From positions 272,648-336,647 of the forward strand of contig CABVRX010000001.1 of the NCBI GenBank assembly GCA_902500825.1: 64,000 nt of DNA. Direction: 5' to 3'. Within the stretch, counting starts at the first letter, position 1, and each line of letters begins with the position of its first letter. The notes under the pieces were generated by a model that was given only the letters and a program-made list of their open reading frames with translations, ran no database searches and was not told the DNA's origin. The position numbers and the translations under genes were made by a program. Positions 1 to 64,000 of the stretch are shown piece by piece. The stretch comes from an uncultured Nitrospira sp. Lineage in GTDB: Bacteria > Nitrospirota > Nitrospiria > Nitrospirales > Nitrospiraceae.

Positions 1-454
1 CCTCGCGGGCTTGGTCGGCGGCTCGACCGGCCTGTTGGGCGCCTCGAAGTTCTTCAGCCTGGGCCACAGCAGCCGCATCGACCTCACTCACGCGTCGGCG
101 TGCCGCAATTCCCTCTGTTTCCAAGTCCGTCAGTCGTTTCGATCGTACAGCCAATTCGCCTTCGAGCGCCTTCACCCGTTCGCCCCGTGCGGTGAGCTCT
201 CGTTGGGCAGAGGAGTATAGGGTTTCGGACGACATGATCTTCTGTTCGAGAATCTGCATTGCCGACGTCTTCACCTTCAAATCGTGTGCCGTCGTCTCCA
301 GCGCCTGCTCCTTGGTTCGCAACTGATGGGCGAGATCGTCATAGGATTGCTCACTCGAATTCTTTGGAAGCCTTCGCAACAACCAACCGATCGCGACACC
401 AATTCCTGCCGCGATGAGAAGACATCCGACCATCTGACTAATCAGTGTGACCAT
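1..454 (-). CDS. Membrane-anchored coiled-coil protein, N-terminal part (runs off the window)
   Basis: The gene starts at ATG 454 on the minus strand and is still open at base 1, so only about 151 N-terminal residues are visible. An AAGGACGGA ribosome site lies just upstream, and the ATG at 461 is excluded by a stop after a few codons. Residues about 8-26 form one hydrophobic segment followed by RR, a likely inner-membrane anchor. The rest is charged coiled coil that closely matches the first 120 residues of the protein at 1485-3986 (shared stretches include LRTKEQALETT, EQKIMSSETL and RELTARGERVKALE). That copy lacks the membrane segment. The gene begins 14 bp after the OmpA-like gene stops, so the two are probably co-transcribed. 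Function is unknown; a structural envelope role is inferred. Confidence 0.85.
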   Translation of the reverse strand, partial: MVTLISQMVGCLLIAAGIGVAIGWLLRRLPKNSSEQSYDDLAHQLRTKEQALETTAHDLKVKTSAMQILEQKIMSSETLYSSAQRELTARGERVKALEGELAVRSKRLTDLETEGIAARRRVSEVDAAAVAQAEELRGAQQAGRAADQARE

Positions 455-468
455 ACGTCATTCCGTCC

Positions 469-1323
469 TTACATCAGTATTTCGATCCGTTCATTCCGTT
501 GGGGGCCTGATTGCTGTCTCCCATGGACGAGGGGGCGTGTCGAACCATAGCCGATTGTGGTAAACGAATTCGTGAGTCCGTTGGTGGTCAAGTACTGCTT
601 GACCGCTTCGGCGCGACGCCGGCTCAGTTGCAGATTGTACTCTGCCTCACCAACGGTATCGGTATGGGCCGAGATTTCAATCGGCATGGCCGGAGCTCTT
701 CTCAAGAGCGCGATAATTTGATCCAGCCCCGCCTGTCCTTTGGCGGTGATCACGGCACTCTTGGGTTCAAATTCGATCGAGGATTTCACCAGGACCTGAT
801 TCAGCAATAGCTGGAGTGCCGACAAGGGAACGGGTGTGGAAGAAGGTGAGGCAGCCGGCGTCACCACCACACGGTCTTCGATTCGCAAGCCCGCCCGTAT
901 CGCTGGGGAGACGGCTTGCAATACCTCGGCTTTCTCTCGGTGACCGACAACTTGGCCATTGACGACCAACGAACGGCCATCAATGATGATCGATCCCCGA
1001 TCAACCATCAAGCCCAAGACCGGCAAGAGTTGCGGAACCGTGTCCACCCACACGGCCGCCTTGACCTGCTTATCGACGATAAACTGGTCGATCACACGCA
1101 GTCGGGTTTTCGCAGCGAGTGTATGAGCCTGCTCAAGAATAGTGGCCTTAGTGCGTTCATTAGGCAACGAACCGCGAAAGACCAAGCTGCCTTGCTCGAC
1201 GCTGGCGTGAAAGCTGGCGGATGTCATGGCTAGCCGTGGCGAGGAGAGATGTCTCGGGATGCATACCCAGGCAAGAACAATCAGCGCAACGACACCGCCG
1301 GTAAGAATCCCCGCACGCCTCAT
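469..1323 (-). CDS. OmpA-family protein with N-terminal anchor and BON-like repeats
   Basis: A protein of 284 residues. Residues 8-22 are a hydrophobic anchor. Residues about 35-165 hold two similar alpha/beta segments that look like BON domains (VEQGSLVFRGSLPN and VDRGSIIIDGRSLVVNGQV). Residues about 175-284 are an OmpA C-terminal domain with HTDTVGEAEYN, LSRRRAEAVKQYL and a final NERIEI, the peptidoglycan-binding signature. The arrangement resembles the mycobacterial OmpATb/ArfA layout, so it may tether the envelope to peptidoglycan. The coiled-coil gene follows after 14 bp. A broken second copy lies at 4001-4209, and both share a conserved 41-bp upstream block. The family call is secure; the specific role is not known. 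Confidence 0.85.
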   Translation of the reverse strand: MRRAGILTGGVVALIVLAWVCIPRHLSSPRLAMTSASFHASVEQGSLVFRGSLPNERTKATILEQAHTLAAKTRLRVIDQFIVDKQVKAAVWVDTVPQLLPVLGLMVDRGSIIIDGRSLVVNGQVVGHREKAEVLQAVSPAIRAGLRIEDRVVVTPAASPSSTPVPLSALQLLLNQVLVKSSIEFEPKSAVITAKGQAGLDQIIALLRRAPAMPIEISAHTDTVGEAEYNLQLSRRRAEAVKQYLTTNGLTNSFTTIGYGSTRPLVHGRQQSGPQRNERIEILM

Positions 1324-1340
1324 GAAATCAACTCGTTGAT

Positions 1341-1381
1341 GATGTACCTATTGGGGTGCGACGCGGCACGGTACCACATTT
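1341..1381 (-). promoter_or_regulatory. Conserved 41-bp block upstream of the OmpA-like gene
   Basis: This block differs at only 4 of 41 bases from 4230-4270 upstream of the broken second copy, although the flanking bases differ more. On the minus strand it reads AAATGTGGTACCGTGCC, then CGTCGCACCCCAATAGG, ending about 18 bp before the start codon. It contains GTGC...GCAC arms. It is probably a promoter with an operator or untranslated leader element. No clear -35/-10 pair was identified. Confidence 0.5.
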
Positions 1382-1455
1382 AATAATAAATCTACAGCCG
1401 GTTGGTTGAAGGATTTGATGAGGCGGGCCAAGCAGGGGAGTCATCGTATAGAGAC

Positions 1456-1472
1456 ACGCGGGAAAACCGCGT
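1456..1472 (-). terminator. Possible weak terminator hairpin after the coiled-coil gene
   Basis: ACGCGG and CCGCGT flank a 5-base loop just downstream of the coiled-coil gene that ends at 1485. There is no T-run on the minus strand, so Rho-independent termination is uncertain. Confidence 0.25.
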
Positions 1473-1484
1473 ATCGTGAGGTTG

Positions 1485-3986
1485 CTATACCCGTTCCCCA
1501 TATTTTCGGTAGTGTTGCTTCTTGGCGTCGGCGATCCAATCATCCCGCTTAATGCGCTCAGGATCGGTATCGAGCTTTTTGGCGATCTTCTGAATATCTT
1601 CCGGCTTCCAACGGGCAATTTGGATAAACGTGCGGGTGCCCATCTTATTGAGGGTATCTGCAAGGACAGGCCCGATCCCATGGATCTTTTTGAGATCATC
1701 CTCCTGCTTGTCCTTACTGATCTTGGGCGGTCCTCCTTGGGAACTCAGCGTGGCTCCATTCTGACGGGCCTGGCGAGGTCCCGCCTTTGCCGGAGCTACT
1801 TTTGCCGGCACTGCTGCTTTTTCACGAAGGGTCCCTCGCAGTTCTTTGAGACGTTGTTGCAGGCGATTGATCTGCTCGTCTTTCCCAGGAATACTCTGTA
1901 CCTCTTGCGTGAGATTCCGACGTTCCGCTTGAAGATCGTGTAACTGACGGTTGAGGTTCGCAATCTGTTCGTCTCGTCCTTGCAGCTGTTGCGCATTGAG
2001 CAGAAGTTGCTCGCGGAGTTGCTCCTGCGCCGCGCATTGCTCTTGGAGCGTGACCACTTCAGACTGGTGTTCTTGAACCGTGCGTGCGTATTTCTTTTCC
2101 CATTCTTTGAGCTCTGTTCCCTTCTCACGGAGGAGGTTGGTGGTTGGCATGAGCTCGTCGATCCGACGGTCGCGTTCTGCCAGGGACTTTTCGAGCTGCT
2201 TGAGGACTCCCCGATGGGCCGCTTCCCGGTCACTCAATTCGACCTCCAGCTGATGCACGCGGGCTTGTGTCGATTCCAGCTTCTCGACCTGGGCACGGAG
2301 TCGGTCTCGGCCGGCAAGGTCTTTGTTGAGTTGGGCGATCTGTTCGCGGAGGACGCGAATCTCCTCCTTTTGAACCTCACGGGCCTGCTCGGCGGTCCGA
2401 CAGGCCTCCAGGGCATCCTGGACTTCATCCGCCTGAGCGGCCGCAAGCGAATCGAACTCACTGACCCGCCGGTCTCGCTCCGCAATGGATTGTTCCAGCT
2501 GCTGGATCGTGCCGCGATGGACCGCTTCTCGATCACTCGATTCGACCTCGAGCTGATGCACACGATCTTGCACCAAGGCCAACCTCTCTACTTCAGCGCG
2601 CAGTCGGTCTCGATCGGCGAGCCCTTCATTGAGTTGGGCGATCTGGTCGCGCAGCACCCGGATTTCCTCCTTCAAGACGTCCTGGGCTTGCTCAGCCGTT
2701 CGACTGGCTTGTTGCGCTTCGTGGAGTTTGTCCGTCTGAGCTGCCGTGCTCGCATCGAACTTGTTGATCCGACGATCGCGTTCCGCCAGGGACTGTTCAA
2801 ACTGCTTGAGGACTCCCCGATGGGCTGCTTCCCGGTCACTCAATTCGACCTCCAGCTGATGCACACGATCTTGGACCTTGGATAGCTTCTCCAAGTGGGC
2901 ACGGAGGCGATCCCGATCGGTGAGATCTTTATTGAGTTGTGTGATCTGGTCTCGCAGTACCCGGTTTTCCTCTTTCAAGACCTCCTGAGTTTGTTCAGCG
3001 GTCTGACACGCCTGTTGGGCCCCACGCACTTCATCCAGCTGAGCAACCGCGCTCGCATTGAACTCACTGATCCGCCCATCGCGTTCCGCAAGCGACTGTT
3101 CGAACTGCTGGAGCGCTCCTCGATGCGCTGCCTCCCGATTACTCAATTCGACCTCGAGCTGATGCACACGATCTTGCACCGACGCCAGCTTCTCCAGATG
3201 GGCACGGAGGCGATCCCGATCGGCGAGATCTTTATTGAGTTGTGTGATCTGGTCTCGCAGCACCCGGATTTCCTCTTTCAAGACCTCCTGGGTTTGCTCG
3301 GCAGTGTGACAAGTCTGTTGAGCCCCGCGAAGCTCGTCCATATGGACGGCCATATTCTTATCGAACTCACTGATCCGCCCATCGCGCTCTGCAAGCGACT
3401 GTTCGAACTGCTGGAGCGCCCCTCGATGAGCTGCCTCTCGATCACTCAGCTCAACTTCTAATTGATGGACCCGGTCTTGCATCGACTCAAGCTTCTCGAC
3501 TCGGGCACGGAAATGGTCCCGATCGACGAGGCCTTCGTTGAGTTGGGCGATATGCTCGCGCAGGACACGGATTTCCTCCTTCGAGACCTCGTGGGCCTGT
3601 TCGGCGACCTGATAGGCCTGTTGAGCTCCACGGAGCTCGTTGGCCAGGGCACTCACGGTTGCGCTGAGCTCACCCACGCGTTGGCGTGCTGCAACTCCTT
3701 CAGATTCCAAGTCTGTCAGTTGTTTCGATTGTGCAGCCACTTCTGCTTCAAGCGCCTTCACTCGCTCGCCACGCGCGGTGAGCTCTCGCTGGGTTGAGGT
3801 GAAGAGCGTCTCAGACGACATGATTTTCTGTTCAAGCATCTGCATTGCCGCATTCTTGACCTTCAACTCGTGCGACGTCGTTTCCAGCGCCTGTTCTTTC
3901 GTACGCAACAAATTAGCGAGCTGCTGGCATTGTTGCTCGAACGAACTCTTAGAATTTTGCTGCAACCATCTGTTCAGTGTGCTCAT
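1485..3986 (-). CDS. Long coiled-coil protein with five 101-residue repeats and C-terminal HhH domain
   Basis: A protein of 833 residues. The start is ATG 3986 with AAGGAC upstream, at the same 14-bp spacing from the OmpA remnant as in the other copy. Residues 1-117 are coiled coil without a membrane segment. Residues about 118-622 are five head-to-tail repeats of 101 residues, each with EEIRVLR, QDRVHQLEVE and EQSLAERDRRI. Residues about 623-750 are more coiled coil with a basic, Ala/Pro-rich linker. Residues about 763-833 are a compact domain beginning DDLKKIHGIGPVLADTL, a helix-hairpin-helix of the kind labelled H3TH/flap-endonuclease-like (COG3743), often found at the C-terminus of unrelated proteins. 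The role is unknown. A long rod ending in a possible nucleic-acid or protein-binding head is an inference. Confidence 0.85.
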   Translation of the reverse strand: MSTLNRWLQQNSKSSFEQQCQQLANLLRTKEQALETTSHELKVKNAAMQMLEQKIMSSETLFTSTQRELTARGERVKALEAEVAAQSKQLTDLESEGVAARQRVGELSATVSALANELRGAQQAYQVAEQAHEVSKEEIRVLREHIAQLNEGLVDRDHFRARVEKLESMQDRVHQLEVELSDREAAHRGALQQFEQSLAERDGRISEFDKNMAVHMDELRGAQQTCHTAEQTQEVLKEEIRVLRDQITQLNKDLADRDRLRAHLEKLASVQDRVHQLEVELSNREAAHRGALQQFEQSLAERDGRISEFNASAVAQLDEVRGAQQACQTAEQTQEVLKEENRVLRDQITQLNKDLTDRDRLRAHLEKLSKVQDRVHQLEVELSDREAAHRGVLKQFEQSLAERDRRINKFDASTAAQTDKLHEAQQASRTAEQAQDVLKEEIRVLRDQIAQLNEGLADRDRLRAEVERLALVQDRVHQLEVESSDREAVHRGTIQQLEQSIAERDRRVSEFDSLAAAQADEVQDALEACRTAEQAREVQKEEIRVLREQIAQLNKDLAGRDRLRAQVEKLESTQARVHQLEVELSDREAAHRGVLKQLEKSLAERDRRIDELMPTTNLLREKGTELKEWEKKYARTVQEHQSEVVTLQEQCAAQEQLREQLLLNAQQLQGRDEQIANLNRQLHDLQAERRNLTQEVQSIPGKDEQINRLQQRLKELRGTLREKAAVPAKVAPAKAGPRQARQNGATLSSQGGPPKISKDKQEDDLKKIHGIGPVLADTLNKMGTRTFIQIARWKPEDIQKIAKKLDTDPERIKRDDWIADAKKQHYRKYGERV
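2121..3635 (-). repeat. Five tandem 303-bp coding repeats
   Basis: The repeats encode five 101-residue units of the coiled-coil protein (residues 118-622). Recurring DNA such as the stretches encoding QDRVHQLEVE is nearly identical between units, so copy number could change by recombination or be mis-assembled. Confidence 0.85.
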
Positions 3987-4000
3987 AGTGCATTCAGTCC

Positions 4001-4209
4001 TTACATCAACAATTCAATATGATGGTTCCGTTGAAGACTTGTTTGATGTCTCCCATAAACACCAAATTGCCTCGTTCGAAGCTTGTGTGGAAGGTGGCGG
4101 AAACCATGGTCGTAGACCGTGGCGAAGAGGAGAAGTGCCGCGGGATATACACGACGACAAGGAACATCAACGCAACGACACCGCTGGTGAGAATCTCCGC
4201 ACACCTCAT
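4001..4209 (-). pseudogene. Remnant of a second OmpA-like gene (large internal deletion)
   Basis: From ATG 4209 the frame reads MRCAEILTSGVVAL and VYIPRHFSSSPR, then FERGNLVFMGD. This matches residues 1-51 of the intact protein at 469-1323. The last 19 codons match its C-terminus (VYGRHQTSLQRNHHIELLM against VHGRQQSGPQRNERIEILM) but lie in another frame and end at the stop at 4003-4001. About 215 codons, including both BON-like segments and nearly all of the OmpA domain, are missing, and the junction near 4055 is out of frame. The flanks are intact: the 41-bp upstream block and the 14-bp spacer to the coiled-coil gene. Confidence 0.85.
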
Positions 4210-4229
4210 GAGATCAGCCCACTGTAGAC

Positions 4230-4270
4230 GATGTACCTATTAGGGTGCGACGGGGCACCGTATCACATTT
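4230..4270 (-). promoter_or_regulatory. Second copy of the conserved 41-bp upstream block
   Basis: It matches 1341-1381 at 37 of 41 bases. Because the gene directly behind it is broken, this copy probably now drives the coiled-coil gene at 1485-3986. The non-coding stretch 4210-4543 holds this block and the hairpin at 4478-4503; nothing else was recognised there. Confidence 0.5.
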
Positions 4271-4477
4271 GATCATGAATGTACTAGGGCAAGATTTGCA
4301 GCTGAAGCAGGCGGCGGCACAGGCTCTCTCCTGGGAAGTACGCCGTGGTGTACCACAGCGTCATCGATCGGTTAGGCGCTGAGTGGTAAAGCGCATCCCA
4401 CGAGACTGAGCCTATAACAATGAGGGGTTACAGGATGGCCGCACTACTGTATGAACGAGCTGGGCTGAAGTACGTGT

Positions 4478-4503
4478 GGGCTCACCGTATGAATGGTGAG
4501 CCC
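4478..4503 (-). terminator. Perfect 9-bp hairpin after the RsbR-N-like gene
   Basis: GGGCTCACC and GGTGAGCCC flank an 8-base loop 40 bp downstream of the stop of the gene at 4544. No T-run follows on either strand, so it may act as an mRNA 3' end or a Rho-assisted terminator. Confidence 0.4.
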
Positions 4504-4543
4504 GTAGGTGTATGGGACACAGAAATTCCGCTTGTGTAGAAAC

Positions 4544-5029
4544 CTACGCGTGCACTTTCTGATGATCGTCTCTCCGCCTACGGAGATTCGTTCCGATGCG
4601 AGTACGCTCCTTCTCATACCCCACCGCCGTGTAGTACAACGCGCGGTCAAAAAATTGACTTAAGACATGCATCAGCTCCAACTCGCCGTGTAGTTCGACT
4701 GCGCTATCCGATAACCCTTCACGCTGAACAAAGGCAGTCATGTGCTCTCTGGTGGCGGTGATGGCCCAGAGGAAATGGCTATAGGCGACGCCCTGGGTGG
4801 CTCGCCTCGCCCCGAGCTCTGTGTAACGGCGCTCGATCTCGGTCTCAGTCATGTCCATCAGCCAGTTATTCAGATTCTGGTAGATTTCGCGGGTGCGGGC
4901 TTGGAGCTCGTCTGGTGGGACTTTGCGGAGATCGCTACAGCGTGGAGAGTTCCACACTTTCTCGCTGAGCTCGTGCGCAAGTTTTTCGGAGTTTTTCTCG
5001 ATCAGCCTCACCAATCGGCCAGCCAGCAT
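4544..5029 (-). CDS. RsbR-type N-terminal sensor-like protein, stand-alone
   Basis: A 161-residue helical, soluble protein. The start at ATG 5029 is supported by GGAGGTGCGCTATG; the longer frame to 5086 has no ribosome site. It starts MLAGRLVRLIEKNSEKLA and contains NWLMDMTETEIERRYTELG, then SHFLWAITATREHM. This pattern resembles the RsbRD N-terminal (RsbT co-antagonist) domain, a non-haem globin-like helical fold. The STAS domain that normally follows in stressosome proteins is absent, so it is not a full RsbR. The C-terminus is very basic (LRRRRDDHQK). It stands alone, divergent from purH. The family call is moderate and the role, possibly signal sensing, is inferred. Confidence 0.65.
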   Translation of the reverse strand: MLAGRLVRLIEKNSEKLAHELSEKVWNSPRCSDLRKVPPDELQARTREIYQNLNNWLMDMTETEIERRYTELGARRATQGVAYSHFLWAITATREHMTAFVQREGLSDSAVELHGELELMHVLSQFFDRALYYTAVGYEKERTRIGTNLRRRRDDHQKVHA

Positions 5030-5282
5030 AGCGCACCTCCATAAGTGAGTGGTTACGTAGGGGAATGCATGGGGACTCCTCACCACACTGCCAACGACAT
5101 TACTTCAATGATAGCACCAACGTCAATGACACGTTTGTCGGGGCTGGCAGGTTCCGTGCGTTACTTGATGTCCTCGAATATACCCTGCAAGGGGAAGGTC
5201 GGCTTCGACTGTCGCCGCCGAACCTCGTCACAGCCCAAAGAGGCTTTCTCTCACATAAGACACTACCGGCCCACCTGTCGCC

Positions 5283-5311
5283 TTGAACTTACCCCACCCA
5301 TTTGCTATCCT
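5283..5311 (+). promoter_or_regulatory. Sigma-70-type promoter of purH
   Basis: TTGAAC (5283-5288) and TATCCT (5306-5311) are separated by exactly 17 bp and lie 62 bp before the purH start. This is the best housekeeping promoter match seen in the window. The rest of the 344-bp gap between 5029 and 5374 shows no recognisable gene. Confidence 0.6.
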
Positions 5312-5373
5312 TTGTGGTCCTTCGTAGCCGACATATCTCTTCCACCGTACACACGATCTTAAGGAGTACTCAC

Positions 5374-6927
5374 ATGGCCAGCATCAAGCGGGCGTTGATC
5401 AGTGTTTCTGATAAGACCGGAGTCATCGAGATGGCCAAAGGTTTGGAAGCGCTTGGGGCGGAAATTTTGTCCACGGGAGGGACGGCCAAAGCGTTGCGCG
5501 ACGCCGGGGTGAAGGTCACGGATGTCGCGGCCTATACGGGATCGCCGGAGATTCTCGATGGCCGAGTGAAAACGTTGCACCCCAAGATTCATGGCGGTTT
5601 GCTGGGACGTCGGTCGCTTCCGGCGCATGTCGAGCAGATGAATCAACATGGGATCGGTCCAATCGATGTGGTCGTGGTTAATCTCTATCCCTTTGAAGCC
5701 ACGATCGCCAAACCCAACTGTCGTTTTGATGATGCTATTGAAAATATCGATATCGGCGGCCCGTCCATGTTGCGGTCGGCGGCCAAGAATCATGATGATG
5801 TGTTGGTCGTTGTCGATCCGGCCGATTATTCGCGCGTGCTGGAGGCCGTGAACGGCAATACGGTGACACCCGCGCTGCGCCGTGAGTTGGCGATGAAGGT
5901 CTTCCAGCATACGTCGCGCTATGATGGGTTGATCGCGGGTTATTTGGAGAAGCATGCGAAAGGCGGAGAGGTCAAATTCCCCAAAGTATTGTCGTTTCAA
6001 TTTGAGTTGGCCGAGGCCCTCCGCTACGGAGAAAATCCCCACCAACAAGGCGCGTTTTATCGCGAATTGGACAGCAAGGAGCCATCGGTTTCTCGCGGGA
6101 AAATCTTGCATGGCAAGGCGATGTCTTACAATAACTTCCTCGATGCGAATTCCGCGCTCGAGCTGGTGAAGGAATATGAGGAGACGGCCGTCGCGATCAT
6201 CAAACACAACAATCCCTGTGGTGCGGCGCTCGGTGAGACGCCGGTAGAGGCGTATGTCAAGGCGAGGGAGACAGATCCCGTGTCTGCCTTCGGCGGCGTG
6301 ATTGCCTTCAACCGACCGGTGGATATGGCGGCTGCCAAAGAAATTACGTCCACGTTTGTTGAGGTCGTGATCGCTCCAGGATTTGCTGAAGATGCATTGA
6401 CCGAATTGAAGCGGAAGAAGGATCTGCGTTTATTGGACGTGGGTCCCTTGACGAAGGTGAAACAGGAGGGGTTCGACCTGAAGAAACTTGTCGGCGGGCT
6501 CATCGTACAGGATCGCGATCTCGGAGCCTTATCGGATCTTCGGACACTTACCGTGCCGACCATCCGTAAGCCGACGGATGAAGAATATGCGGCGTGTGCC
6601 TTTGCCTGGAAAGTTTGCAAACATGTCAAGTCTAACGCCATCATCTATGCCAAGCCCGGCCAGACCGTCGGCATCGGGGCAGGACAAATGAGCCGTGTGG
6701 ATTCCGTGAAGTTGGCGGCGATGAAAGCCCAAATGCCGGTCAAAGGCTGCATCATGGCTTCAGACGCGTTCTTTCCGTTCCGCGATGGTCTCGATGCCGC
6801 GGCTGAAGTCGGTATTACGGCCGTCATTCAACCAGGCGGATCGATCCGAGACGCAGAAATCGTCAAAGCCGCGGATGAACATGGGATGACGATGATTCTC
6901 ACCGCCATGCGCCACTTCCGCCACTGA
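5374..6927 (+). CDS. purH: Bifunctional AICAR formyltransferase/IMP cyclohydrolase
   Basis: The enzyme catalyses the last two steps of IMP synthesis: it formylates AICAR with 10-formyl-tetrahydrofolate, then closes the ring. It has 517 residues, the normal length. The start is ATG 5374 with AAGGAG 7 bp upstream; the upstream extension to 5302 overlaps the promoter. Residues 1 to about 195 are the MGS-like cyclohydrolase domain (RALISVSDKTG, HPKIHGGLLGRR, NIDIGGPSMLRSAAKN). The remainder is the transformylase domain, with the KHNNPCG Lys-His pair and SDAFFPFRDGLD. purD follows about 160 bp later on the same strand, so a purine pair is likely. Confidence 0.97.
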   Translation: MASIKRALISVSDKTGVIEMAKGLEALGAEILSTGGTAKALRDAGVKVTDVAAYTGSPEILDGRVKTLHPKIHGGLLGRRSLPAHVEQMNQHGIGPIDVVVVNLYPFEATIAKPNCRFDDAIENIDIGGPSMLRSAAKNHDDVLVVVDPADYSRVLEAVNGNTVTPALRRELAMKVFQHTSRYDGLIAGYLEKHAKGGEVKFPKVLSFQFELAEALRYGENPHQQGAFYRELDSKEPSVSRGKILHGKAMSYNNFLDANSALELVKEYEETAVAIIKHNNPCGAALGETPVEAYVKARETDPVSAFGGVIAFNRPVDMAAAKEITSTFVEVVIAPGFAEDALTELKRKKDLRLLDVGPLTKVKQEGFDLKKLVGGLIVQDRDLGALSDLRTLTVPTIRKPTDEEYAACAFAWKVCKHVKSNAIIYAKPGQTVGIGAGQMSRVDSVKLAAMKAQMPVKGCIMASDAFFPFRDGLDAAAEVGITAVIQPGGSIRDAEIVKAADEHGMTMILTAMRHFRH

Positions 6928-6932
6928 TTGGA

Positions 6933-7047
6933 TGTTGAAAACAGCCGCCAGCGGCGTTCTCGCATCGCTCAGCGCCTCAACGTACTCGCAAGCTGTACGC
7001 CTCGGCACTTTGCTCGCTGCGGCCTTGCCGGTGACTCGTTTTGAACA
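6933..7047. repeat. Imperfect inverted-repeat element between purH and purD
   Basis: The ends mirror each other: TGTTGAAAACAGCCGCC at the left and, reversed, TGTTCAAAACGAGTCACCGG at the right. A smaller hairpin, GTAC...GTAC around CGCAAGCT, sits in the middle. The whole of about 115 bp could fold into one stem. It resembles short interspersed palindromic elements that I recall as common in Nitrospira intergenic regions, but only one copy was noticed in this window. Confidence 0.5.
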
Positions 7048-7084
7048 TTCTCAACTTCACGCATTCTTTTTCTAAGAAGGCACC

Positions 7085-8359
7085 ATGAAAATTCTTGTTG
7101 TCGGCAGTGGGGGACGCGAGCATGCGATGGTGTGGAAACTTGCGCAGAGCCCGCGCAAACCGATCCTGTACTGTGCCCCAGGAAATGCGGGCATTGCATC
7201 ATTGGCGACGTGTATCCCGGTTAGGTCGGACGACGTTGCCGGCCTGAAAGACTTCGCACTTCAAGAAAAGATTGATGTGACGGTGATCGGACCTGAGGCA
7301 CCTCTCGCGTTGGGGGTCGTTGACGAATTTCGCAAAGCGCGGCTCAGAGTGTTCGGACCGACTAGGAATGCCGCTCGTTTGGAAGCCAGCAAGATCTTCT
7401 CGAAGGAGGTCATGGCCCAAGCGAAAATCCGAACGGCTCAAGCCAAGAGTTTCGAAAAGATCGCAGACGCACTGGCCTATGTCGAGCGACAGAAGGTACC
7501 GGTCGTGATCAAAGCGGACGGGCTGGCTCAAGGGAAAGGCGTGATCATTGCGACCACCCACGACCAGGCAAGACAGGCCATCGTGGATTCAATGGAAAAG
7601 GCGGTGTTCGGCCAGGCCGGTAAACAGGTGTTGATCGAGGAGTTTCTTGACGGTGAGGAGCTGACGATCATGGCCTTTACCGATGGCAAAACCGTAGTGC
7701 CGATGCCTCCGGCGCAGGATCATAAGCGGGCCGGCGATGGCGACACAGGCTTGAATACAGGCGGGATGGGTGCCTATAGTCCAGCCCCCCTTGGGACACC
7801 GAACCTTCAAGGTCAAGTTTTACATGAGGTCTTGCAGCCGATGGTGGACGCCATGGCTCGGCTCGGTTCACCATTCCAAGGCGTGCTCTACGCAGGACTG
7901 ATGGTGGTGAATGGAACGCCCTACGTGCTCGAATTCAACGCTCGTATGGGCGATCCCGAAACACAAGTTGTACTGCCTCTGCTCAAGACCGATTTGCTCG
8001 ACATCATCGAATCGGTGGTCGAACATCGGCTTGACCAACTTTCCGTTGCATGGCATCCGGATGCGACGGTCTGCGTGGTAATGGCATCGGGAGGCTATCC
8101 TGGTTCCTATCAACAGGGCATACCACTCTCTGGACTTCCCTCGGTAATCATGTCGTCGGATTCCTCGATGGTCTTTCATGCAGGAACAGCACAGAAGGGA
8201 AATGAGACCGTGACGGCCGGAGGCCGCGTCCTCGGTGTTCTCGGTCGAGGACGGACGTTATTTGAGGCACAACGCGAAGCCTATCGAGTCGTGAACACGA
8301 TCTCCTTTGAAGGTTGCCACTTCCGGACGGACATTGCGCGCCGGGCTCTCAAGGCTTAA
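7085..8359 (+). CDS. purD: Phosphoribosylamine-glycine ligase (GAR synthetase)
   Basis: Catalyses the second step of purine synthesis, joining glycine to phosphoribosylamine with ATP. It has 424 residues, full length. The start ATG 7085 follows AAGAAGGCACC. The N-domain begins MKILVVGSGGREHAMVWKL. The ATP-grasp domain shows KADGLAQGKGVIIA, EEFLDGEELTIMAFTDG and LNTGGMGAYSPAP, with the metal-binding EFNARMGDPETQ near residue 280. It follows purH on the same strand with an inverted-repeat element between them, which may separate their transcripts. Confidence 0.97.
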   Translation: MKILVVGSGGREHAMVWKLAQSPRKPILYCAPGNAGIASLATCIPVRSDDVAGLKDFALQEKIDVTVIGPEAPLALGVVDEFRKARLRVFGPTRNAARLEASKIFSKEVMAQAKIRTAQAKSFEKIADALAYVERQKVPVVIKADGLAQGKGVIIATTHDQARQAIVDSMEKAVFGQAGKQVLIEEFLDGEELTIMAFTDGKTVVPMPPAQDHKRAGDGDTGLNTGGMGAYSPAPLGTPNLQGQVLHEVLQPMVDAMARLGSPFQGVLYAGLMVVNGTPYVLEFNARMGDPETQVVLPLLKTDLLDIIESVVEHRLDQLSVAWHPDATVCVVMASGGYPGSYQQGIPLSGLPSVIMSSDSSMVFHAGTAQKGNETVTAGGRVLGVLGRGRTLFEAQREAYRVVNTISFEGCHFRTDIARRALKA

Positions 8360-8395
8360 ATTCTAGCCGCTCCACTCTTCTCGAACGATTCAGCA

Positions 8396-8411
8396 ATGCG
8401 ATCGATCGCAT
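8396..8411. other. 16-bp perfect palindrome downstream of purD
   Basis: ATGCGATCGATCGCAT is self-complementary and sits 37 bp after the purD stop. It could be a protein-binding site or the base of a transcript end; no T-run follows. The core AATGCGATCG recurs in the long hairpin at 11813-11860. Confidence 0.35.
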
Positions 8412-8571
8412 CTCACTTGCGACTGTGATAGATCTACCTACCGAAGAAATCCTAGATCCAAACAGCCAGGGCCGTTGTACCTCTTAGCCGATTCAAGCGA
8501 TCTGCTAGAATGCCTTCGCACGACAGTCATTGCGCAGCAGCAAGAATCACGGAAATGAAAGGGAGGGGGCC

Positions 8572-9003
8572 ATGATATGCCATCCGATGCGGTTCATCGG
8601 TACAGTTGTCGGTTTCAGTTTCGCGCTTGGCCTTGCAGGATGTGATTATTGGCCTCCCGCCTTGCAGGCTGAGATCGAACAATTGCGGTCCGAGACCCAA
8701 ACTTTGTCTATAGAGAAGATTCAGCTTCAAGCTCAGGTCACCGATTTGTCCAGGACCAAACAGGAACTGCAGGGGCAGATTGATGAACTAAGCCGCATCA
8801 ACCGGGAAAAAAGCGGAATGATCACCAGTCTCCAACACCAGGTAGATGCGGCACGCGCGAGGGCATTAAAAGCGATGACTCCGAAGGCACCGTCTCATAA
8901 AACACCGACGAAACCGACGATGAAGACCAGGCCTGCTTCTAAAAACGCCCCCAAGGCATCAGCAAACAAAAGTCCAGCTACGAAGGCAGTGGGTGTCCGA
9001 TAG
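8572..9003 (+). CDS. Small coiled-coil lipoprotein
   Basis: A protein of 143 residues. ATG 8572 lies 4-5 bp after a GGGAGGGGG ribosome site; the in-frame ATG at 8530 has none. Residues 1-23 are a lipoprotein signal ending LALGLAG before Cys24 in ALGLAGCDYW, so it is probably lipidated. Residues about 32-90 form a coiled coil (IEQLRSETQTLSIEKIQLQ). The tail, residues about 93-143, is rich in Lys, Ala, Pro and Thr, with repeated KAPS/KTPTKPT motifs, suggesting a flexible peptidoglycan- or nucleic-acid-contacting linker. No known family was recognised, and it stands alone between purD and the FmdB-type gene. Confidence 0.8.
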   Translation: MICHPMRFIGTVVGFSFALGLAGCDYWPPALQAEIEQLRSETQTLSIEKIQLQAQVTDLSRTKQELQGQIDELSRINREKSGMITSLQHQVDAARARALKAMTPKAPSHKTPTKPTMKTRPASKNAPKASANKSPATKAVGVR

Positions 9004-9014
9004 TCGGCCACGAG

Positions 9015-9371
9015 CTATTGTGACGAGGAGGGCGTCGTCGTATTGGATGAAGACGTTGATGAGCTGGCGGGTGCCGCTGGTGTCGCGGCTGGAGCAGCAG
9101 GTGGTGAAGTTGCCGGAGCTGAAGGGGCTGCCCCCTTCTTCTCTTCCGTCTTGGCACTGGCTTCACCGCTCGCACTCGACGACGGTTTGAGTTTATCGGA
9201 GTAGTCGGTGACGTACCAGCCACTCCCCTTAAACATGATCCCAGGCGATGAAATCAGCCGTCTGACCGCTTTCCCGCACTGCGTACATGCCGAGAGCGGA
9301 TCGTCTTTGATGCTCTGCTTCACTTCGAAACGATACGAACAGCTGTCACACTGATATTCGTAGATCGGCAC
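9015..9371 (-). CDS. FmdB-family zinc-ribbon protein
   Basis: A protein of 118 residues. It opens with the family signature MPIYEYQCDSC, with a second CTQCG pair, making a four-Cys zinc ribbon (residues 8-35), followed by KGSGWYVTDYS. After residue 60 it is low-complexity Ala/Ser/Thr/Pro sequence. The family was named for a putative regulator of amidase genes, but most members have no tested role. It sits 50 bp downstream of aspC on the same strand and may be its last operon member. Confidence 0.9.
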   Translation of the reverse strand: MPIYEYQCDSCSYRFEVKQSIKDDPLSACTQCGKAVRRLISSPGIMFKGSGWYVTDYSDKLKPSSSASGEASAKTEEKKGAAPSAPATSPPAAPAATPAAPASSSTSSSNTTTPSSSQ

Positions 9372-9421
9372 CGCTTTCCTCCCTTTTACCTTTGCATAGA
9401 CCCAGATGAGCCAATTCTTCC

Positions 9422-10615
9422 TTACTCCAACTTCGCGAACGCTTGCCCCAGTCGCTCAAGTCCTCTGGTAATGTTCGTCATACTGGTGGCATAGGACAGT
9501 CGGAGATGTTCCTGGCTCCCAAAGGGCTCACCGGGAACGACCGCGATTCGGGTGTCATGCAGGAGATACTGCGCTACGTCATTCGGAGTTTTTAGTACAC
9601 CCGAGGGACCCCGTTTTCCCAACACGCTTTTGATGTTAGGGAAGGCATAAAAAGCCCCGGTCGGCATTCGACATGACACACCCGGAATCTTGTTCAATCC
9701 TTCCACAATGGTGATTCGGCGGCGGGAAAATTCTTCCACCATGTTGCGAGTAAAGGGTTCCCCAAGGCGCAACGCAGCGACTGCGGCTTTCTGCGAGATC
9801 GAACAAGGGTTTGAGGTGCTCTGGCTCTGAATATTGGCCATCGCTGTCATTAAATCTTTTGGACCGGCCGCGTATCCGATTCGCCACCCTGTCATGGCAT
9901 ACGACTTGGAGACGCCGTTGATAATGACCGTTCGTGCGGCAATCTCCGGTCCCAATGAGGCAATGCTGATGTGCGTAGCTCCATCATAGAGCACTTTTTC
10001 ATAAATCTCGTCAGAAATGACAAGGAGATCGTGCCGGACCGCTGCTGAGGCAATCTGTTCCAGCGTCCTCCGATCATAGGTTGCACCGGTGGGGTTGCAC
10101 GGGCTGTTGACCATGATGGCTTTGGTTCTCGGTGTAATCAGTCGTTCCAACTCCGGAGCATGGACTGCGTACCCGTCCTCCTCTTTAGTCGGTAATAGAA
10201 CCGGCGTCGCATCGTTAAGAAGTGCCTGGTCCGAATAGGAAACCCAATAGGGGATCGGAATGATAATCTCATCTCCCGCTTCGAGTAAGGCTTCTGCCAA
10301 ATTGTAGAGCGAATGCTTGGCTCCGCAAGAGACGAGGATTTGAGACTTTTCATATCGAAACCCTAGTTCAGCCTGGAACTTCTCTGCGATTGCTCCCCGT
10401 AACTCATCGATCCCTGAGGACGGTGTGTATTTGGTAAACCCCTCGCGTATGGCCGCTTCTGCGGCGGCCTTCACCGGCTCCGGCGTATCAAAATCCGGCT
10501 CCCCGGCTGAAAAGTCGATGACGTCCAAGCCTTGTGCCGCCATAGCCTTGGCAGTTGCAGCCATGGCCAGCGTTGGGGAAGGTGCGATACGACCGACACG
10601 TGCTGCCAATTTCAT
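9422..10615 (-). CDS. aspC: Class I pyridoxal-phosphate aminotransferase, aspartate type
   Basis: A protein of 397 residues that moves the amino group between aspartate and 2-oxoglutarate, or acts on a related substrate. Fold-type I hallmarks are NSPCNPTGATYD, VISDEIYEK, the PLP lysine in GVSKSYAMTGWRIGY near residue 236, and the carboxylate-binding Arg in RLSYATS near the end. It resembles the Iγ subgroup (FTKYTPSSGIDELR). The start overlaps the coaD stop by 4 bp (ATGA), so coaD and aspC are translationally coupled. Whether it is strictly aspartate-specific or also handles prephenate cannot be told from sequence. Confidence 0.92.
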   Translation of the reverse strand: MKLAARVGRIAPSPTLAMAATAKAMAAQGLDVIDFSAGEPDFDTPEPVKAAAEAAIREGFTKYTPSSGIDELRGAIAEKFQAELGFRYEKSQILVSCGAKHSLYNLAEALLEAGDEIIIPIPYWVSYSDQALLNDATPVLLPTKEEDGYAVHAPELERLITPRTKAIMVNSPCNPTGATYDRRTLEQIASAAVRHDLLVISDEIYEKVLYDGATHISIASLGPEIAARTVIINGVSKSYAMTGWRIGYAAGPKDLMTAMANIQSQSTSNPCSISQKAAVAALRLGEPFTRNMVEEFSRRRITIVEGLNKIPGVSCRMPTGAFYAFPNIKSVLGKRGPSGVLKTPNDVAQYLLHDTRIAVVPGEPFGSQEHLRLSYATSMTNITRGLERLGQAFAKLE

Positions 10616-11100
10616 GATTTGAGACTCCGGATACGAGCTTGTAGACGCCGGGCTACTTCAGGATGAAGAAAATCGGTTAAGTTTCCCCCGTGCTGTGCCA
10701 CGTCTTTGATGATTGTCGAAGACAAGTACGAATATTCTTCGCTGGGCATCAAGAACACGGTCTCCACCATCTTTGCAAGTTTTCGATTGACGAGCGCCAT
10801 CTGAAACTCATGTTCAAAGTCGGAAATGGCACGCAAGCCACGGATGATCGCATGAGCCCCTGAACGCTCGACATAATCGACGAGCAATCCGTCGAACGGT
10901 GTGACCTCGACCTGTCCTACATCCTTCATGACCTGCTTGATCATGTCAAGGCGTTCCGCCAAATTGAAGAGTGGGTGTTTAGAGGGATTCGGAGCAACGG
11001 CCACCACCACCTTGTCGAACACACGAAGGCTGCGGGTAATGATATCGGCGTGGCCATGCGTAATCGGATCAAAGGTGCCTGGGTAGATGCCGATTTTCAT
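10612..11100 (-). CDS. coaD: Phosphopantetheine adenylyltransferase
   Basis: Fourth step of coenzyme A synthesis: adenylates 4'-phosphopantetheine to dephospho-CoA. It has 162 residues, the usual length. The nucleotidyltransferase motif is GTFDPITHGHADII at residues 8-21, with RGLRAISDFEHEFQMALVNR and the late EYSYLSSTIIKDVAQHGG loop. It overlaps rsmD upstream by 4 bp and aspC downstream by 4 bp. The rsmD-coaD pairing is very common in bacteria. Confidence 0.97.
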   Translation of the reverse strand: MKIGIYPGTFDPITHGHADIITRSLRVFDKVVVAVAPNPSKHPLFNLAERLDMIKQVMKDVGQVEVTPFDGLLVDYVERSGAHAIIRGLRAISDFEHEFQMALVNRKLAKMVETVFLMPSEEYSYLSSTIIKDVAQHGGNLTDFLHPEVARRLQARIRSLKS

Positions 11101-11666
11101 GTCTGCACGGTGTAGGGACGGGAGTAGAGGGATAAGGCCGTATCACCATAGCGATACCGGCGCAAAAACTTGGTGCATCCCAGCAACATGGGTAAGACGG
11201 TCTTTGCAGCATGTTCGATGACCAGCCATGAATCTAGGGCAAATAAACCATCAGCCTTTGATTCCGCGAGAAATGCTGGAAGCTTCGACGCCTCGATATA
11301 GGGTGGGTCGGCAAAAACGATATCATAAGGACCGCTCCACCGATCGGAATGGTTCAGAAATTGTTGGATAGTCTGATCCCGCACGGCTACTTCCTCACCG
11401 ATATGACAGAGCTCCAGGTTTTGCCGAAGCAGTTTCAATGCATCCCGGTTCGACTCTACGGAGGTCACATGCGCAGCACCGCGACTGATGGCTTCGATCC
11501 CCACGGCTCCTGTCCCAGCGTAGAGGTCCAAAAACCGGCTGTTCGTGAGCCGATTACCAAGAATTGAAAACAGGGCTTCTCGAACGCGATCAGATGTTGG
11601 ACGAAGAGCGAGTTTTCGCGGCCCGTAGAGCCGACGACCTCGGTGGGTACCGGCGATCACACGCAT
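11097..11666 (-). CDS. rsmD: 16S rRNA (guanine-966 N2) methyltransferase
   Basis: An SAM-dependent methyltransferase of the small-subunit rRNA, 189 residues from ATG 11666. It begins MRVIAGTHRGRRL, has LDLYAGTGAVGIEA (SAM loop) and the catalytic DPPY in VFADPPYIEAS. The start is uncertain. ATG 11666 is where the family usually begins, but the nearest good ribosome site (AGGACG) better fits a TTG at 11675 or GTG at 11678, which adds 3-4 residues. It is the first gene of the overlapping rsmD-coaD-aspC operon. Confidence 0.93.
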   Translation of the reverse strand: MRVIAGTHRGRRLYGPRKLALRPTSDRVREALFSILGNRLTNSRFLDLYAGTGAVGIEAISRGAAHVTSVESNRDALKLLRQNLELCHIGEEVAVRDQTIQQFLNHSDRWSGPYDIVFADPPYIEASKLPAFLAESKADGLFALDSWLVIEHAAKTVLPMLLGCTKFLRRYRYGDTALSLYSRPYTVQT

Positions 11667-11792
11667 ACCAGACAACACCGTCCTGAATATCGAACTCTAA
11701 CATAGCGTTTTTGCAGGGGTCAAGAAATGCTGAGAGGGCTGGTTGTATGGGCTGCAATTGAGCCTGAGAGAATTATCGGTACTCTTTTGACC

Positions 11793-11860
11793 GTCTTCTT
11801 GCGGAAGACTATAATGCGATCGTTGTTCTCTCAGTGTGCGAGAGAAGACACGATCGCATT
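11793..11860. other. Two adjacent hairpins, one with a 20-bp stem
   Basis: The first is GTCTTC/GAAGAC around a 5-base loop (11793-11809). The second pairs AATGCGATCGTTGTTCTCTC (11813-11832) with its near-complement at 11840-11860 over a 7-base loop, with one bulge. They lie between the zinc-ribbon ORF and rsmD, about 55 bp after the former. No T-run follows. This could be an mRNA 3' structure, a small RNA or a protein-binding dyad. Confidence 0.55.
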
Positions 11861-11914
11861 ACGATTCCCGGCAGACCCTCAGAAGGAGTCCTGGCTTTGA
11901 GCGCGAAGTATAAA

Positions 11915-12088
11915 TCACCGAGCCGCGACCGTCTGAGATTCGCGGGCCGCTAAGCTTTTTCTACGGTTGTTGGAGATGGTGCGGTCGATAATGGCGCCGC
12001 AGTTAATACATTTCCATGCATAGAACACGAGAAAGAAATCAGAGAACCGCTCCAACATCATCATCCCTTTGCACTTCGGACATTCCAT
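11915..12088 (-). CDS. 57-residue CxxC zinc-ribbon protein
   Basis: A short gene encoding MECPKCKGMMML at the N-terminus and WKCINCGAIID at residues 25-35, giving two CxxC pairs 22 residues apart. The C-terminal third is basic (NNRRKSLAARES). The start ATG 12088 has a strong GGGAGGGATCA ribosome site, and the stop is TGA at 11917-11915. The paired CxxC spacing and perfect ribosome site argue against chance. A single zinc ribbon of this size usually contacts nucleic acid or a protein partner; the role is unknown. Confidence 0.75.
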   Translation of the reverse strand: MECPKCKGMMMLERFSDFFLVFYAWKCINCGAIIDRTISNNRRKSLAARESQTVAAR

Positions 12089-12273
12089 TGATCCCTCCCA
12101 AGGTGGCTACGTTCACAGCTGGTGGCAAAGTTAAGCAAGAGCTGCACCAAATTGTCATTTTTCAGTATTTCAATAGGTTATGAGTTACGTATTTGCCTTA
12201 GGCAGGTAATTTCTCCTGATTTGCCGGTACAAAAGAGTCCGAGCCGTCAATTTTTTGTCAGCTGAGGGTCTTC

Positions 12274-12999
12274 GTGGCAGGCAACGAACCGAGAAAAGGC
12301 ATTTCGCACTGGCCAAAGACCGAACGTCCTCGTGAACGGCTTCTTGCCAAGGGACCTGAAGCCTTATCTGACGCCCATCTTCTCGCTATCCTTTTAAGGA
12401 CCGGACGTCGCGATTCGTCAGCCGTACAAGTGGCCATTGAACTCCTCGATCGAGTAGGGGGAGTGGGAGGATTGGCGGCCTGCGGCATTGGAGAACTCTG
12501 CGCCATCCCTGGCGTCGGTCCCGCCAAAGCAGCCCACCTCAAGGCTGCGTTGGCATTAGGACGACGGTCGCTGGCTATTCCAATGTCTACCGGCACTCGA
12601 ATTTCCTCCAGTGCGGATTTGTTCAAACATTTTCACCCAGTACTCCGAGATGTGAAACATGAGCTCTTCAAAGTCGTGCTGCTGGACGCAAAAAACATCG
12701 TGATCAAAGAGGCCACCGTCTCAGAGGGAAGTCTTACCCTCAGCATTGTGCATCCGCGCGAGGTCTTTGCACTTGCCGTACGCGAATCGGCTGCCGCTGT
12801 CATTTTTCTTCATAATCATCCCAGCGGAGACCCAACTCCAAGCCCGGAGGATCGGCGATTGACCGATCGGCTCGCAACGGCCGGCAAGCTGTTGGGAATC
12901 CGCGTCTTGGACCATGTGATTATTGGAGATGGCCGGTACGTGAGTTTTGCCGACGAAGGATGGATGACTAAGCAGATCGAAGAAGGGGAAGATCTCTGA
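12274..12999 (+). CDS. radC: RadC-family JAB/MPN-domain protein
   Basis: A protein of 241 residues starting with GTG 12274 behind GAGGG. Residues about 10-90 form a UPF0758 N-terminal domain with a helix-hairpin-helix (LCAIPGVGPAKAAHLKAAL). Residues about 115-241 are a JAMM metalloprotease-like domain with HNHPSGDPTPSPED, whose two His and Asp would bind zinc. The old link to DNA repair is not well supported, so the true role is unknown. It is followed after about 80 bp by the EF-G-like gene. Confidence 0.93.
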   Translation: MAGNEPRKGISHWPKTERPRERLLAKGPEALSDAHLLAILLRTGRRDSSAVQVAIELLDRVGGVGGLAACGIGELCAIPGVGPAKAAHLKAALALGRRSLAIPMSTGTRISSSADLFKHFHPVLRDVKHELFKVVLLDAKNIVIKEATVSEGSLTLSIVHPREVFALAVRESAAAVIFLHNHPSGDPTPSPEDRRLTDRLATAGKLLGIRVLDHVIIGDGRYVSFADEGWMTKQIEEGEDL

Positions 13000-13081
13000 A
13001 ATGATGATCGACTGGAACAAGAACAGGAGGACTATGAAGAAACGAATGGCCTAACCCAATACGAAACAAGGAGGGTGGATT

Positions 13082-15184
13082 ATGGAAATAGCCCGTCTGG
13101 AGCCCATCAGAAACGTGGCGATCGTATCCAGTGCTGGCGCGGGTAAGACCTCTCTCAGTGAGGCCTTGCTGTATGTCGGTGGAGCGATCCCCATGCTTGG
13201 TTCTGTGACACAGGGTACCACCGTTTCTGATTTCGAACCGGAAGAGCTTCGGCATCGCAATTCGACAAGTACCAGTCTCCTTCAGTTCTCATGGAATCAC
13301 ACCAGCATCAATCTCATTGACCCTCCCGGCGCACTTGATCTTCTTGGTGAACCGCTCGCTGCCCTGCAGGCCATTGATGCGGTCATCCTCCTTCTGAGCG
13401 GGAACACGGGGGTGAGAACGGAACTGGTACGGTTGTGGGCGAGAATCAAAGAGTTGGATCTTCCTTGCCTGGTATTCGTGAACGGACTCGATAAGGAAGG
13501 CGCATCGTTCGAGAGCGCTCTGGAGACCTGCCGTCAGCAGTTCGGTCGTACTCCGATCCCTATGACGATACCAATCAGCCTTGGCATGAATTTAGACGGT
13601 GTCATTGATGTACGACATGAAAAGTTTGTACGGTCTGGGCTGAGCTCCGCACACGTCGAACCTGTGCAGATTTCAAACGACCAAGAGAGAGTTCTCAGCG
13701 GAGCGCACAAGCAGCTCGTGGAAGCAGTCGCGGAGAGCGGAGAAACCTTGTTGGAAACCTACCTGACTCAGGGAGATTTAAATCGGGAAGACCTTCTGCA
13801 AGGACTGCGGCGGGACATCCAGACGAATCAATTTCTTCCCGTGTATGCCGGATCCGCCGTGCAGAATGTAGGAGTCTGGTCCCTACTGGATGCGATTGTG
13901 ACTCTACTGCCGGCACCTTTCGAACGTGGCGCGTTGCATCCATGGTACGGCATTCACCCAGAGACGCACCAAGGGTGTGAGCGGAAGGGGAGTCAACAGG
14001 AACCGTTTTCAGCCTATGTCTTTAAGACCATCATCGATCCGTTCATCGGCCGACTGTCCTATTGCCGCGTCTTGTCGGGAACCATTCATGCCGATGCGAC
14101 AGTGCTGAATACTTCAAAGCATGTGAGGGAGAAGCTCGGTCATTTCTACACCGTCTTGGGTAAACGCCATGTGGCCGTCGACTCCGCAAAAGGGGGAGAG
14201 ATCGTGGCGATCGGAAAACTCAAAGATACGCATACCGGTGATACGCTGTGTCAAGAAAATGCTCCCATCTGTTACCCCATGCTGAGCCTCCCAAAACCGA
14301 TCTTGTCGTTCGCGATTGAAGCCAAGTCTAAGACGGACATCGATAAGGTCAGCCTTGGCCTCCATAAACTCATCGAAGAAGATCCCACGCTGGAATTCGC
14401 ACGCAATGCCGAAACCAAAGAGATGGTGCTCAGCGGCATGGGGCAATTCCACATTGATTTGGCCCTTGAGAAACTCCATCGAAAGTTCGGAGCCGATGTC
14501 ATGCTCCATACGCCGAAGGTCCCGTATCGAGAAACGCTCAAGACGAAATCACAGGCACAGGGCAAGTATAAGAAACAAACCGGCGGTCATGGACAATACG
14601 GCGATTGTTGGCTTGAAGTGGCGCCGCTCCCACGCGGCAACGGATATGTATTTGAGAGTCGTGTGGTCGGAGGAGTGATCCCTCGAAATTTCATTCCTGC
14701 CGTGGAAAAGGGAGTCATCGAGGCCATGCAAGAGGGACCCTTGAGTGGGTTTCCGGTCGTCGATGTGCAGGTGGCCGTCTATGACGGATCCTATCATGCG
14801 GTTGATTCCTCCGAGATGTCGTTCAAGATCGCGGGATCGATGGCATTCAAGAAAGCGATTGAGACCGCGCATCCTGTGTTACTCGAGCCGGTCATGACGA
14901 TCGAGATCGACGCACCGACCGACGCAGTCGGAGCTGTCATGGGAGACTTGAGCGCCCGACGAGGTCGAATCGTGGCCGTCAACGCGCAGGACCATGCCGA
15001 GCAGATCAAAGCGTTGGTTCCGCTTGCCGAGCTGCTTCGATACGCGACGGCCCTCAACGCCATGACCGGAGGGCGGGGCAGCTACGTGATGGATTTTGCG
15101 CAGTATGATGAAGTACCGAGAGAGTTGGCTACAAAGGTCATCGAGCGACATAAGGCGGAAGGCCAAGCCGCCACGGCCCACTGA
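13082..15184 (+). CDS. EF-G-like translational GTPase paralogue
   Basis: A protein of 700 residues with the full five-domain EF-G layout. The start ATG 13082 follows AAGGAGGGTGG. The P-loop is SSAGAGKTS (EF-G proper has AHIDAGKTT). Two key places are altered. Motif G3 is DPPGALD instead of DTPGHVD, losing the catalytic His, and G4 is NGLD instead of NKxD. The C-terminal half keeps normal EF-G features (GMGQFHIDLALEKL, GGHGQYGD, GGVIPRNFIPAVEKG, MGDLSARRGRI). It is therefore a secondary EF-G (FusA-like group), perhaps in ribosome recycling or stress, rather than the housekeeping factor. No ribosomal-protein operon is near. Its stop lies 5 bp from the convergent HtrA stop. Confidence 0.88.
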   Translation: MEIARLEPIRNVAIVSSAGAGKTSLSEALLYVGGAIPMLGSVTQGTTVSDFEPEELRHRNSTSTSLLQFSWNHTSINLIDPPGALDLLGEPLAALQAIDAVILLLSGNTGVRTELVRLWARIKELDLPCLVFVNGLDKEGASFESALETCRQQFGRTPIPMTIPISLGMNLDGVIDVRHEKFVRSGLSSAHVEPVQISNDQERVLSGAHKQLVEAVAESGETLLETYLTQGDLNREDLLQGLRRDIQTNQFLPVYAGSAVQNVGVWSLLDAIVTLLPAPFERGALHPWYGIHPETHQGCERKGSQQEPFSAYVFKTIIDPFIGRLSYCRVLSGTIHADATVLNTSKHVREKLGHFYTVLGKRHVAVDSAKGGEIVAIGKLKDTHTGDTLCQENAPICYPMLSLPKPILSFAIEAKSKTDIDKVSLGLHKLIEEDPTLEFARNAETKEMVLSGMGQFHIDLALEKLHRKFGADVMLHTPKVPYRETLKTKSQAQGKYKKQTGGHGQYGDCWLEVAPLPRGNGYVFESRVVGGVIPRNFIPAVEKGVIEAMQEGPLSGFPVVDVQVAVYDGSYHAVDSSEMSFKIAGSMAFKKAIETAHPVLLEPVMTIEIDAPTDAVGAVMGDLSARRGRIVAVNAQDHAEQIKALVPLAELLRYATALNAMTGGRGSYVMDFAQYDEVPRELATKVIERHKAEGQAATAH

Positions 15185-15189
15185 GATTG

Positions 15190-16581
15190 TCAGTCTGAGG
15201 ATTTGAGCACGACATAAAACGCGCGGTTTTCCCGAAGCACGCGGAGCAACAGTGTATCACCACGCCTGGACCGAACAATAGTTGACGTAAATTCTCCTAC
15301 GGAAGACACTTCCGTACGATTGACTTCTTTAATGAGGTCGCCTTCCCGGAGGCCTTCGGCTTGAGCAAGACTGTTGGGTTCAACCTTGGCGATCAACACG
15401 CCTTTCGACTCACGGAGCTTGAACCTCTCCGCCAAGGCGGCCGTCAAGTCTTGGAGGTCAAGACCAAGTCTGACCCCTAATTTCTCCTCTTGCTGAGGAA
15501 GCGATGCTGTGACAGCCGTATCACGGCGCTCGGTGAGGGGAACGTCCATCGTCAAGCGTTTCAGATCCCGAACGACTTCAATCTTTGAGGTCGCACCCGG
15601 AGTAAGCGTCGCGATAAGACGAGAAAGCTTATTCGGTGAATCAACGACGACACCGTCGATCCGGACGATGACATCGCCCGGCTTGATCCCAGCCAAGGCT
15701 GCGGGGTCTTTCTCGAAGACTTCGTTCACGAGTACTCCCTCGCCTTCGGCGACTCCGAATTTTTTCGCCAACTCAGCCGTCAACGGCTGAATCCCGACGC
15801 CGAGCCAGCCCCGTACGACCTTGCCCTTAGCAAGTAACTGTTCGATAACCTGCTTGGCCATGTTCGATGGAATGGCGAATCCGATGCCTTGGGCGAAATT
15901 AATGATCGCCGTATTGATGCCGATCACCTCACCTCGGAGGTTAAAGAGCGGGCCTCCAGAATTTCCAGGGTTGATGGACGCATCAGTCTGAATGAAGTTT
16001 TCGTACCGTGAGAGATTGACGTTTTCTCGACCGATGCCGCTGACCACGCCGAGCGTCACGGTCCGGTCCAGCCCGAACGGATTTCCGACGGCCAGCACCC
16101 ATTGGCCGACCTTGACGCTGGCGGAATCACCGAATCGTGCGCTGGGCAACGGTCGATCGGTCGTCACTTTAAGCACAGCTAAATCGGTGTCCGGATCTTT
16201 GCCGATCACGTGAGCGATGTGCTTCCTCTTATCAGAGAACCGCACTTCAATTTCCGTCGCATCGCCGATCACATGGTTGTTCGTTACGATATGGCCATCA
16301 CTGTCGACAATCAGACCTGAGCCGGAGCCTGTCGCATTCGGCGTACGCTCGCCGAGTCCTTCGCGAAGTTTACCCGCACTGGTGATGGGGAAAAGGTTGA
16401 CGACGGAAGGCTTGGTCTGCTCAGCGAGTTCGGTAATGACGGTCTGGATCTCTTCCAGCATGCGCATGCCGGGTGAGTCGGCTGATAATACTTCGGCCCG
16501 GCCGCCTCCTATGACAGGTGACAATAGGACAGATATGAAACAAAGTAGAACACGGAGCGATGGGAATGCGCCAGTTAGCAT
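15190..16581 (-). CDS. HtrA/DegP-type periplasmic serine protease
   Basis: A protein of 463 residues. Residues 1-29 are a Sec signal peptide ending near GGGRA. The trypsin-like domain (about 80-255) shows the catalytic triad: His in VTNNHVIG, Asp in KDPDTDLAVLKV and Ser in NPGNSGGPLFN. Two PDZ domains follow (about 265-350, RGWLGVGIQPL; and about 375-460, LGVRLGLDLQDL). It would degrade or refold damaged envelope proteins. It converges with the EF-G-like gene. The TrkA-C gene lies 43 bp upstream on the same strand and may be co-transcribed. DegP/DegQ/DegS subtype cannot be fixed; two PDZ domains favour DegP/Q. Confidence 0.95.
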   Translation of the reverse strand: MLTGAFPSLRVLLCFISVLLSPVIGGGRAEVLSADSPGMRMLEEIQTVITELAEQTKPSVVNLFPITSAGKLREGLGERTPNATGSGSGLIVDSDGHIVTNNHVIGDATEIEVRFSDKRKHIAHVIGKDPDTDLAVLKVTTDRPLPSARFGDSASVKVGQWVLAVGNPFGLDRTVTLGVVSGIGRENVNLSRYENFIQTDASINPGNSGGPLFNLRGEVIGINTAIINFAQGIGFAIPSNMAKQVIEQLLAKGKVVRGWLGVGIQPLTAELAKKFGVAEGEGVLVNEVFEKDPAALAGIKPGDVIVRIDGVVVDSPNKLSRLIATLTPGATSKIEVVRDLKRLTMDVPLTERRDTAVTASLPQQEEKLGVRLGLDLQDLTAALAERFKLRESKGVLIAKVEPNSLAQAEGLREGDLIKEVNRTEVSSVGEFTSTIVRSRRGDTLLLRVLRENRAFYVVLKSSD

Positions 16582-16624
16582 CGAGCGTTATTGTATCTGA
16601 TCTCTATCGATATGCCTACCACTC

Positions 16625-17272
16625 CTACATCGACCTCGTGAGTGAAGTTGTCAGGGAGCGCTGGCCGGTAAACCATGGAACGAGTTGATCGAGTTCCGTT
16701 TGAACACCGATCAAGACCACGATGTCGCCGGGTCGAAACAGGAGATCGTTGGTCGGAGCCAAGAGAAAAGGCCCTCGTAATACCGTGGCTACGTATGCGG
16801 AGGAATACGATGGAAACGCGCTGAGTGGCTGCCCGGCTGCGGCAGCACCTCGAACGACGGTCAGCCGTTCAATGCCTCCCGAGCGAATCGCCAAATCACG
16901 TTGGAGGGAGAGCAGATCCTGATGGACCGTCTCGACTTTGAGTTCGCGAATCTGAGCATCAACCCCGATCAACGATTGCTTTAACTCTTGAACGCGAGAA
17001 ATGGCATCGGCAAGCATTTGTTCAATCACACCAACAACTGAGTCTGGGTAATTCTGGGACACGAGCCGATCAGAAACCTGCGCGACGATTTGCTGACCGA
17101 CCTTGGCCGTCACATCATCGATTTGCTGCAGCAAAGTAGAAATCTGCCAATGAAGACGACTAATCTGCACCTTTCGATTAACCAGTTCAGAAATAGAGAG
17201 AATAGTTTCGTAGAACGCATGTCCAGTAATTGAAAGTTCTTTATGGACACGGCCAAGAAGCTCGAATATCAT
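16625..17272 (-). CDS. Helical protein with C-terminal TrkA-C (RCK-C) domain
   Basis: A protein of 215 residues. Residues 1-130 are helical and probably coiled, without membrane segments. Residues about 135-205 resemble a TrkA-C domain (IERLTVVRGAAAAGQ, FLLAPTNDLLFRPGDIVVLIG), which binds small ligands in potassium channels and transporters. The N-terminal NAD-binding RCK half and any transporter are missing, so this is a stand-alone ligand-sensing module. AT-rich DNA just upstream (17273-17320) probably carries its promoter. It may be co-transcribed with the HtrA gene. The function is not known. Confidence 0.7.
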   Translation of the reverse strand: MIFELLGRVHKELSITGHAFYETILSISELVNRKVQISRLHWQISTLLQQIDDVTAKVGQQIVAQVSDRLVSQNYPDSVVGVIEQMLADAISRVQELKQSLIGVDAQIRELKVETVHQDLLSLQRDLAIRSGGIERLTVVRGAAAAGQPLSAFPSYSSAYVATVLRGPFLLAPTNDLLFRPGDIVVLIGVQTELDQLVPWFTGQRSLTTSLTRSM

Positions 17273-17512
17273 AGTCTGATAATCTATATTATGTTAACTT
17301 TTAATACTTTTGCCATCGGCCGATTCACCACGTCTCTTCTACCCTTCCTTCACACCACTATCGCTCATCTTCATAGCGGATCGTGACTCCGAGGTCAATT
17401 GTGCAGAAGATTTTTGAGGCCTGCAAATCTGCGATTGACCGATCAGCATTTCGTCTCTTGCCGTGATGGAGTCGGTTTGCAATCACCCTGTCATGCTCGT
17501 ATGATCGGAAGA

Positions 17513-18448
17513 ATGAACTGCACGAAATGTAAGACCAAAGCCACCCTCAAGTTACCACGCCACAACGCTGCATTCTGCAAGGATTGCTTTAATAGTTTTA
17601 TATATGATCAGGTTCTTAAAGCGATTAAGACTCAGGATATGTTCTCGCGAAACGACCGTGTCCTTGTCGCCGTTTCAGGCGGCAAAGACAGTTTGGCACT
17701 TTGGAATATTCTTCTGAAGCTAGGCTATAAAACTGATGCGCTGTATGTAAACCTCGGGATCGGCGACTATTCCGAATCATCGCAACAAAAAGTCGTGCAT
17801 TTTTCTGAGACCGTGGCCGCAGGATATGGTGCTGTGCTCCATGTCCATACGGTCGAGCGAGAAGAGGGAGCCGGCATTCGTGAGCTCGCGATGCTGGCCC
17901 ACCGTCCGACTTGCTCGACATGCGGCACGATCAAACGTTACCAATTCAATCATGCGGCAATCCAGCATGGGTATGACGTCATGGCGACGGGACATAACTT
18001 GGATGATGAAGCGGCGCGACTGCTCGGGAACGTACTACACTGGCAGAACGAATACCTTGAGAAACAAGGTCCCAGCCTTCCCGCCTCCGTCGATGGATTC
18101 GCCAAGAAAGTAAAGCCCTTGTATCGCTTGACTGAGCGAGAATTGGCAGCCTATTGTGTTCTGAATAGGATCGACTATGTTGTAGAGGAATGCCCAATGG
18201 CGAAAGGAGCACGCACGCTCCTCTACAAGGAAGTTTTGAATCGCCTGGAAACTGAGTCGCCCGGAACCAAGCAAATGTTTTACTGGGGATTTCTTGAGAA
18301 GTCACGCACGGCTGAAACACCTTCGACCATCATGGAAAAGGATCGCTCGGCCTTGCACCCTTGTTCCCTCTGTGGCCAGCCCACCACGGCGGAAACCTGC
18401 TCCTACTGTAAACTTATGGCCCGTGCGAAAACTTCGCCTGCTCGTTGA
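17513..18448 (+). CDS. Ncs6/TtuA-type tRNA 2-thiolation enzyme
   Basis: A PP-loop ATPase that adenylates a tRNA uridine and delivers sulfur. It has 311 residues from ATG 17513. An N-terminal zinc finger (CTKCKTKA with FCKDCFN), the PP-loop SGGKDS near residue 55, CSTCG plus the later ECPMAKGAR cysteine that would hold a 4Fe-4S cluster, and a C-terminal zinc finger (CSLCG, CSYC) match the TtuA/Ncs6 group better than TtcA, which lacks both fingers. TtuA makes the m5s2U54 mark; Ncs6 acts at the wobble position. Which one applies is not decidable here. The start could also be ATG 17501, adding four residues. No sulfur-carrier gene is adjacent. Confidence 0.85.
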   Translation: MNCTKCKTKATLKLPRHNAAFCKDCFNSFIYDQVLKAIKTQDMFSRNDRVLVAVSGGKDSLALWNILLKLGYKTDALYVNLGIGDYSESSQQKVVHFSETVAAGYGAVLHVHTVEREEGAGIRELAMLAHRPTCSTCGTIKRYQFNHAAIQHGYDVMATGHNLDDEAARLLGNVLHWQNEYLEKQGPSLPASVDGFAKKVKPLYRLTERELAAYCVLNRIDYVVEECPMAKGARTLLYKEVLNRLETESPGTKQMFYWGFLEKSRTAETPSTIMEKDRSALHPCSLCGQPTTAETCSYCKLMARAKTSPAR

Positions 18449-18526
18449 CCCATTCGGCCCTTGCAAACCGTTTCTACACTCCGTAAGCTGATCCATAAGC
18501 ATCGCGTTTCTCAGCTCGTATCACGT

Positions 18527-19585
18527 ATGGCAACTACCCCGCGCGATTACTATCAGATTCTGGGCATCCCCCGAACCGCCTCGGCCGACGACATCAAAAA
18601 AGCCTTTCGACGCCTGGCCCGCCAGTACCATCCCGATCTCCATGCAGGTGCGAAGAAGGCCGAGATGGAAAAGAAATTTAAGGAACTCAACGAGGCACAG
18701 GAGGTCCTGACCGACCCGGACAAGCGGAAAAAGTATGACCAGTACGGGGCAGATTGGGATCAAGCACAAGCCTTCGAGAAGGCTCGTCAGCAGGCCAGGA
18801 CGCAAGGGTATGGCGGACCATGGGGGGCCGAAGGAGACTATACCGGTCAAGGAAGCAGCGGAGCCGGACGCGATCAATTTTCAGATTTTTTCGAGAACCT
18901 CTTTGGAAGCCGCGGACGAAGCGGAACCGGACGCAATAGCTCGGGAGTGCCTGGCGAGGACATCGAGACGGACGTCCAGCTTGGGTTGCGGGAAGTGTTA
19001 ACCGGTGTCACCAAGCGCGTGAATTTGCGTGAACCTCGGACATGCTCGACCTGTCAAGGAAGCGGTACCGTGCGTGGCCGGTCTTGCGCGACCTGTCAGG
19101 GAACGGGAATGACGATGGAATACAAAACCATTGAAGTGCGAATTCCAGCGGGAGTTCAAGACGGAACACGGGTCAGGGTTGCCGGAAAGGGTCAGCCTGG
19201 AACATATGGTGAAAAACGCGGAGACCTGTATCTTCATGTGATCATCCCAGCCGATCCCATCTTTCGTCGTCAAGGCTCGGACTTGCATGTCACCCTACCC
19301 ATCTATCCTTGGGAAGCCATTCTCGGAGCTGAGGTGACCGCTCCAACCTTAGCCGAGCCGGTGAAAGTCAAAGTACCGCCAGGCAGCAAGGCCGACGGAA
19401 AACTGCGACTCAAGGGGAAAGGGCTTCCCTCGGCCACGGGTGGGCATGGCGATCTGTTCCTAACGTTGCAAATTGTTCTACCCGCCGGTGTCAGCGAAGA
19501 TGACCGGATGTTGTACGAACGTTTGAGCAAACAACGGCATCCGGATCCGCGAACGGACCTTCTTTATGGAGCCCAACGGCGTTAA
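18527..19585 (+). CDS. DnaJ-family co-chaperone with a reduced zinc finger
   Basis: A protein of 352 residues from ATG 18527, where homology begins. The J-domain (residues 5-70) has the HPD motif in [11 protein letters not shown], so it should stimulate an Hsp70 ATPase. A Gly-rich segment (about 95-150) follows. The zinc region (about 174-198) has just two CxxCxGxG motifs, CSTCQGSG and CATCQGTG, where DnaJ has four. The two C-terminal substrate domains are present ([35 protein letters not shown]). It is thus between DnaJ and CbpA types. It follows the TtuA-like gene by about 78 bp. No dnaK or grpE is in the window. Confidence 0.93.
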
Positions 19586-19692
19586 GCCAACGTGTGAACG
19601 GTGGCGCTGATTTGAGTCGAGAGACTCGCTTGCGTTGCGTTGACTGCTATGGCAAGCTCTGACTCCCGGACCTCTCAACCAAGGAGGAATTC

Positions 19693-20337
19693 ATGACGGC
19701 TATATCCAAGACGACCGCTGCGTTTGCCGTAACGTCGGCATGTCTGTTAGTGATGGGCATACCAAGCCTGTGGGCAAATGACCCGAGCTATAGCCATGGA
19801 GGAGGCATACACGGCGGAGGAGGACATGGCTATGGTAAAGGGCTGATGCACAGCGGGACCGGCCACCTAATCCGTCACTTATTAAAACACGAAAAGGATA
19901 TTGGACTCAGCGCCGATCAGGTGGCCAAACTGAAAGACCTTCAGCTCAATCTTGATAAAGCACGCATTAAGACTGAAGCCGACATCCAAATCGCGGAGCG
20001 TGAACTGAAAGCACTGACCGATAACGAGCAGTCCGATCTCGCCGCGATTGAAACCCAGTTGAGACAAAGTGAAGATCTGCAAGTCGGACTGCGGATGACG
20101 TCCATCAAGACACGCCGCGATGTCATGGGGGTGCTGACTCCTGAACAACGTGCAAAGGAAAAATCCGAACATGACAAAGCGATGCCGCAGCACAAAGGGT
20201 ATGGCACTCCCCATGGAGGTACAATGCCGTATGGCACGAATCCTCATGGAACCAATCCACACGGTGCCAATCCGCACGGCAAGAACCCCCATGAGGCCGT
20301 ACCCCCTACACCACCCAGCAACATGTCTGTGCAGTAA
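19693..20337 (+). CDS. Spy/CpxP-like periplasmic protein with His-rich repeats
   Basis: A protein of 214 residues with a strong start (AAGGAGGAATTCATG). Residues 1-28 are a Sec signal peptide. Residues 35-60 are Gly/His-rich. Residues about 65-160 are two long helices ([24 protein letters not shown]) like the LTxxQ-motif Spy/CpxP family of envelope chaperones and metal sensors. The tail holds four near-perfect NPHG repeats and further His, suggesting metal binding. The stop overlaps the ilvD start by one base (TAATG), so the two are probably co-transcribed, though no functional link is obvious. Confidence 0.8.
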
Positions 20338-22028
20338 TGGGACCACAAAGACCGATGAAAAAAGAAGTGCGGCTCCAGAGTCATGATTTGCTGGTCGGAG
20401 CCGGACGTGCTCCGGCAAGGGCCATGTTAAAGGCCGTCGGCTTTACGGACGATGACCTGTCAAAACCGCTCGTTGGAGTGGCTAACACGTGGATTGAAGT
20501 CATGCCGTGCAATTTTCATTTGCGGCGTCTTTCCGAGCGGGTGAAAGCCGGGATCAGAGCAGCCGGCGGTACTCCGATTGAATACAACACCATCGCGGTG
20601 TCCGATGGGATCTCGATGGGTACGGAGGGGATGAAAGCTTCCCTGATCAGCCGCGAGGTCATTGCGGATTCGATCGAGCTCGTCGCGCGTGGACACTTGT
20701 TTGATGCCGTCGTCGCCCTATCCGGGTGCGATAAAACAATTCCCGGCACCGTCATGGCCCTCGCCCGATTGAATGTACCGTCGCTCATGCTGTATGGCGG
20801 TTCGATCATGCCGGGACAATTTCAAGGACATGATGTGACCATTCAGGATGTCTTTGAAGCGGTCGGCAAACATGCATCGGGAAAGATGACCGACGCCGAG
20901 CTGAAGGACTTGGAAGATCATGCTTGCCCAGGACCGGGAGCTTGTGGAGGCCAGTTCACGGCCAATACCATGGCCATTGCATTTGAATTCCTCGGCATTT
21001 CACCGATGGGTCGCAATGGGGTTCCCGCCATGGACGGTCGGAAAGACGATGTCGCCTTTGAGTGCGGCAAGATGGTGATGGAGCTCGTGAAGCAGGATCT
21101 TCGCCCGCGCCGGATCATCACCCGAAAATCATTGGAGAACGCCATCGCTGCCGTCGCCACGACAGGGGGTTCGACGAACGCCGTGCTGCATCTCCTCGCC
21201 ATCGCTCGTGAGTCCGGAATCAAGTTGAGCATCGACGACTTCGATAAGATCAATCGCAAGGTCCCCTTACTGGCGGACCTCAAGCCGGGAGGCCGCTTTG
21301 CCGCAGCCGATCTCTATGCCGCAGGTGGCACAACCCTGGTGGCCAAACGACTGCTGGAGGCAAGACTGCTCCATAGCGATCAACCCACTGTCACTGGTCG
21401 AACGATCGGCGAAGAGGCATTACACGCTCATGAAACGCCCGGACAACAAGTCTTGCGTCCCCTCTCCTACCCCATCAAACCGACAGGCGGCCTTGTGATT
21501 CTGAAGGGCAATTTGGCCCCGGAAGGTTGCGTCGTGAAGGTGGCAGGTCATTCAATGACCAAGTTCCAGGGACCGGCAAAAGTCTTTGACCGAGAGGAGG
21601 ATGCATTCGTGGCGGTCAAGGATGGCCAGATTAAGGCCGGTGATGTCGTCGTCATTCGGTACGAAGGTCCGGCAGGAGGACCTGGTATGCGCGAGATGTT
21701 GGGCGTGACGGCGGCAATCGTTGGTGCGGGTCTCGGAGACTCCGTGGCCCTACTTACTGATGGCCGGTTCTCAGGAGCGACACATGGATTGATGGCTGGA
21801 CACGTAGCCCCTGAAGCCGTCAAAGGAGGGCCGATCGCGTCGGTCAAGAATGGAGACACGATCACTTTTGATATTCCCAAACGCCGATTGGACGTGGCCC
21901 TCTCGCAAAAGGAAATTGTCTCGCGGCTGAAAAAAGTTAAGCCACCGATGCCGCGTTACACGTCTGGGGTGATGGGGAAGTACGCCCGACACGTCTCGTC
22001 TGCATCAGAAGGCGCAATCACAAGCTAA
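20337..22028 (+). CDS. ilvD: Dihydroxy-acid dehydratase
   Basis: Third common step of valine, isoleucine and leucine synthesis, removing water from 2,3-dihydroxy acids. It has 563 residues, full length. Iron-sulfur ligands are the Cys in [10 protein letters not shown] and in [16 protein letters not shown]; the C-terminal half has [21 protein letters not shown]. Two starts are possible: ATG 20337, overlapping the previous stop, or ATG 20355 ([13 protein letters not shown]), nearer the family start. Neither has a clear ribosome site, which fits translational coupling. No other ilv gene is nearby. Confidence 0.97.
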
Positions 22029-22107
22029 CGTGAAGCTCCACTTGAAGTAGGATCGTAGACCACTTCTCTTGGTCATATAACTGTCACCGTGATGAGAGGG
22101 TATGGGT

Positions 22108-22869
22108 TTAGCGAAAGTCACGCTGTTGAAAGATGACAGAGGCGAGCATGAGAAGAAAAGCGGCATAAGCCATTCCATAGGCGGCGATCATCAGCAGATC
22201 ACCGGCTGGCACGTCTAGTTGGTGAGTCACGTTCCCCTTGAGATTGAATCGATCTAGGTTTGGCAGGATATAATACATGCCTTCCAACACAGCCCGTCCT
22301 ACACCTTCCATTTTCTGACCGAACGCTCTCAAATCCGTCGTCAAATGGCCGATCACGTAAATGGCCAGGGTGAAAATTGCGCTGAGCGTCGCGCTTGAGA
22401 AAGTGGAAAACAGGAGCGCCACCGCTGTGATGACCATGAATTCCAGCACAATCATCCCGAGTGCTTTGAACAATACGGCATGAACAGGAACATCCTGGAA
22501 ATAAAGCACCACTAACAAGCCCACCGCCATGATCGCCGTGTTGATCAACAGCGTAAGACTGAGTCCAAGATACTTCCCTAAAAGGAATTGATACCGCGCG
22601 ACGGGCTTGGACATGATGGTGTAGATGGTTTTTTTTTCAATCTCCTTGCTGACCAATCCGATGCCGACAAAGATTGCGATCAACACCCCAAAGAAATTGA
22701 TGCTCCCGAGGCCGATGTCCAAGATCAATCGATGAAACTCCCCCAGCGTCAATCGCATTAAGATGAGAGAACTGCCGATCATCAAGAGAGCGAAGATCAA
22801 CAGATTGTAGAGCAGCTTATCTCGAAGATTCTCGCGAAACGTGTTGAATGCGATCGAAAACACCTTCAT
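22108..22869 (-). CDS. ABC-2 type permease, PilI-position
   Basis: A protein of 253 residues with about six hydrophobic segments, beginning MKVFSIAFNTFRENLRDKLLYN, typical of the NatB/ABC-2 membrane subunits. The conserved KEIEKKTIYTIMSKPVARYQFLLGK stretch (residues about 75-99) is characteristic. The start ATG overlaps the ATPase stop by one base (TGATG), so the two make one transporter. The gene order after pilA matches pilG-pilH-pilI of Myxococcus, where the transporter is needed for type IV pili, so this may be the PilI counterpart. The substrate is unknown. Confidence 0.85.
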   Translation of the reverse strand: MKVFSIAFNTFRENLRDKLLYNLLIFALLMIGSSLILMRLTLGEFHRLILDIGLGSINFFGVLIAIFVGIGLVSKEIEKKTIYTIMSKPVARYQFLLGKYLGLSLTLLINTAIMAVGLLVVLYFQDVPVHAVLFKALGMIVLEFMVITAVALLFSTFSSATLSAIFTLAIYVIGHLTTDLRAFGQKMEGVGRAVLEGMYYILPNLDRFNLKGNVTHQLDVPAGDLLMIAAYGMAYAAFLLMLASVIFQQRDFR

Positions 22870-23846
22870 CAGACCCGAGCCTCCACAGACTGTTGCGCCC
22901 CTGTAGCCTTGCGAATAAACAGATCTTCGAGCGAAGCCTTGTGCGGGGTGAGCGCCACCAGCTTAGCCTTGGCCGACCGGACCACGTCGATCGCTTGATC
23001 CACACTTTGCTGGCTGGACAGCACCACCATGACCCGCTCCCCTTGTAGAACGACTTTATTGGTCAAAGGTCTGATCCGTTCGAGTGCTTCGGGGAGCAGA
23101 CGGTCGATCACCATCTCGACTTCATGGGTGGTGTCCCCGGCAATCAATTCCGACACATGCCCGCAAGCGACCAACTTTCCCTTCATGATCATGGCCACCC
23201 GATCACACAGCAGTTCTGCATCGTGTAGGATGTGGGAACTGAACATCACAGTCTTGCCGGTTTCTTTGAGCCGCAGAATCAGATCGCGCACTTCCTTTCG
23301 CCCGATCGGATCCAGCCCCGACATCGGTTCATCCAAGATGACCAGCTCCGGATCATTGATCAAGGCCTGGGCGATCCCTACACGCTGCAACATGCCTTTC
23401 GAGAATTTCCGCAACTGGAGATCGCGAGCAGGCGTCATGCCGACAAGCTCCAACAATTCGTCAATGCGCTTATCGAGCGCGGTTCCGAAAAACCCAAAGA
23501 GATGACCATAGAATCGCAAAAACTCTCGACCAGTCAGGTAGTCGTAGAAGTAAGGTGATTCTGGAAGGAATCCGACTTTTGCTTTGGCAACCGGGTCGCC
23601 AATTTGCCGCCCAAATAGAGTTGCGGTCCCCCCACTCGGATAGATGAGTCCCATGAGCATCTTGATTGTTGTCGTTTTTCCAGCGCCGTTCGGTCCGAGG
23701 AATCCGAAAACTTCACCTCGCTGCACCTCGAAAGACACTCCGTCGACTGCGGTCACCCGCCGCCCCCAGAAGCCGACCTTGAACACCTTTCGGAGCTGAT
23801 CGATTTGAACATCGTGTTCGAGAGCGAGGCTTGGAATGCGGCTCAT
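22869..23846 (-). CDS. ABC transporter ATPase, PilH-position
   Basis: A protein of 325 residues. Walker A is GPNGAGKTT (residues about 53-61), the signature is FSKGMLQRVGIAQAL, Walker B is LVILDEPMSGLDP, and a switch His is in FSSHILHDAELLC. The C-terminal 80 residues are a domain common in NatA-type ATPases. It lies 2 bp after the TPR protein stop and overlaps the permease by one base. The position matches PilH of the Myxococcus pil locus. That assignment is inferred from order, not from a specific motif. Confidence 0.9.
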   Translation of the reverse strand: MSRIPSLALEHDVQIDQLRKVFKVGFWGRRVTAVDGVSFEVQRGEVFGFLGPNGAGKTTTIKMLMGLIYPSGGTATLFGRQIGDPVAKAKVGFLPESPYFYDYLTGREFLRFYGHLFGFFGTALDKRIDELLELVGMTPARDLQLRKFSKGMLQRVGIAQALINDPELVILDEPMSGLDPIGRKEVRDLILRLKETGKTVMFSSHILHDAELLCDRVAMIMKGKLVACGHVSELIAGDTTHEVEMVIDRLLPEALERIRPLTNKVVLQGERVMVVLSSQQSVDQAIDVVRSAKAKLVALTPHKASLEDLFIRKATGAQQSVEARV

Positions 23847-23848
23847 AA

Positions 23849-24784
23849 CTACACACCACCTTCTAAATCCAATCGGAATACCTTCAGCCTAGCTGGATGG
23901 GTGCTGCTGGTGACACGTCCTGTTCTAGCGTCGAACAGATAGGTGCCACCAAATGGCTCTTCAGGCACCCGTTCAAGATATTTTCTGGAAACGAGGTCGG
24001 TAAGACTCGATGGAAATGCACGGTGATCGTTGTAATAATGCGAAATCGCTCGCTCGAGTGCTCTCAGGTCGCGCTCAATGAGAACTTCCTTGGCGCGAGT
24101 CTCTAATTTTTCCCGCACAACGAGATCCGGATTCTCTTTCCACAAGGCCTCAAGAAATTGTAGAGCCACGTCCGGGTTTCCCGCCTCGGCATGCATGCGT
24201 GTGGCTAAACCAGGAAGAAAATCAGGAGCCCCAGGTGTGCGGGCGGCGCGGCCGATATACTCCGCTCCCTTTATCGCGTTCCCGAGAGCGAAGTAATGGT
24301 TGTAGCCCAACAAAAATGGAAGGTTCCATTCACCGGGATTTGCGCGGTGCCCTTTTTCAAGAAGACGATTGCTCAAATCGGGTCGGTCCGTATAGTTTAT
24401 GAGGGCAACACCACCGACGTAGTACGCATATGCATATCGCGGGTCTAGGGTCGTGATCACCTCGAGCGCGTGATACATCCATTCGTATTCGTTGTCAGTA
24501 TTCTTCTTCTTACCCCAGACTTGCAGTAACCGCAGCCACAGAAGGTCGGCACCGAGATGGTTGTAGCCCAACAGGGCTGGCTTGAGATACTCGCCACGAG
24601 GCAGTTGAGCCAGATCTTCGATCTTCGCTGCATGAACATCGATACGGAAATCCAAGTTCCGCTGCAGCAATACAATCAGTGCTAGGAGACCGAACGTCAT
24701 CAGGGTGACAGCACTCCACACAATACAAGGAGATTGTTTTGAAGACTCGTGAATACGAATTGAAAGGTGTGGCAATCCCAACAT
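23849..24784 (-). CDS. Membrane-anchored TPR protein with pseudopilin-like tail, PilG-position
   Basis: A protein of 311 residues. One membrane segment lies at about 24-42 (VWSAVTLMTFGLLALIVLL), followed by a likely periplasmic region. Residues about 65-210 contain helical TPR-like pairs (HALEVITTLDPRYAYAYYVGG, NLPFLLGYNHYFALGNA). Residues about 235-300 (RALERAISHYYNDHRAFPSS, then EPFGGTYLFDARTGRV) look like the globular end of a GspG-type pseudopilin. It sits between pilA and the ABC genes, where Myxococcus has pilG. A role in pilus assembly or secretion is inferred from that context. Confidence 0.7.
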   Translation of the reverse strand: MLGLPHLSIRIHESSKQSPCIVWSAVTLMTFGLLALIVLLQRNLDFRIDVHAAKIEDLAQLPRGEYLKPALLGYNHLGADLLWLRLLQVWGKKKNTDNEYEWMYHALEVITTLDPRYAYAYYVGGVALINYTDRPDLSNRLLEKGHRANPGEWNLPFLLGYNHYFALGNAIKGAEYIGRAARTPGAPDFLPGLATRMHAEAGNPDVALQFLEALWKENPDLVVREKLETRAKEVLIERDLRALERAISHYYNDHRAFPSSLTDLVSRKYLERVPEEPFGGTYLFDARTGRVTSSTHPARLKVFRLDLEGGV

Positions 24785-24809
24785 GAGATTACTTCTCTAC
24801 ATGCACGAA

Positions 24810-24839
24810 GTCCTGCCGGCTGTGACCAGCCGGCAGGAC
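24810..24839 (-). terminator. Perfect 13-bp hairpin between pilA and the pilGHI-like genes
   Basis: GTCCTGCCGGCTG pairs perfectly with CAGCCGGCAGGAC over a TGAC loop, 33 bp after the pilA stop. No T-run follows on the minus strand. It probably stabilises the abundant pilA message or lets only part of transcription through to the downstream genes. Confidence 0.6.
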
Positions 24840-24871
24840 ATTCGTTCACGGACAGACTGTACCACTACTGA

Positions 24872-25504
24872 TTAGAACACGCCTGTCACGCAATCTTGAG
24901 CGCCAGTTCCATCTGCTGACGCCCAGACAGATTGCCAGGGAGCTGCAGTGTCGCCATCGAGATTGGCCGTTGCTGTCGCTCGGAAACCAGCAGCCGTGGG
25001 GCCGGCATCCGTAGCTCCTGCTTCAGCAGTTATTAACGCAGCAGGAGTCAACGTCGGCCCTAAGCAGGAAGTATGTGAAGCGAGGTAAGTTCCTGACGCA
25101 TATTGATAATACACGTTCCCAGTCGGCTGGAACCCTAAATCGGCAAATGATCCCAACGAACCACCCAAACCGGCTGCACTGCACCATCCACCAGCCACAG
25201 GCAGGTTGAGAACCGGACCAGCGCCGGCAGGAAACCAGTTACGAGGAACACTCTTGGTGCCAGCTGCTGGCAAGGAAAGGGCAGGCCAGGCACCAACCGT
25301 CAGGAAACAACCACGCTCACCTTGCCATGACACCTCGGAAGTCTTAATGGCCATCAGATTCGTCTTGGCCTCGGACTGCCGCGACTTCATCTGATACTGC
25401 AAGAAGTTGGGAATGGCGATGGCCGCCAGAATCCCGATGATCGCCACGACGATCATCAACTCAATGAGGGTGAACCCCTCTTGTTTACGTAGCGACTTCA
25501 ACAT
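24872..25504 (-). CDS. pilA: Type IV pilin
   Basis: A protein of 210 residues from ATG 25504, seven bases after AAGGAGG; the longer frame to 25531 has no ribosome site. The leader is 10 residues ending KQEG, then [20 protein letters not shown], a classic class III/IVa prepilin cleavage site with Glu at +5. The remaining 180 residues form a large Gly/Ala-rich globular domain with four cysteines (GCFLT, GWCSA, TSCLG, QDCVTG), likely two disulfides. It is longer than the short Geobacter conductive pilins. The promoter upstream looks sigma-54 dependent. Three genes for a PilGHI-like set follow. Confidence 0.95.
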
Positions 25505-25585
25505 CGTACTGCCTCCTTGTTGATGGTTCACTGACGGCCCGATTCATAACCTGCGGCGCCTCTGTTGCCGCCTACCGGTCTCTCT

Positions 25586-25601
25586 AGCAGGTTTGGTGCC
25601 G
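25586..25601 (-). promoter_or_regulatory. Sigma-54-like promoter of pilA
   Basis: Read on the minus strand, CGGCACCAAACCTGCT fits the TGGCAC-N5-TTGC pattern with the diagnostic GG and GC ten bases apart. It predicts a start about 70 bases before the pilA ATG. Pilin genes of Myxococcus, Geobacter and Pseudomonas use RpoN with PilR. The rest of the 325-bp gap between 25505 and 25829 holds no recognisable gene. Confidence 0.6.
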
Positions 25602-25829
25602 ATCAGTGATAGAGGCTAGCCTAGCAGGGATCTCTGATGATGCAACAACTTATGAGAAATCAGTTCGTGACAGATCAGCAAACAACCCGCGAACCTTCCG
25701 TAATACGCTCCGGATAGCCAAGAATTGACACTTTTCGGAAAGGGCCAGATGGCCTTTGGAAACAAGAACCGGTAGCCCCCAAGTAAGCCAACCAGAGAAA
25801 GGTCGGCGGGTAGAGCTTTGTAGATGGAT

Positions 25830-27689
25830 TTATGGCGTAGCGACCGGATTCGGTGTTTTCTCTAAGACGCGGCGCTTGGCTTGCTGAATTCGGTCTTCGT
25901 AGGCAGGATTGGCCAGGCCCTGCTCGCGGAAGCGTTGGAGCAGTTTTTCATTGGAAGGGTCAATCTCCAGTGAGTGGAGCCAGGCTTCACGAGCATCGGC
26001 AACTTTCTGTTGCTTCAAATAAATCTCCCCCAAATGCTCGTAGATCACCGGATCGTCACCCACCATCGCTACGGCTTTTTTGATCTCCGTGAGCGCCTCG
26101 GCCAGCATGCCGGATTTGTAAAAAGCCCATCCCAGACTATCGATGTAGTAGCCGTTCTCCGGCTTGAGTGCGACCGCTCGTTTCGTCAGGGACAAGGCTT
26201 GCTCGATCTTGATACCCCGCTCCGCATAGCTGTAGCCGAGATAATTCAAAGCATCGGCGTGTTGCGGGTCGAGGGAGAGCGCGGTTTCCATGGCACGCTC
26301 GACATCATCAAACCGATTCAACTTGTCGTAGGCAGTGCCAAGGTTGAAATGCAGATCGGCGCTCTTCGGATTGTGCCGAATTCCCTCCTCGAACACTTTT
26401 GACGCTTTTTCAAATTGTTCGTTCTGGAAATGTGCCAACCCAAGCACGATATGTGGTTCAGGTTGTTTCGGCGTAAGGCGGACGGCTTCATCCAGATGAG
26501 TCACCGCTTCCTGGAATTGCTTGAGTCGATAGAGAAGAACGCCCAAATGAACATGACTGTCGACAAATTTCGGATCCAGATGAATATTGTAACGATAGGT
26601 CTCCATTGCTTTTGGGAAATCTTTGGTTTCTTCGTACAAATACCCGAGGTAATCTCTCACTTTAAGTTCAGCCGGCTTGGCCTTCAAGATCTCGGTTAAT
26701 TGGTTGATTGCCTTCGTAAACTCCTTCTTTTCTCCATAAATCAGTGCCATACGTAACTGGGCATCGAGGTCACCGGGGTTATCCTCCAGCAACTTTGCCA
26801 ACTCACCAAGGCCGCCGGCGTAATCTTTGGTCGCGATATACAACTGGACGAGATGTTGTCGAATATCTTTGTTCCGAGGATTCACCTGCTGGAGATACCT
26901 TTGGAGAACAGCAATGGCTTTGCCCTTCTCTTGTCGCGATTCGTAGACTGACGCTTGTGCCAAATAGGCTGGCTCAAACGCTTGGTTCACGGCGATGGCC
27001 CGATCGAAATTGGCTACAGCCTGTTCGGTATTTCCCGCTTCCATCGAAATGCGACCCAAGTAATAGTAGCCGATCGGCGAATCCGAGGTGTACTGCAACC
27101 CTTTCTTGACAACCTGTTCCGCCTCGGCAATTCGCTTTTGGTTCAAGAGAATGAGCCCCTTCGGAAAGTAGGATTCACCTCTTTCAGGATCACGCTCGAT
27201 GGCCTTGTCCAATAGCTCCAACGCACGCTCCGGCTTCCCCGCGCTGGCTAAAATGCCGGCCATATGGGTCAACATTTGCGGTTCTTGTCCTGTTCCTTCT
27301 CCAACTTCATCGGCGTACTGCACCGCTTGAGTCACATCGCCCAACGCGAAATACAGCGCTGCCAACCGAGATTTGACCTCGCGCGATTGAGGGTCAACTT
27401 TCAGAGCGGTGTGATATTCTTTCAACGCAGCATCCAGGTCCTGAGCAAGTTCCGCTTGATGCCCCATCATAAAGTGGTACGTGGCGTCCGACTCGGGAGT
27501 CGATGGTGGCGGCACCGTTGTGGCAGATGTGGCAGACGGAGGAAGCGTTACCTGCGGCTGCGGTGAGGCTGCGCAGGCGACCATGGCACTGGGAAGGAAG
27601 ATGGAAAGCAACATTGCTCTCAACAAGGGCATACCATTCTGTCTGATCGACCGACCGTACAGGACCATTCGTGTGTTCCGCATAATCAT
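25830..27689 (-). CDS. Large TPR-repeat lipoprotein
   Basis: A protein of 619 residues. A hydrophobic stretch ending AMVAC at about residue 39 looks like a lipobox, so it is probably a lipoprotein; a Thr/Pro-rich linker follows. About fourteen TPR pairs fill residues 67-600, including ALKEYHTALKVDPQSREV, YYYLGRISMEAGNTEQAV and LNYLGYSYAERGIKIEQAL. TPR arrays scaffold protein complexes. The start is uncertain because no clear ribosome site precedes any ATG; ATG 27689 is the longest. It follows dnaB by 75 bp on the same strand. No specific partner can be named, though pilus or exopolysaccharide assembly is possible. Confidence 0.85.
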   Translation of the reverse strand: MIMRNTRMVLYGRSIRQNGMPLLRAMLLSIFLPSAMVACAASPQPQVTLPPSATSATTVPPPSTPESDATYHFMMGHQAELAQDLDAALKEYHTALKVDPQSREVKSRLAALYFALGDVTQAVQYADEVGEGTGQEPQMLTHMAGILASAGKPERALELLDKAIERDPERGESYFPKGLILLNQKRIAEAEQVVKKGLQYTSDSPIGYYYLGRISMEAGNTEQAVANFDRAIAVNQAFEPAYLAQASVYESRQEKGKAIAVLQRYLQQVNPRNKDIRQHLVQLYIATKDYAGGLGELAKLLEDNPGDLDAQLRMALIYGEKKEFTKAINQLTEILKAKPAELKVRDYLGYLYEETKDFPKAMETYRYNIHLDPKFVDSHVHLGVLLYRLKQFQEAVTHLDEAVRLTPKQPEPHIVLGLAHFQNEQFEKASKVFEEGIRHNPKSADLHFNLGTAYDKLNRFDDVERAMETALSLDPQHADALNYLGYSYAERGIKIEQALSLTKRAVALKPENGYYIDSLGWAFYKSGMLAEALTEIKKAVAMVGDDPVIYEHLGEIYLKQQKVADAREAWLHSLEIDPSNEKLLQRFREQGLANPAYEDRIQQAKRRVLEKTPNPVATP

Positions 27690-27764
27690 ATGTCAGGACA
27701 ATGGGAGGCGAGTATTGAAACGATTATACCGAGTGTACGAGCGATGCGCAAACGGCCCTTCCGA

Positions 27765-29117
27765 CTATGCTTCGCGAAGATCAAGGCTTTCAAATTTGGC
27801 GAATCGGTCCTGGAAAAACAACTCCTTTTTCCCAATGGGACCATTACGATGCTTACTGACGATGATGTCGGCGATTCCTTTGCGTTCCGAATTCGAGTCG
27901 TACACGTCTTCTCGATAAATAAAGATAACTACATCGGCATCCTGTTCGATCGCTCCGCTCTCCCGCAAATCAGCGAGCATGGGGATCGGCGGCTTACGTG
28001 CTTCCACCGCACGACTCAGCTGGGACAGGGCCACAACCGGCACATTCAGTTCTTTTGCCAATGCTTTTAATGAGCGGGAAATATCAGAAATCTCTTGCTG
28101 ACGAGATTCCGAATCGCTTCGTCCTTGCATGAGCTGAAGATAGTCCACGATGAGAAGATCAAGCCCTTTCTCTGCCTTGAGCCGGCGAGCTTTTCCTCGC
28201 ATCTGTTGGACGGTAATGCCACCCGTATCATCAATATAGATCGGTGCTTGTTCCAACCGTCCGGCCGCCTCGGCCAATCGCCACCAATCCTCCTTTTGAA
28301 GTTTCCCCGTCCTCAACGCATGGGAATCGACTCGCGCTTCAGAACTGAGCATACGAAGGACAATCTGTGGCTTGGACATTTCCAAGCTGAAGACTCCCAC
28401 AACCGCCTTGGCGTGAATCGCGGCATGTGTGACAAATCCCAAGGCGAGACTCGTCTTCCCCATACTCGGCCGCCCGGCCACCACCACCAAGTCCGAAGCC
28501 TGAAGCCCCGCGGTAATATCGTCGAGGTCGTAGTACCCCGTGGGTACTCCTGTGACGTGTTCCTTTCGCTTTGAGAGTTTATCGATGACATCCAGACTTT
28601 CCTTGATGACCTGACTGATCGGGCTGAACGACCGTTCCAGTTTGCCTTGCGCAATGCTGAAGACCGACCGCTCGGCAAAATCGAGCAGGTCATCGATTGA
28701 AGCGGTGCCTTCGTACCCCCTGGTCAGTACCTCGGTCGATGTGCTGATCAACTGGCGGGCTACTGCCTTGTCTCGAACGATCTTGCAGTGATACCGAATA
28801 TTGGCGGAACTGGGAACGACCTGGACGAGTTCGGCAAGATAGGCCGCGCCTCCGATGGCTTCGAGTTCACCACGAGATTTCAATCGTTCGGTCAGCGTGA
28901 TCTGATCAATCACTTCACCGGTATCGGATAGCTCAAGCATGGCTTGGTAAACTTTTTTGTGCGCCGTTCGATAGAAATCTTCTTCTACCAGCAGTTCTAT
29001 CGCCTTCGGCATGGCGGCGTTATCGAGGAGGATGGCGCCGAGTACCGACTGCTCCGCCTCCAAGTTCTGCGGTGGAAGCTTGGGTTGCGAGAGATCCACC
29101 ATCCCGGTAGGTTTCAT
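27765..29117 (-). CDS. dnaB: Replicative DNA helicase
   Basis: Hexameric 5'-3' helicase that unwinds DNA at the replication fork. It has 450 residues, full length. The N-terminal domain (AEQSVLGAILLDN) is followed by the RecA-like motor with Walker A GRPSMGKTS and the DnaB core (LSQLSRAVEARKPPIPMLADL, REDVYDSNSERKG). The start overlaps the hisZ stop by 4 bp (ATGA). No intein is present. Location beside hisZ rather than rplI or radA is somewhat unusual. Confidence 0.97.
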   Translation of the reverse strand: MKPTGMVDLSQPKLPPQNLEAEQSVLGAILLDNAAMPKAIELLVEEDFYRTAHKKVYQAMLELSDTGEVIDQITLTERLKSRGELEAIGGAAYLAELVQVVPSSANIRYHCKIVRDKAVARQLISTSTEVLTRGYEGTASIDDLLDFAERSVFSIAQGKLERSFSPISQVIKESLDVIDKLSKRKEHVTGVPTGYYDLDDITAGLQASDLVVVAGRPSMGKTSLALGFVTHAAIHAKAVVGVFSLEMSKPQIVLRMLSSEARVDSHALRTGKLQKEDWWRLAEAAGRLEQAPIYIDDTGGITVQQMRGKARRLKAEKGLDLLIVDYLQLMQGRSDSESRQQEISDISRSLKALAKELNVPVVALSQLSRAVEARKPPIPMLADLRESGAIEQDADVVIFIYREDVYDSNSERKGIADIIVSKHRNGPIGKKELFFQDRFAKFESLDLREA

Positions 29118-30508
29118 ACCGCCCCTCCAAGATCGACACGCAAGCTTGCGATGAGATCTTCAATCGATACTGTCCTCTTGCGAATATGGGCACGGCCGGT
29201 CGATCCCGCAATTCGCCGGTAGTCCCCCTGATGGAGCACTATGACCTGATCGGATGTGGGGTTGTCCACGCTGACGACTACAATGGTATCGATATCCGCT
29301 GCTAGACCGGCTTTGACGGCGACACCGATCAAGTCCCGTCCAGATGGATTTACGGGCCGTTGAACCGTTCGTATCCCCGCCCGGCGAAGCCGTTGCGCAA
29401 CCGAAACCAGTCGAGCCGACAACCCTAGCGGAGCGACAATCAAGACCTCCGGCCCCACGGACATCGTCTTCTCAGAAAGATTCAGCCCTCGAAAGAGCCT
29501 GTCTACACTGAGGGCAAATCCGGTCGACGGAAGATTCCGACCGAATCGTCCGATCAAATGGTCATATCGCCCACCGCCGCCTATCTCCACCCCGATACCG
29601 TCTGTAAAGACATCAAAGACGATGCCATCATAGTAGTCGAACCCTCGAAACTCCCCCAGGTCCAGCAAGACGGACTCTTGAAATCCGGTTGCACAGAGCA
29701 GCCGATAGACGCTTGCCAGTCGGTCCAGCGCTTGTACCAATGGTTTCTCACCCTTCGCCAATGCGCGCCCTTTCGAGAGAACATCGGCTTGTCCGCACAG
29801 TTCCAATGCCTCCAGAATTCCATGAGTTGCTCGTTTGGTCACCCGCTCTTGCGACAGAATCTCCCCAAGCTTCGGTACATCTTTTCTTACAGCTGCTTGC
29901 TCAGCCCGCCTCTGCCCTTCTGGGGAGAGTCCTGCTCGAATGAGCAATCCCTTGAAAAACCCAACATGTCCCAATGAAATCTTGAATGATCGCAATCCGA
30001 CCTGCCGTAGGCACTCGATCATCAGCATGATGATTTCACTATCTGCGGATGGATCGTCAGCCCCGATCAGCTCGGCGCCTATTTGAAAGATTTCTCGATC
30101 TCGGCCGACATGTTCCGGTTCATGCCGAAAGACGCTCGCCCGGTACGACAAACGCAATGGAAAGTGCGTGCCCACCATGCCCATCGCCACCGTGCGGGCA
30201 ATTTGCGCGGTCACATCGGGCCGTAACAACAATATACGGCCGGTCGTCCGGTCCACGATTTTATAGGAGTTCTCCAGCAGCATTGGCTCGAGGCCGGGCG
30301 CCAGCACATCGAGATACTCGAACGTGGGAAGGATAATCTCGTCGTATCCAAACCGGTTGAAGTACGCCAGCAATTCGGCTTCCAGATGCCGAACATGGCG
30401 GGCAGCCTCCGGCAGGATGGTGGCCATCCCGATCGGAACCAGTGAATGCTCGCGCAAAAGTGGGAACTGCCCCGAAGAAGTCCTACGCATCGGAGGAGCA
30501 GAGGCCAT
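29114..30508 (-). CDS. hisZ: ATP phosphoribosyltransferase regulatory subunit (HisZ) or HisS-like paralogue
   Basis: A protein of 464 residues with the class II aminoacyl-tRNA-synthetase fold. HisZ activates the short form of HisG, the first enzyme of histidine synthesis. It shows VGTHFPLRLSYRASVFRHEP, GGGGRYDHLIGRFG and GFALSVDRL, the HisZ form of the motif 3 region. The C-terminal 100 residues resemble an anticodon-binding domain, which classical HisZ lacks and HisS has, so it could be a HisS paralogue. The start has no strong ribosome site. It couples to dnaB by a 4-bp overlap. hisG was not seen in this window. Confidence 0.82.
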   Translation of the reverse strand: MASAPPMRRTSSGQFPLLREHSLVPIGMATILPEAARHVRHLEAELLAYFNRFGYDEIILPTFEYLDVLAPGLEPMLLENSYKIVDRTTGRILLLRPDVTAQIARTVAMGMVGTHFPLRLSYRASVFRHEPEHVGRDREIFQIGAELIGADDPSADSEIIMLMIECLRQVGLRSFKISLGHVGFFKGLLIRAGLSPEGQRRAEQAAVRKDVPKLGEILSQERVTKRATHGILEALELCGQADVLSKGRALAKGEKPLVQALDRLASVYRLLCATGFQESVLLDLGEFRGFDYYDGIVFDVFTDGIGVEIGGGGRYDHLIGRFGRNLPSTGFALSVDRLFRGLNLSEKTMSVGPEVLIVAPLGLSARLVSVAQRLRRAGIRTVQRPVNPSGRDLIGVAVKAGLAADIDTIVVVSVDNPTSDQVIVLHQGDYRRIAGSTGRAHIRKRTVSIEDLIASLRVDLGGAV

Positions 30509-30530
30509 AATAACCTGGTCGCAAGAATTG

Positions 30531-32129
30531 TTACGAAAGGTTGGCGACCTTGACGGACAGAATATTCGAGCTGGAACGGATCTGATCCAGGACCGCAGAT
30601 GGGAATTCCATATCGGAACCGATGATCAGCAACGCATCCCCTCCCCGCTTTTCCAAAGCACACTGCATCCGCACAATGTTGATTCCCTGATCTCCCAGGA
30701 CCTTTCCAACCATGCCGATCACCCCTGGGCGATCGACATTGTGAATCAGTAACATATGCCCTTCCGGGACGACTTCAACTTTGAATTGATCGATCTCCGT
30801 AACACGGGCTTCTTTCTTGTGATACAGCGTCCCGGCGACTTGGTGTGACACCTGACCGGCCTCGACCCTGACACGGATCAGGCTCGTGAAATCCCCGGCG
30901 TCCGTGCTCTTAATTTCTTTGACTTCAATACCCCGCTCTTTCGCCACGATTGGGGCATTCACGTAGTTCACCGGATGTTCCATAATAGGAGTGAGTAGGC
31001 CCTTAAGAACAGCGATGGTCAAAGGTGCGATCGAGAGCGTGGCGACCTCCCCGCTGTATTCCACTGTCACTCGTTCGATACCTCCTTGAACAAGTTGAGT
31101 TTGAAGTGCACCGAGCTTCTCGGCCAACGTCAGAAACGGTTGCAAACGAGGTAGTAATTCCGGAGCGACCGACGGAATATTGACGGCACCTTTGGCCACT
31201 CCTTTGGTGAAGTAATCGACAATTTGTTCCGCGATTCCGATCGCGACATTTTCCTGCGCTTCAGTGGTCTGGGCTCCGATGTGCGGGGTGCAGATAAAAT
31301 TCTCCAATGCCAGGAGCGGATTGTCAGGCTTCACCGGTTCTTCTTCGAAGACATCGAAGGCGGCAGCGGCTACTCGCTTGCTCTTCAAGGCTTCGCATAA
31401 ATCATGTTCATTGATGATCCCGCCGCGCGCGCAATTGGCGATCAGCACACCGGGTTTCATCTTGGCGATGGCCGGTGCGTTGATGATCCCACGTGTTTCA
31501 GGCGTCAGCGGCGTATGGACCGAAATCACGTCCGCCCGCCGGAAGAGTTCTTCAAGATCCAGCATCGTCACGCCCATCCGTTCCGCCCGCTCCGGCGCCA
31601 GGTACGGATCGAACGCGACAACGCTCATGCCGATGCCTTGCGCCATCTTGGTCAGGTGACTGCCGATCTGTCCGGCGCCGATGATGCCGAGCACCTTGTT
31701 GTAGAGCTCGACACCCATGAATTTGTCCTTTTCCCATTTACCTGCCTTCACCGACGCGGTGGCCTGGGGAATACGCCGACTCATCGCGCAGATCATCGAC
31801 ATCGTGTGCTCGGCAGTGGTGACGGTGTTGCCCCCCGGCGTGTTCATGACGACGATGCCGCGACGGGTCGCAGCAGGCGTGTCGACATTATCCAAGCCGG
31901 ACCCGGCCCTTCCGACGACCTTGAGTTTCTCCGCTGCAGCAATCAGTTCCGCCGTCACCTTGGTGCCGGATCGCACGATGAGTCCGTCGGCGTCTTTGAT
32001 CTCTTTGAACAGCTCGTCTTTCGGCATTTTGGATTTCACCACCACGGTGAATCCTGCCTTCTCTAGGGCGTCGACACCTTGTTTCGACAAGCTATCGCTG
32101 ATCAAAATTTTCATTCCCGCTGCAGCCAT
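30531..32129 (-). CDS. serA: D-3-phosphoglycerate dehydrogenase
   Basis: First step of serine synthesis from 3-phosphoglycerate. It has 532 residues from ATG 32129, chosen because GAGGA sits five bases upstream; the ATG two codons earlier overlaps it. The catalytic and NAD domain covers about 1-315 (GAGQIGSHLTKMAQGIGM, NCARGGIINEHDL, TPHIGAQTTEAQ). The allosteric-substrate-binding domain covers about 320-450 and the ACT domain about 455-532 (NVDRPGVIGMVGKVLGDQGI), so serine feedback is likely. It lies 17 bp after the class V aminotransferase and shares its operon. Confidence 0.97.
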   Translation of the reverse strand: MAAAGMKILISDSLSKQGVDALEKAGFTVVVKSKMPKDELFKEIKDADGLIVRSGTKVTAELIAAAEKLKVVGRAGSGLDNVDTPAATRRGIVVMNTPGGNTVTTAEHTMSMICAMSRRIPQATASVKAGKWEKDKFMGVELYNKVLGIIGAGQIGSHLTKMAQGIGMSVVAFDPYLAPERAERMGVTMLDLEELFRRADVISVHTPLTPETRGIINAPAIAKMKPGVLIANCARGGIINEHDLCEALKSKRVAAAAFDVFEEEPVKPDNPLLALENFICTPHIGAQTTEAQENVAIGIAEQIVDYFTKGVAKGAVNIPSVAPELLPRLQPFLTLAEKLGALQTQLVQGGIERVTVEYSGEVATLSIAPLTIAVLKGLLTPIMEHPVNYVNAPIVAKERGIEVKEIKSTDAGDFTSLIRVRVEAGQVSHQVAGTLYHKKEARVTEIDQFKVEVVPEGHMLLIHNVDRPGVIGMVGKVLGDQGINIVRMQCALEKRGGDALLIIGSDMEFPSAVLDQIRSSSNILSVKVANLS

Positions 32130-32146
32130 GTGCATCCTCGCCGTGA

Positions 32147-33289
32147 TTACTTCGCCAGTAAAATTTCTTGCGCTTTTCCGACACCGCTTCCTAACTTCAC
32201 CGGATGGCCAAGCCCTTTCAGAACCATTTCGGTCGCAGCTAATGCTGCGATCACGTCAAACGTATCCGCATACCCCATATGAGACAGTCGGAATACCTTC
32301 CCCTTGAGGTGATCCTGTCCACCGGCAGCCGTCATACCATATTGCACACGCAGATTTTTATAAATCGCCTGCCCATCAATTCCATCCGGCGCACAGACCG
32401 CCGTCAAGGCATCGCTGGGCGATTCCTTTGGAAATAGTGCCAGCCCGGCAGCTTTCACACCTTCGCGCATGGCATGGGCCAACCGTCCCTGCCGCGCAAA
32501 CATTTTCTCCAACCCTTCCGCCCTCATCATTCGGAATGCCTCTTGAAGGCCGATCACAAGCGAGACAGCCGGTGTGAAGGCGGTCTGATTCTTGATTTGG
32601 TTTTCGCGCTCTTTTTTGAAGTTGAAATAAAAGGCAGCATTTTTGGCTTTGTCGGCCAAGGCCCACGCTTTGTCGCTGACACTGACAAACGCCATGCCAG
32701 GAGGCAACATCAGGGCCTTCTGGGAACCAGTGATCACGACATCCAAACCCCATGCATCAGTCTTGATGTCAAATACACCCAAGGCTGTAATGGCATCGAC
32801 CACCAAAATCGTATTGTCATAGCCCTTGATGATCTCACCGAGCGCCTTGACATCATGAGCGACAGCCGTCGAGGTTTCGCTGGCTTGGACATACACGGCC
32901 TTGATCGAAGGATCTTTTTTCAAGGCATCAGCAACTTGTTGAGGATTGACCGCATGTCCCCATTCAACCTTGATCTCGGTTGCCTGTACTCCGAAGGTCT
33001 TGCAGAGTTTGCCCCAGCGCTCCCCAAATTTACCCCCGTTGACGTAGAGAGCCTTATCGCCGGGAGATAAAAAGTTCGAGACCGAGCCTTCCATGCCGCC
33101 GGTACCAGACGCCGCCAACATCAGGACATCGTGGCGTGTTTGATACAACCATTTCAATCCTTCGCGTACCTCAGCGAAGATCGGATCAAACTCAGGTGCA
33201 CGATGGTGGATTATCGGACGAGCCATCGCCAGCAACACTTCCGGCGGTACGGGCGTCGGGCCAGGAGCCAAGAGATAGCGCTTCAACAT
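32147..33289 (-). CDS. Class V aminotransferase (serine-glyoxylate/alanine-glyoxylate type)
   Basis: A protein of 380 residues. It begins MLKRYLLAPGPTPVPPEVLL and has GTGGMEGSVSN, DAITALGVFDI and the PLP lysine in ITGSQKALMLPPGMAF. The C-terminus has FRLSHMGYADTFDV, where the Arg binds carboxylate. In organisms without classic serC this family supplies the phosphoserine aminotransferase activity, and the adjacent serA supports that, but serine-glyoxylate or alanine-glyoxylate transfer is equally possible. It is followed by serA with a 17-bp gap. Confidence 0.9.
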   Translation of the reverse strand: MLKRYLLAPGPTPVPPEVLLAMARPIIHHRAPEFDPIFAEVREGLKWLYQTRHDVLMLAASGTGGMEGSVSNFLSPGDKALYVNGGKFGERWGKLCKTFGVQATEIKVEWGHAVNPQQVADALKKDPSIKAVYVQASETSTAVAHDVKALGEIIKGYDNTILVVDAITALGVFDIKTDAWGLDVVITGSQKALMLPPGMAFVSVSDKAWALADKAKNAAFYFNFKKERENQIKNQTAFTPAVSLVIGLQEAFRMMRAEGLEKMFARQGRLAHAMREGVKAAGLALFPKESPSDALTAVCAPDGIDGQAIYKNLRVQYGMTAAGGQDHLKGKVFRLSHMGYADTFDVIAALAATEMVLKGLGHPVKLGSGVGKAQEILLAK

Positions 33290-33546
33290 CGAATGAACCT
33301 CCTTACAATGCGATTCTGGTGGGAGACCACTAGGAGAGGCGGTACGCTACCATTAGCGCTGGGAGACTGTCAAGAAATCGGCCGGCGTAAACGAAGGCTA
33401 CATCAGGAATTTTCCTCTTGCGATCATGCTATAGAACCTTGTTTCGAGTTCCTCTGCATATCGTTCTGCTCACGACATGACACAACAGTACCGGCATCTT
33501 GCCCGCCCGCTTTCTTGACAAGTATGCGGTGGATCGATAGTCTTTG

Positions 33547-34845
33547 ATGCGATCGATGGTATCCATGATGACAACATGTTCTAAGATATGGGTGGCCCAA
33601 ACAACAATCGCGGCCATATTCAGCGCCGCCATGCTGTTACAGCCATCCGAATCTTGGGCTCAGAATAATCCACCTGGCGAAATAGAATCGTCTCAAGAAG
33701 ATGATGGCATTGATTCAAACCTGGTCCCCTTGGAGCCTGAACTGACGGTTTCTCCGCCTGACCTCCCGTCGACCGACGGTACCCTAGAGCAAACTGAACA
33801 GACACCTGGTAAGGCCTCTTTGGACACTCCCGGAGCGGCGAGCACGGATGCTCACGGTCCGATGTACAACATCCCCGTCGTCATCGATCAGACGGTGCAA
33901 AGCCACATTCATTTTTTCAACACCTCAATTCGAAACAGATTTGAGCAATGGCTCCTGCGCTTCGGCCGCTATCGTCCGTTGGTCGAAAACATCTTTGCCG
34001 AATTCGACCTTCCGAGCGACCTAGTGAATCTGTCCCTTGTTGAGAGCGGCTTCAACCCCTACGCCTATTCGCGAGCAAAAGCCACAGGTCCATGGCAATT
34101 TATGAAAGGGACCGGCCAACTCTACGGGTTGCGGATCGATCATTATGTTGATGAACGACGTGACCCTATCAAGTCCACCGTCGCCGCGGCGCGGTATCTG
34201 CGGGACCTCTACGATTTATTCGGCGCTTGGCCCTTGGCGATGGCGGCGTACAATGCAGGCGAAGGGAAGGTCTTGCGAGCCCTTCACAAGGCTCAGGCGG
34301 AATCCTTCTCTGAAATCTCAAAAACGAAACTCATCCGGCCGGAGACAAAGCATTACGTTCCTCGAATTATGGCTGCAACCATTATTGCGAAAAACCCGGA
34401 CCAATACGGGTTTAATCAGAATCCCGTCCCTCTTCACCAGTTTGAGGAGGTCGTGGTGACCCGTCCCTTGCACTTCCGTGCAATAGCCAACGTGACAGGG
34501 ATCCCGTACGCCGAGCTACGGCTACTGAATCCTGAGCTGCGGCGAGATGCGACACCTCCTGGCGATACAGCATACCATCTGAAGGTTCCAGTTGGGATGA
34601 GAGCTAAAGTATTGGAATTGATCGAACGAGTTCCCACGCACAAGTTTCCTCCCCTACTGACTATTCAGGATCGACAGGTTCGACAGGTCAAAACTGGTTC
34701 CTCTCACTGGTATCGGGTTCGAGGGGGCGACACGCTTGAAAAGATCTCTCGGAGATTCAGGATTCCCATCAACACTCTCAAGGCCCGCAATAACCTTTCC
34801 AGTTCAGCTATTAGAGCCGGTGAACGTTTGAACATCGGTCGGTAG
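33547..34845 (+). CDS. MltD-like lytic transglycosylase with LysM domain
   Basis: A protein of 432 residues that would cleave the peptidoglycan backbone to 1,6-anhydro ends. A signal peptide covers about 1-38 (ending SWA before QNNPP). The catalytic SLT domain (about 140-260) contains SLVESGFNPYAYSRAKATG with the catalytic Glu, then GPWQFMKGTGQLYGL and MAAYNAGEGKVLRAL. The C-terminus has one LysM module (HWYRVRGGDTLEKISRRF). The start could be TTG 33544 or ATGs at 33547, 33556, 33565 and 33568; ribosome sites are weak. No neighbour is obviously linked. Confidence 0.92.
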   Translation: MRSMVSMMTTCSKIWVAQTTIAAIFSAAMLLQPSESWAQNNPPGEIESSQEDDGIDSNLVPLEPELTVSPPDLPSTDGTLEQTEQTPGKASLDTPGAASTDAHGPMYNIPVVIDQTVQSHIHFFNTSIRNRFEQWLLRFGRYRPLVENIFAEFDLPSDLVNLSLVESGFNPYAYSRAKATGPWQFMKGTGQLYGLRIDHYVDERRDPIKSTVAAARYLRDLYDLFGAWPLAMAAYNAGEGKVLRALHKAQAESFSEISKTKLIRPETKHYVPRIMAATIIAKNPDQYGFNQNPVPLHQFEEVVVTRPLHFRAIANVTGIPYAELRLLNPELRRDATPPGDTAYHLKVPVGMRAKVLELIERVPTHKFPPLLTIQDRQVRQVKTGSSHWYRVRGGDTLEKISRRFRIPINTLKARNNLSSSAIRAGERLNIGR

Positions 34846-34899
34846 CAGACCACGTGCTCGCAGAGGCCGCTCACCCACTGCTCCTCAGCGGTAGATTGC

Positions 34900-35676
34900 C
34901 TACGGTTTGGATGGCTTGGTCGGTGCTGAAAGAGTAGGAGCGACGGTGGCTGGTGCAGGCTCCGGATTTTTCTTAGCCTCGATCACCTTCACACGCATGG
35001 CGGCCTCGCTCGTCAGGGAAGAATTTGGGAAGGTCTTCATCAGATTCTGGTAATGCTTCAAGGCTTCATCAGGCTTAGAGCGATTTTCTTCCAATCTGGC
35101 AAGTTCAAAAAGCGCATAATCCCGGTTCATCGAGCCGGGAATTTCGAGGATCGTGGCGTAAGCCTTGGCCGCTTGATCCAGATCCCCCTTCAGCAGATAG
35201 ACATAGCCCAGTTTTTGTTGTACGAGCCCGAGAAGCGAAACATGAGACCCATACGTAGAGATAAACCGATTATAGGCCTCAATCGCTGCCGCAAGGTCGT
35301 TGGACTGAAGGTAGGCATTTCCAAGGCTGAACTGTGCGAGCGGAGCCGTCGAAGTCCGAGGATACTCGTCGACCACCCTCTTATACAGGGCGATCGCTTC
35401 CTTCAGGTTGGCGGCCGCCTTCTGTGGATCACTAGCCTGCCGTGTAAAGAGATGAATGGTCGCTTCTCGTTCCAGCTCCTGAGCCTTGCCGGCATTCTGG
35501 GCATCATACCAGAAGACGCCCCAGATTCCTCCCCCCATCAAGAGGAGAAGCAGTAACCCAACCAAAATCGACCAGCGGTAGCTCGCCAAGCCGAGCACCC
35601 AGTGCTCAAGCCCGCTCACCAGGTGAGCTTCATCCACCGGCAATGTCCGTGGCGGAACTTTAATTCGGTATGTCAT
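34900..35676 (-). CDS. Membrane-anchored TPR protein (YfgM-like)
   Basis: A protein of 258 residues. One membrane segment sits at about 34-56 (SILVGLLLLLLMGGGIWGVF). The periplasmic part has TPR-like pairs (LAQFSLGNAYLQSNDLAAA, LLKGDLDQAAKAYATIL, DEALKHYQNLMKTFPNS). The tail is Ala/Pro/Thr-rich. The layout recalls YfgM, a SecYEG-associated chaperone partner, or YbgF-like proteins, but sequence support for either is weak. It converges with the MltD-like gene, 54 bp between stops. Confidence 0.8.
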   Translation of the reverse strand: MTYRIKVPPRTLPVDEAHLVSGLEHWVLGLASYRWSILVGLLLLLLMGGGIWGVFWYDAQNAGKAQELEREATIHLFTRQASDPQKAAANLKEAIALYKRVVDEYPRTSTAPLAQFSLGNAYLQSNDLAAAIEAYNRFISTYGSHVSLLGLVQQKLGYVYLLKGDLDQAAKAYATILEIPGSMNRDYALFELARLEENRSKPDEALKHYQNLMKTFPNSSLTSEAAMRVKVIEAKKNPEPAPATVAPTLSAPTKPSKP

Positions 35677-35771
35677 AAGATATCTATTATTTAACTGTTG
35701 AAACTCGGTTTTCTGTACTAGAACCTTTGCTTTATACTAAGGATGAATTCCCATTGTCAATGCAATCGGAA

Positions 35772-35786
35772 TGTACTCATTGTACA
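35772..35786. promoter_or_regulatory. Short dyad upstream of bioF
   Basis: TGTAC and GTACA flank five bases, 52 bp before the bioF start. It is shorter than the classical BirA operator and has a different sequence, so a regulatory role is only a guess. Confidence 0.3.
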
Positions 35787-35837
35787 GGCACAACCTGCCG
35801 AGGCTCTAAGAAGCTCTGAGGGGATTTTCAGATCAGT

Positions 35838-36998
35838 ATGTTTCGAAATAAGCTCAAAGAACTCGCTGACCGATCGCTCATGCGCCGACTGTCTCCTTTG
35901 GAATCGGGCACCGGGCCCACCATCCAATATGCGGGACGCGAGGTCATCTTACTGTCCTCCAATGACTACCTGGGACTTGCGACCCATCCGGAAGTCATCC
36001 TCGCCGCGATACAGGCAATGGAACAGTATGGAATGGGGTCCGGAGCTTCTCGATTGGTCAGCGGAACGCTCCCTCCTCATATGCGCCTTGAGACCTCACT
36101 CGCGGCTTTTAAAGGGACGGAGGCCGCGCTCCTGTTCGGAGCTGGTTATTTAGCAAATATCGGCGTCATTCCGAACCTCATCGATCGAGGAGGCCTGATC
36201 CTAGCGGATCGATTGTGTCATGCCAGTCTCATTGATGGATGTCGATTGAGCCTGGCCGATTTTCGGATATTTCACCACCGAGACTGTGCACATCTAGAGT
36301 CATTACTTCGACGACGGAACACGAATCGTCCCACGCTCATCATCACAGAAGGGCTATTCAGTATGGATGGCGATCTCGCCCCTTTGTCGGATCTGGTATC
36401 GCTGGCTGAACGATATGAGGCGACATTGTATGTCGATGATGCCCATGGGACCGGCATCATGGGATCGACCGGCCGCGGAACAATCGAGCAGTTCGGCCTA
36501 GAGCAGAGGATTCCCTTTCACATGGGGACACTCAGTAAAGCCCTGGGAAGCCATGGGGCCTACCTTGTTGGGTCCAACGATTTGATTCAGTATTTGATCA
36601 ACGTAACCCGTCCGTTCATTTTCACAACCGCACTTCCGCCCGCGATCGCAGCGGCCTCCGCAGCGGCGCTCGCGGTGATTCAGCGTGAACCAGAACGCCG
36701 GATGAGGCTCTGGTCGAATCGACAACGGCTGTTCAATGGAATGCAGAAGCTCGGTTTTCGGATGACTCAGACCGTCAGTCCGATTCTGCCGATCCTAGTG
36801 GGCGACGCAGCCGTTGCATCAGCATTGGCCGAACGGCTACTCGCTCATGGGATCTACGCTTCCGCGATCAGACCGCCGACCGTTCCTGACGGAACCAGCC
36901 GCATACGCTTCACGGTGACGTCAGAGCACACGACCGAGCAGCTCGACGAAGCGCTTCATGCCCTCACCCTCGCTGGCCGTGAGGTCGGCCTCCTTTAG
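35838..36998 (+). CDS. bioF: 8-amino-7-oxononanoate synthase
   Basis: Condenses pimeloyl-ACP (or CoA) with alanine in biotin synthesis. It has 386 residues. Fold-type I, alpha-oxoamine synthase family: SSNDYLGLATHPEV, LYVDDAHGTGIMGSTGRG, PLP lysine in GTLSKALGSHGAY, and the BioF-specific SAIRPPTVPDGTSRIRFT. That last motif separates it from glycine C-acetyltransferase. The start lacks a close ribosome site (GAGGGG is about 17 bases upstream). No other bio gene is in the window. Confidence 0.93.
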   Translation: MFRNKLKELADRSLMRRLSPLESGTGPTIQYAGREVILLSSNDYLGLATHPEVILAAIQAMEQYGMGSGASRLVSGTLPPHMRLETSLAAFKGTEAALLFGAGYLANIGVIPNLIDRGGLILADRLCHASLIDGCRLSLADFRIFHHRDCAHLESLLRRRNTNRPTLIITEGLFSMDGDLAPLSDLVSLAERYEATLYVDDAHGTGIMGSTGRGTIEQFGLEQRIPFHMGTLSKALGSHGAYLVGSNDLIQYLINVTRPFIFTTALPPAIAAASAAALAVIQREPERRMRLWSNRQRLFNGMQKLGFRMTQTVSPILPILVGDAAVASALAERLLAHGIYASAIRPPTVPDGTSRIRFTVTSEHTTEQLDEALHALTLAGREVGLL

Positions 36999-37117
36999 CC
37001 GACCTACACATCGGCGCGTGCCTTCCGGCTATTTTCTTGCTTTCAGGCTCTGCTATGGCATGATGCACAGGAGATTTTCACCGCGCGAACAACCCATAAC
37101 ACTGAGGATCACAGGCG

Positions 37118-38176
37118 ATGGATATTTCCAAGCTGTTGACTTTTTCAGTCAAGGAAGGCGCCTCCGATTGTCATATCAGCGCCGGTGAACCTCCGATGAT
37201 TCGTATTCACGGCGATCTAAAAAAACTCGACCATCCTCCCCTCACTCCCGACGAAACACACGCCCTCATTTACGACATGATGAATGATGCCCAACGGAAG
37301 GCTTTCGAAGAAAAACGAGAATGTGATTTTTCTTTCGAACTCGGAGACATCGCCCGTTTCCGCGTCAATGTGTTCGTACAACAGCGAGGGCTCGGCGCCG
37401 TCTTTCGGAATATTCCGACCACCATTCTTCCGTTGGAAAAACTCGGCATGCCGCCGATTCTTCGACAACTCTGCGACAAGGAAAAGGGATTGATCCTGGT
37501 GACCGGACCGACGGGTTCCGGTAAGTCCACGACCCTTGCTGCAATGGTGGATTATCTGAATAACACGTTTGAAGGCCATATCATCACGATCGAAGATCCG
37601 ATCGAGTTCGTCCACAAGTCCAAGAAGTGCCTGGTCAATCAACGGGAGCTCGGCGTCCATACGTTGTCGTTCGCCAACGCTCTGAAGTCGGCACTTCGTG
37701 AAGACCCGGATATCGTCCTGGTGGGCGAAATGCGGGACCTGGAGACTATTCAGCTGGCATTGACTGCTGCGGAAACCGGACACTTGGTCTTCGGGACCCT
37801 CCACACATCGAGCGCGCCCAAAACAATCGATCGCATCATCGACGCATTCCCACCGGCACAGCAGGCGCAAATCAGAACCCAGCTATCGGAGGCGTTGGAA
37901 GCCGTGCTCACTCAAACGCTGCTGAAGAAGAAAACCGGCGGACGTGTCGCCGCACTCGAAGTCATGGTGGCGACAACGGCGGTGCGCAATCTCATCCGTG
38001 AAGCCAAGCTGCACCAAATTCCAGGGATTATGCAGGCCAGCCAAAAAGACGGGATGCAAACGATGGACATGGCGCTGGTCGATCTCGCGACGCGCGGAAT
38101 CGTCCACAAGGCTGAAGCACAGTCCCGCAGTATGAACCCCAATCTCTTCGGTGCACCGATGACCGGAGTGGCCTAG
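37118..38176 (+). CDS. pilT: Type IV pilus retraction ATPase
   Basis: A protein of 352 residues, hexameric ATPase that powers pilus disassembly and twitching. Start ATG 37118 with GAGGA nine bases upstream. It begins MDISKLLTFSVKEGASDCHIS, with Walker A TGPTGSGKSTT, an Asp box (IEDPIEFVH), Walker B region LVGEMRDLETI, the His box (HLVFGTLHTSSA) and the PilT-specific VRNLIREAKLHQI near residue 290. A second copy follows 27 bp later. The pilin gene is about 12 kb upstream. Confidence 0.97.
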   Translation: MDISKLLTFSVKEGASDCHISAGEPPMIRIHGDLKKLDHPPLTPDETHALIYDMMNDAQRKAFEEKRECDFSFELGDIARFRVNVFVQQRGLGAVFRNIPTTILPLEKLGMPPILRQLCDKEKGLILVTGPTGSGKSTTLAAMVDYLNNTFEGHIITIEDPIEFVHKSKKCLVNQRELGVHTLSFANALKSALREDPDIVLVGEMRDLETIQLALTAAETGHLVFGTLHTSSAPKTIDRIIDAFPPAQQAQIRTQLSEALEAVLTQTLLKKKTGGRVAALEVMVATTAVRNLIREAKLHQIPGIMQASQKDGMQTMDMALVDLATRGIVHKAEAQSRSMNPNLFGAPMTGVA

Positions 38177-38203
38177 GGCGCACACAATACGGAGTCCCTC
38201 TGA

Positions 38204-39379
38204 ATGGATGTTCGAAGTCTCCTGAAAGTCATGGTGGATCGCGAAGCGTCGGACTTGTATTTGACCGTCGACGCGTCGCCGATCTACCGCATCCATGGCG
38301 CCACTCAGCCGACCGACGCCCCCCCCTTCACCAATGAACAGCTCGAAGCACTGGCATTAGCCTTGATGCGCGGTCAACAGCGGAGTGAATTCGAAGAAAA
38401 AATGGAGATGAATCTGGCGCTCTATTACAAGGAACTCGGTCGGTTCCGCGTCAATATCTTCAGGCAACGGGGGAATGTCGGATTGGTCTTTCGTCATATC
38501 AAAGCGGACATTCAGACCGTTGAGCAGTTGCAACTTCCCCCAATCATTAAAGATATCGCGATGACGAAACGTGGCCTCGTGCTGGTGGTGGGTGCAACCG
38601 GCTCCGGGAAGTCCACGTCGCTGGCCGCCATGATTGACCATCGCAATACGGTCCACCAGGGCCATATCATTACGGTTGAGGACCCAATCGAGTTCGTTCA
38701 TCAGCACAAGAAATCGATCATCACGCAGCGCGAAGTCGGATTCGATACCTTGAACTTCCAGAACGCGCTGAAGAATACGCTCCGCCAAGCTCCGGATGTA
38801 ATTCTAATCGGTGAGGTGCGCGATACGGAAACCATGGAAGCGGCGATCACCTTTGCCGAAACCGGCCATCTGTGCATTGGGACTTTGCACTCAAACAACG
38901 CGAACCAGGCGATCGAGCGAATCATGAACTTTTTCCCGGTCGAGCGCCACGCCCAGATCTATCTGCAGTTGTCTCTCAATCTGCGCGCAATTATCTCACA
39001 GAGATTGATTCCGTCGGTCGACGGCAAACGCGTCCCGGCCTTGGAAATCATGCTGGACACGCCGCGCATCAAAGACCTGATCAAAAAAGCCGAGGTCGAT
39101 ACGTTAAAAGAAGCGATGGAGCAAGGAGTGGATGAAGGTTGCCAAACCTTCGATCACGTATTGTTTCAGCTCTACAAGGCGAACCAGATTTCGCTGGAAC
39201 AAGCGCTCATCAACGCCGATAGCGCCAACAACCTCCGCCTGAAAATCAAACTTGAAGGACTCAAAGGCGACGAGGCCGTGAACGCCTTGCTCGATAAGCA
39301 GATGGGAAACAGCGGCACGGATGCGTTTAAAATTCAAGGCGGCGCTTCAGGAAACGTCACTCCGCTTCGCAAGCGATAG
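38204..39379 (+). CDS. pilU: PilT/PilU-type secretion ATPase
   Basis: A protein of 391 residues, paralogous to pilT just upstream. Walker A VGATGSGKSTSLAAM, VEDPIEFVHQHKKS, IGEVRDTETMEAAITFAETG and GTLHSNNANQAIERI are all present. The VRNLIRE motif of PilT is replaced by TPRIKDLIKKAEVDTLKEAM, as in PilU, which assists PilT in retraction. It has a C-terminal extension of about 40 residues rich in Gly and Asn. Ribosome site GGAG precedes ATG 38204; it is co-transcribed with pilT. The next gene is convergent. Confidence 0.92.
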   Translation: MDVRSLLKVMVDREASDLYLTVDASPIYRIHGATQPTDAPPFTNEQLEALALALMRGQQRSEFEEKMEMNLALYYKELGRFRVNIFRQRGNVGLVFRHIKADIQTVEQLQLPPIIKDIAMTKRGLVLVVGATGSGKSTSLAAMIDHRNTVHQGHIITVEDPIEFVHQHKKSIITQREVGFDTLNFQNALKNTLRQAPDVILIGEVRDTETMEAAITFAETGHLCIGTLHSNNANQAIERIMNFFPVERHAQIYLQLSLNLRAIISQRLIPSVDGKRVPALEIMLDTPRIKDLIKKAEVDTLKEAMEQGVDEGCQTFDHVLFQLYKANQISLEQALINADSANNLRLKIKLEGLKGDEAVNALLDKQMGNSGTDAFKIQGGASGNVTPLRKR

Positions 39380-39395
39380 ATCGCCCGCCTGATTT

Positions 39396-39935
39396 TCAAG
39401 GGGCTGAATTCCCTTCGGTTTGACGTTCAAGATACGACGCCATCTTTTCAAGAGCCAGCGCACTCAGTTTGGATCCATACCAGGTCGGCATCGTATGGGC
39501 TGGATACCCCTGCACCACAAATCGCTGAGGCTCCAGCACTGATTCAACGACGTACTCATGCACCGTCTTGGCTTGTCCTCGGTACCCTGAATCCTTGAGC
39601 CGTTGTTCGCCGGTCGTGCCGAGTGCTAATGGAGGTCCGACTTGGCCGTTCGCGCCGGGAATTCCAGGAATGATATGGCATACCGGACAACCGGGTCTGG
39701 TAAACATGTCGACGAGCGATTCATCGCCGGTGACCAGTGGAATTTTTTCCGGCGTGAGAGCACCGGTGGCTGCCTCGTCTGTCCGAGGTCGAGCGGGAGA
39801 AGGCTCTCGCAACGCCCACACGACGGTCGATAAGACCACGCTCACCGTCACCACAATGGCGATTCGGTCATGTGGCCGCACCGGAAATTTCTGTTGTACG
39901 GGAGGAGGCATCACCGAGCCGGAATCCATACTCAT
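39396..39935 (-). CDS. Membrane-anchored monohaem cytochrome c
   Basis: A protein of 179 residues from ATG 39935 (AGGG six bases upstream). One membrane segment lies at about 26-42 (IAIVVTVSVVLSTVVWAL), placing the rest outside the cytoplasm. The haem site is CPVCH, and HTMPTWYGSKL near residue 150 supplies a likely axial Met. A single CxxCH and small size fit an electron-shuttling cytochrome. It converges with the pilU gene. The partner is unknown; the YidB-like gene lies 24 bp upstream. Confidence 0.9.
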   Translation of the reverse strand: MSMDSGSVMPPPVQQKFPVRPHDRIAIVVTVSVVLSTVVWALREPSPARPRTDEAATGALTPEKIPLVTGDESLVDMFTRPGCPVCHIIPGIPGANGQVGPPLALGTTGEQRLKDSGYRGQAKTVHEYVVESVLEPQRFVVQGYPAHTMPTWYGSKLSALALEKMASYLERQTEGNSAP

Positions 39936-39959
39936 GGACACCCTGTGTTGCGTACGTAC

Positions 39960-40361
39960 TCACCTTCCTTGCACAAACTTCAAGAGTTGTTCGAGCCCAC
40001 CGGCTTCAATCTTTCCGTTCGGTGTTAGTTTGTCGACTAGATCAGGAAGAAGACCGGCCAGCTGCGAACTAGCCGCACCAGAAGGAAGTCCCGCTTTACT
40101 TGCTAATTGGCTCAGCAGGTCGTTTCCTAGCCCTTGCTCGATCTGACTCGGGGTTACGGGCAGATTCTGGCCTGTGCTCACCCAGGAATTCACGATGTCG
40201 CCCAGACCGTTCTTCTGAAACGCCTGGACAAGGCCGCCCAGGCCACCGATGCTGCTGTCCTTTCCGAGTAGTCCCGCTACCGCTTGTAGAAGAGGGTTTT
40301 GTCCTCCCTGTCCCCCCAACATGCCACCTGCTGCTTGCCCCAATTGATCCATCAGTCCCAT
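39960..40361 (-). CDS. YidB-like protein (DUF937)
   Basis: A protein of 133 residues from ATG 40361, eight bases after GGGAGG; the longer frame to 40499 lacks a site. It starts MGLMDQLGQAAGGMLGG and continues LLQAVAGLLGKDSSIGGL, with repeated Gly-rich helices and TPSQIEQGLGNDLLSQLASKAGL. This is the YidB/DUF937 pattern, of unknown function. It would be cytoplasmic. It may be the first gene of an operon with the cytochrome c gene 24 bp downstream. Confidence 0.85.
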   Translation of the reverse strand: MGLMDQLGQAAGGMLGGQGGQNPLLQAVAGLLGKDSSIGGLGGLVQAFQKNGLGDIVNSWVSTGQNLPVTPSQIEQGLGNDLLSQLASKAGLPSGAASSQLAGLLPDLVDKLTPNGKIEAGGLEQLLKFVQGR

Positions 40362-40670
40362 GATCCGATCCTCCCTTGGAAGTGAAGTATGTCGAGATTG
40401 TGTTGTCCTGCTCAATTCCTTAAGGCTTGTATCATATGCTCCAGAGACAATCCAACAGTCAACCTCTGGCGCGCAATGGCATGACATTGATGTAGGCATG
40501 CTGCTTCGTGGGGCAGGCTCCAGCCAGATCGGATCATGATGTGACAGGGGTCTATGAAGAGGAATGCGAACACTCAGTTATTCTGATGTATGAGCGACAT
40601 TCCATTCTCGTGATGAGGGGACTATGCGTGGAGGAAACTTTTGGTAAGATGTGTTGAAGGAGTGCCGAAT
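40362..40670. other. 309-bp divergent intergenic region
   Basis: No gene or repeat was recognised. It must carry the promoters for the YidB-like gene (minus) and the beta-barrel gene (plus). Confidence 0.4.
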
Positions 40671-41315
40671 ATGAAAAACCATTCCTGGTTGATCGCCAGC
40701 CTTGTTCTAGCAGGACTTCCACTTACGGCGTTCGACGACCCCCTCCCGGCTTCAGCGGAAATGTATGTCGCTGGAACAGCGGGGGTGAACTTTGCAGATC
40801 GTATCAATAGCATTGCAGGAACAGGATCTCAGGCTGGAGTTCCCGGCCCTTTTGTCGACTTTGACCTCCAGAACTCCATCACCTACGGTGCTAAGGTTGG
40901 ATATTTCCACGGGCACAGTTGGTATGGAATCGAAGGAGAAGTCTTACATACCACGCCGCACATCAAGCAGCTGGATACTGACCCAGGAATTCATATGCGG
41001 GTGACCACTGTTGGCGTTAACTTTATTGCTCGGTATCCAGGTCGCACATTCCAACCCTACGTGGGCGCCGGTATCGGAGCGGCGATCGCCCATATCGGAG
41101 ACACACCGACCGTACGGAGCGACAGCGATGTAGCAGCAGCGTGGAACGTGTTGGCCGGCCTGCGCGCGTTTATCACACCAAAGATCGCCGTCTTCGGGGA
41201 GTATAAGTACACGGGTGCGACCCTCAAATTCGATCAAGCCTTCGGCGACCTGGGTGGTTTCAGCGGCAATTACCGAGCGCAGCACATCCTCGGTGGGCTG
41301 TCGTATCACTTCTAG
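40671..41315 (+). CDS. Outer-membrane beta-barrel protein
   Basis: A protein of 214 residues from ATG 40671, eight bases after AAGGAG. Residues 1-29 are a signal peptide (ending PASAE). The mature part has alternating patterns ending in YHF, with GVNFADRINSI, YGAKVGYFHGHSWYGIEGE, QPYVGAGIGAAIAHIG and ILGGLSYHF, typical of OmpA-like eight-strand barrels (OMP_b-brl family). The terminal aromatic residue is the outer-membrane assembly signal. It lies 9 bp before the Slp-like gene and is co-transcribed. Confidence 0.88.
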   Translation: MKNHSWLIASLVLAGLPLTAFDDPLPASAEMYVAGTAGVNFADRINSIAGTGSQAGVPGPFVDFDLQNSITYGAKVGYFHGHSWYGIEGEVLHTTPHIKQLDTDPGIHMRVTTVGVNFIARYPGRTFQPYVGAGIGAAIAHIGDTPTVRSDSDVAAAWNVLAGLRAFITPKIAVFGEYKYTGATLKFDQAFGDLGGFSGNYRAQHILGGLSYHF

Positions 41316-41324
41316 GAGAGGAGA

Positions 41325-42047
41325 ATGACCATGCCTCGCATGACAGTCCTCGCTCCCCTGTTTTGTGCAACCTTGATGTTATCTGCGTGTGCCGAGTCTA
41401 TCCATCAAGTCCAACGCGATACCGAGCTACTTGGTGTTCCTCTTGGGCTGGAACAGGAGATCGATAACACGGTCAGCTTTGCGGATTTGAAAAGCTCTCC
41501 CAGGGAATATGTCGGGCGAACAGTTATGATCGGTGGGAACGTGATTAAGGCTAAACGGACGGAAGCAGGAACCGAATTGGAAATCTTGCAACTGCCAACT
41601 GAAAAAGAAGGAACTCTGACTGAAGAGCGTCTTCGATCAGAAGGCCGATTCCTCGCGGTTCGAGAACAATTTCTCGACCCTGCCAGCCTCCCACAAGGCA
41701 CACCGATTACCGTGATCGGTACCGTGAAAGGCGAGACCACGAGACCACTTGATGAGAGCGAGTACACCTATCCCATCCTCGTGGTCAAACACATTATTGA
41801 TTGGAGTAGTATTGCGTCGCAGAGGCGAAGAGATCGCAGTCCGTACTATGGCGCCTACTACCCGCCCTTCGGATATAGCGGGTTCTCCCCGTACGGTAGG
41901 TATTGGGGCCCGTTCGGTGGCTTTGGTGGCTACGGCGGCTACTATGGGGGGCGGGGATTCTACGGGCCCTCTCGCGGTTTTTCTCCGGGACCATCATCTC
42001 CTCCACCTCCACCACCAAGCGTTCACCCACGACTTAGAGGCAGGTAA
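41325..42047 (+). CDS. Slp-family outer-membrane lipoprotein
   Basis: A protein of 240 residues, start ATG 41325 after AGGAGAGGAGA. A lipobox LMLSAC places Cys22 at the mature end. Residues about 25-160 match the Slp family (SFADLKSSPREYVGRTVMIGG, ITVIGTVKGE, YPILVVKHIIDW). Residues about 180-240 are extremely rich in Gly, Tyr and Pro (GGFGGYGGYYGGRGFYG), a low-complexity surface tail. Slp is a starvation/acid-linked lipoprotein of unknown role. It follows the barrel gene; the dioxygenase is 50 bp further. Confidence 0.85.
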   Translation: MTMPRMTVLAPLFCATLMLSACAESIHQVQRDTELLGVPLGLEQEIDNTVSFADLKSSPREYVGRTVMIGGNVIKAKRTEAGTELEILQLPTEKEGTLTEERLRSEGRFLAVREQFLDPASLPQGTPITVIGTVKGETTRPLDESEYTYPILVVKHIIDWSSIASQRRRDRSPYYGAYYPPFGYSGFSPYGRYWGPFGGFGGYGGYYGGRGFYGPSRGFSPGPSSPPPPPPSVHPRLRGR

Positions 42048-42097
42048 CCATTGATTGCTTAGGATCCTATGAGCATATTGGGAGGGCTGGTTGGATA

Positions 42098-42829
42098 ATG
42101 GAGAAAACTGAACAGAGTGGAAATCCTCTTTCTCGCCGCGAAGCGATGATCTTATTGGGGACTGCGAGTGCCGTCTGTCTACTCGGAAGAGGACAGGCCC
42201 TAGCTCAAACTCTCGTCACCACACCTCGTTCTCGCTGCATTGTCCGACCAGAACAAACAGAGGGTCCATATTTTGTGGACGAACGATTGCATCGATCCGA
42301 CATTCGCGCTGACCCGACTATTGAGCAAGCGAGGCCTGGCACGCCGTTGGCGTTGACGTTTCAAGTGATGGGTCTCCATGGCGGAGAATGTCGCCCCATC
42401 TCAGAGGCACGAGTCGACATCTGGCAGTGCGATGCCGAGGGTGTCTATTCTGATGTGGAAGATCCAGGGTTCAACACACTTGGCCAAAAGTTTTTGCGGG
42501 GGTACCAAGTGACGAATGCGCAAGGGGAAGCACGGTTTCTCACGATTTACCCAGGTTGGTATCCGATCAGAACCGTGCATATTCATTTTAAGGTTCGCAC
42601 GGCTGCGATTGCTGGGAGAAGCTTCGAGTTTACGTCTCAATTGTACTTTCCCGACGAGCTGACGGACCGCGTGCATACCGCTCTCCCCTATGCGTCGAAA
42701 GGACAGAGGCGAGTACGCAATCCACACGATTTCATCTTCCGCAACGGCGGTGATCGATTGATACTGGAGCCATCCACAACGAGCAGTGGCTATGCGGTAA
42801 TCTTTCCGATCGGATTGAAACTTCCTTGA
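42098..42829 (+). CDS. Tat-exported intradiol ring-cleavage dioxygenase
   Basis: A protein of 243 residues. It opens with a twin-arginine signal (SRREAMILLGTAS), so it should be folded and cofactor-loaded before export. The catalytic domain shows VDIWQCDAEGVYSD, then IYPGWYPIRTVHIHFKV, giving the Tyr/Tyr/His/His set that binds Fe(III) in catechol and protocatechuate dioxygenases. Domain length fits the beta-type fold. No other aromatic-degradation gene is near, so the physiological substrate is uncertain. The gene lies after the Slp lipoprotein on the same strand and could share its transcript. Confidence 0.85.
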   Translation: MEKTEQSGNPLSRREAMILLGTASAVCLLGRGQALAQTLVTTPRSRCIVRPEQTEGPYFVDERLHRSDIRADPTIEQARPGTPLALTFQVMGLHGGECRPISEARVDIWQCDAEGVYSDVEDPGFNTLGQKFLRGYQVTNAQGEARFLTIYPGWYPIRTVHIHFKVRTAAIAGRSFEFTSQLYFPDELTDRVHTALPYASKGQRRVRNPHDFIFRNGGDRLILEPSTTSSGYAVIFPIGLKLP

Positions 42830-42977
42830 TCCCTATCCTTCGGATTCGATTGAGTGATGATCCGCGTGGAATCTAGATATCTCCCATTTGCCCAATACAC
42901 TTTCTCTAGGAGAACATGCCTATGAAAACTCAGATCTTCCTTGAGTTTTTACAGGTGACAGGATACGCTACCGCGTT

Positions 42978-43091
42978 ATGTCCGGTGGAATCGGCGCGCT
43001 CGTTCATGTTCGACTCACCTTTGCGCTGACTATTCCATTGTTCATAGAAGCCTGCAACAACCCTAGCGACACCGACAGCGCCGCCAAAAAA
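42978..43091 (+). other. Detached lipoprotein signal peptide (probable frameshift)
   Basis: From ATG 42978 the frame gives a basic N-terminus, the hydrophobic run LTFALTIPLF and IEAC, with a possible lipid Cys at residue 26, then NNPSDTDSAA. It reaches an A6 run at 43086-43091. If one A is skipped there, it continues in frame as KNGGIHTKLTAQ into the 316-residue protein. A short ORF at 42916 with a good AGGAG site ends at 43029 and does not reach it. Confidence 0.5.
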
Positions 43092-43110
43092 CGGAGGCAT
43101 CCACACAAAA

Positions 43111-44061
43111 TTGACCGCGCAAATTGCCCATCCTATTCTGGAAATCGACGCGTTTTCAAAGTTCACCATCAGCGGCAGCTTCTGTCCGGCTTCTGACGGA
43201 TCCGTGTCCATCACGGTCGCCTATAGCTCACATGGCCGTGCCGGGAAGAAGAAAACGATGACGTACGACAAGCACTATGGGGCCGTCGTAAAGGCGGTGG
43301 CCGGCGAAGATGCCGAAGTGGCGAAAGAGGACTACCAGCTAACACCCGCCGACGGACCGGACTCCGCACGAAGCAAAATACTCGGACAGGGTGCCCTCAA
43401 TGCCGCCCGGATGCACTGGCAGAAGAACAACTGCATCAAGATCATTGCTACCTCTCCCGGGAACGTCGCCCCCCAAACCACCTCAACAATCCCTGTCGAT
43501 GTCGTCCATAAATGGGACGGATCGAAAGTGTCGGCTAAGGTGACCGTCGAATTGTCCGGTAGTGCGTCGATCTCACCCTCTGTCATTCCGAGAACGCCGG
43601 GCGAGGTCACCCATGTGGCTATGGATGAAAAAGATGCCACAATGAAAATCTCGCTCACGGCCACCTCTCGCCGCGGCAAGGCCATAGAGCCTCTTATGAT
43701 CACGACAGGCACCCAAGTCTATCTGATTGAAGGCGGCGCGGATGCATTTCATGCCACCGGCGTGGCCTGTGACTTCGCAAAACCGTTTATCGTCGATACC
43801 CTTGATGATAACGGCGTGATTACTGTGAAGTTCAATCCCAGTTCCGCAACAGGCGGAACATACAGCTACTCCGGCAAGTTAAAAGGGGTTGCCGCCTGGG
43901 GCAAGGGATCCTACACCGTGACGTACAACGGCGACGTTCCTGTACATCTCACTGCGAAAGGGCCAGGGACAGTCAAAACTCCACTGAGAGACATGACAGC
44001 CGAAGGAACGGAGAAATATACGATTACCCCCTATTCGACTGACAGTACGAAATGCAACTGA
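43111..44061 (+). CDS. Exported protein with a probable 5' frameshift
   Basis: The uninterrupted frame from TTG 43111 codes for 316 residues, but in this frame the coding pattern extends back to 43048, after a TAG at 43045. The upstream lipoprotein-like signal is in another frame. The body is Thr/Ser/Lys-rich and beta-like (FTISGSFCPASDGSVS, VIPRTPGEVTHVAMDEKDATMK), with three cysteines including one at the penultimate residue. It resembles no family I can name. It heads a run of exported-protein genes at 43-46.6 kb; the next gene is 28 bp further. It may be broken or a sequencing artefact. Confidence 0.65.
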   Translation: MTAQIAHPILEIDAFSKFTISGSFCPASDGSVSITVAYSSHGRAGKKKTMTYDKHYGAVVKAVAGEDAEVAKEDYQLTPADGPDSARSKILGQGALNAARMHWQKNNCIKIIATSPGNVAPQTTSTIPVDVVHKWDGSKVSAKVTVELSGSASISPSVIPRTPGEVTHVAMDEKDATMKISLTATSRRGKAIEPLMITTGTQVYLIEGGADAFHATGVACDFAKPFIVDTLDDNGVITVKFNPSSATGGTYSYSGKLKGVAAWGKGSYTVTYNGDVPVHLTAKGPGTVKTPLRDMTAEGTEKYTITPYSTDSTKCN

Positions 44062-44089
44062 TTCTCTCTTCAACAAGGAGCTCCTACCC

Positions 44090-44740
44090 ATGTACAAACA
44101 ACTTTTTTTCTGGCTTGTCGTCAGCGCGGCCTGTCTGATTCTGGCCGTTCCCACGTTCGCCGGGCCCGGCATCAACGCCGAGTACTCGGCCGAAGAAGTC
44201 GTCGAGACGGCCGATAGCATGTCGAAGACCAAGGTCTATTCAACGTCGACAATGGAGCGGCGGGAAATGAGCGAAGGCGGGCAGCAGATGATCGCCATCA
44301 CCCGGCACGACAAGAAAGTCGTCTGGAACCTGATGCCGGAAGAGAAAATGTATATAGAGATGCCGATCGGCCAGAGCGCCGAGAAGAAGGATGAGAAGAC
44401 GGATCTTTCCGCCTACAAGATCGAGCAGACGCCAATGGGCCAAGAGACCTTGAACGGCATCGTCATGAATAAGGGCAAGATGATCATGACCGGCAAGGAC
44501 GGCTCGAAGATGGGCGGCTTCATGTGGACGACAAAGGAAGGCATTATTGCCAAGATGGATGCCCTCTCCGTCGAGAAAGGCAAGAAAGACCGCTTCAAGC
44601 TGGAGATGACCAATCTTAAGATCAGCAAACAGCCTGCTAACCTGTTCGAGATTCCTAAAGGTTATGAAAAGATGGATATGGGTGCCATGGAGGGCATGGG
44701 CGATATGGGCAATATGATGAAGGGCATGTTCGGGAAGTAA
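44090..44740 (+). CDS. DUF4412-like secreted protein
   Basis: A protein of 216 residues; AAGGAG lies upstream of ATG 44090. Residues 1-24 are a Sec signal peptide (ending TFA). The mature part has DKKVVWNLMPEEKMYIEMP and GKMIMTGKDGSKMGGFMWTT, the pattern of the DUF4412 family, whose fold is thought to resemble LolA/LppX lipid carriers. The C-terminus is Met/Gly-rich (MDMGAMEGMGDMGNMMKGM), possibly metal binding. It is 10 bp before the next gene, so they are co-transcribed. Confidence 0.75.
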   Translation: MYKQLFFWLVVSAACLILAVPTFAGPGINAEYSAEEVVETADSMSKTKVYSTSTMERREMSEGGQQMIAITRHDKKVVWNLMPEEKMYIEMPIGQSAEKKDEKTDLSAYKIEQTPMGQETLNGIVMNKGKMIMTGKDGSKMGGFMWTTKEGIIAKMDALSVEKGKKDRFKLEMTNLKISKQPANLFEIPKGYEKMDMGAMEGMGDMGNMMKGMFGK

Positions 44741-44750
44741 GGAGGCAACG

Positions 44751-45650
44751 ATGCGCAAGAGACCGTTGATAGTTATGACCATCGTCACCGCCTTCGCCAT
44801 TGGGTCTCTCCCCGCTTGGGCGGACGAGCTGTGCCCGGAACCGAGCAGGAAAGCCGAGGCCAAGGCCGCGCTCGCGAAAGCCCAAGCTCTCCAAACGGGC
44901 GGCAAGCTCCGCGAAGCCTGGGACGCTGCGGCAAAGGCGGACTCCGACTGTGCAGACCGCGCCGATGCCGTGAAGAAGCAAATCGGTCGAGCCATCGGTG
45001 CGGAGGAAGAAAAAAACGGCCGGATTGATGAGGCCATCGACTGGTACCAGCGGGTGAGTGCCGATGCCGACGCCACCCGCGTTATCAACAAGGCGGCGGG
45101 AGACCGATCGGACGACGTGAAGTTCATCGGCCGCGCCATCGAGTATTTCCGCTCGAAGAGCGACAAGGGGAACGAGCAGAAGATGCGGGATATCGCGAAG
45201 CGCAACGTCGAAAAGCAGCTGAACGAAGAAGAGAAGCACTTCACCACACAGCTGAAAGATTCACAGAGCTACCTGCGGAAAGCGCAGGAATGGACCTACT
45301 ACGCGCAGACTGGACAAGACAAGGTGAACGCACGCACCCAGCAGCGCGGCGACTTCTTCGCCAAGGAAGATTCGCGCACGGCTTTGAAGAAAGCGATCTC
45401 CTATTACTTCGTCGGAGGCCTTGAAGAGAAGATCAAGAGCGTCAAGGCGAAAGCGTCAGGTCTTGGCAAACAGATGGAAGCGAAGGGCGAGCCGGAAGCT
45501 GCGGCGGACTACTATATGATCGCCGACCAAGGTGACAAGGCCGAGGCCATCACCAAACAAGCTGACGCAGCCAAACAAACGGCGGAAGAAGGGCGCAAAA
45601 AGACGTTTAAGAAAGACCAGGATGACTTGGAAAACGCCCTCGGCTTCTAG
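44751..45650 (+). CDS. Periplasmic helical (TPR-like) protein
   Basis: A protein of 299 residues; GGAGG lies upstream of ATG 44751. Residues 1-25 are a signal peptide (ending AWA). The mature part is rich in Ala, Lys, Glu and Asp and almost entirely helical, with TPR-like pairs (ALQTGGKLREAWDAAAKA, KNGRIDEAIDWYQRVSADA, GEPEAAADYYMIADQGDKA). It has a Cys pair near the N-terminus (DELCPEP, DSDCADR) that could form a disulfide. No family was recognised. It is GC-richer in third positions than neighbours such as the intradiol gene. It is part of the exported-protein run. Confidence 0.75.
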   Translation: MRKRPLIVMTIVTAFAIGSLPAWADELCPEPSRKAEAKAALAKAQALQTGGKLREAWDAAAKADSDCADRADAVKKQIGRAIGAEEEKNGRIDEAIDWYQRVSADADATRVINKAAGDRSDDVKFIGRAIEYFRSKSDKGNEQKMRDIAKRNVEKQLNEEEKHFTTQLKDSQSYLRKAQEWTYYAQTGQDKVNARTQQRGDFFAKEDSRTALKKAISYYFVGGLEEKIKSVKAKASGLGKQMEAKGEPEAAADYYMIADQGDKAEAITKQADAAKQTAEEGRKKTFKKDQDDLENALGF

Positions 45651-45694
45651 CGCAATTTGCCGTCGAACCGCAGATAAGGAAAGAGAAAGAATCG

Positions 45695-45955
45695 ATGACA
45701 CGAATGCTGACGGTGACGCTTTTGGGGTTACTGGTCGGGACACCCGTCCTTGCCGACACAGACTTGGAATCGGAAAAGCGCGAGGCGGCGCAGCGTGCGG
45801 CGGCTCAAAAAGCCGAAGCTGAGAAACAGCGCATGAAGGAACAAATGAAGGGCGACGCGGCGGCAAAGGCCAACGCCGCGATGAGTAAGCACCTGACGGA
45901 TGCTCAGCAAAAGGCCCTTGGTCTCTCACCGGCAGGAAGTCCGGCGTCGAAGTGA
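45695..45955 (+). CDS. Small secreted helical protein
   Basis: A protein of 86 residues. A signal peptide covers about 1-20 (LTVTLLGLLVGTPVLA). The mature 66 residues are Ala/Lys/Glu-rich and helical (EAAQRAAAQKAEAEKQRM). It lies 44 bp after the previous gene. Only an AAGGA site about 14 bases upstream supports the start. No family was recognised; it may bind a partner of the neighbouring proteins. Confidence 0.65.
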   Translation: MTRMLTVTLLGLLVGTPVLADTDLESEKREAAQRAAAQKAEAEKQRMKEQMKGDAAAKANAAMSKHLTDAQQKALGLSPAGSPASK

Positions 45956-46191
45956 TTCGTCGGCCAGTAGTGCCGCTCCCAGCAAGACCTTATCCTGCGC
46001 CGATTCCTCCCGCCTTGACTCTTATCACTTAGAGAGCGATGCTGAAGGATATCCCGGAGGTTTCTATGAAGCCTGGGATGCCGCCCACCGTTATTCCCAG
46101 ATCTCAATCCGGTTCGTGTGGAGACGCCCTTGGCGGCTTTGTGCCTGTGAGGGCGTTGTTGTCTCTTCCACCTTCGCCAGGAGGTTGTATC

Positions 46192-46557
46192 ATGAAAACC
46201 TCGACTATAGTGTGGCTTACAACTGCTGTGATGCCGTTGACGATCACTCTCGCGTTCGCCAATCCGGCCATGCTGCCGAAACATCCCGGCTATCCGATGG
46301 GCAAGGCCGTCGACCCCGTGACAGGTCAATCACTGGCAAATGATCCGGGCCAGATCAATGCACAAATCCAAGAGGCCCTCAGGGATGCGGCGATCGTTGA
46401 CGATCATCGCTCCAAACAAAACCTGCTCTTTAACCAAAATGACGAACGGCTATTGGAAAAGCCTGGAGCAGGATTGCTTCCCAAAGTTGAAGGTCCAAAT
46501 ATCAAGATTGAGCCCCCAGTCAAAGAAGGCACGAAGGTGAGCGCCGCTCCGGAATAA
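46192..46557 (+). CDS. Small secreted protein, unknown function
   Basis: A protein of 121 residues from ATG 46192, behind AGGAGGTTGTATC. Residues 1-23 are a signal peptide ending LAFA before NPAM. The mature part includes HPGYPMGKAVDPVTGQSLAND and a C-terminal Pro/Lys-rich tail. The 236 bp before it (45956-46191) hold another GGAGGTTTCT site at ATG 46066, in the same frame, which would add 42 residues without a signal at the front. The shorter start is preferred. It ends the exported-protein run. Confidence 0.7.
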   Translation: MKTSTIVWLTTAVMPLTITLAFANPAMLPKHPGYPMGKAVDPVTGQSLANDPGQINAQIQEALRDAAIVDDHRSKQNLLFNQNDERLLEKPGAGLLPKVEGPNIKIEPPVKEGTKVSAAPE

Positions 46558-46670
46558 TGACGATGATTCCGAGCGGGCAGGCTAGAACAGCCTTCGGGGT
46601 ATACAGCGGACAGCGCCATGAACTAATGAGGAGTACGACTCTGCTTGACCCTCCTCACCTTCTCAAGCGA

Positions 46671-47735
46671 CTAGTCCGTGGTGCTGCGGAGAGTACTGGC
46701 GCAAGCAGGTTGCCGCGGCTCGATTGAAGCAGGTGGAACCTCCGATTTCAGCGGAAGAGCGGCTTGAGGATCTGGGGAAAATACCGGATTGGAGAGGAGC
46801 ACTCTTGTCTGCTTCTCCTCCGGTTGCTTGATATCCTCTTTGCTTCTGCCGGCTGACACCGAGATTAATTGCTCTACGGCAGCGGACATGACCAACAGAG
46901 CTTTGGCAGCCTGGGACTCGGGAGACGATTCAATAACAGGCAAAAACTTCCGAACTGCCAGGCTCACAGCCGGATCGTCGGGGATCTCACCAAGCAATGT
47001 CAGGTCACCGCCGACGTATTGATGGAGAATCTTACGGAGGTACAGGACATTGACCTGGGAACTATCGGATGTACGATTGATGATCAGGCCAGGCCGAAAC
47101 GATTGCAACGTAGCAACCGCTGCGGCACGCTCCCCTGCGTCAGTGGCATCCGCGACTTCCAGAACTTCCTCCACACTCGTGAAATCACGGTTTGAAAGAA
47201 CATCGGACAAGGGGCTTCGTGCAAGAACGCACGCCAATACACGGCGGATCGCCGCTAACTTAATGAATCGGTAGAGATCCAGCACGGATGTCGGTTCGGG
47301 GGTGGCCACAGCCAGATGAATGTTGGCCATCAGGAAAAAGTCGAGCGTGTGGTAGTTGGTGCCGGCTCCGATGTCGATCACAACCACATCAGCATTGAGA
47401 TCCTGAAAATGTTTCAGCAGCCGCTTCTTACGGGCATAGGCCATGTTGGCCGTTGCCAAAGTATCCCCAGTGCCGACAATGAGCCGGAGGCTTGGATGAA
47501 CTGTGACGGGAATAGCGACTTCGTCCAGCCGGCCGATCCGTTTGTTCAGAAAATCCGTCAGGGTCACCGACGGATTCAATTCTCCGAACATGATATGGAC
47601 ATCGGCCCCGCCCACGTCGAGATCGGCCAGTATGACCTGCTTCCCGGCCTTTGCCAGTGCCAATGCAAGGTTGGCCGAAACCACGCTCTTGCCCACGCCG
47701 CCCTTGCCGGATGCTACTGAAATGAGCGTGCCCAC
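46671..47735 (-). CDS. MinD/FlhG-like ATPase
   Basis: A protein of 354 residues. The deviant Walker A is ASGKGGVGKSVVSANLALAL (residues 9-28), with LADLDVGGADVHIMFG and VVIDIGAGTNYHTLDFFLMAN, typical of the MinD/FlhG/ParA fold that positions cellular machinery. Residues about 265-354 are a low-complexity Pro/Ser/Lys tail. No flagellar, ParB or MinC gene is adjacent, so its cargo is unknown; a role in polar placement of pili or envelope complexes is only a suggestion. It is divergent from pyk. Confidence 0.85.
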   Translation of the reverse strand: MGTLISVASGKGGVGKSVVSANLALALAKAGKQVILADLDVGGADVHIMFGELNPSVTLTDFLNKRIGRLDEVAIPVTVHPSLRLIVGTGDTLATANMAYARKKRLLKHFQDLNADVVVIDIGAGTNYHTLDFFLMANIHLAVATPEPTSVLDLYRFIKLAAIRRVLACVLARSPLSDVLSNRDFTSVEEVLEVADATDAGERAAAVATLQSFRPGLIINRTSDSSQVNVLYLRKILHQYVGGDLTLLGEIPDDPAVSLAVRKFLPVIESSPESQAAKALLVMSAAVEQLISVSAGRSKEDIKQPEEKQTRVLLSNPVFSPDPQAALPLKSEVPPASIEPRQPACASTLRSTTD

Positions 47736-47965
47736 TGTCTTTCCTTTCGTTGCTGAAGTCCATTGTACCGGCTAAGGAACAAAAGAAAAGGAAATGACGA
47801 TTCCACACGGCTAGACCGATGGTGAAACGAACGGCTTATCTTGTCGTCATTCGTTTACAACTGCGCCTCTCTTTGTACAAATCCACCGCTTATGAGATAT
47901 CCGATGAATGGATCTGTGATATCCTCTCCTTCTCTTCCAAATGACCAGCGTGGAGGCGCGTCCAC

Positions 47966-49420
47966 ATGCACATGCGAAAGGCCAAAATCGTCTGCACCAT
48001 TGGGCCGGCGAGTAGTTCGCCGGCCATCTTAAACCGATTGATTGAAAGCGGCATGGATGCCGCTCGGCTGAACTTCTCTCACGGCACTCATGAGTCTCAT
48101 GCATTAGCGATCACCGCTATCCGAAAGGCAGCCGCACAGCGCGGTTCAAGGGTAGCGATTATCCAGGATCTGCAAGGCCCCAGAATTCGTGTGGGCCTGC
48201 TGCCGAAGAAAGGTATTGAAGTGAATACCGGCCAGGTGGTGCGACTACGTACCTCGGCTCAGCCGGGCGGACCGCGCGGTGCCCAATCCTCCGTTCCCGC
48301 CCCTACCCCTGAGATCCCGGTCACCTACGCATCACTCACCCGCGATCTCCATGTTGGAGCACAAGTGCTCATCAACGATGGACTCATCGAGCTGCAGGCC
48401 GTTCGCATTGAAGGCGATCTGATCGAATGTTCCGTGATAACAGGTGGCACGATCACCTCACACAAAGGCATCAATCTTCCTGGTACCGTCGTGAGCGCCC
48501 CTACCCTGACTGAAAAGGATAAGGAGGACATTCGATTCGGAGCCGAACTGGGTGTGGATTATGTCGCACTCTCCTTTGTACGGGGCTCTCAGGATATCAG
48601 CGCAGCACGAGCTATGCTGGCGGAGATCAAAATCAACACGCCGATCATCGCAAAGATCGAACGGGCCGAAGCCGTGGCGGCGTTGGATGAGATCTTGGAG
48701 CAGGCGGACGGTGTGATGATCGCCCGAGGAGACCTGGGTGTCGAAATGGGGCCGGAAGCCGTACCGCTTCTGCAGAAACGGATCATCGTAGAAGCCAATC
48801 GTCGCCGTCGTCTGGTCATCACGGCCACTCAGATGCTGGAATCGATGACGCAGGCCCTCCGCCCGACAAGAGCCGAAGCGTCGGACGTGGCCAACGCCGT
48901 CTTCGACGGCAGTGACGCCCTCATGCTCTCGGCTGAAACAGCCGTCGGAGCTCATCCGATTGAAGCGCTTCAAGTCATGGATCGGATTATTCGCGCGGCA
49001 GAACAAGGGTCGGAGCCGGGAGTCGTGCTTAAACGTCAAGCCGACCTGGAACATCTTTCGATCTCAGAGTCCACATGTGCCGCCGCCTCTTTTGCGGCGA
49101 GGGTAACCGATGCGACTGCGATCGTGGCGTTCAGTGAAAGCGGGACCACGGTTCGACTGATCTCCAAGCAACGACCGAGCGCCCCCATTCTGGCGTTCAC
49201 TCATACCGAGCCGATCACACAGCGTATGGCGCTCTATTGGGGAGTCCGCTCGTTCATCATGTCGCGTATCGGGGAAACCGACCCGCGCATCCATGAAGCC
49301 GAACAACGACTCAAAGCCGAAGGACTGGTCAATCATGGGGATAAGGTTGTGGTCGTATCCGGGACTATGGCAAGCCAACCAGGCGGCACGAATTTGTTGA
49401 AGCTCCATGAGATCGGCTAA
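47966..49420 (+). CDS. pyk: Pyruvate kinase
   Basis: Last step of glycolysis, phosphoenolpyruvate plus ADP to pyruvate plus ATP. It has 484 residues from ATG 47966, nine bases after GGAGG. The family signatures are KIVCTIGPASSSPAIL, MDAARLNFSHGTHESH, IAKIERAEAV, the metal/active site DGVMIARGDLGVEMG, and TATQMLESMTQALRPTRAEASDVANAV. The C-terminal allosteric domain is present. It stands alone. Confidence 0.97.
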   Translation: MHMRKAKIVCTIGPASSSPAILNRLIESGMDAARLNFSHGTHESHALAITAIRKAAAQRGSRVAIIQDLQGPRIRVGLLPKKGIEVNTGQVVRLRTSAQPGGPRGAQSSVPAPTPEIPVTYASLTRDLHVGAQVLINDGLIELQAVRIEGDLIECSVITGGTITSHKGINLPGTVVSAPTLTEKDKEDIRFGAELGVDYVALSFVRGSQDISAARAMLAEIKINTPIIAKIERAEAVAALDEILEQADGVMIARGDLGVEMGPEAVPLLQKRIIVEANRRRRLVITATQMLESMTQALRPTRAEASDVANAVFDGSDALMLSAETAVGAHPIEALQVMDRIIRAAEQGSEPGVVLKRQADLEHLSISESTCAAASFAARVTDATAIVAFSESGTTVRLISKQRPSAPILAFTHTEPITQRMALYWGVRSFIMSRIGETDPRIHEAEQRLKAEGLVNHGDKVVVVSGTMASQPGGTNLLKLHEIG

Positions 49421-49522
49421 GTATCTTCGAATTTTTACGTATATTTTTCCACAATCATTATGACGCTTGATTCCACTCGCGTAACCGAGCTAGTCTAACG
49501 CCTACTGACCTAGGTGGGCGCG

Positions 49523-49699
49523 ATGAGACTCCTACTCGCGAGCATCTTCATTTTCCTTCCACACACTGCGCAAATCGAGTCACTGAACTATCCGAACGCC
49601 GAAGAATCGAAGTCAAGCCCGGCAATCAGCCTTGCCGGGGCGGGCCATCACGTCAATTCACATACGCTTCTGCATACCACTAGGAGAATTGCCAGGTAG
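49523..49699 (+). CDS. Possible short secreted peptide
   Basis: A frame of 58 codons beginning MRLLLASIFIFLPHTAQIES, a signal-like hydrophobic start, behind a weak GGTGGG site. It is otherwise featureless and could be chance. A short hairpin (49619-49640) lies inside it. The surrounding 49421-49800 gap has no other recognisable gene. Confidence 0.25.
   Translation: MRLLLASIFIFLPHTAQIESLNYPNAEESKSSPAISLAGAGHHVNSHTLLHTTRRIAR
49619..49640. other. 8-bp hairpin in the pyk / radical SAM intergenic region
   Basis: CCCGGCAA and TTGCCGGG pair perfectly over a 6-base loop. It lacks a T-run. It may mark the end of the pyk transcript or the leader of the radical SAM gene. Confidence 0.3.
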
Positions 49700-49800
49700 G
49701 ATGCATATGACCAGGTGGTACAAGCTAGTAAACGGATGGACTATCCAGGAGGCTTGTCAAACATAGAGGCATTCACTTCAACATGTGGAGGAGGGCAACT

Positions 49801-51276
49801 ATGGGGCACTACAAGATCGGTCTCATTATTCCACATCCTGAAGATCAGAAATGGGATTCGGTCTGGAAGTTGTTCCGTACGCCCAATTTGAATCTTCCAA
49901 CGCTTGCCGCTCTCATACCTGAAGATGAATGGGACATCGAAATTCAAGACGAAATCGTCGGGCCATTGGACTTTACGCGCGAGTTCGACTTGGTCTTCAT
50001 CACCGTCACCACCGTCGTGGCTGTGCGAGCCTATGAAGTCGCCCGTCTCTTCCGCGAGCGTGGCGCCAAGGTCGTGCTCGGCGGGATTCACCCCTCGACC
50101 ATGCCTGATGAAGCGATCCAACACGCTGATGCGGTCGTCATCGGTGAAGGCGAACTGACGGTCCCACGACTGCTTGAAGATTTCAAAAAAGGCAAGCTGC
50201 AACCGCAGTACCGCATGCCCCATATGGTCGAGAAATGGGATGAGAAACCACCCCGTTGGGACCTGTTGCCTCAAGGCTATATGTTCCGAGATGCGCTGAC
50301 GGCAACCAGAGGGTGCAATTATCGCTGCACGTTCTGCTCCATTCATTTGGCCTTAGGAGGCGGGCAGTACGGGTTTCGGAAAAAACCACCGGCCGATGTG
50401 GTGAAGCTCGTCGAGAAGATGAACGGACCGATGGTGATGTTTTGGGATGACGACTTACTATCCGATCCGGCGTATACACGAGAACTCTGCCAGGCCATGA
50501 AACCGCTCGGGAAGAAGTGGATGAGCCAAATGAGCGCGACCTACGTCGCACACCATCCTGAATTGCTCAAGACGCTGAAAGAAGCCGGCTGTTCGGCGAT
50601 GTTCATGGGAATCGAGTCCATCAATCAGGAGTCGCTCAGGTCCGTCGACAAACAAAATCAAGCAAAGCTGTACGAGGAAATGATCACACGCATTCACGAT
50701 CATGGGATCGACATTCATGCAGGATTTATCTGCGGTTTGGACCATGAAGATGTCTTTGACTTCGAACGCACGGCCGAATGGGCGACGAAGATGGGGTTGG
50801 CGGGAGCGCTCTGGCGCATTATGACTCCCTATCCCGGCACGAAGCAGTTTGCAGACCTTAAAGCAGCCGGGCGGATTCTCACAGAGAATTGGACCGCGTA
50901 TACCGGCGAGCATGTCGTGTACAAGCCGGCCAAAATGACCGTCGAGCAATTGTACTGGGGACATAAGTGGGCCAAGGGGCAATTTTATTCATTTAAGTCG
51001 ATTGGACAACGGGCGATCCAACGGGCCTCTCAAAATGGGTTCGGCGAACTGCTCAACATCACCGGTTGCGGATTGGGCTACCGCTCGATGTTTCACCTGG
51101 CGGCAGATTCTGCGCCGGTCAATGTCTATCGCGACATGAACCACTTACCGCCCCAAGAGGAGCCGATCGCCTATCGATTCCCCTATCCGCCGAAGAAACG
51201 ATTCGGCTTTATTACCGATCGCTTGGACCAGATCCGTTCAAAGGTGCAGCCAAGGCCAAGGATCAATAAATGTTGA
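49801..51276 (+). CDS. B12-binding-type radical SAM protein
   Basis: A protein of 491 residues from ATG 49801 (AGGAGGGCAACT upstream). Residues about 1-150 are an alpha/beta domain like a cobalamin-binding domain (GGIHPSTMPDEAI, ADAVVIGEGELTV). The radical SAM core (about 160-380) holds TRGCNYRCTFCSIH, the CxxxCxxC cluster site, and an AdoMet-binding Gly-rich region. The C-terminal 110 residues are family-specific. Substrates of this group include lipids, methyl groups and porphyrins, so no substrate is assigned. Its stop overlaps the next gene's start by seven bases. Confidence 0.88.
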   Translation: MGHYKIGLIIPHPEDQKWDSVWKLFRTPNLNLPTLAALIPEDEWDIEIQDEIVGPLDFTREFDLVFITVTTVVAVRAYEVARLFRERGAKVVLGGIHPSTMPDEAIQHADAVVIGEGELTVPRLLEDFKKGKLQPQYRMPHMVEKWDEKPPRWDLLPQGYMFRDALTATRGCNYRCTFCSIHLALGGGQYGFRKKPPADVVKLVEKMNGPMVMFWDDDLLSDPAYTRELCQAMKPLGKKWMSQMSATYVAHHPELLKTLKEAGCSAMFMGIESINQESLRSVDKQNQAKLYEEMITRIHDHGIDIHAGFICGLDHEDVFDFERTAEWATKMGLAGALWRIMTPYPGTKQFADLKAAGRILTENWTAYTGEHVVYKPAKMTVEQLYWGHKWAKGQFYSFKSIGQRAIQRASQNGFGELLNITGCGLGYRSMFHLAADSAPVNVYRDMNHLPPQEEPIAYRFPYPPKKRFGFITDRLDQIRSKVQPRPRINKC

Positions 51277-51737
51277 GAGGCATCAGCAGGCTCCTGAGCA
51301 AGCGAGGAAGCAACTATGCATTCGTACCGCCGAGGTTCAGCCTCCTGATTATGATGCTGGCCCTGATTCATAGTCCCGCACTTGCTGGGTGGGTAGCCAT
51401 GGATGATCGGTACCAATCTCCCGGATTGCAAACGGTCTACATCGATCCCAACACCATTCACAGTGAAGGAAATTTAGTGACCCTATCTGCGCTGATCGAC
51501 TGGAAGTGGATGCAAGGCAACCGATCCCCTAACCGATTTTTCTCTACCAAAATCACCAAGCAGTTCGATTGCGCAGAGAAACAGGTCCGCTCACTTGCGG
51601 CCACGGACTTCTACGGCCACATGGGGACAGGAGAGATAATTGGTGGCGGCGGCCATACAAGCGAACGCCACTGGGTTGTCATTGAGCCGGGAACGATCAA
51701 TAAAGGCTTGTGGGAGGTGGCCTGCGGGAAGGGATAG
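51270..51737 (+). CDS. Surface-adhesin protein E-like
   Basis: A protein of 155 residues starting inside the end of the radical SAM gene, with AAGGAT eight bases upstream. A membrane-like signal lies at about 22-40 (RFSLLIMMLALIHSPALAG). The mature part (YIDPNTIHSEGNLVTLSAL, FDCAEKQVRSLAATDFYGHMG) matches the adhesin-E family pattern of a small periplasmic or surface beta domain. The overlap suggests translational coupling, but no functional link is evident. Confidence 0.75.
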   Translation: MLRGISRLLSKRGSNYAFVPPRFSLLIMMLALIHSPALAGWVAMDDRYQSPGLQTVYIDPNTIHSEGNLVTLSALIDWKWMQGNRSPNRFFSTKITKQFDCAEKQVRSLAATDFYGHMGTGEIIGGGGHTSERHWVVIEPGTINKGLWEVACGKG

Positions 51738-51998
51738 TAATGTTGCAGACGCCGCAGCAATCTCCATCGAAAGATCCATCCTTCAGCATCAACGTGTTTC
51801 AAATCTTCAATGAATGAAGGAGATCAGACGATGTCTTACTTTAGATCAGCGTGATGTAGAACAGTTTACATTCTTGGTTAAGACGTCTGGTTCTCATACT
51901 CTCACGCTGTTACTTTTACTGGAATAGCAGACAACAATAGTTGTGATCAAACACTTGTCTGGTGGAGAGAGCCGTTGCATAGACCGAAAGCCTGAAGT
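51738..51998. other. Intergenic region downstream of the adhesin-E-like gene
   Basis: A short perfect inverted repeat pairs CAGCGTGA (51847-51854) with TCACGCTG (51902-51909). No gene was recognised. Confidence 0.3.
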
Positions 51999-52522
51999 CT
52001 ATTTTGCATCCTCCTCACCCAACATCTTCCTCGCTTCCGCAACCGTGATCATCACCGTCATCGGATCAATCGGTGAGGGAATGAACCCGTATCCCTGATA
52101 GAAACGTTTTGTGGCTTCAGAAATGGCATGGACGACGATGGCGCGAATGCCGGCGATTTCGGCAGCCTGAACGGTACGCAGAACCGCATCGCGTAACAGT
52201 CCGTTGCCGATTCCGCGACCTTGGAAGCTCTTATCGACGCAAGTCGCCCGAGCACCATGACGGGAACGGGATCGAGCATGTTGCGCTTCACACGTCCAGG
52301 CGGTCCGGCATAGGCAACAGCGCCGACGGCGAGGGCAAAATACCCAACCGCACTCTTTTGCACACAGACCGCATAGGTGCGAGACGATCCGCTGTCTTCA
52401 TTCGCGAGGGCGCGCCGGCGAAGTCAGTCATCTAAAACCGGCACCCCCGAATCAAAACCCAAAATATCATGCCCGGCGGTCAGTTTCTCAGGTGGAAAGA
52501 TGTCAGGAACAGAGCCGTTCAT
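51999..52522 (-). pseudogene. Broken GNAT-family toxin gene (TacT-like)
   Basis: Reads as a GNAT acetyltransferase toxin of about 174 residues starting at ATG 52522, overlapping the antitoxin stop. Recognisable blocks are EKLTAGHDILGFDSGVPVLDD, RRRALANEDSG, VCVQKSAVGYFALAVGAVAY, then FQGRGIGNGLLRDAVLRTVQ and VVHAISEATKRFYQGYGF. Two lesions break it: a TGA at 52426-52424 where a Trp codon would be expected after VLDD, and a one-base deletion near 52240 where LGRLA should run on into VDKSFQG. Both ends are preserved, so decay is recent or the lesions are sequence errors. Confidence 0.85.
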
Positions 52523-52704
52523 TCTTCCCAGGGCGCCCTGGGCTGCAGGAGGCGCCTCAGTTTAGGATTGCTTGCATGGGGCTTATCGAGCATGAATTCC
52601 GACCTGCTCCGTCCAAGCACTTCCGCTGCTCGGTTGATTATTGCCTTCTGCTTCCGACTAGCGCGCAGGTTGATCGTCTCTCCCCGCCCTATCTCTCTTG
52701 CCAT
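52519..52704 (-). pseudogene. Truncated DUF1778 antitoxin (TacA-like)
   Basis: A 61-residue frame from ATG 52704, nine bases after AAGGAGG. It has the ribbon-helix-helix N-terminus (MAREIGRGETINLRASRKQ, AAEVLGRSRSEFML) and the family C-terminus (ASNPKLRRLLQPRAPWEE). The middle of roughly 30 residues, usually present between these, is missing in frame. It overlaps the toxin start by 4 bp, the normal arrangement. Because the missing part normally wraps the toxin, it may bind DNA but not neutralise. Confidence 0.75.
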
Positions 52705-52822
52705 AGTGGCCTGCCTCCTTAAAAGCTTTGATAGCGCGTTCGGCCAGATGCTGGTAACGAGTTTAGCCGATGTCACATCAAAGTTAGGATGGATGTGTCC
52801 TGTGTCAGAATCGGCGGATAGA

Positions 52823-53251
52823 CTAAACAGAAGCTGCCACACCGACGACTCGGAGCCCACTGGCGCGAGACGCCGTCGCCAATCCCTCATCATGCGTCGC
52901 CATGACAAGATCGGCTCTCGTACGTTCTTTCCAAAGTAACGCCGTCGCGAGGTGAATGGCATCCAACGTGCCGAGCGTAGTCGGTAATGGTTGAGCGGCC
53001 CTCGATAGAATGGGTCTTGTCAGCTCAACCACTTCAATCGCCTCCAGTAACCGAAACACCGTCTCTCGTCTGACGGCAATCTCAGCATCCTTTAACCCTT
53101 CGGCCAACCTCAATCGATCCAATGTCCGCAGGCATTCAACTTCAACCAGGGCTGAAGCCACTCCTTGCGTGATCGATCGCCACTCTTTGAGGGCATTGGC
53201 CTGCCCGAGAACAATCCGCAAAATTGTCGAAGAATCGAGATATGCGATCAC
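52823..53251 (-). CDS. VapC-type PIN-domain toxin
   Basis: A protein of 142 residues, a PIN ribonuclease. The acidic residues appear in AYLDSSTILRI, VEVECLRTL, TLDAIHLATALLW and MATHDEGLA. VapC toxins cut tRNA or rRNA in stressed cells. It overlaps the antitoxin gene upstream by 4 bp. The frame is intact, unlike the neighbouring GNAT module. Confidence 0.9.
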   Translation of the reverse strand: MIAYLDSSTILRIVLGQANALKEWRSITQGVASALVEVECLRTLDRLRLAEGLKDAEIAVRRETVFRLLEAIEVVELTRPILSRAAQPLPTTLGTLDAIHLATALLWKERTRADLVMATHDEGLATASRASGLRVVGVAASV

Positions 53252-53517
53252 CGCTCGCCTTGGCGTTCTTCCAATAGAAGTGCGACAACATCTTGATGGA
53301 GTTTAAGCGGTGGAGGTAGAGAGACTTGCTTAAGCGATGGTGCCTCGGGTAGTGGGTGTCGGACCGTGAGCGATGCCCCTTCTTCCTCATACGGCACGAT
53401 TCGCGCGATCGGCGTACTTCTATCCAAAACAGTAATCGATCGTCCCGCACGCACCTTTCGAAGATGCTCGCTTAATCTGCTTTTCAAATCAGCTACCCGG
53501 ACTTTAATCATAGTCAT
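53248..53517 (-). CDS. Phd/YefM-type antitoxin paired with the PIN toxin
   Basis: A protein of 89 residues. The N-terminus (MIKVRVADLKSRLSEHLRKV, SITVLDRSTPIARIVPY) is the Phd/YefM DNA-binding fold; the C-terminal tail would wrap the toxin. It overlaps the PIN gene by 4 bp. The start is ATG 53517 or the in-frame ATG 53511; neither has a good ribosome site. The pair should self-regulate. Confidence 0.85.
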   Translation of the reverse strand: MTMIKVRVADLKSRLSEHLRKVRAGRSITVLDRSTPIARIVPYEEEGASLTVRHPLPEAPSLKQVSLPPPLKLHQDVVALLLEERQGER

Positions 53518-53598
53518 ATACTAGTCAAGAATGGTCACTAAATCAAGTTTGAGTAGAGCACATTGCAGGAATAGTCCTGTACAACACTGGAAGCACGC

Positions 53599-54633
53599 CT
53601 ACTCTGGTTGAAACTGTGACGCGATGTCACCGGGCTTGAAGACTCCTCGCTCGGTGATGATAGCAGTGATGAGTTCGGCGGGAGTCACGTCGAAGGCAGG
53701 ATTGTAGACCGGCACATCCTTTGGCGCGACCGGATGGCTGCCGTGGATGGTCGTCACTTCTGATGGATTTCGCTGTTCGATCGGAATGTCCGCACCCGAT
53801 TTCGTCTTCAGATCGATGGTCGAATAGGGAGCCGCGACATAGAAAGGAATGTTGTGAGCCTTTGCCAAGACCGCCACGGAATAGGTCCCGATCTTATTGG
53901 CGACATCTCCGTTGGCCGCGATTCGATCGGCGCCGACGACACAGAGATGAATTTTCCCCAGCCTCATGAGTGAACCGGCCATATTGTCCGTGATGAGCGT
54001 GACCGGTATCTGATCTTGCATAAGCTCCCACGCCGTGAGCCGCGCACCTTGAAGTACGGGACGAGTTTCATCAGCTATCACATTGATTTTCTTTCCTTGT
54101 TCACATGCGGCTCGGATCACACCAAGTGCTGTTCCATAACCGGCCGTGGCGAGTGAGCCGGCATTACAGTGCGTTAAAACTGTCTGTCCGTCCCCAAGCA
54201 ATTCCGCTCCATGGCGCCCCATGGTTTTACAGAGACTAATATCTTCTTCAAGTATTACTTGAGATTCATGAACAAGGACCTGCTTAATGGTTGAGACAGG
54301 CTGGGCTCGTAAGGATTCCAGCTTCCGCCTCATTCGTTCAATCGCCCAGAACAGATTCACAGCGGTCGGCCTGGTCGCTGCCAGCTCGTCACAAATTTTA
54401 AAGACTGCCGGGGCAAAGGACGAAAAGTCCGTCACATTGATCGTCTGGGCGCCCAAGGCAACACCCATCGCTGCCGTGACCCCGATCGCCGGTGCCCCAC
54501 GAACTTTCAGAGTTCGGATCGCATCTGCAACACTCTGGTAGTCTCGACAGTCGAGGAACTCCACGACTTCCGGGAGCCGACTTTGATCGAGCAAGCGGAC
54601 GGCGCCGTCTTTCCATTCAACGGTGGGAACCAT
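53599..54633 (-). CDS. mtnA: S-methyl-5-thioribose-1-phosphate isomerase
   Basis: Isomerises methylthioribose-1-phosphate in methionine salvage. It has 344 residues. It shows [17 protein letters not shown], the catalytic Cys in [17 protein letters not shown] and the Asp in [20 protein letters not shown]. The eIF2B-like fold includes the later [16 protein letters not shown]. No mtnB or mtnC lies nearby. The next gene is the glycan cluster, 40 bp upstream, on the same strand; it may form the operon tail. Confidence 0.95.
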
Positions 54634-54673
54634 GGTAAGATCTTCTAGCGGGAATAGAGGCGAAGTGCAAGTC

Positions 54674-55840
54674 CTAACTGCGGCGACCGCTGATTTCCAA
54701 CAGGGTGATCATCGCGGCGATCAGGCCGGCCTGAAGAAGGAGCAGCACCGCCTCCATCGTCCCGGCATGCCGGAGCGCCAATGCTGCCAATCCAAGACAG
54801 ATTGTAAAGAGAAAAATCATGGCAACACTGGCTTGCCGAGAGCCGAGGGCCCGCTCCAGGCGGTGATGGAGATGATCCTTTCCGACATAGTCCAGCCACT
54901 CTTTCACGGATTTGACCTTTCCTGTGACGACACGCTCCACGGTAATGTGAATCATGTCATAGATGAGCACCCCGAAGATCAGCAGCGGATTGCTGAAGGA
55001 CACAATAGGATTTGAGTCCGCCCAGTTTCCCTTCACGGCCAAACAGGCCAGCGTGAATCCGATGAACGTCGAACCGCTGTCGCCCAAAAAAATGACGGCA
55101 GGCTTAGTCCCTCGAAAATTGTACGGCAGAAACCCAAGTCCGGCACCAATCATGGCGATTGCGAGCCAGCCCAACCCTGCCTGATTGGTTTCAAACGCCA
55201 CGACGCCCATGAACCCTGCCATGAGGACGGCGAGACCGGTAGCCAACCCATCCATGCCGTCGAAAAAATTGAAGGCGTTCGTAATCCCGACGATCCAAAA
55301 GAGCGTCAAAACAATGTTAGCCGTATCTCCGATCGGTCCGGACGGAAACAATGTCAAAATCTTGCCCGAAGCAATGACGATGCCCGCCGCCGCTAATTGT
55401 CCGAGCAGTTTTACCGAGGCCGGTAGCTCTCGAATGTCATCGATCACCCCAATAATCAGCAGAAGAGACCCGGCCGCCAAAATGGCCACCATCCAATCGG
55501 GTATGATGGAGTTCAATAACAGTGATCCGAGGAAGCCCGCATACAGAGCTAGCCCGCCGAGCCGTGGTGTGGGATGGACATGGATCTTACGATCAGCCGG
55601 AATATCGACAAGATTCCACCGATGGCCGATCCTAATCATCAGCGGGGTCACGGCTCCGGTACCGAGAAACGCAAAGAGAAAAATATGCAGCCATCTCAAG
55701 CCCTCAAGCTGAAAGAGCTCTCTAACAGAGGGGATAGCCAACGCGATAGCCCCAAGCGCTGCTCCGGACACGACCGGAGCGACCCAACGCCACGTCGTGG
55801 TGTAGAAGGGATGAGCCAGTTCCGTTTCGAGCGTCTTCAT
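54674..55840 (-). CDS. WecA/TagO-like sugar-phosphate transferase
   Basis: A protein of 388 residues from ATG 55840, coupled to the aminotransferase stop by ATGA; the longer frame to 56002 overlaps that gene. About ten hydrophobic segments are visible. Motifs of the undecaprenyl-phosphate GlcNAc-1-P family are present: [33 protein letters not shown], the FLGDSGS loop and the KDHLHHRL His motif. It loads the first sugar on the lipid carrier that the other genes of this cluster would extend. The exact sugar cannot be named. Confidence 0.93.
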
Positions 55841-56916
55841 GACCACTCCAAACGCAGTGCCATATGTACCTGGGCCACATTTTCGTCCGTGAGCGACGGG
55901 AACAGCGGAATCGAGAGCGCGGTACACTCGGCTTCTTCCGCAGCGGGAAATCCGTCCAAGTTCAGATAACGATGGAGCGAACGGAACACCGGCTTTCGAC
56001 ATTGAACCCCGCGTCCTTCAAATCGTGCGATCACACGACTTATACCGTCGACCTGGTCGTGCAGATCCGGCATACGCACCACGAACCGGTAGTACACGTG
56101 CGTACGGCCGGCCGGCACAATCGGCTGCACGAGTCCGGTACCGTTCAGCATCGCTCGATACTCATCCGCGAGTGCGTGTCGGCGTTCGAAAAAAAATGCC
56201 AGGCGGTTCAGTTGAGCCAAGCCGATCGCGGCTTGAAGATCGGTCATCTTGACATTCGTTGCTCCCGGACGGAGGGATGGGGCTTCGTCGTATTCCCTCA
56301 GCATGCGCACACGTTCCAGCAAACTTTCATCGCGTGACAGCACCATTCCCCCTTCGCCTGTACAGAGCAGTTTTGTCGCGTAAAAGGAGCAAATCGTTAA
56401 CAGGCCGACTGATCCCACGGCTCTCCCCTGCTCCGTCGCACCCAGGGTCTGCGCACAGTCTTCAATGATCGGCACTCCCAACCGTTCAAGAGTCGTCAAG
56501 TCAGCGGGAAGACCGAACAGATGAGGAATAATCATGGCCTTGGTCTTCGAGGTGAGCGCCTGTCGCGCCGCTGCCGGATCGATCCCAAACGTCTCCAGGT
56601 CGATATCGACGACTCGTGGCATCGCTCCGACACGCTGGATGGCCAACAACGGTGCGGCACAGACATAACTTGGCAGCACGACCTCATCGCCCGGTCCGAT
56701 TCCCAATGCTCGAAGCGCAACCTCCAGCGCCGCCGTCCCTGAGCTGATGGCCACTCCACCTGCCAGCCCTAAATAAGCCGCCATCCCGCGCTCAAACTGC
56801 TCGACCATGCCACCTTGAGCCAGCCGGCGAGATCGCAACACGTCGATCGCCGCCTGGAATTCATCCGTTTCGATAGAGGGTCGTGAATGAGGAACCATCG
56901 TGGCAACCGTCGTCAT
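55837..56916 (-). CDS. DegT/DnrJ/EryC1-family sugar aminotransferase
   Basis: A protein of 359 residues. The PLP lysine is in SFYATKLLCTGEGGMV, and ISSGTAALEVALRALG and EDCAQTLGA are typical. The family adds an amino group to nucleotide-activated sugars. It overlaps the WecA-like gene (ATGA) and its start overlaps the PIG-L stop by 4 bp. A link with an amino-sugar in the surface polymer is inferred from context. Confidence 0.92.
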   Translation of the reverse strand: MTTVATMVPHSRPSIETDEFQAAIDVLRSRRLAQGGMVEQFERGMAAYLGLAGGVAISSGTAALEVALRALGIGPGDEVVLPSYVCAAPLLAIQRVGAMPRVVDIDLETFGIDPAAARQALTSKTKAMIIPHLFGLPADLTTLERLGVPIIEDCAQTLGATEQGRAVGSVGLLTICSFYATKLLCTGEGGMVLSRDESLLERVRMLREYDEAPSLRPGATNVKMTDLQAAIGLAQLNRLAFFFERRHALADEYRAMLNGTGLVQPIVPAGRTHVYYRFVVRMPDLHDQVDGISRVIARFEGRGVQCRKPVFRSLHRYLNLDGFPAAEEAECTALSIPLFPSLTDENVAQVHMALRLEWS

Positions 56917-57560
56917 ACTCCGATATTGATGAATAATCGCAGAGGCAAAAATCCTTCCGCAGCTTTCACCCGGCCCTGGATTCCACGAAAATGCGCCGAC
57001 GACTGCACGAGGTCCGCAATGCCGATTCCTTCGATATTGGTTTTCTTCACTTGAGAGGCATGCGCTTCCAATGCCTGGATTTTTCGATCCAACGCGTGCT
57101 GTATATCCACAAAAACCGTGGGCGCAAAGTTCTGCGTGGTTGGCCCTTCATAAAACAGCACATTTTTTGTGTACCGAGTGGCGGTAATCGTGCTCATCGC
57201 CAAATGCCGGTGGTCTTGATGGGTATCGTCATGGTAGTGAACGAAGATAAAATGTGGTTCGATCTTCCGCACGATCTCCTCGACGGTTTGGATCAAATCT
57301 CGCCCAAGGGGAACTTCCGTGTCTTGGTAGCCACCCCAGAACACTTCTTCAGCTTGAAGAAGTGTGGCCGACCTCTCTTGTTCTTTCCTACGAATCGACA
57401 CATTGCCCCCCGCCCCGCCTTGCGTCATCACCATAAGAAAGATGCGATGGCCGTTCTCCGCGTACTTGATCAATGTCCCACCGCACCCGACTTCGATGTC
57501 ATCGGGATGAGCTCCCAGTGCAAGAATGCGCATTGGTTCCTTGACGGGAACATTCCTCAT
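56913..57560 (-). CDS. LmbE/PIG-L-family deacetylase
   Basis: A protein of 215 residues; AGGAGG sits seven bases before ATG 57560. Zinc-binding motifs are AHPDD near residue 17 and THQDHR about 100 residues later. The family removes acetyl groups from GlcNAc-type residues, so it probably de-acetylates a lipid-linked or activated sugar made by its neighbours. It sits 11 bp after the WbqC-like gene and overlaps the next by 4 bp. Confidence 0.92.
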   Translation of the reverse strand: MRNVPVKEPMRILALGAHPDDIEVGCGGTLIKYAENGHRIFLMVMTQGGAGGNVSIRRKEQERSATLLQAEEVFWGGYQDTEVPLGRDLIQTVEEIVRKIEPHFIFVHYHDDTHQDHRHLAMSTITATRYTKNVLFYEGPTTQNFAPTVFVDIQHALDRKIQALEAHASQVKKTNIEGIGIADLVQSSAHFRGIQGRVKAAEGFLPLRLFINIGV

Positions 57561-57571
57561 AGTTGATCCTC

Positions 57572-58279
57572 CTAGACCCTCGCCATCATATGATCCATCG
57601 ATCGCGTTCGGCGCAGCGCGGTAAGTGCGTCGGGACCTTGCATCAACAAGAGATCAAGCGAAGACAGATTCGGCTCGAACGGCTCGTACACCTGGCGATA
57701 GATCGGGTGTTTGAACACTTGCATTTCAAGCTGGATACCTGAGGATTCAAATCGCGGCTTATCCATATAGTGCTCGGCACCCGGTCCGGCAAGATATTGC
57801 GAAGCGCCGACCGCTCGACACAGATCGATCAACCGGTCCGTCGGCTCATCCCGAGCCGCGCATGCAGCGGCGCTATAGACCGGTGTCGTAATTCCATAGG
57901 CCGCGAGCAACCATTGCACAGTCGCTTTGTTGAGATCACTCAATCTGGCCCATGGTCGAGCGTACAGTTCCTGCAATTCATGAAGATACCGGTCGCGGTA
58001 TGGCGCCCGGGCATAATGTATATCCAACGCACGGAGGTGCTGAGGTTTCCAGGCGACAGTTGGATTAATCAGGACATCATCGATCCGTTGCCCGAGATGT
58101 TGCAGTACCGGAACTGTCAGCCACTGCCATCCCTTCGCAGTCCGGACGCGATTACGATTTTGCCATTCGTTCTTCTTAAACTGAACGGTATCCAACATAA
58201 TGAAGAGGTCCGCTTGATCGATTTTGTCGAGATACCCAAGCCATGGCAGAAATTGCGGTTGGTGAATGGTCACGCGCAT
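57572..58279 (-). CDS. WbqC-family protein
   Basis: A protein of 235 residues opening MRVTIHQPQFLPWLGYLDKI, then FKKNEWQNRNRVRTAKGWQW and KPQHLRALDIHY, matching the WbqC family. These occur in O-antigen and polysaccharide clusters; the biochemical role is unproven. It overlaps the PHP-like gene by 10 bp. Confidence 0.92.
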   Translation of the reverse strand: MRVTIHQPQFLPWLGYLDKIDQADLFIMLDTVQFKKNEWQNRNRVRTAKGWQWLTVPVLQHLGQRIDDVLINPTVAWKPQHLRALDIHYARAPYRDRYLHELQELYARPWARLSDLNKATVQWLLAAYGITTPVYSAAACAARDEPTDRLIDLCRAVGASQYLAGPGAEHYMDKPRFESSGIQLEMQVFKHPIYRQVYEPFEPNLSSLDLLLMQGPDALTALRRTRSMDHMMARV

Positions 58280-59874
58280 GTTTGCCCCCGGCCCTCAGTT
58301 TGGGCAATGCGGCTCTGAACGACTGTTCCAGATGAAGGTGCCATTCGTTGAGATCTAGTCGCGTTTGAGCTGTTCACCGGTGAGACAAAGATCGGATTGG
58401 TCAGCAGTTCTCCTCCGTTGCCGAGCACTTCCACTCGATAATTCAACCACCCGTCACGCTGCGCCTCACGATCTACGAGTTCTATCTGCAGGGGCGTCGG
58501 ACCTTCGATCTGTCTGATGACCTGACCGGATCGAACGACACGAAGCCTCGCCGCATATGGCTTTCCATCAATGGCAGACACGCCGACACGGACAATGATA
58601 TCGCCGTTCCTGCTTCCGCGAAGCGTTTCCCCAATCCCAGCGGACTGCCCGTTGTTCAACAGGCGAAACTCGTCGAGCTGAAGCAGAATATTCTGATCAC
58701 CCCTCGCGACCGCATAGGTTCGTCCTCCCTTAAGTCCAGCCATGATGGAGGCAGGAGTTCGCTCGGATGTCTGGATGACCGTATACACCCGATCCAAATC
58801 CTTTCCGGCATCCGTCGTTCCATGGAATGCCACCTCTCCGATCAGTGAGGGGAACATGTCCTGATCGTCTACCGACCTTGAACCCAGCAGTTGATCCCAT
58901 ACGCCACCCGGCGTGATCACTCGCCTGGCGTCTTGGTACAACCCACCGAATCCTGTGTAGCCTCGTGTCAAGACCAATGCTTCGGGGTGTGGTTCTGTCT
59001 TGATCGCAATGGTTCCCAGTGGGCCGAATGAATGGCGGCTGAAGTCGCGAGCCTCCGTCATCGACCAAAACACCAACGCGCCCCGTTCAACCGCCCGATC
59101 AATCAAGGCTTGATAAGGCCTGTACCCGACCGTGCCGTCATGAGAGCTGTAGACAGGGCTCTTCATCGGCCATGCATTGACCATCAGAGCAACGCAGGAG
59201 ATCACGAGGACGATGGCGAGAACGGGCCGACGAGATGGAGACCTTCTCCAATCAGAACTTCTTGAGTCCTGAGGATTCCACAACCAGACGGCGGGGACCA
59301 ACAGAAGCAGTGGGAGTCCATTGACCACACTCTGCCAGCCCCACACCAACGAGCCAGAGTTTCCATGAGAAGGAAGATGCTCATAATCGTCGGCCCTTTC
59401 CAGCCCGATGACGAGAAGATTTCGCTGGGCGTTGTGCATCGTGAGATCTCCGCGCAACAGCGACCCGGTCCAGTAATAATGGGGTGCAACCTCAATCCCC
59501 GGGATAATAATGAGATTCGGATGACGGTGCTGCACTGCGCGAACCTCATCGAGAAATCGCTGAATGCCGTATTCCATGACCGAGGGAAATGTGACGCAGT
59601 ATTTCAAGAATCCTTCGAGCGGCGTGAGCCCATACTCATACCGCAAAGAGAAATTTTCTGAGAGGATAAGGACGTCCAGCTGTTGCTCTTCGGCTCTTTT
59701 GGCCAACGATTCCAGATTGAGAGATCCCGTGCTCATCGTGCTGTGCACATGAATAGCGGCCCGCAACGAGTATTGCCCTACGGCCGGTGCAGCAGTTGTC
59801 CCCATGGCAACCTCTACCAGGCCCATCACGCCAACAAACAGTACGGCTGCAATACTACGGCCGGCTCTATGCAT
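58270..59874 (-). CDS. Membrane protein with degenerate PHP-like domain
   Basis: A protein of 534 residues from ATG 59874. The N-terminus has a signal or anchor (about 5-25). Residues about 38-150 look like a PHP metal-phosphatase fold (AAIHVHSTMSTGSLNLESLA, then LIIIPGIEVAPHYYW), but the usual DH motif is replaced by EN in LILSENFS. Two hydrophobic segments lie in the middle (about 195-212 and 225-245), splitting the domain, and the rest (VFWSMTEARDFSRHS) resumes it before a beta-rich tail (about 415-510). Its start could also be TTG 59907. It sits inside the glycan cluster, overlapping a glycosyltransferase by 8 bp. The function is unknown. Confidence 0.72.
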   Translation of the reverse strand: MHRAGRSIAAVLFVGVMGLVEVAMGTTAAPAVGQYSLRAAIHVHSTMSTGSLNLESLAKRAEEQQLDVLILSENFSLRYEYGLTPLEGFLKYCVTFPSVMEYGIQRFLDEVRAVQHRHPNLIIIPGIEVAPHYYWTGSLLRGDLTMHNAQRNLLVIGLERADDYEHLPSHGNSGSLVWGWQSVVNGLPLLLLVPAVWLWNPQDSRSSDWRRSPSRRPVLAIVLVISCVALMVNAWPMKSPVYSSHDGTVGYRPYQALIDRAVERGALVFWSMTEARDFSRHSFGPLGTIAIKTEPHPEALVLTRGYTGFGGLYQDARRVITPGGVWDQLLGSRSVDDQDMFPSLIGEVAFHGTTDAGKDLDRVYTVIQTSERTPASIMAGLKGGRTYAVARGDQNILLQLDEFRLLNNGQSAGIGETLRGSRNGDIIVRVGVSAIDGKPYAARLRVVRSGQVIRQIEGPTPLQIELVDREAQRDGWLNYRVEVLGNGGELLTNPIFVSPVNSSNATRSQRMAPSSGTVVQSRIAQTEGRGQTCA

Positions 59875-61054
59875 GACCCACTGCCGCCTCTCTGTAGATC
59901 GATTCAATGGCTCCGACCATGGCAGGGACGCTGTAGCCCATTCCGATACTTCGCGTTGCGTTTTGCCCTAATGTGCAGGCCCAAGCAGGATCGGACAATA
60001 TCTGCCGCAACGCGGTGGCTAGCGCATAACTATCTCCGGCTGGAATAAGGAGGCCGTTTTTCTCATCCTCAATCAGCGAAGGAATTCCCCCCACTCGGCT
60101 GGCAATCACCGGAAGTCCCGCTGCCATTGCCTCAATTAGGGCTCTCCCCATCCCTTCATTGAGAGACGGCAAAACGAAGCAATCCATCCCAGCCAACGCA
60201 CGCTCGACATCCTCTCGATGACCTACCAAATGCACGGCCTGCCTGATTCCGGCCTGGCTTGCCTGCTGCAGCAGAGCTTCATGCTGATCTCCGCTGCCGA
60301 GAATGACGAGATGCAGATGAGGATACTCCTGTTTCAATTGAGCGACGGCGTCGACTAAAAATCGATGCCCCTTAATCGTCGTCAACCAGCCGACCGAGCC
60401 GATGACGGTCACATGAGATGGGCAATCGAACCACTCCGGCATCACCTTTCCGGCCGCCCGAGCCTGTTTGAAACGGTCGATATCGATACCGCTTGGTATA
60501 ACAGCAAACCGACCAGCGCACCCAATGCTTCGCTCAAGTTGCTCGGTCTTTTCGGCTGTTGTCAGTGCGATTAACACATCGGTGATCCATGCCAATGCGC
60601 GTTCGATTTGTAGAAATATCCAGGAAGAAATTGCACCGAAGTGCCCATAGAACACATGCCCATGTGGTGTGTGAACAATCATGGGAGCGCCCGTGATCCG
60701 CGCGGCCAGCCTACCCAGCACTCCGGCTTTGGAGGTGTGCGTGTGAACGATGTGGGGTTGTTCCTGTCGCAACAGGGCAATCAGTTTCCACAGCGTTACC
60801 AGATCGGCCTTTGGGCTGATATGCCGAACCATCGATGGGACCATGTGGTGACGAATCCCCTCTTTCTCCAAGAACAGTAGATTTTCCATTGTTGCTGTGA
60901 GTCCCCCCTGCGCGTTCCACGTTCCGGCTTGTCCAGTAACCACAACCGGCTCAAACTGAGTGCGGTCATGCCCTAACACCGTCAGCATGGTATTCCGAGC
61001 AGAGCCACCGTGATCCAGTCGAGTGATGATGTGAACGACCTTTCGAACAGCCAT
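59867..61054 (-). CDS. Glycosyltransferase family 4/1 protein
   Basis: A protein of 395 residues from ATG 61054 (AGGACTGGACTG upstream). It has a GT-B fold: the N-domain (VVHIITRLDHGGSARNTML, IVHTHTSKAGVLGRLAARI) and the C-domain (VIPSGIDIDRF, VLPSLNEGMGRALIEAMAAG) with the nucleotide-sugar EX7E-type site. It adds a sugar to a lipid-linked intermediate. It starts 10 bp after the next upstream transferase stops. Confidence 0.93.
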   Translation of the reverse strand: MAVRKVVHIITRLDHGGSARNTMLTVLGHDRTQFEPVVVTGQAGTWNAQGGLTATMENLLFLEKEGIRHHMVPSMVRHISPKADLVTLWKLIALLRQEQPHIVHTHTSKAGVLGRLAARITGAPMIVHTPHGHVFYGHFGAISSWIFLQIERALAWITDVLIALTTAEKTEQLERSIGCAGRFAVIPSGIDIDRFKQARAAGKVMPEWFDCPSHVTVIGSVGWLTTIKGHRFLVDAVAQLKQEYPHLHLVILGSGDQHEALLQQASQAGIRQAVHLVGHREDVERALAGMDCFVLPSLNEGMGRALIEAMAAGLPVIASRVGGIPSLIEDEKNGLLIPAGDSYALATALRQILSDPAWACTLGQNATRSIGMGYSVPAMVGAIESIYREAAVGHA

Positions 61055-61064
61055 CAGTCCAGTC

Positions 61065-62288
61065 CTATGCCGCAACCCGTAACTGCCTTGGACCATCCAA
61101 CAAGCTGACCAGCTCGTTGCAATGTTGTGTCCAATTGTACCGACGTTCAATCAAGGCACGACCTTTTTGTGACAGCCGGCTTGCCTCGCCCGGCTCCTGT
61201 AGACGCCTCAAGACCCGTTCAATCGCCCACGCAATGGACCGACCATCGACTCCTTCTGCGACCAGAATAGGATCAACTTGGTTTAAGATCTCCGGAATCG
61301 CCCCAATCGGCGTCCCGATCACGGGCGTTCCGCAGGCCATCGCTTCGACCATCACCAGGCCGAATCCCTCTAATTGGATGCTCGGCATCAGGACAAGGTC
61401 GGCGGCCTGGTAATATTGACAGAGCTGAGATTCTGGAACGAACCCGATCAAACGAACGACGTCACTGAGTCCTTTTCGTCGTATGTCTGTTTGGAGTTGT
61501 TGATACAAGGGACCTTCCCCACCGATTACCAGCATCAGCTCATACCTCACACGGTTCAGCATCTCGATCGCACCCAGCAGATTGTCGAGCCCCATCCTCG
61601 GAACAAGATTTCGAACTGTAAAGAGAATCCTACGATTGATCGGAAGGTTGAGCCTCGTTTTTATGGGTAGTCGGTCTTCTAACGGCACAAAAGCATATGG
61701 ATCGACCGCCCCCGGGATGAGTGCTAGGCGATCGATCGAAATGCCATGCGCACCGATGACCCGCTGGCGCATAAACTGGCTGAGAACAGCCACCTTGTGA
61801 CATCGGGACATCACCGCGCGTTCTACTGAACGCCTAGCTCGAAGATTGGCCTGTCGACGCAAGCTTGCCAGAGTCGCAGAAGTCGAACCGTGCCTCGTCT
61901 CATACTCCTCATGAGCGAGAGAATGGCATAGATAGATCCATCGAGCTGCAGCATAACGACGAGCGAGAATCGGACCGAGCCCAGCCAGCGCCTGATGAAT
62001 AATGACGGCATCCAGTGGTTCGGTCGCACGCAAGTGATCGAACCGTTCAACCGATCGGCGCACTGAAGACCAGAGAAACGCCGCCTCGTGTTTGCGACTG
62101 ACCGCATAGCGCCATTCGCGAATTCCGCTCATCTCCAACACACCCTCTGATACGTGCTCAGGAGCCCGCGTCAGCAGCTCCACGTGATGTCCCAGCGTTG
62201 CCAACCCGAGAGCTTGGTTGCGAAGAACCCGTTCCGCTCCACCGATCACTCGCTCCGCCGAAACCTCGGCTAACATGAGGATATTCAT
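61065..62288 (-). CDS. Glycosyltransferase family 4 protein
   Basis: A protein of 407 residues, GT-B fold. It begins MNILMLAEVSAERVIGGAERV, with the C-domain IPGAVDPYAF, GGEGPLYQQLQTDIRR and MPSIQLEGFGLVMVEAMACG. Its start overlaps the asparagine synthase stop by 4 bp. It works in series with the following transferase in building the surface polymer; donor and acceptor sugars are unknown. Confidence 0.93.
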   Translation of the reverse strand: MNILMLAEVSAERVIGGAERVLRNQALGLATLGHHVELLTRAPEHVSEGVLEMSGIREWRYAVSRKHEAAFLWSSVRRSVERFDHLRATEPLDAVIIHQALAGLGPILARRYAAARWIYLCHSLAHEEYETRHGSTSATLASLRRQANLRARRSVERAVMSRCHKVAVLSQFMRQRVIGAHGISIDRLALIPGAVDPYAFVPLEDRLPIKTRLNLPINRRILFTVRNLVPRMGLDNLLGAIEMLNRVRYELMLVIGGEGPLYQQLQTDIRRKGLSDVVRLIGFVPESQLCQYYQAADLVLMPSIQLEGFGLVMVEAMACGTPVIGTPIGAIPEILNQVDPILVAEGVDGRSIAWAIERVLRRLQEPGEASRLSQKGRALIERRYNWTQHCNELVSLLDGPRQLRVAA

Positions 62289-64000
62289 GAGGCTGCCATC
62301 ACTGTCGTTTGTTCAGCGGAGTCGGCGCGCAAACCTCTATGCCAAAGCTCCAGCACTATCAGCGCATACAATTGATCTGAAAAGTTTCGGCGGCCGCTCT
62401 CGTGTTTCTCCAGCAACCACCTCACATAAGCCGGTTTGACATACCCTCGGTCTTTAATCACATCCTCCGCTAACAGATCGTGTGCCATCTCGCGAAGGTC
62501 CTCGCGAAGCCATCGAGCCATGGGCACCATAAACCCTTGCTTGGGTGCGCGAAGGATTCGATCCGGCAGAAGGCCTCGCAACATTCGACGCATAAACCCT
62601 TTCAATTGCCACCCGGTCAGACGTACCCGGGAGGGAATTCGCAGAGCTGCATCCAAGAGATGATGATCGCAAAATGGGACACGCAACTCGAGTGAGTGCA
62701 TCATACTCATTCGATCCGCCATGCGCAGGAGATCGTCAGGCAGATAACTCTGTAGATCGACACCCATGGCACAGTCCGCTGGGTCGGACGATGGCCACCG
62801 GTCAAATAGAACCTCAACAGACCCAAGCGGCCTGTCGCTGAGGAACATCCCATCCAAACGGTCTCCCCAGAGAGCGCCGTCCCATTCGGCGGGAATGAAC
62901 GTGGTCCAGCGGCGGTATTGCTCGGGAAGCGGAAGATGTCCATCGTTCAGAAATCGTTTCAACCTGGCGGCCTGGTCACGAGCCTGTCCGTCCTCACCGA
63001 TACGCCGACTCCATCCCGCCATCTGCTTACGCAGTACACGAGGAATTCGTTGATACTGTGCAGCCGTACGGAGACCCAAATAGCGTGGATATCCACCGAA
63101 GAGTTCATCTCCACCGATCCCCGACAGCGCAACCGTGACGGTCTGCCGCGCAGCCTTTGAAACGAGATAGGTAGGGATAGCCGAGGAGTCAGCAAACGGC
63201 TCCCCCATACCCTCCACCACTTTCCCGATCAGCGTGATCGCATCCGGCTTCAGAATCGTCTCCGAATGAACGGTCTTGAAGTGATTGGCCAAAAAACGCG
63301 CAGATTCCAACTCGCTGAATGATTGGTCGGACGGATGCTCATAGCCAATCGAGAAGGTCTTGACCGGCCCACTCTGTTCTTTTGCCATCATGGCCAACAA
63401 AGATGCCGAGTCGAGACCACCCGAGAGAAATAACCCCAATGGAACGTCGCTGATCAGGTGAGATTTCACGGTCTCTTCAAAAATATGCAGCACCTCCCGG
63501 CTTGCCTCTTTAGTGGTCCATTGGCTGTGCCTGTGAAGCGTTTCCTCAGGACGGTAGTATTGCAACAACTCCACTCGTCCGTTTGATATGTTCATCGCTT
63601 CGCCTGGACGCAATTGGTGCACGCTGGCGATCATCGTGTCCGGCCCTGGCACATACAAGTGCATCAGGTACTCGGCGACTGCTTCCGGCCGGATCCGCCA
63701 ATCGGGCAAGGCTTCGAGCAGAGACGGAATCTCGGATGAAAATATGACGGAAGGTCCCCTGCCGGTTTCGCATTGTCGAATCGCATAGTACAGCGGCTTG
63801 ATACCAAGGCGATCACGAACCAGCCACGCAGAACGTCGCTCCTGATCCCACAGCGCCACCGCGAACATACCTCGCAATCGACGAAAGGCCTCGAATCCTT
63901 CGTCCTCGTACAGGTGGACCAAGACTTCGGTATCACAGCGAGTCTCAAGTCGATGTCCCCTGTTCACAAGCTCTTGACGCAATTCTCGATAGTTATAAAT
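62285..64000 (-). CDS. Asparagine synthase-type amidotransferase (5' end outside window)
   Basis: The C-terminal 571 residues are visible; the frame is open at base 64000, so the N-terminal catalytic Cys and first part of the glutaminase domain lie outside. The glutaminase part shows IYNYRELRQELVNRGHRLET and RLGIKPLYYA. The synthase part has the PP-loop LSGGLDSASLL and SGIGGDELFGGYPRYLG. In exopolysaccharide and exosortase clusters this family amidates sugar uronic acids or acts on an unknown substrate, so asparagine synthesis should not be assumed. Confidence 0.9.
   Translation of the reverse strand: MYNYRELRQELVNRGHRLETRCDTEVLVHLYEDEGFEAFRRLRGMFAVALWDQERRSAWLVRDRLGIKPLYYAIRQCETGRGPSVIFSSEIPSLLEALPDWRIRPEAVAEYLMHLYVPGPDTMIASVHQLRPGEAMNISNGRVELLQYYRPEETLHRHSQWTTKEASREVLHIFEETVKSHLISDVPLGLFLSGGLDSASLLAMMAKEQSGPVKTFSIGYEHPSDQSFSELESARFLANHFKTVHSETILKPDAITLIGKVVEGMGEPFADSSAIPTYLVSKAARQTVTVALSGIGGDELFGGYPRYLGLRTAAQYQRIPRVLRKQMAGWSRRIGEDGQARDQAARLKRFLNDGHLPLPEQYRRWTTFIPAEWDGALWGDRLDGMFLSDRPLGSVEVLFDRWPSSDPADCAMGVDLQSYLPDDLLRMADRMSMMHSLELRVPFCDHHLLDAALRIPSRVRLTGWQLKGFMRRMLRGLLPDRILRAPKQGFMVPMARWLREDLREMAHDLLAEDVIKDRGYVKPAYVRWLLEKHESGRRNFSDQLYALIVLELWHRGLRADSAEQTTVMAAS

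Follow-up and report, generated by a model that had tools for sequence, protein, structure and literature searches.

A decayed OmpA-like gene probably maintained as an open, translated leader of a coiled-coil gene in Nitrospira

The beginning of the window (G000:C1:272648-336647, the whole stretch of 64,000 nucleotides analysed, from a 3.79 Mb Nitrospira genome) carries two tandem OmpA-like/coiled-coil gene units, of which one has an OmpA-like gene reduced to its two ends. The question is what keeps this remnant in place in front of the coiled-coil gene CC1. Read along the minus strand, the elements are block 1, ompA#1 remnant, CC1, block 2, intact ompA#2, CC2, and dnaE, and purH is the divergent neighbour on the opposite side of the locus from dnaE. 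The features are as follows.

4230..4284, minus strand: promoter-like block of unit 1, 75 nt 5' of the old ompA#1 start, 37/41 against unit 2
4006..4209, minus strand: ompA#1 remnant, a 67-codon open frame from a conserved ATG, with dN/dS ~1 and the frame-open signal
4209-4001, minus strand: ompA#1 remnant as aligned to the intact gene, the N-terminal ~50 codons plus the last 19, the latter out of frame
3987..4005, minus strand: spacer of 19 nt from the leader stop to the CC1 start, holding TAAGGA
1485..3986, minus strand: CC1, coiled-coil protein of 833 aa without membrane segment, with five 101-aa repeats and a C-terminal helix-hairpin-helix-like domain
1341..1395, minus strand: promoter-like block of unit 2, 72 nt 5' of ompA#2
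469..1323, minus strand: ompA#2, intact, 284 aa, with an N-terminal membrane segment, a weak BON-like middle, and an OmpA C-terminal domain
1..454, minus strand: 5' part of CC2 with an N-terminal membrane segment, running left past a 100-N gap to L031 5512

An earlier note had described a twofold tandem array of block, OmpA-like gene, spacer, and coiled-coil gene, and the direct repeats D3, D5, D6, and D7 bear this out. At 1341 and 4230, the two 41-bp blocks share 37 of 41 positions, while shuffled sequences reach at most 23. The claim of an identical spacer and ribosome site holds in part: both spacers measure 14 bp (455-468 and 3987-4000) and share TAAGGAC, but only 10 of the 14 positions agree. 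In both units the old TAA stop overlaps the Shine-Dalgarno (SD) sequence, and in TAAGGA at 3987..4005 this TAA is the ancestral-frame stop. The internal loss and the frame change are likewise present, as the remnant aligns to intact codons 1-49 and 267-285, with ~217 codons gone and the last 19 codons in another frame. Extension leftward past base 1 leads into a 100-N scaffold gap in the CC2 repeat array (L031 6549-6648), flanked by near-identical repeat copies, then to the CC2 C-terminus and dnaE. With up to one mismatch, the block occurs at exactly two sites in the entire host genome, and a whole-genome regulon search found no site beyond its own locus. Between the unit and purH, positions 4544-5086 encode a conserved 180-aa protein with weak HisK_N/RsbRD_N-like matches.

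Residues 185-277 of ompA#2 match PF00691 at 73.7 bits (cut-off 27.2, E=1.6e-20), the C-terminal peptidoglycan-binding-type domain of the OmpA family. The layout resembles ArfA/OmpATb and other PF00691 envelope proteins in its N-terminal membrane segment and C-terminal OmpA domain. It differs from ArfA/OmpATb in that the BON-like match is weak and the NCBIfam scores stay below cut-off: the ArfA/OmpATb model NF051434 gives 38.7 bits against a cut-off of 81, and ompA#2 lies under the cut-off of all the NCBIfam models shown. The CC1 C-terminus (residues 763-801) matches HHH_5 (PF14520) at 19.7 bits and E=0.0012, where the gathering score is 27. CC1 also contains five tandem 303-nt (101-aa) coiled-coil units at 2151-3650. 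Across species, CC1 and CC2 lengths often step by ~101 aa (832/933/1034; 442/543/643), so the repeat copy number varies.

As the earlier note stated, only one coiled-coil paralogue keeps the membrane segment; this is CC2 in all species read, and in the G000 genome its N-terminal Kyte-Doolittle mean is 2.34 versus 0.13 for CC1. A distant paralogous pair at L064 7045-9020 (G000:C31) consists of an OmpA and a membrane-anchored coiled-coil/HhH partner joined by a 4-nt overlap; its HhH unit is doubled, with near-identical copies. Because CC2 is anchored in all species read and the L064 pair is anchored too, the anchored coiled-coil is likely the ancestral state, from which CC1 would have left the membrane and made its OmpA partner useless.

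The distribution of the reduced gene was followed in 79 Nitrospira-type genomes of a single GTDB genus. CC1 is found in 43 of the 79, and the block lies upstream of it in 41 of these 43. Two genomes without block, G080 and G002, were excluded, and 40 leaders could be delimited. The block stands 74-79 nt from the old ompA#1 start in all 40, and 127-250 nt of decayed ompA (median 214) remain between the old start and CC1. A single close ompA is present in 32 of the 79 genomes; neither an intact ompA#1 nor a second intact ompA occurs in any of the 79. The intact second copy that comparison with relatives might have revealed is thus absent, and the same copy is reduced in 40/40 species with a delimited leader. 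A search for related loci among named genomes gave one close relative, Nitrospira sp. LK70, which is the basis for the genus name used here. L057, L058, L114, L117, and L118 have one CC1-type gene beside dnaE without ompA#2/CC2, the remnant leader being present; in these species the second unit is lost or fused away.

A collapsed repeat in the assembly could also produce a short ompA#1, and a scaffold gap does lie close by within the CC2 repeats. However, the same reduced state occurs in 40 independently assembled genomes, including the single-contig G039 and G081, so that this reading is rejected with near certainty. A single deletion event in one genome, as implied by the earlier note, is rejected as well, as is a recent one, since all 40 species are reduced and the junctions are clade-specific.

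Alignment of the leaders against intact ompA#2 shows which pieces survive. Clade A (G000, G016, G061, G074, G081) retains codons 1-50 and ~267-285, clade B (G018, G012, G010, G052, G001) codons 1-23 and 239-287, and clade C (eleven species of the G007 type) codons 1-8 and 229-287. The remaining leaders keep about codons 1-30 with a C-terminal piece, or are eroded past alignment. Since different pieces are retained in each clade, trimming occurred more than once, possibly following one shared larger deletion. The block, the TAAGGA ribosome site, and the region around the start survive every trimming, and both ends are spared in each clade, in agreement with the earlier suggestion that the internal deletion left the coiled-coil gene its leader, start, and ribosome site. 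The junctions are too old for microhomology to show, which makes the slippage and recombination named there indistinguishable.

The region 469-4284 also bears signs of a mosaic history. The G000 leader is near those of G016/G061 (distance 0.11-0.14), whereas in the same comparison ompA#2 has dS ~0.7 and CC1 dS ~1; the CC1 N-terminus of G000 has its nearest counterparts in G081 and clade C. These conflicting affinities point to exchange between lineages. The CC1 N-terminal tree was dropped as a species tree, as CC1 and leader histories conflict for G000/G081.

Purifying selection on the ompA#1 protein has been lost. Leader dN/dS is 0.81-1.54 within G000/G016/G061/G074 and mostly at least 0.8 in clade C, that is ~1 versus 0.11-0.40 for the intact genes ompA#2, CC1, and CC2, and frame-breaking indels of 1-2 nt distinguish the leaders of close relatives. 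These values disfavour the proposal that the remnant codes for a functional small (membrane) protein. Frames of 67-73 codons with a hydrophobic N-terminus do exist in clades A, B, and D, but clade C has lost the hydrophobic stretch and G004/G011-type leaders have it in degenerate form, and the proposal is very improbable. A structured or binding regulatory RNA under nucleotide constraint would be a different reason for conservation. The first 30 nt of the leader are as conserved as the UTR, and the leader middle generally evolves more slowly than ompA#2 synonymous sites (roughly 0.3-1.0 times their rate in most pairs), so some other constraint at the nucleotide level may exist. Nevertheless, positions 1-7000 give no Rfam match at E up to 1, the folding energy is ordinary (mean z -0.47 versus simple mononucleotide shuffles), and the leaders of distant clades come from different ompA parts. 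A regulatory RNA is hence as hard to credit as the small protein.

The remaining contest is between erosion of an ordinary pseudogene and selection on the reading frame. Under plain erosion, the only selected elements would be the promoter block and the ribosome site of CC1, and openness would be a matter of inheritance and chance. The dN/dS of ~1, the frame-shifting indels, and the clade-specific junctions all agree with it, and it accounts for everything but the openness. The null was a neutral simulation along the leader tree, which rests on short sequences, with leader site rates and without indels, which would lower the chance of openness. Outside clade C, the ATG frame is stop-free in 26 of 29 leaders against a simulated mean of 7.0 (p ~0.0003; 2 of ~7,400 runs reach 26). 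These 29 leaders have 3 stops in the ATG frame and 61 and 34 in the others, where simulation gives 44, 77, and 62 for the three frames. The excess is confined to the ATG frame, as the other two match the null (open observed/expected 3/2.2 and 7/3.5).

In clade C, the ATG frame halts at codon 17, and the stop adjoins an ATG that opens a frame onward to CC1. When one ATG restart is permitted within 8 nt of a stop, 38 of 40 leaders get to within 26 nt of CC1 and 40 of 40 to within 34 nt, a result seen in 0 of 16,168 simulations; with branches halved it remains rare (7 and 2 of 3,721 runs). The restart rule, its limits (34 nt), and the setting-apart of clade C are all post hoc. In equal-length ATG-anchored windows of the upstream spacer, the end is reached in 26% without restart and in 43-44% with restart. 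Plain erosion fares best when all 40 leaders, clade C included, are taken without the restart rule: the observed count is then reached in 0.6% of neutral runs (p ~0.006) and, with branches halved, in ~10%. Set against the 26 open leaders and the absence of any matching run under restart, it is an unlikely reading, although a more serious one than the small protein or the regulatory RNA. As expected of a coupled leader, the ATG frame is open to near CC1 beyond chance, with the post hoc rule serving for clade C.

ompA#1 is probably a dead gene that persists as a translated leader feeding CC1, its frame kept open by selection; this is judged from sequence comparison. An ancestral two-gene operon, OmpA-like followed by a membrane-anchored coiled-coil/HhH gene, would have undergone tandem duplication in Nitrospira. 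CC1 of the upstream unit would then have lost its anchor, the OmpA partner would have turned dispensable, and ompA#1 would have decayed. Because the remnant separates CC1 from its promoter and ribosome entry, deletions would have been limited to the ompA#1 middle. Ribosomes would still enter at the old start codon, and lineages with a stop far 5' of CC1 would be purged, their CC1 being uncoupled or exposed to polarity. Such purging would leave the frame open though the peptide is worthless.

The presumed translation may be of benefit through coupling (termination-reinitiation or unmasking) or by keeping Rho polarity at bay. Concealment of the CC1 SD in structure was rejected: the SD has a mean unpaired probability of 0.50, predicted folding does not hide it, and there is no trend. 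Short upstream cistrons and leader peptides, such as attenuators and the erm type, are short frames translated downstream of a promoter and ahead of the structural gene, and the ompA#1 leader resembles them in its short, putatively translated frame in this position. Unlike them, it has no sensing sequence or conserved structure, and its origin is traceable to a duplicated full-length gene. Leader frames end -4 to +28 nt relative to CC1 in the 40 leaders, at +3 in 11 and with a 4-nt overlap in 4. These 15 of 40 resemble termination-reinitiation pairs (PMC10666635), in which the upstream frame stops on or close to the following start. In contrast to such pairs, the upstream frame here is a decayed gene without conserved protein, and roughly one leader in four ends at +19 nt or beyond, where reinitiation was weak in the tested pairs (PMC10666635). 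In the E. coli and Haloferax pairs tested, reinitiation falls by 40-80% at ~14 nt and is almost gone by 20-38 nt (PMC10666635). Reinitiation can thus serve leaders whose frame closes within or close to CC1. In the host genome, however, it should be weak, as 19 nt separate the leader stop from the CC1 start, a spacing that already gives poor reinitiation (PMC10666635). At +19 nt, escape from an untranslated, Rho-exposed stretch is the likelier benefit.

In the literature searched, most subscription journals being beyond its coverage, no paper was found that describes the locus or the avoidance of stops by pseudogenes in operons. Pseudogenes in operons are usually treated as inert. The natural series of 40 species separates the constraint on the frame from the constraint on the protein, and sequence alone can therefore measure what it costs to have an untranslated interval separating a gene from its promoter. 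The simple statistic, which compares stops per frame with a neutral simulation and takes the remaining frames as controls, could reveal further such leaders. The chances are about even that Nitrospira is under genus-wide selection for a stop-free frame, whichever frame and whichever amino acids, so that ribosomes reach the next gene, and that translated ghost leaders of this kind would form a general, detectable class.

Follow-up and report, generated by a model that had tools for sequence, protein, structure and literature searches.

The usual interpretation of a PHP domain is that of a metal-dependent phosphoesterase. In the available text of PMC3666897, nine residues of PHP enzymes hold three metals, and the PHP domain of E. 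coli DNA polymerase III, in which five of the nine ligands are lost, provides a precedent for a conserved PHP domain without metal. According to the accessible parts of PMC9410882, RNase AM builds its three sites from H13, E72 and D255; from E72, H83 and H198; and from D20, H45 and H257, respectively. The same parts describe an insertion domain (residues 107-176) that lies between H83 and H198. By comparison with CV1693, the 5' phosphate of the substrate is buried between this insertion and the PHP domain (PMC9410882).

The PHP protein described here departs from this scheme in both its metal ligands and its insertion. It is encoded in a 64,000-nucleotide stretch (hereafter, the window) of contig CABVRX010000001.1, from an uncultured Nitrospira sp. 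genome of 50 contigs and 3.79 Mb (GCA_902500825.1). All window coordinates given below lie on the reverse (-) strand. The gene, at 58270-59874, specifies 534 residues: a likely signal peptide, then a PHP fold that two hydrophobic segments divide, and finally an Ig-like tail. Homologues were found. The open reading frame was listed from a TTG at 59907; the ATG at 59874 agrees with the homologues and gives an 8-base overlap with the stop of the upstream glycosyltransferase gene. The stop of the PHP gene overlaps the start of the WbqC gene, in a tightly packed, operon-like arrangement. By eye, residues 1-30 (59785-59874) form a likely signal peptide, with a positive N-region, a hydrophobic core and, in homologues, an AxA-like end. 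The motifs, coordinates, two hydrophobic segments and beta-rich tail (about residues 390 to 500) reported in the original prediction are all as it described them.

The split domain, which that prediction had called PHP-like, is predicted to have a PHP fold and to be kin to the secreted CehA/McbA-like PHP proteins. Structure prediction, proposed at the outset as a check, gave a PHP fold in two AlphaFold models: that of the window protein (pLDDT 73.5, pTM 0.74) and that of the homologue L042 without its N-terminus (pLDDT 76.9, pTM 0.78). Structure matches were computed by VIA on these predicted models. The window-protein model matches TM0559 (2anu_B; Z 19.0, rmsd 2.8, 212 residues) and BVU_3505 (3e38_B; Z 16.1, rmsd 3.2, 217 residues), while the L042 model matches 2anu_C (Z 20.1), 3e38_A (Z 18.2), 7ug9 (Z 13.1) and 2yb1 (Z 12.1). 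In the window-protein model, two stretches have a pLDDT below 50, residues 273-278 and 351-357; ligand positions 272, 349 and 351 lie in or next to them. The N-terminal half of the domain comprises residues 36-160 (59395-59769), as delimited by the Pfam PHP match at residues 41-130 and the two models. Models and structure matches together delimit the C-terminal half at residues 250-358 (58801-59127) and the Ig-like beta-sandwich tail at about residues 390-500 (58375-58707). The tail matches many Ig-like domains at Z of about 9, including, for the L042 model, the Wzt carbohydrate-binding domain 6o14_B (Z 9.4). This fold is common, so it says nothing of function.

Sequence profiles were also compared. 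Pfam PHP scores the window protein at 22.4 bits (E = 1.7e-4), just under the 26.4-bit cut-off that the homologues L042 (29.5 bits) and L077 (26.5 bits) pass. The NCBIfam CehA/McbA profile (NF038032) matches it at 51.6 bits (E = 8.7e-14), mainly in the C-terminal part and below the 80-bit cut-off; all 13 of 13 members of set A3 match this profile at E <= 0.001. Profile-profile comparison gave a probability of 98.4 and an E-value of 5.7e-15 for a match to L078-L080, three secreted PHP proteins of canonical type from the phylum. The RNase AM and nucleoside bisphosphatase profiles NF047791 and NF041577 gave 11.5 and 12.6 bits, against cut-offs of 375 and 400. A sequence search of solved structures with the window protein returned no match, and the family profile returned weak PHP matches, the best being 3e38 (E = 0.014). 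A match to DUF5671 (PF18920; residues 164-235, E = 3.4e-4, below cut-off) spans the hydrophobic segments and was set aside as a transmembrane look-alike.

No described family with this layout was found in Pfam, NCBIfam or literature searches, in line with what the original prediction had supposed. The combination of a PHP domain with a beta domain is already known from 3e38 and the canonical secreted PHP proteins; the unusual parts are the hairpin and the ligand exchanges. In the available text of PMC12419801, a PHP domain appears in connection with polyisoprenoids, in a different layout.

The three-metal centre appears, by alignment, to be dismantled in the Nitrospira form. We placed the RNase AM ligands on the family via the canonical relatives and counted them in a set of 58 distinct full-length homologues that contains the window protein (L091, which has masked stretches, and L018, which is partial, were left out). 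In the window protein, four of the nine canonical ligands are kept (H42, H44, E128 and H351) and five are lost (T49, N74, N152, M272 and A349). IHVHSTMSTG (residues 41-50; 59725-59754) retains the HxH pair, H42 in all 58 and H44 in 56, and has T49 for the usual Asp (T in 56). Within SEN (residues 72-74), N74 stands for the ligand His equivalent to H45 of RNase AM (E73 and N74, 59653-59658; N in 56/58). The bridging Glu, E128, is kept in all 58; it belongs to IIPGIEVAP (residues 123-131) and to PGIEVAPHYYWTGS (59461-59502), which also carries the invariant W135 and G137. N152 (59419-59421) takes the place of H83 of RNase AM, again with N in 56/58. In WSMTE (59053-59067), M272 replaces the ligand His of the HP motif (M in 51, L in 5 and H in 2 of the 58), next to the invariant W270. 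GEVAFH (58822-58839) contains A349 in place of the ligand Asp (A in 54/58) and the kept ligand H351 (H in 56/58).

Read in order, the ligand positions of the window's clade are H-H-T-N-E-N-M-A-H, compared with H-H-D/H-H-E-H-C/H-D/N-H in canonical proteins. In this clade every one of the three canonical metal sites lacks at least one ligand, which makes an ordinary PHP mechanism unlikely there. On this basis, the Nitrospira form would lack ordinary phosphoesterase activity, and the phosphoesterase or glycan hydrolase first suggested for it finds no support. The suggestion of an altered metal site was right about N74 and incomplete, as it saw one change where four more exist (T49, N152, M272 and A349). 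The kept residues H42, H44, E128 and H351 are all present together in 56 of the 58 homologues. The two exceptions, L075 (8927-10417; genome G080) and L076 (6640-8205; genome G307), are Nitrospirota relatives that keep six ligands: the first His is retained, the second (position 44) is Q or D, positions 74, 152, 272 and 349 are H, H, H and D, and the last His (position 351) has become Lys.

Within the gene, conservation is highest in the two PHP halves. In five pairs with close homologues, dN/dS ratios calculated from the dN and dS values are about 0.06-0.08 for residues 36-160, versus about 0.19-0.23 for the whole gene. Among the 56 window-type sequences, invariant columns make up 43/219 of the PHP domain, 0/56 of the hairpin and 7/114 of the tail, with mean conservation of 0.73, 0.53 and 0.56, respectively. 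Six of the nine ligand positions are invariant in these 56 sequences (P about 0.002 versus other PHP columns). Of the five positions with replacements, considered by themselves, two are invariant (P = 0.25), which is no more often than for other PHP columns. Residues invariant across all 58 homologues include H42, Y81, E128, W135, G137, W270, F309, W326, D327 and E347.

A membrane hairpin is found at the place of the RNase AM insertion domain. Two hydrophobic segments (at about residues 181-199 and 215-236) with a net positive loop between them lie between the N152 and M272 positions in 58/58 distinct full-length homologues. The same hairpin and positive loop recur in 32/32 hairpin rows of a smaller sequence set. 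In the window protein, the hairpin comprises residues 181-236 (59167-59334), between the positions of H83 and H198, a placement based on sequence position alone. It is absent from the canonical relatives L078-L080, in which the N152-M272 stretch is only 18 residues long. Since the insertion domain of RNase AM falls between H83 and H198, the hairpin takes over the position of the substrate lid. The pocket mouth would then lie close to the membrane surface, and it may face the membrane.

Together, the signal peptide and the positive loop suggest that the loop lies in the cytoplasm and the PHP domain in the periplasm, an orientation that follows from the positive-inside rule and from a signal peptide judged by eye. 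The topology that we infer places the PHP domain and the Ig-like tail in the periplasm, with an anchor in the inner membrane. The likely signal peptide and the hairpin with its positive loop thus bear out the envelope location proposed earlier.

The PHP gene is part of a Wzx/Wzy-type polysaccharide cluster, with the gene order AsnB-GT-GT-PHP-WbqC-PIG-L-DegT-WecA. Upstream are an asparagine-synthase-like amidotransferase gene that runs past the window (62285-64000; TIGR01536, E = 1e-96; PF00733), a GT4 glycosyltransferase gene (61065-62288; NCBIfam profile match) and, as the immediate neighbour, another GT4 glycosyltransferase gene (59867-61150; TIGR03088, E = 4.9e-61, below cut-off). Downstream, the next gene encodes a WbqC family protein (57572-58279; PF08889, E = 2.5e-71), followed by genes for a PIG-L family deacetylase (56913-57560; PF02585, E = 1.2e-25) and a DegT-family sugar aminotransferase (55837-56916; PF01041, E = 9.1e-82). 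The WecA-like initiating transferase (glycosyl transferase family 4; 54674-56002; PF00953, E = 9.9e-36) probably starts later than its open reading frame, because this overlaps the DegT gene. The cluster continues beyond the window. Its further products include a Wzc-like chain-length/tyrosine kinase, a Wza-like exporter, a MOP flippase (Wzx) and a Wzy_C protein, besides glycosyltransferases, methyltransferases and the asparagine-synthase-like amidotransferase named above, whose gene is complete in the longer stretch. The glycan cluster of the original prediction is therefore real.

Several other genes were noted around these clusters. At the far end of the cluster in L098, an HD-domain protein gene (17306-18259, -) adjoins the gene for the polysaccharide exporter; a ComEC-like gene lies further along. 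Within the window, at 52519-53251, a short open reading frame with a ribbon-helix-helix-like antitoxin stretch that ends early overlaps a PIN-domain toxin-like open reading frame; judged by eye, these are perhaps the remnants of toxin-antitoxin pairs. TIGR matches on neighbouring genes suggested an XrtA/exosortase cluster. This was rejected, as the scores are below cut-offs and the exosortase genes are on other contigs. XrtA-type exosortase genes are found on contigs C10 and C32 of the same genome (G000; L101 and L102), away from the PHP cluster.

The neighbourhood is strongly conserved. Among 36 loci, counting genes on the same strand within 7 kb, WbqC (downstream of the PHP gene), PIG-L, DegT and the first glycosyltransferase are each found in 35, WecA in 32, and AsnB and the second glycosyltransferase in 29 each. 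Several of the misses are contig ends (L028, L041, L043 and L093). L077 (8798-10375) is a real exception for WbqC, PIG-L, DegT and WecA: its hairpin PHP gene is followed by AsnB rather than WbqC, which is on another contig of the same genome. A search for the same architecture beside WbqC and PIG-L genes, suggested with the original prediction, thus found both in 35/36 loci, and the arrangement recurs in a second phylum.

Across 394 Nitrospirota genomes, the PHP protein was matched in 46 and WbqC in 81. When the two lists were compared by eye, the 46 PHP genomes proved to be exactly those with the top 46 WbqC scores, all 228 bits or more; the 35 genomes scoring 216 bits or less for WbqC gave no PHP match. 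Relatives retrieved with patterns from the window protein carry the names Nitrospira or Nitrospirota in 19 of 20 loci, with L043 titled Gammaproteobacteria. Homologue matches with E-values of about 1e-8 to 1e-3 were short and partial and were not counted; those examined individually, L078-L081, are other PHP proteins without a hairpin. Plasmid searches with the window protein and L075 returned no match.

The idea that the family is confined to Nitrospirota was overturned by PHP matches in 38/398 genomes of the phylum of G410. The copy in G410 itself (L043) is a Nitrospira-type cassette copy on a 5502-base contig of the metagenome-assembled genome titled Gammaproteobacteria. This copy nests among Nitrospiraceae in the tree, and G410 is the one positive genome among 274 in its class. 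Thus, given also the small contig, it may be mis-binned or transferred.

The remaining copies of the second phylum have a distinct ligand set. We tabulated ligands for 14 of the 37 matching genomes other than G410 (L144-L157). These are small genomes with the AsnB-GT-GT-PHP-WbqC-PIG-L-DegT-WecA order, and WbqC and PIG-L lie downstream in 13/14; the L144 contig ends soon after the gene. All 14 copies have the hairpin with its positive loop, D-x-R in place of HxH, and then D, H, E, H, H, D and H, so that 7/9 canonical ligands are kept. Gene order and hairpin are unchanged here while the metal site is more complete, so the protein of this phylum may be active. The sfz stalk gene cluster of Zetaproteobacteria was considered as a described second-phylum cassette and rejected: PHP, WbqC, deacetylase, asparagine synthase and phosphoesterase are absent from the available text of PMC8250860.

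Three ligand sets therefore exist at the nine canonical positions: H-H-T-N-E-N-M-A-H in the window's clade, H-Q/D-S/G-H-E-H-H-D-K in the two-genome form of G080 and G307, and D-R-D-H-E-H-H-D-H in the second phylum. The bridging Glu is the only ligand position identical in all three. Tree support is 100/100 for the two-genome form, 100/100 for the second-phylum form and 91/94 for the window's form, in a tree whose canonical root is very distant and which does not settle the branching order of the three. The simplest history would start from a hairpin protein whose metal site was complete or almost so, with different ligands lost in three lineages.

With most metal ligands exchanged and a hairpin inserted, the Nitrospira protein probably has a job in coat-making other than the textbook PHP role. 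We propose, with a probability of roughly 0.5, that it is a non-hydrolytic (or at most one-metal) assembly component: a membrane-anchored, periplasm-facing, putative binder of lipid-linked or nascent glycan. The protein would be anchored in the inner membrane, with its PHP domain and Ig-like tail directed toward the periplasm and a two-helix membrane hairpin replacing the substrate-covering insertion domain of RNase AM-type enzymes. Its partners in a Wzx/Wzy-type pathway would be the WbqC protein, the PIG-L deacetylase, the aminotransferase and the WecA-like transferase. The PHP domain would bind the lipid-linked repeat unit or the nascent glycan at the periplasmic leaflet, although the invariant aromatic residues, which might serve such binding, could instead be structural. 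One cassette with three metal sites implies either a shared job that does not need the metal centre or chemistry specific to each lineage. For the window's form we favour the former, at about even odds.

The conserved residues can also be read as a rebuilt enzyme, in which H42, H44, E128 and H351 hold a single metal and the protein hydrolyses or transfers an acyl, amide or phosphate group on a membrane-bound glycan. These three His and one Glu occur together in 56/58 homologues, purifying selection on the PHP domain is strong, the closest NCBIfam family bears a metallohydrolase name, and relatives in the same cassette retain more ligands. Both the second-phylum protein (7/9 ligands) and the G080/G307 type (6/9) agree with an enzyme, and the role may thus be catalytic in all of them, with the Nitrospira form using other chemistry. 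However, 56/58 homologues have A, G or V where an Asp would complete the first site, and the second and third sites are gone, while in the available text of PMC3666897 the E. coli polymerase III domain with five of nine ligands lost binds no metal. We regard a one-metal enzyme as the main rival, possible but less likely than the binding role. Bolder, and rather unlikely, is the reading in which the PHP centre of a two-phylum cassette has been rewired in three clade-fixed ways, the three His and one Glu of the Nitrospira form making a new one-metal or metal-free site by the membrane for an undescribed step on lipid-linked glycan, and the lid having become a membrane hairpin.

The remaining explanations are far less probable than either. 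An ordinary three-metal PHP phosphoesterase, toward which the original prediction leaned, would account for the PHP fold and the retained HxH and bridging Glu, but is very improbable with five of nine ligands exchanged, and nearly fixed, in the window's clade. Capsule clusters do hold PHP tyrosine phosphatases, such as CpsB/YwqE, and a Wzc-like chain-length/tyrosine kinase gene is present in the same cluster, so the protein might be the phosphatase partner of that kinase. The signal peptide and hairpin charge, however, put the domain outside the cytoplasm, away from the kinase domain, and the metal site is broken, which leaves this role even less credible than an ordinary phosphoesterase. Least credible of all is a decayed enzyme under relaxed selection. 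Ligands have been lost, but the near-fixed replacements (56/58), together with PHP halves that are the most conserved part of the gene, argue against decay, and two phyla have preserved the gene order.

The PHP protein described here is built into the membrane in a polysaccharide assembly pathway; its fold is under strong selection, its ligands differ in three clade-specific ways and its gene neighbours are constant. Ligand exchange beside constant neighbours makes it possible to test directly if PHP metal chemistry is required at all for a conserved step of the pathway. The AsnB-GT-GT-PHP-WbqC-PIG-L-DegT-WecA order is also a searchable gene set for an apparently unstudied envelope polysaccharide of nitrifiers.

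Among known systems, BVU_3505 (3e38) and TM0559 (2anu), PHP proteins without assigned function that are by title predicted metal-dependent phosphoesterases, share the PHP fold (Z 16.1-20.1). The former is titled a two-domain protein and aligns past the PHP domain, as the window protein does. Both differ from it: they are much shorter, at 222-343 residues, show no trace of a membrane hairpin and have 16-20% identity in the alignments. The CehA/McbA metallohydrolases (NF038032) are a weak sequence match, from which the window protein differs by a score below 80 bits, its hairpin and its lost ligands. RNase AM/YciV and CV1693 (7ug9, 9etk and 2yb1) have a PHP barrel with an insertion between H83 and H198, as here. 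According to the available text of PMC9410882, that insertion is a soluble domain that aids binding of the substrate phosphate, in enzymes with three metals, whereas the window protein has a membrane hairpin and an incomplete site. The PHP phosphodiesterase Sb-PDE of Sphingobium resembles the window protein in its putative signal peptide and PHP domain, but according to the accessible parts of PMC5460133 it is an active enzyme that retains its metal ligands and has about two zinc bound. The variant PHP domain of E. coli DNA polymerase III has likewise retained its fold after losing five of nine ligands, as reported in the available text of PMC3666897; unlike the window protein, it is part of a polymerase, has lost other residues and has no membrane part.
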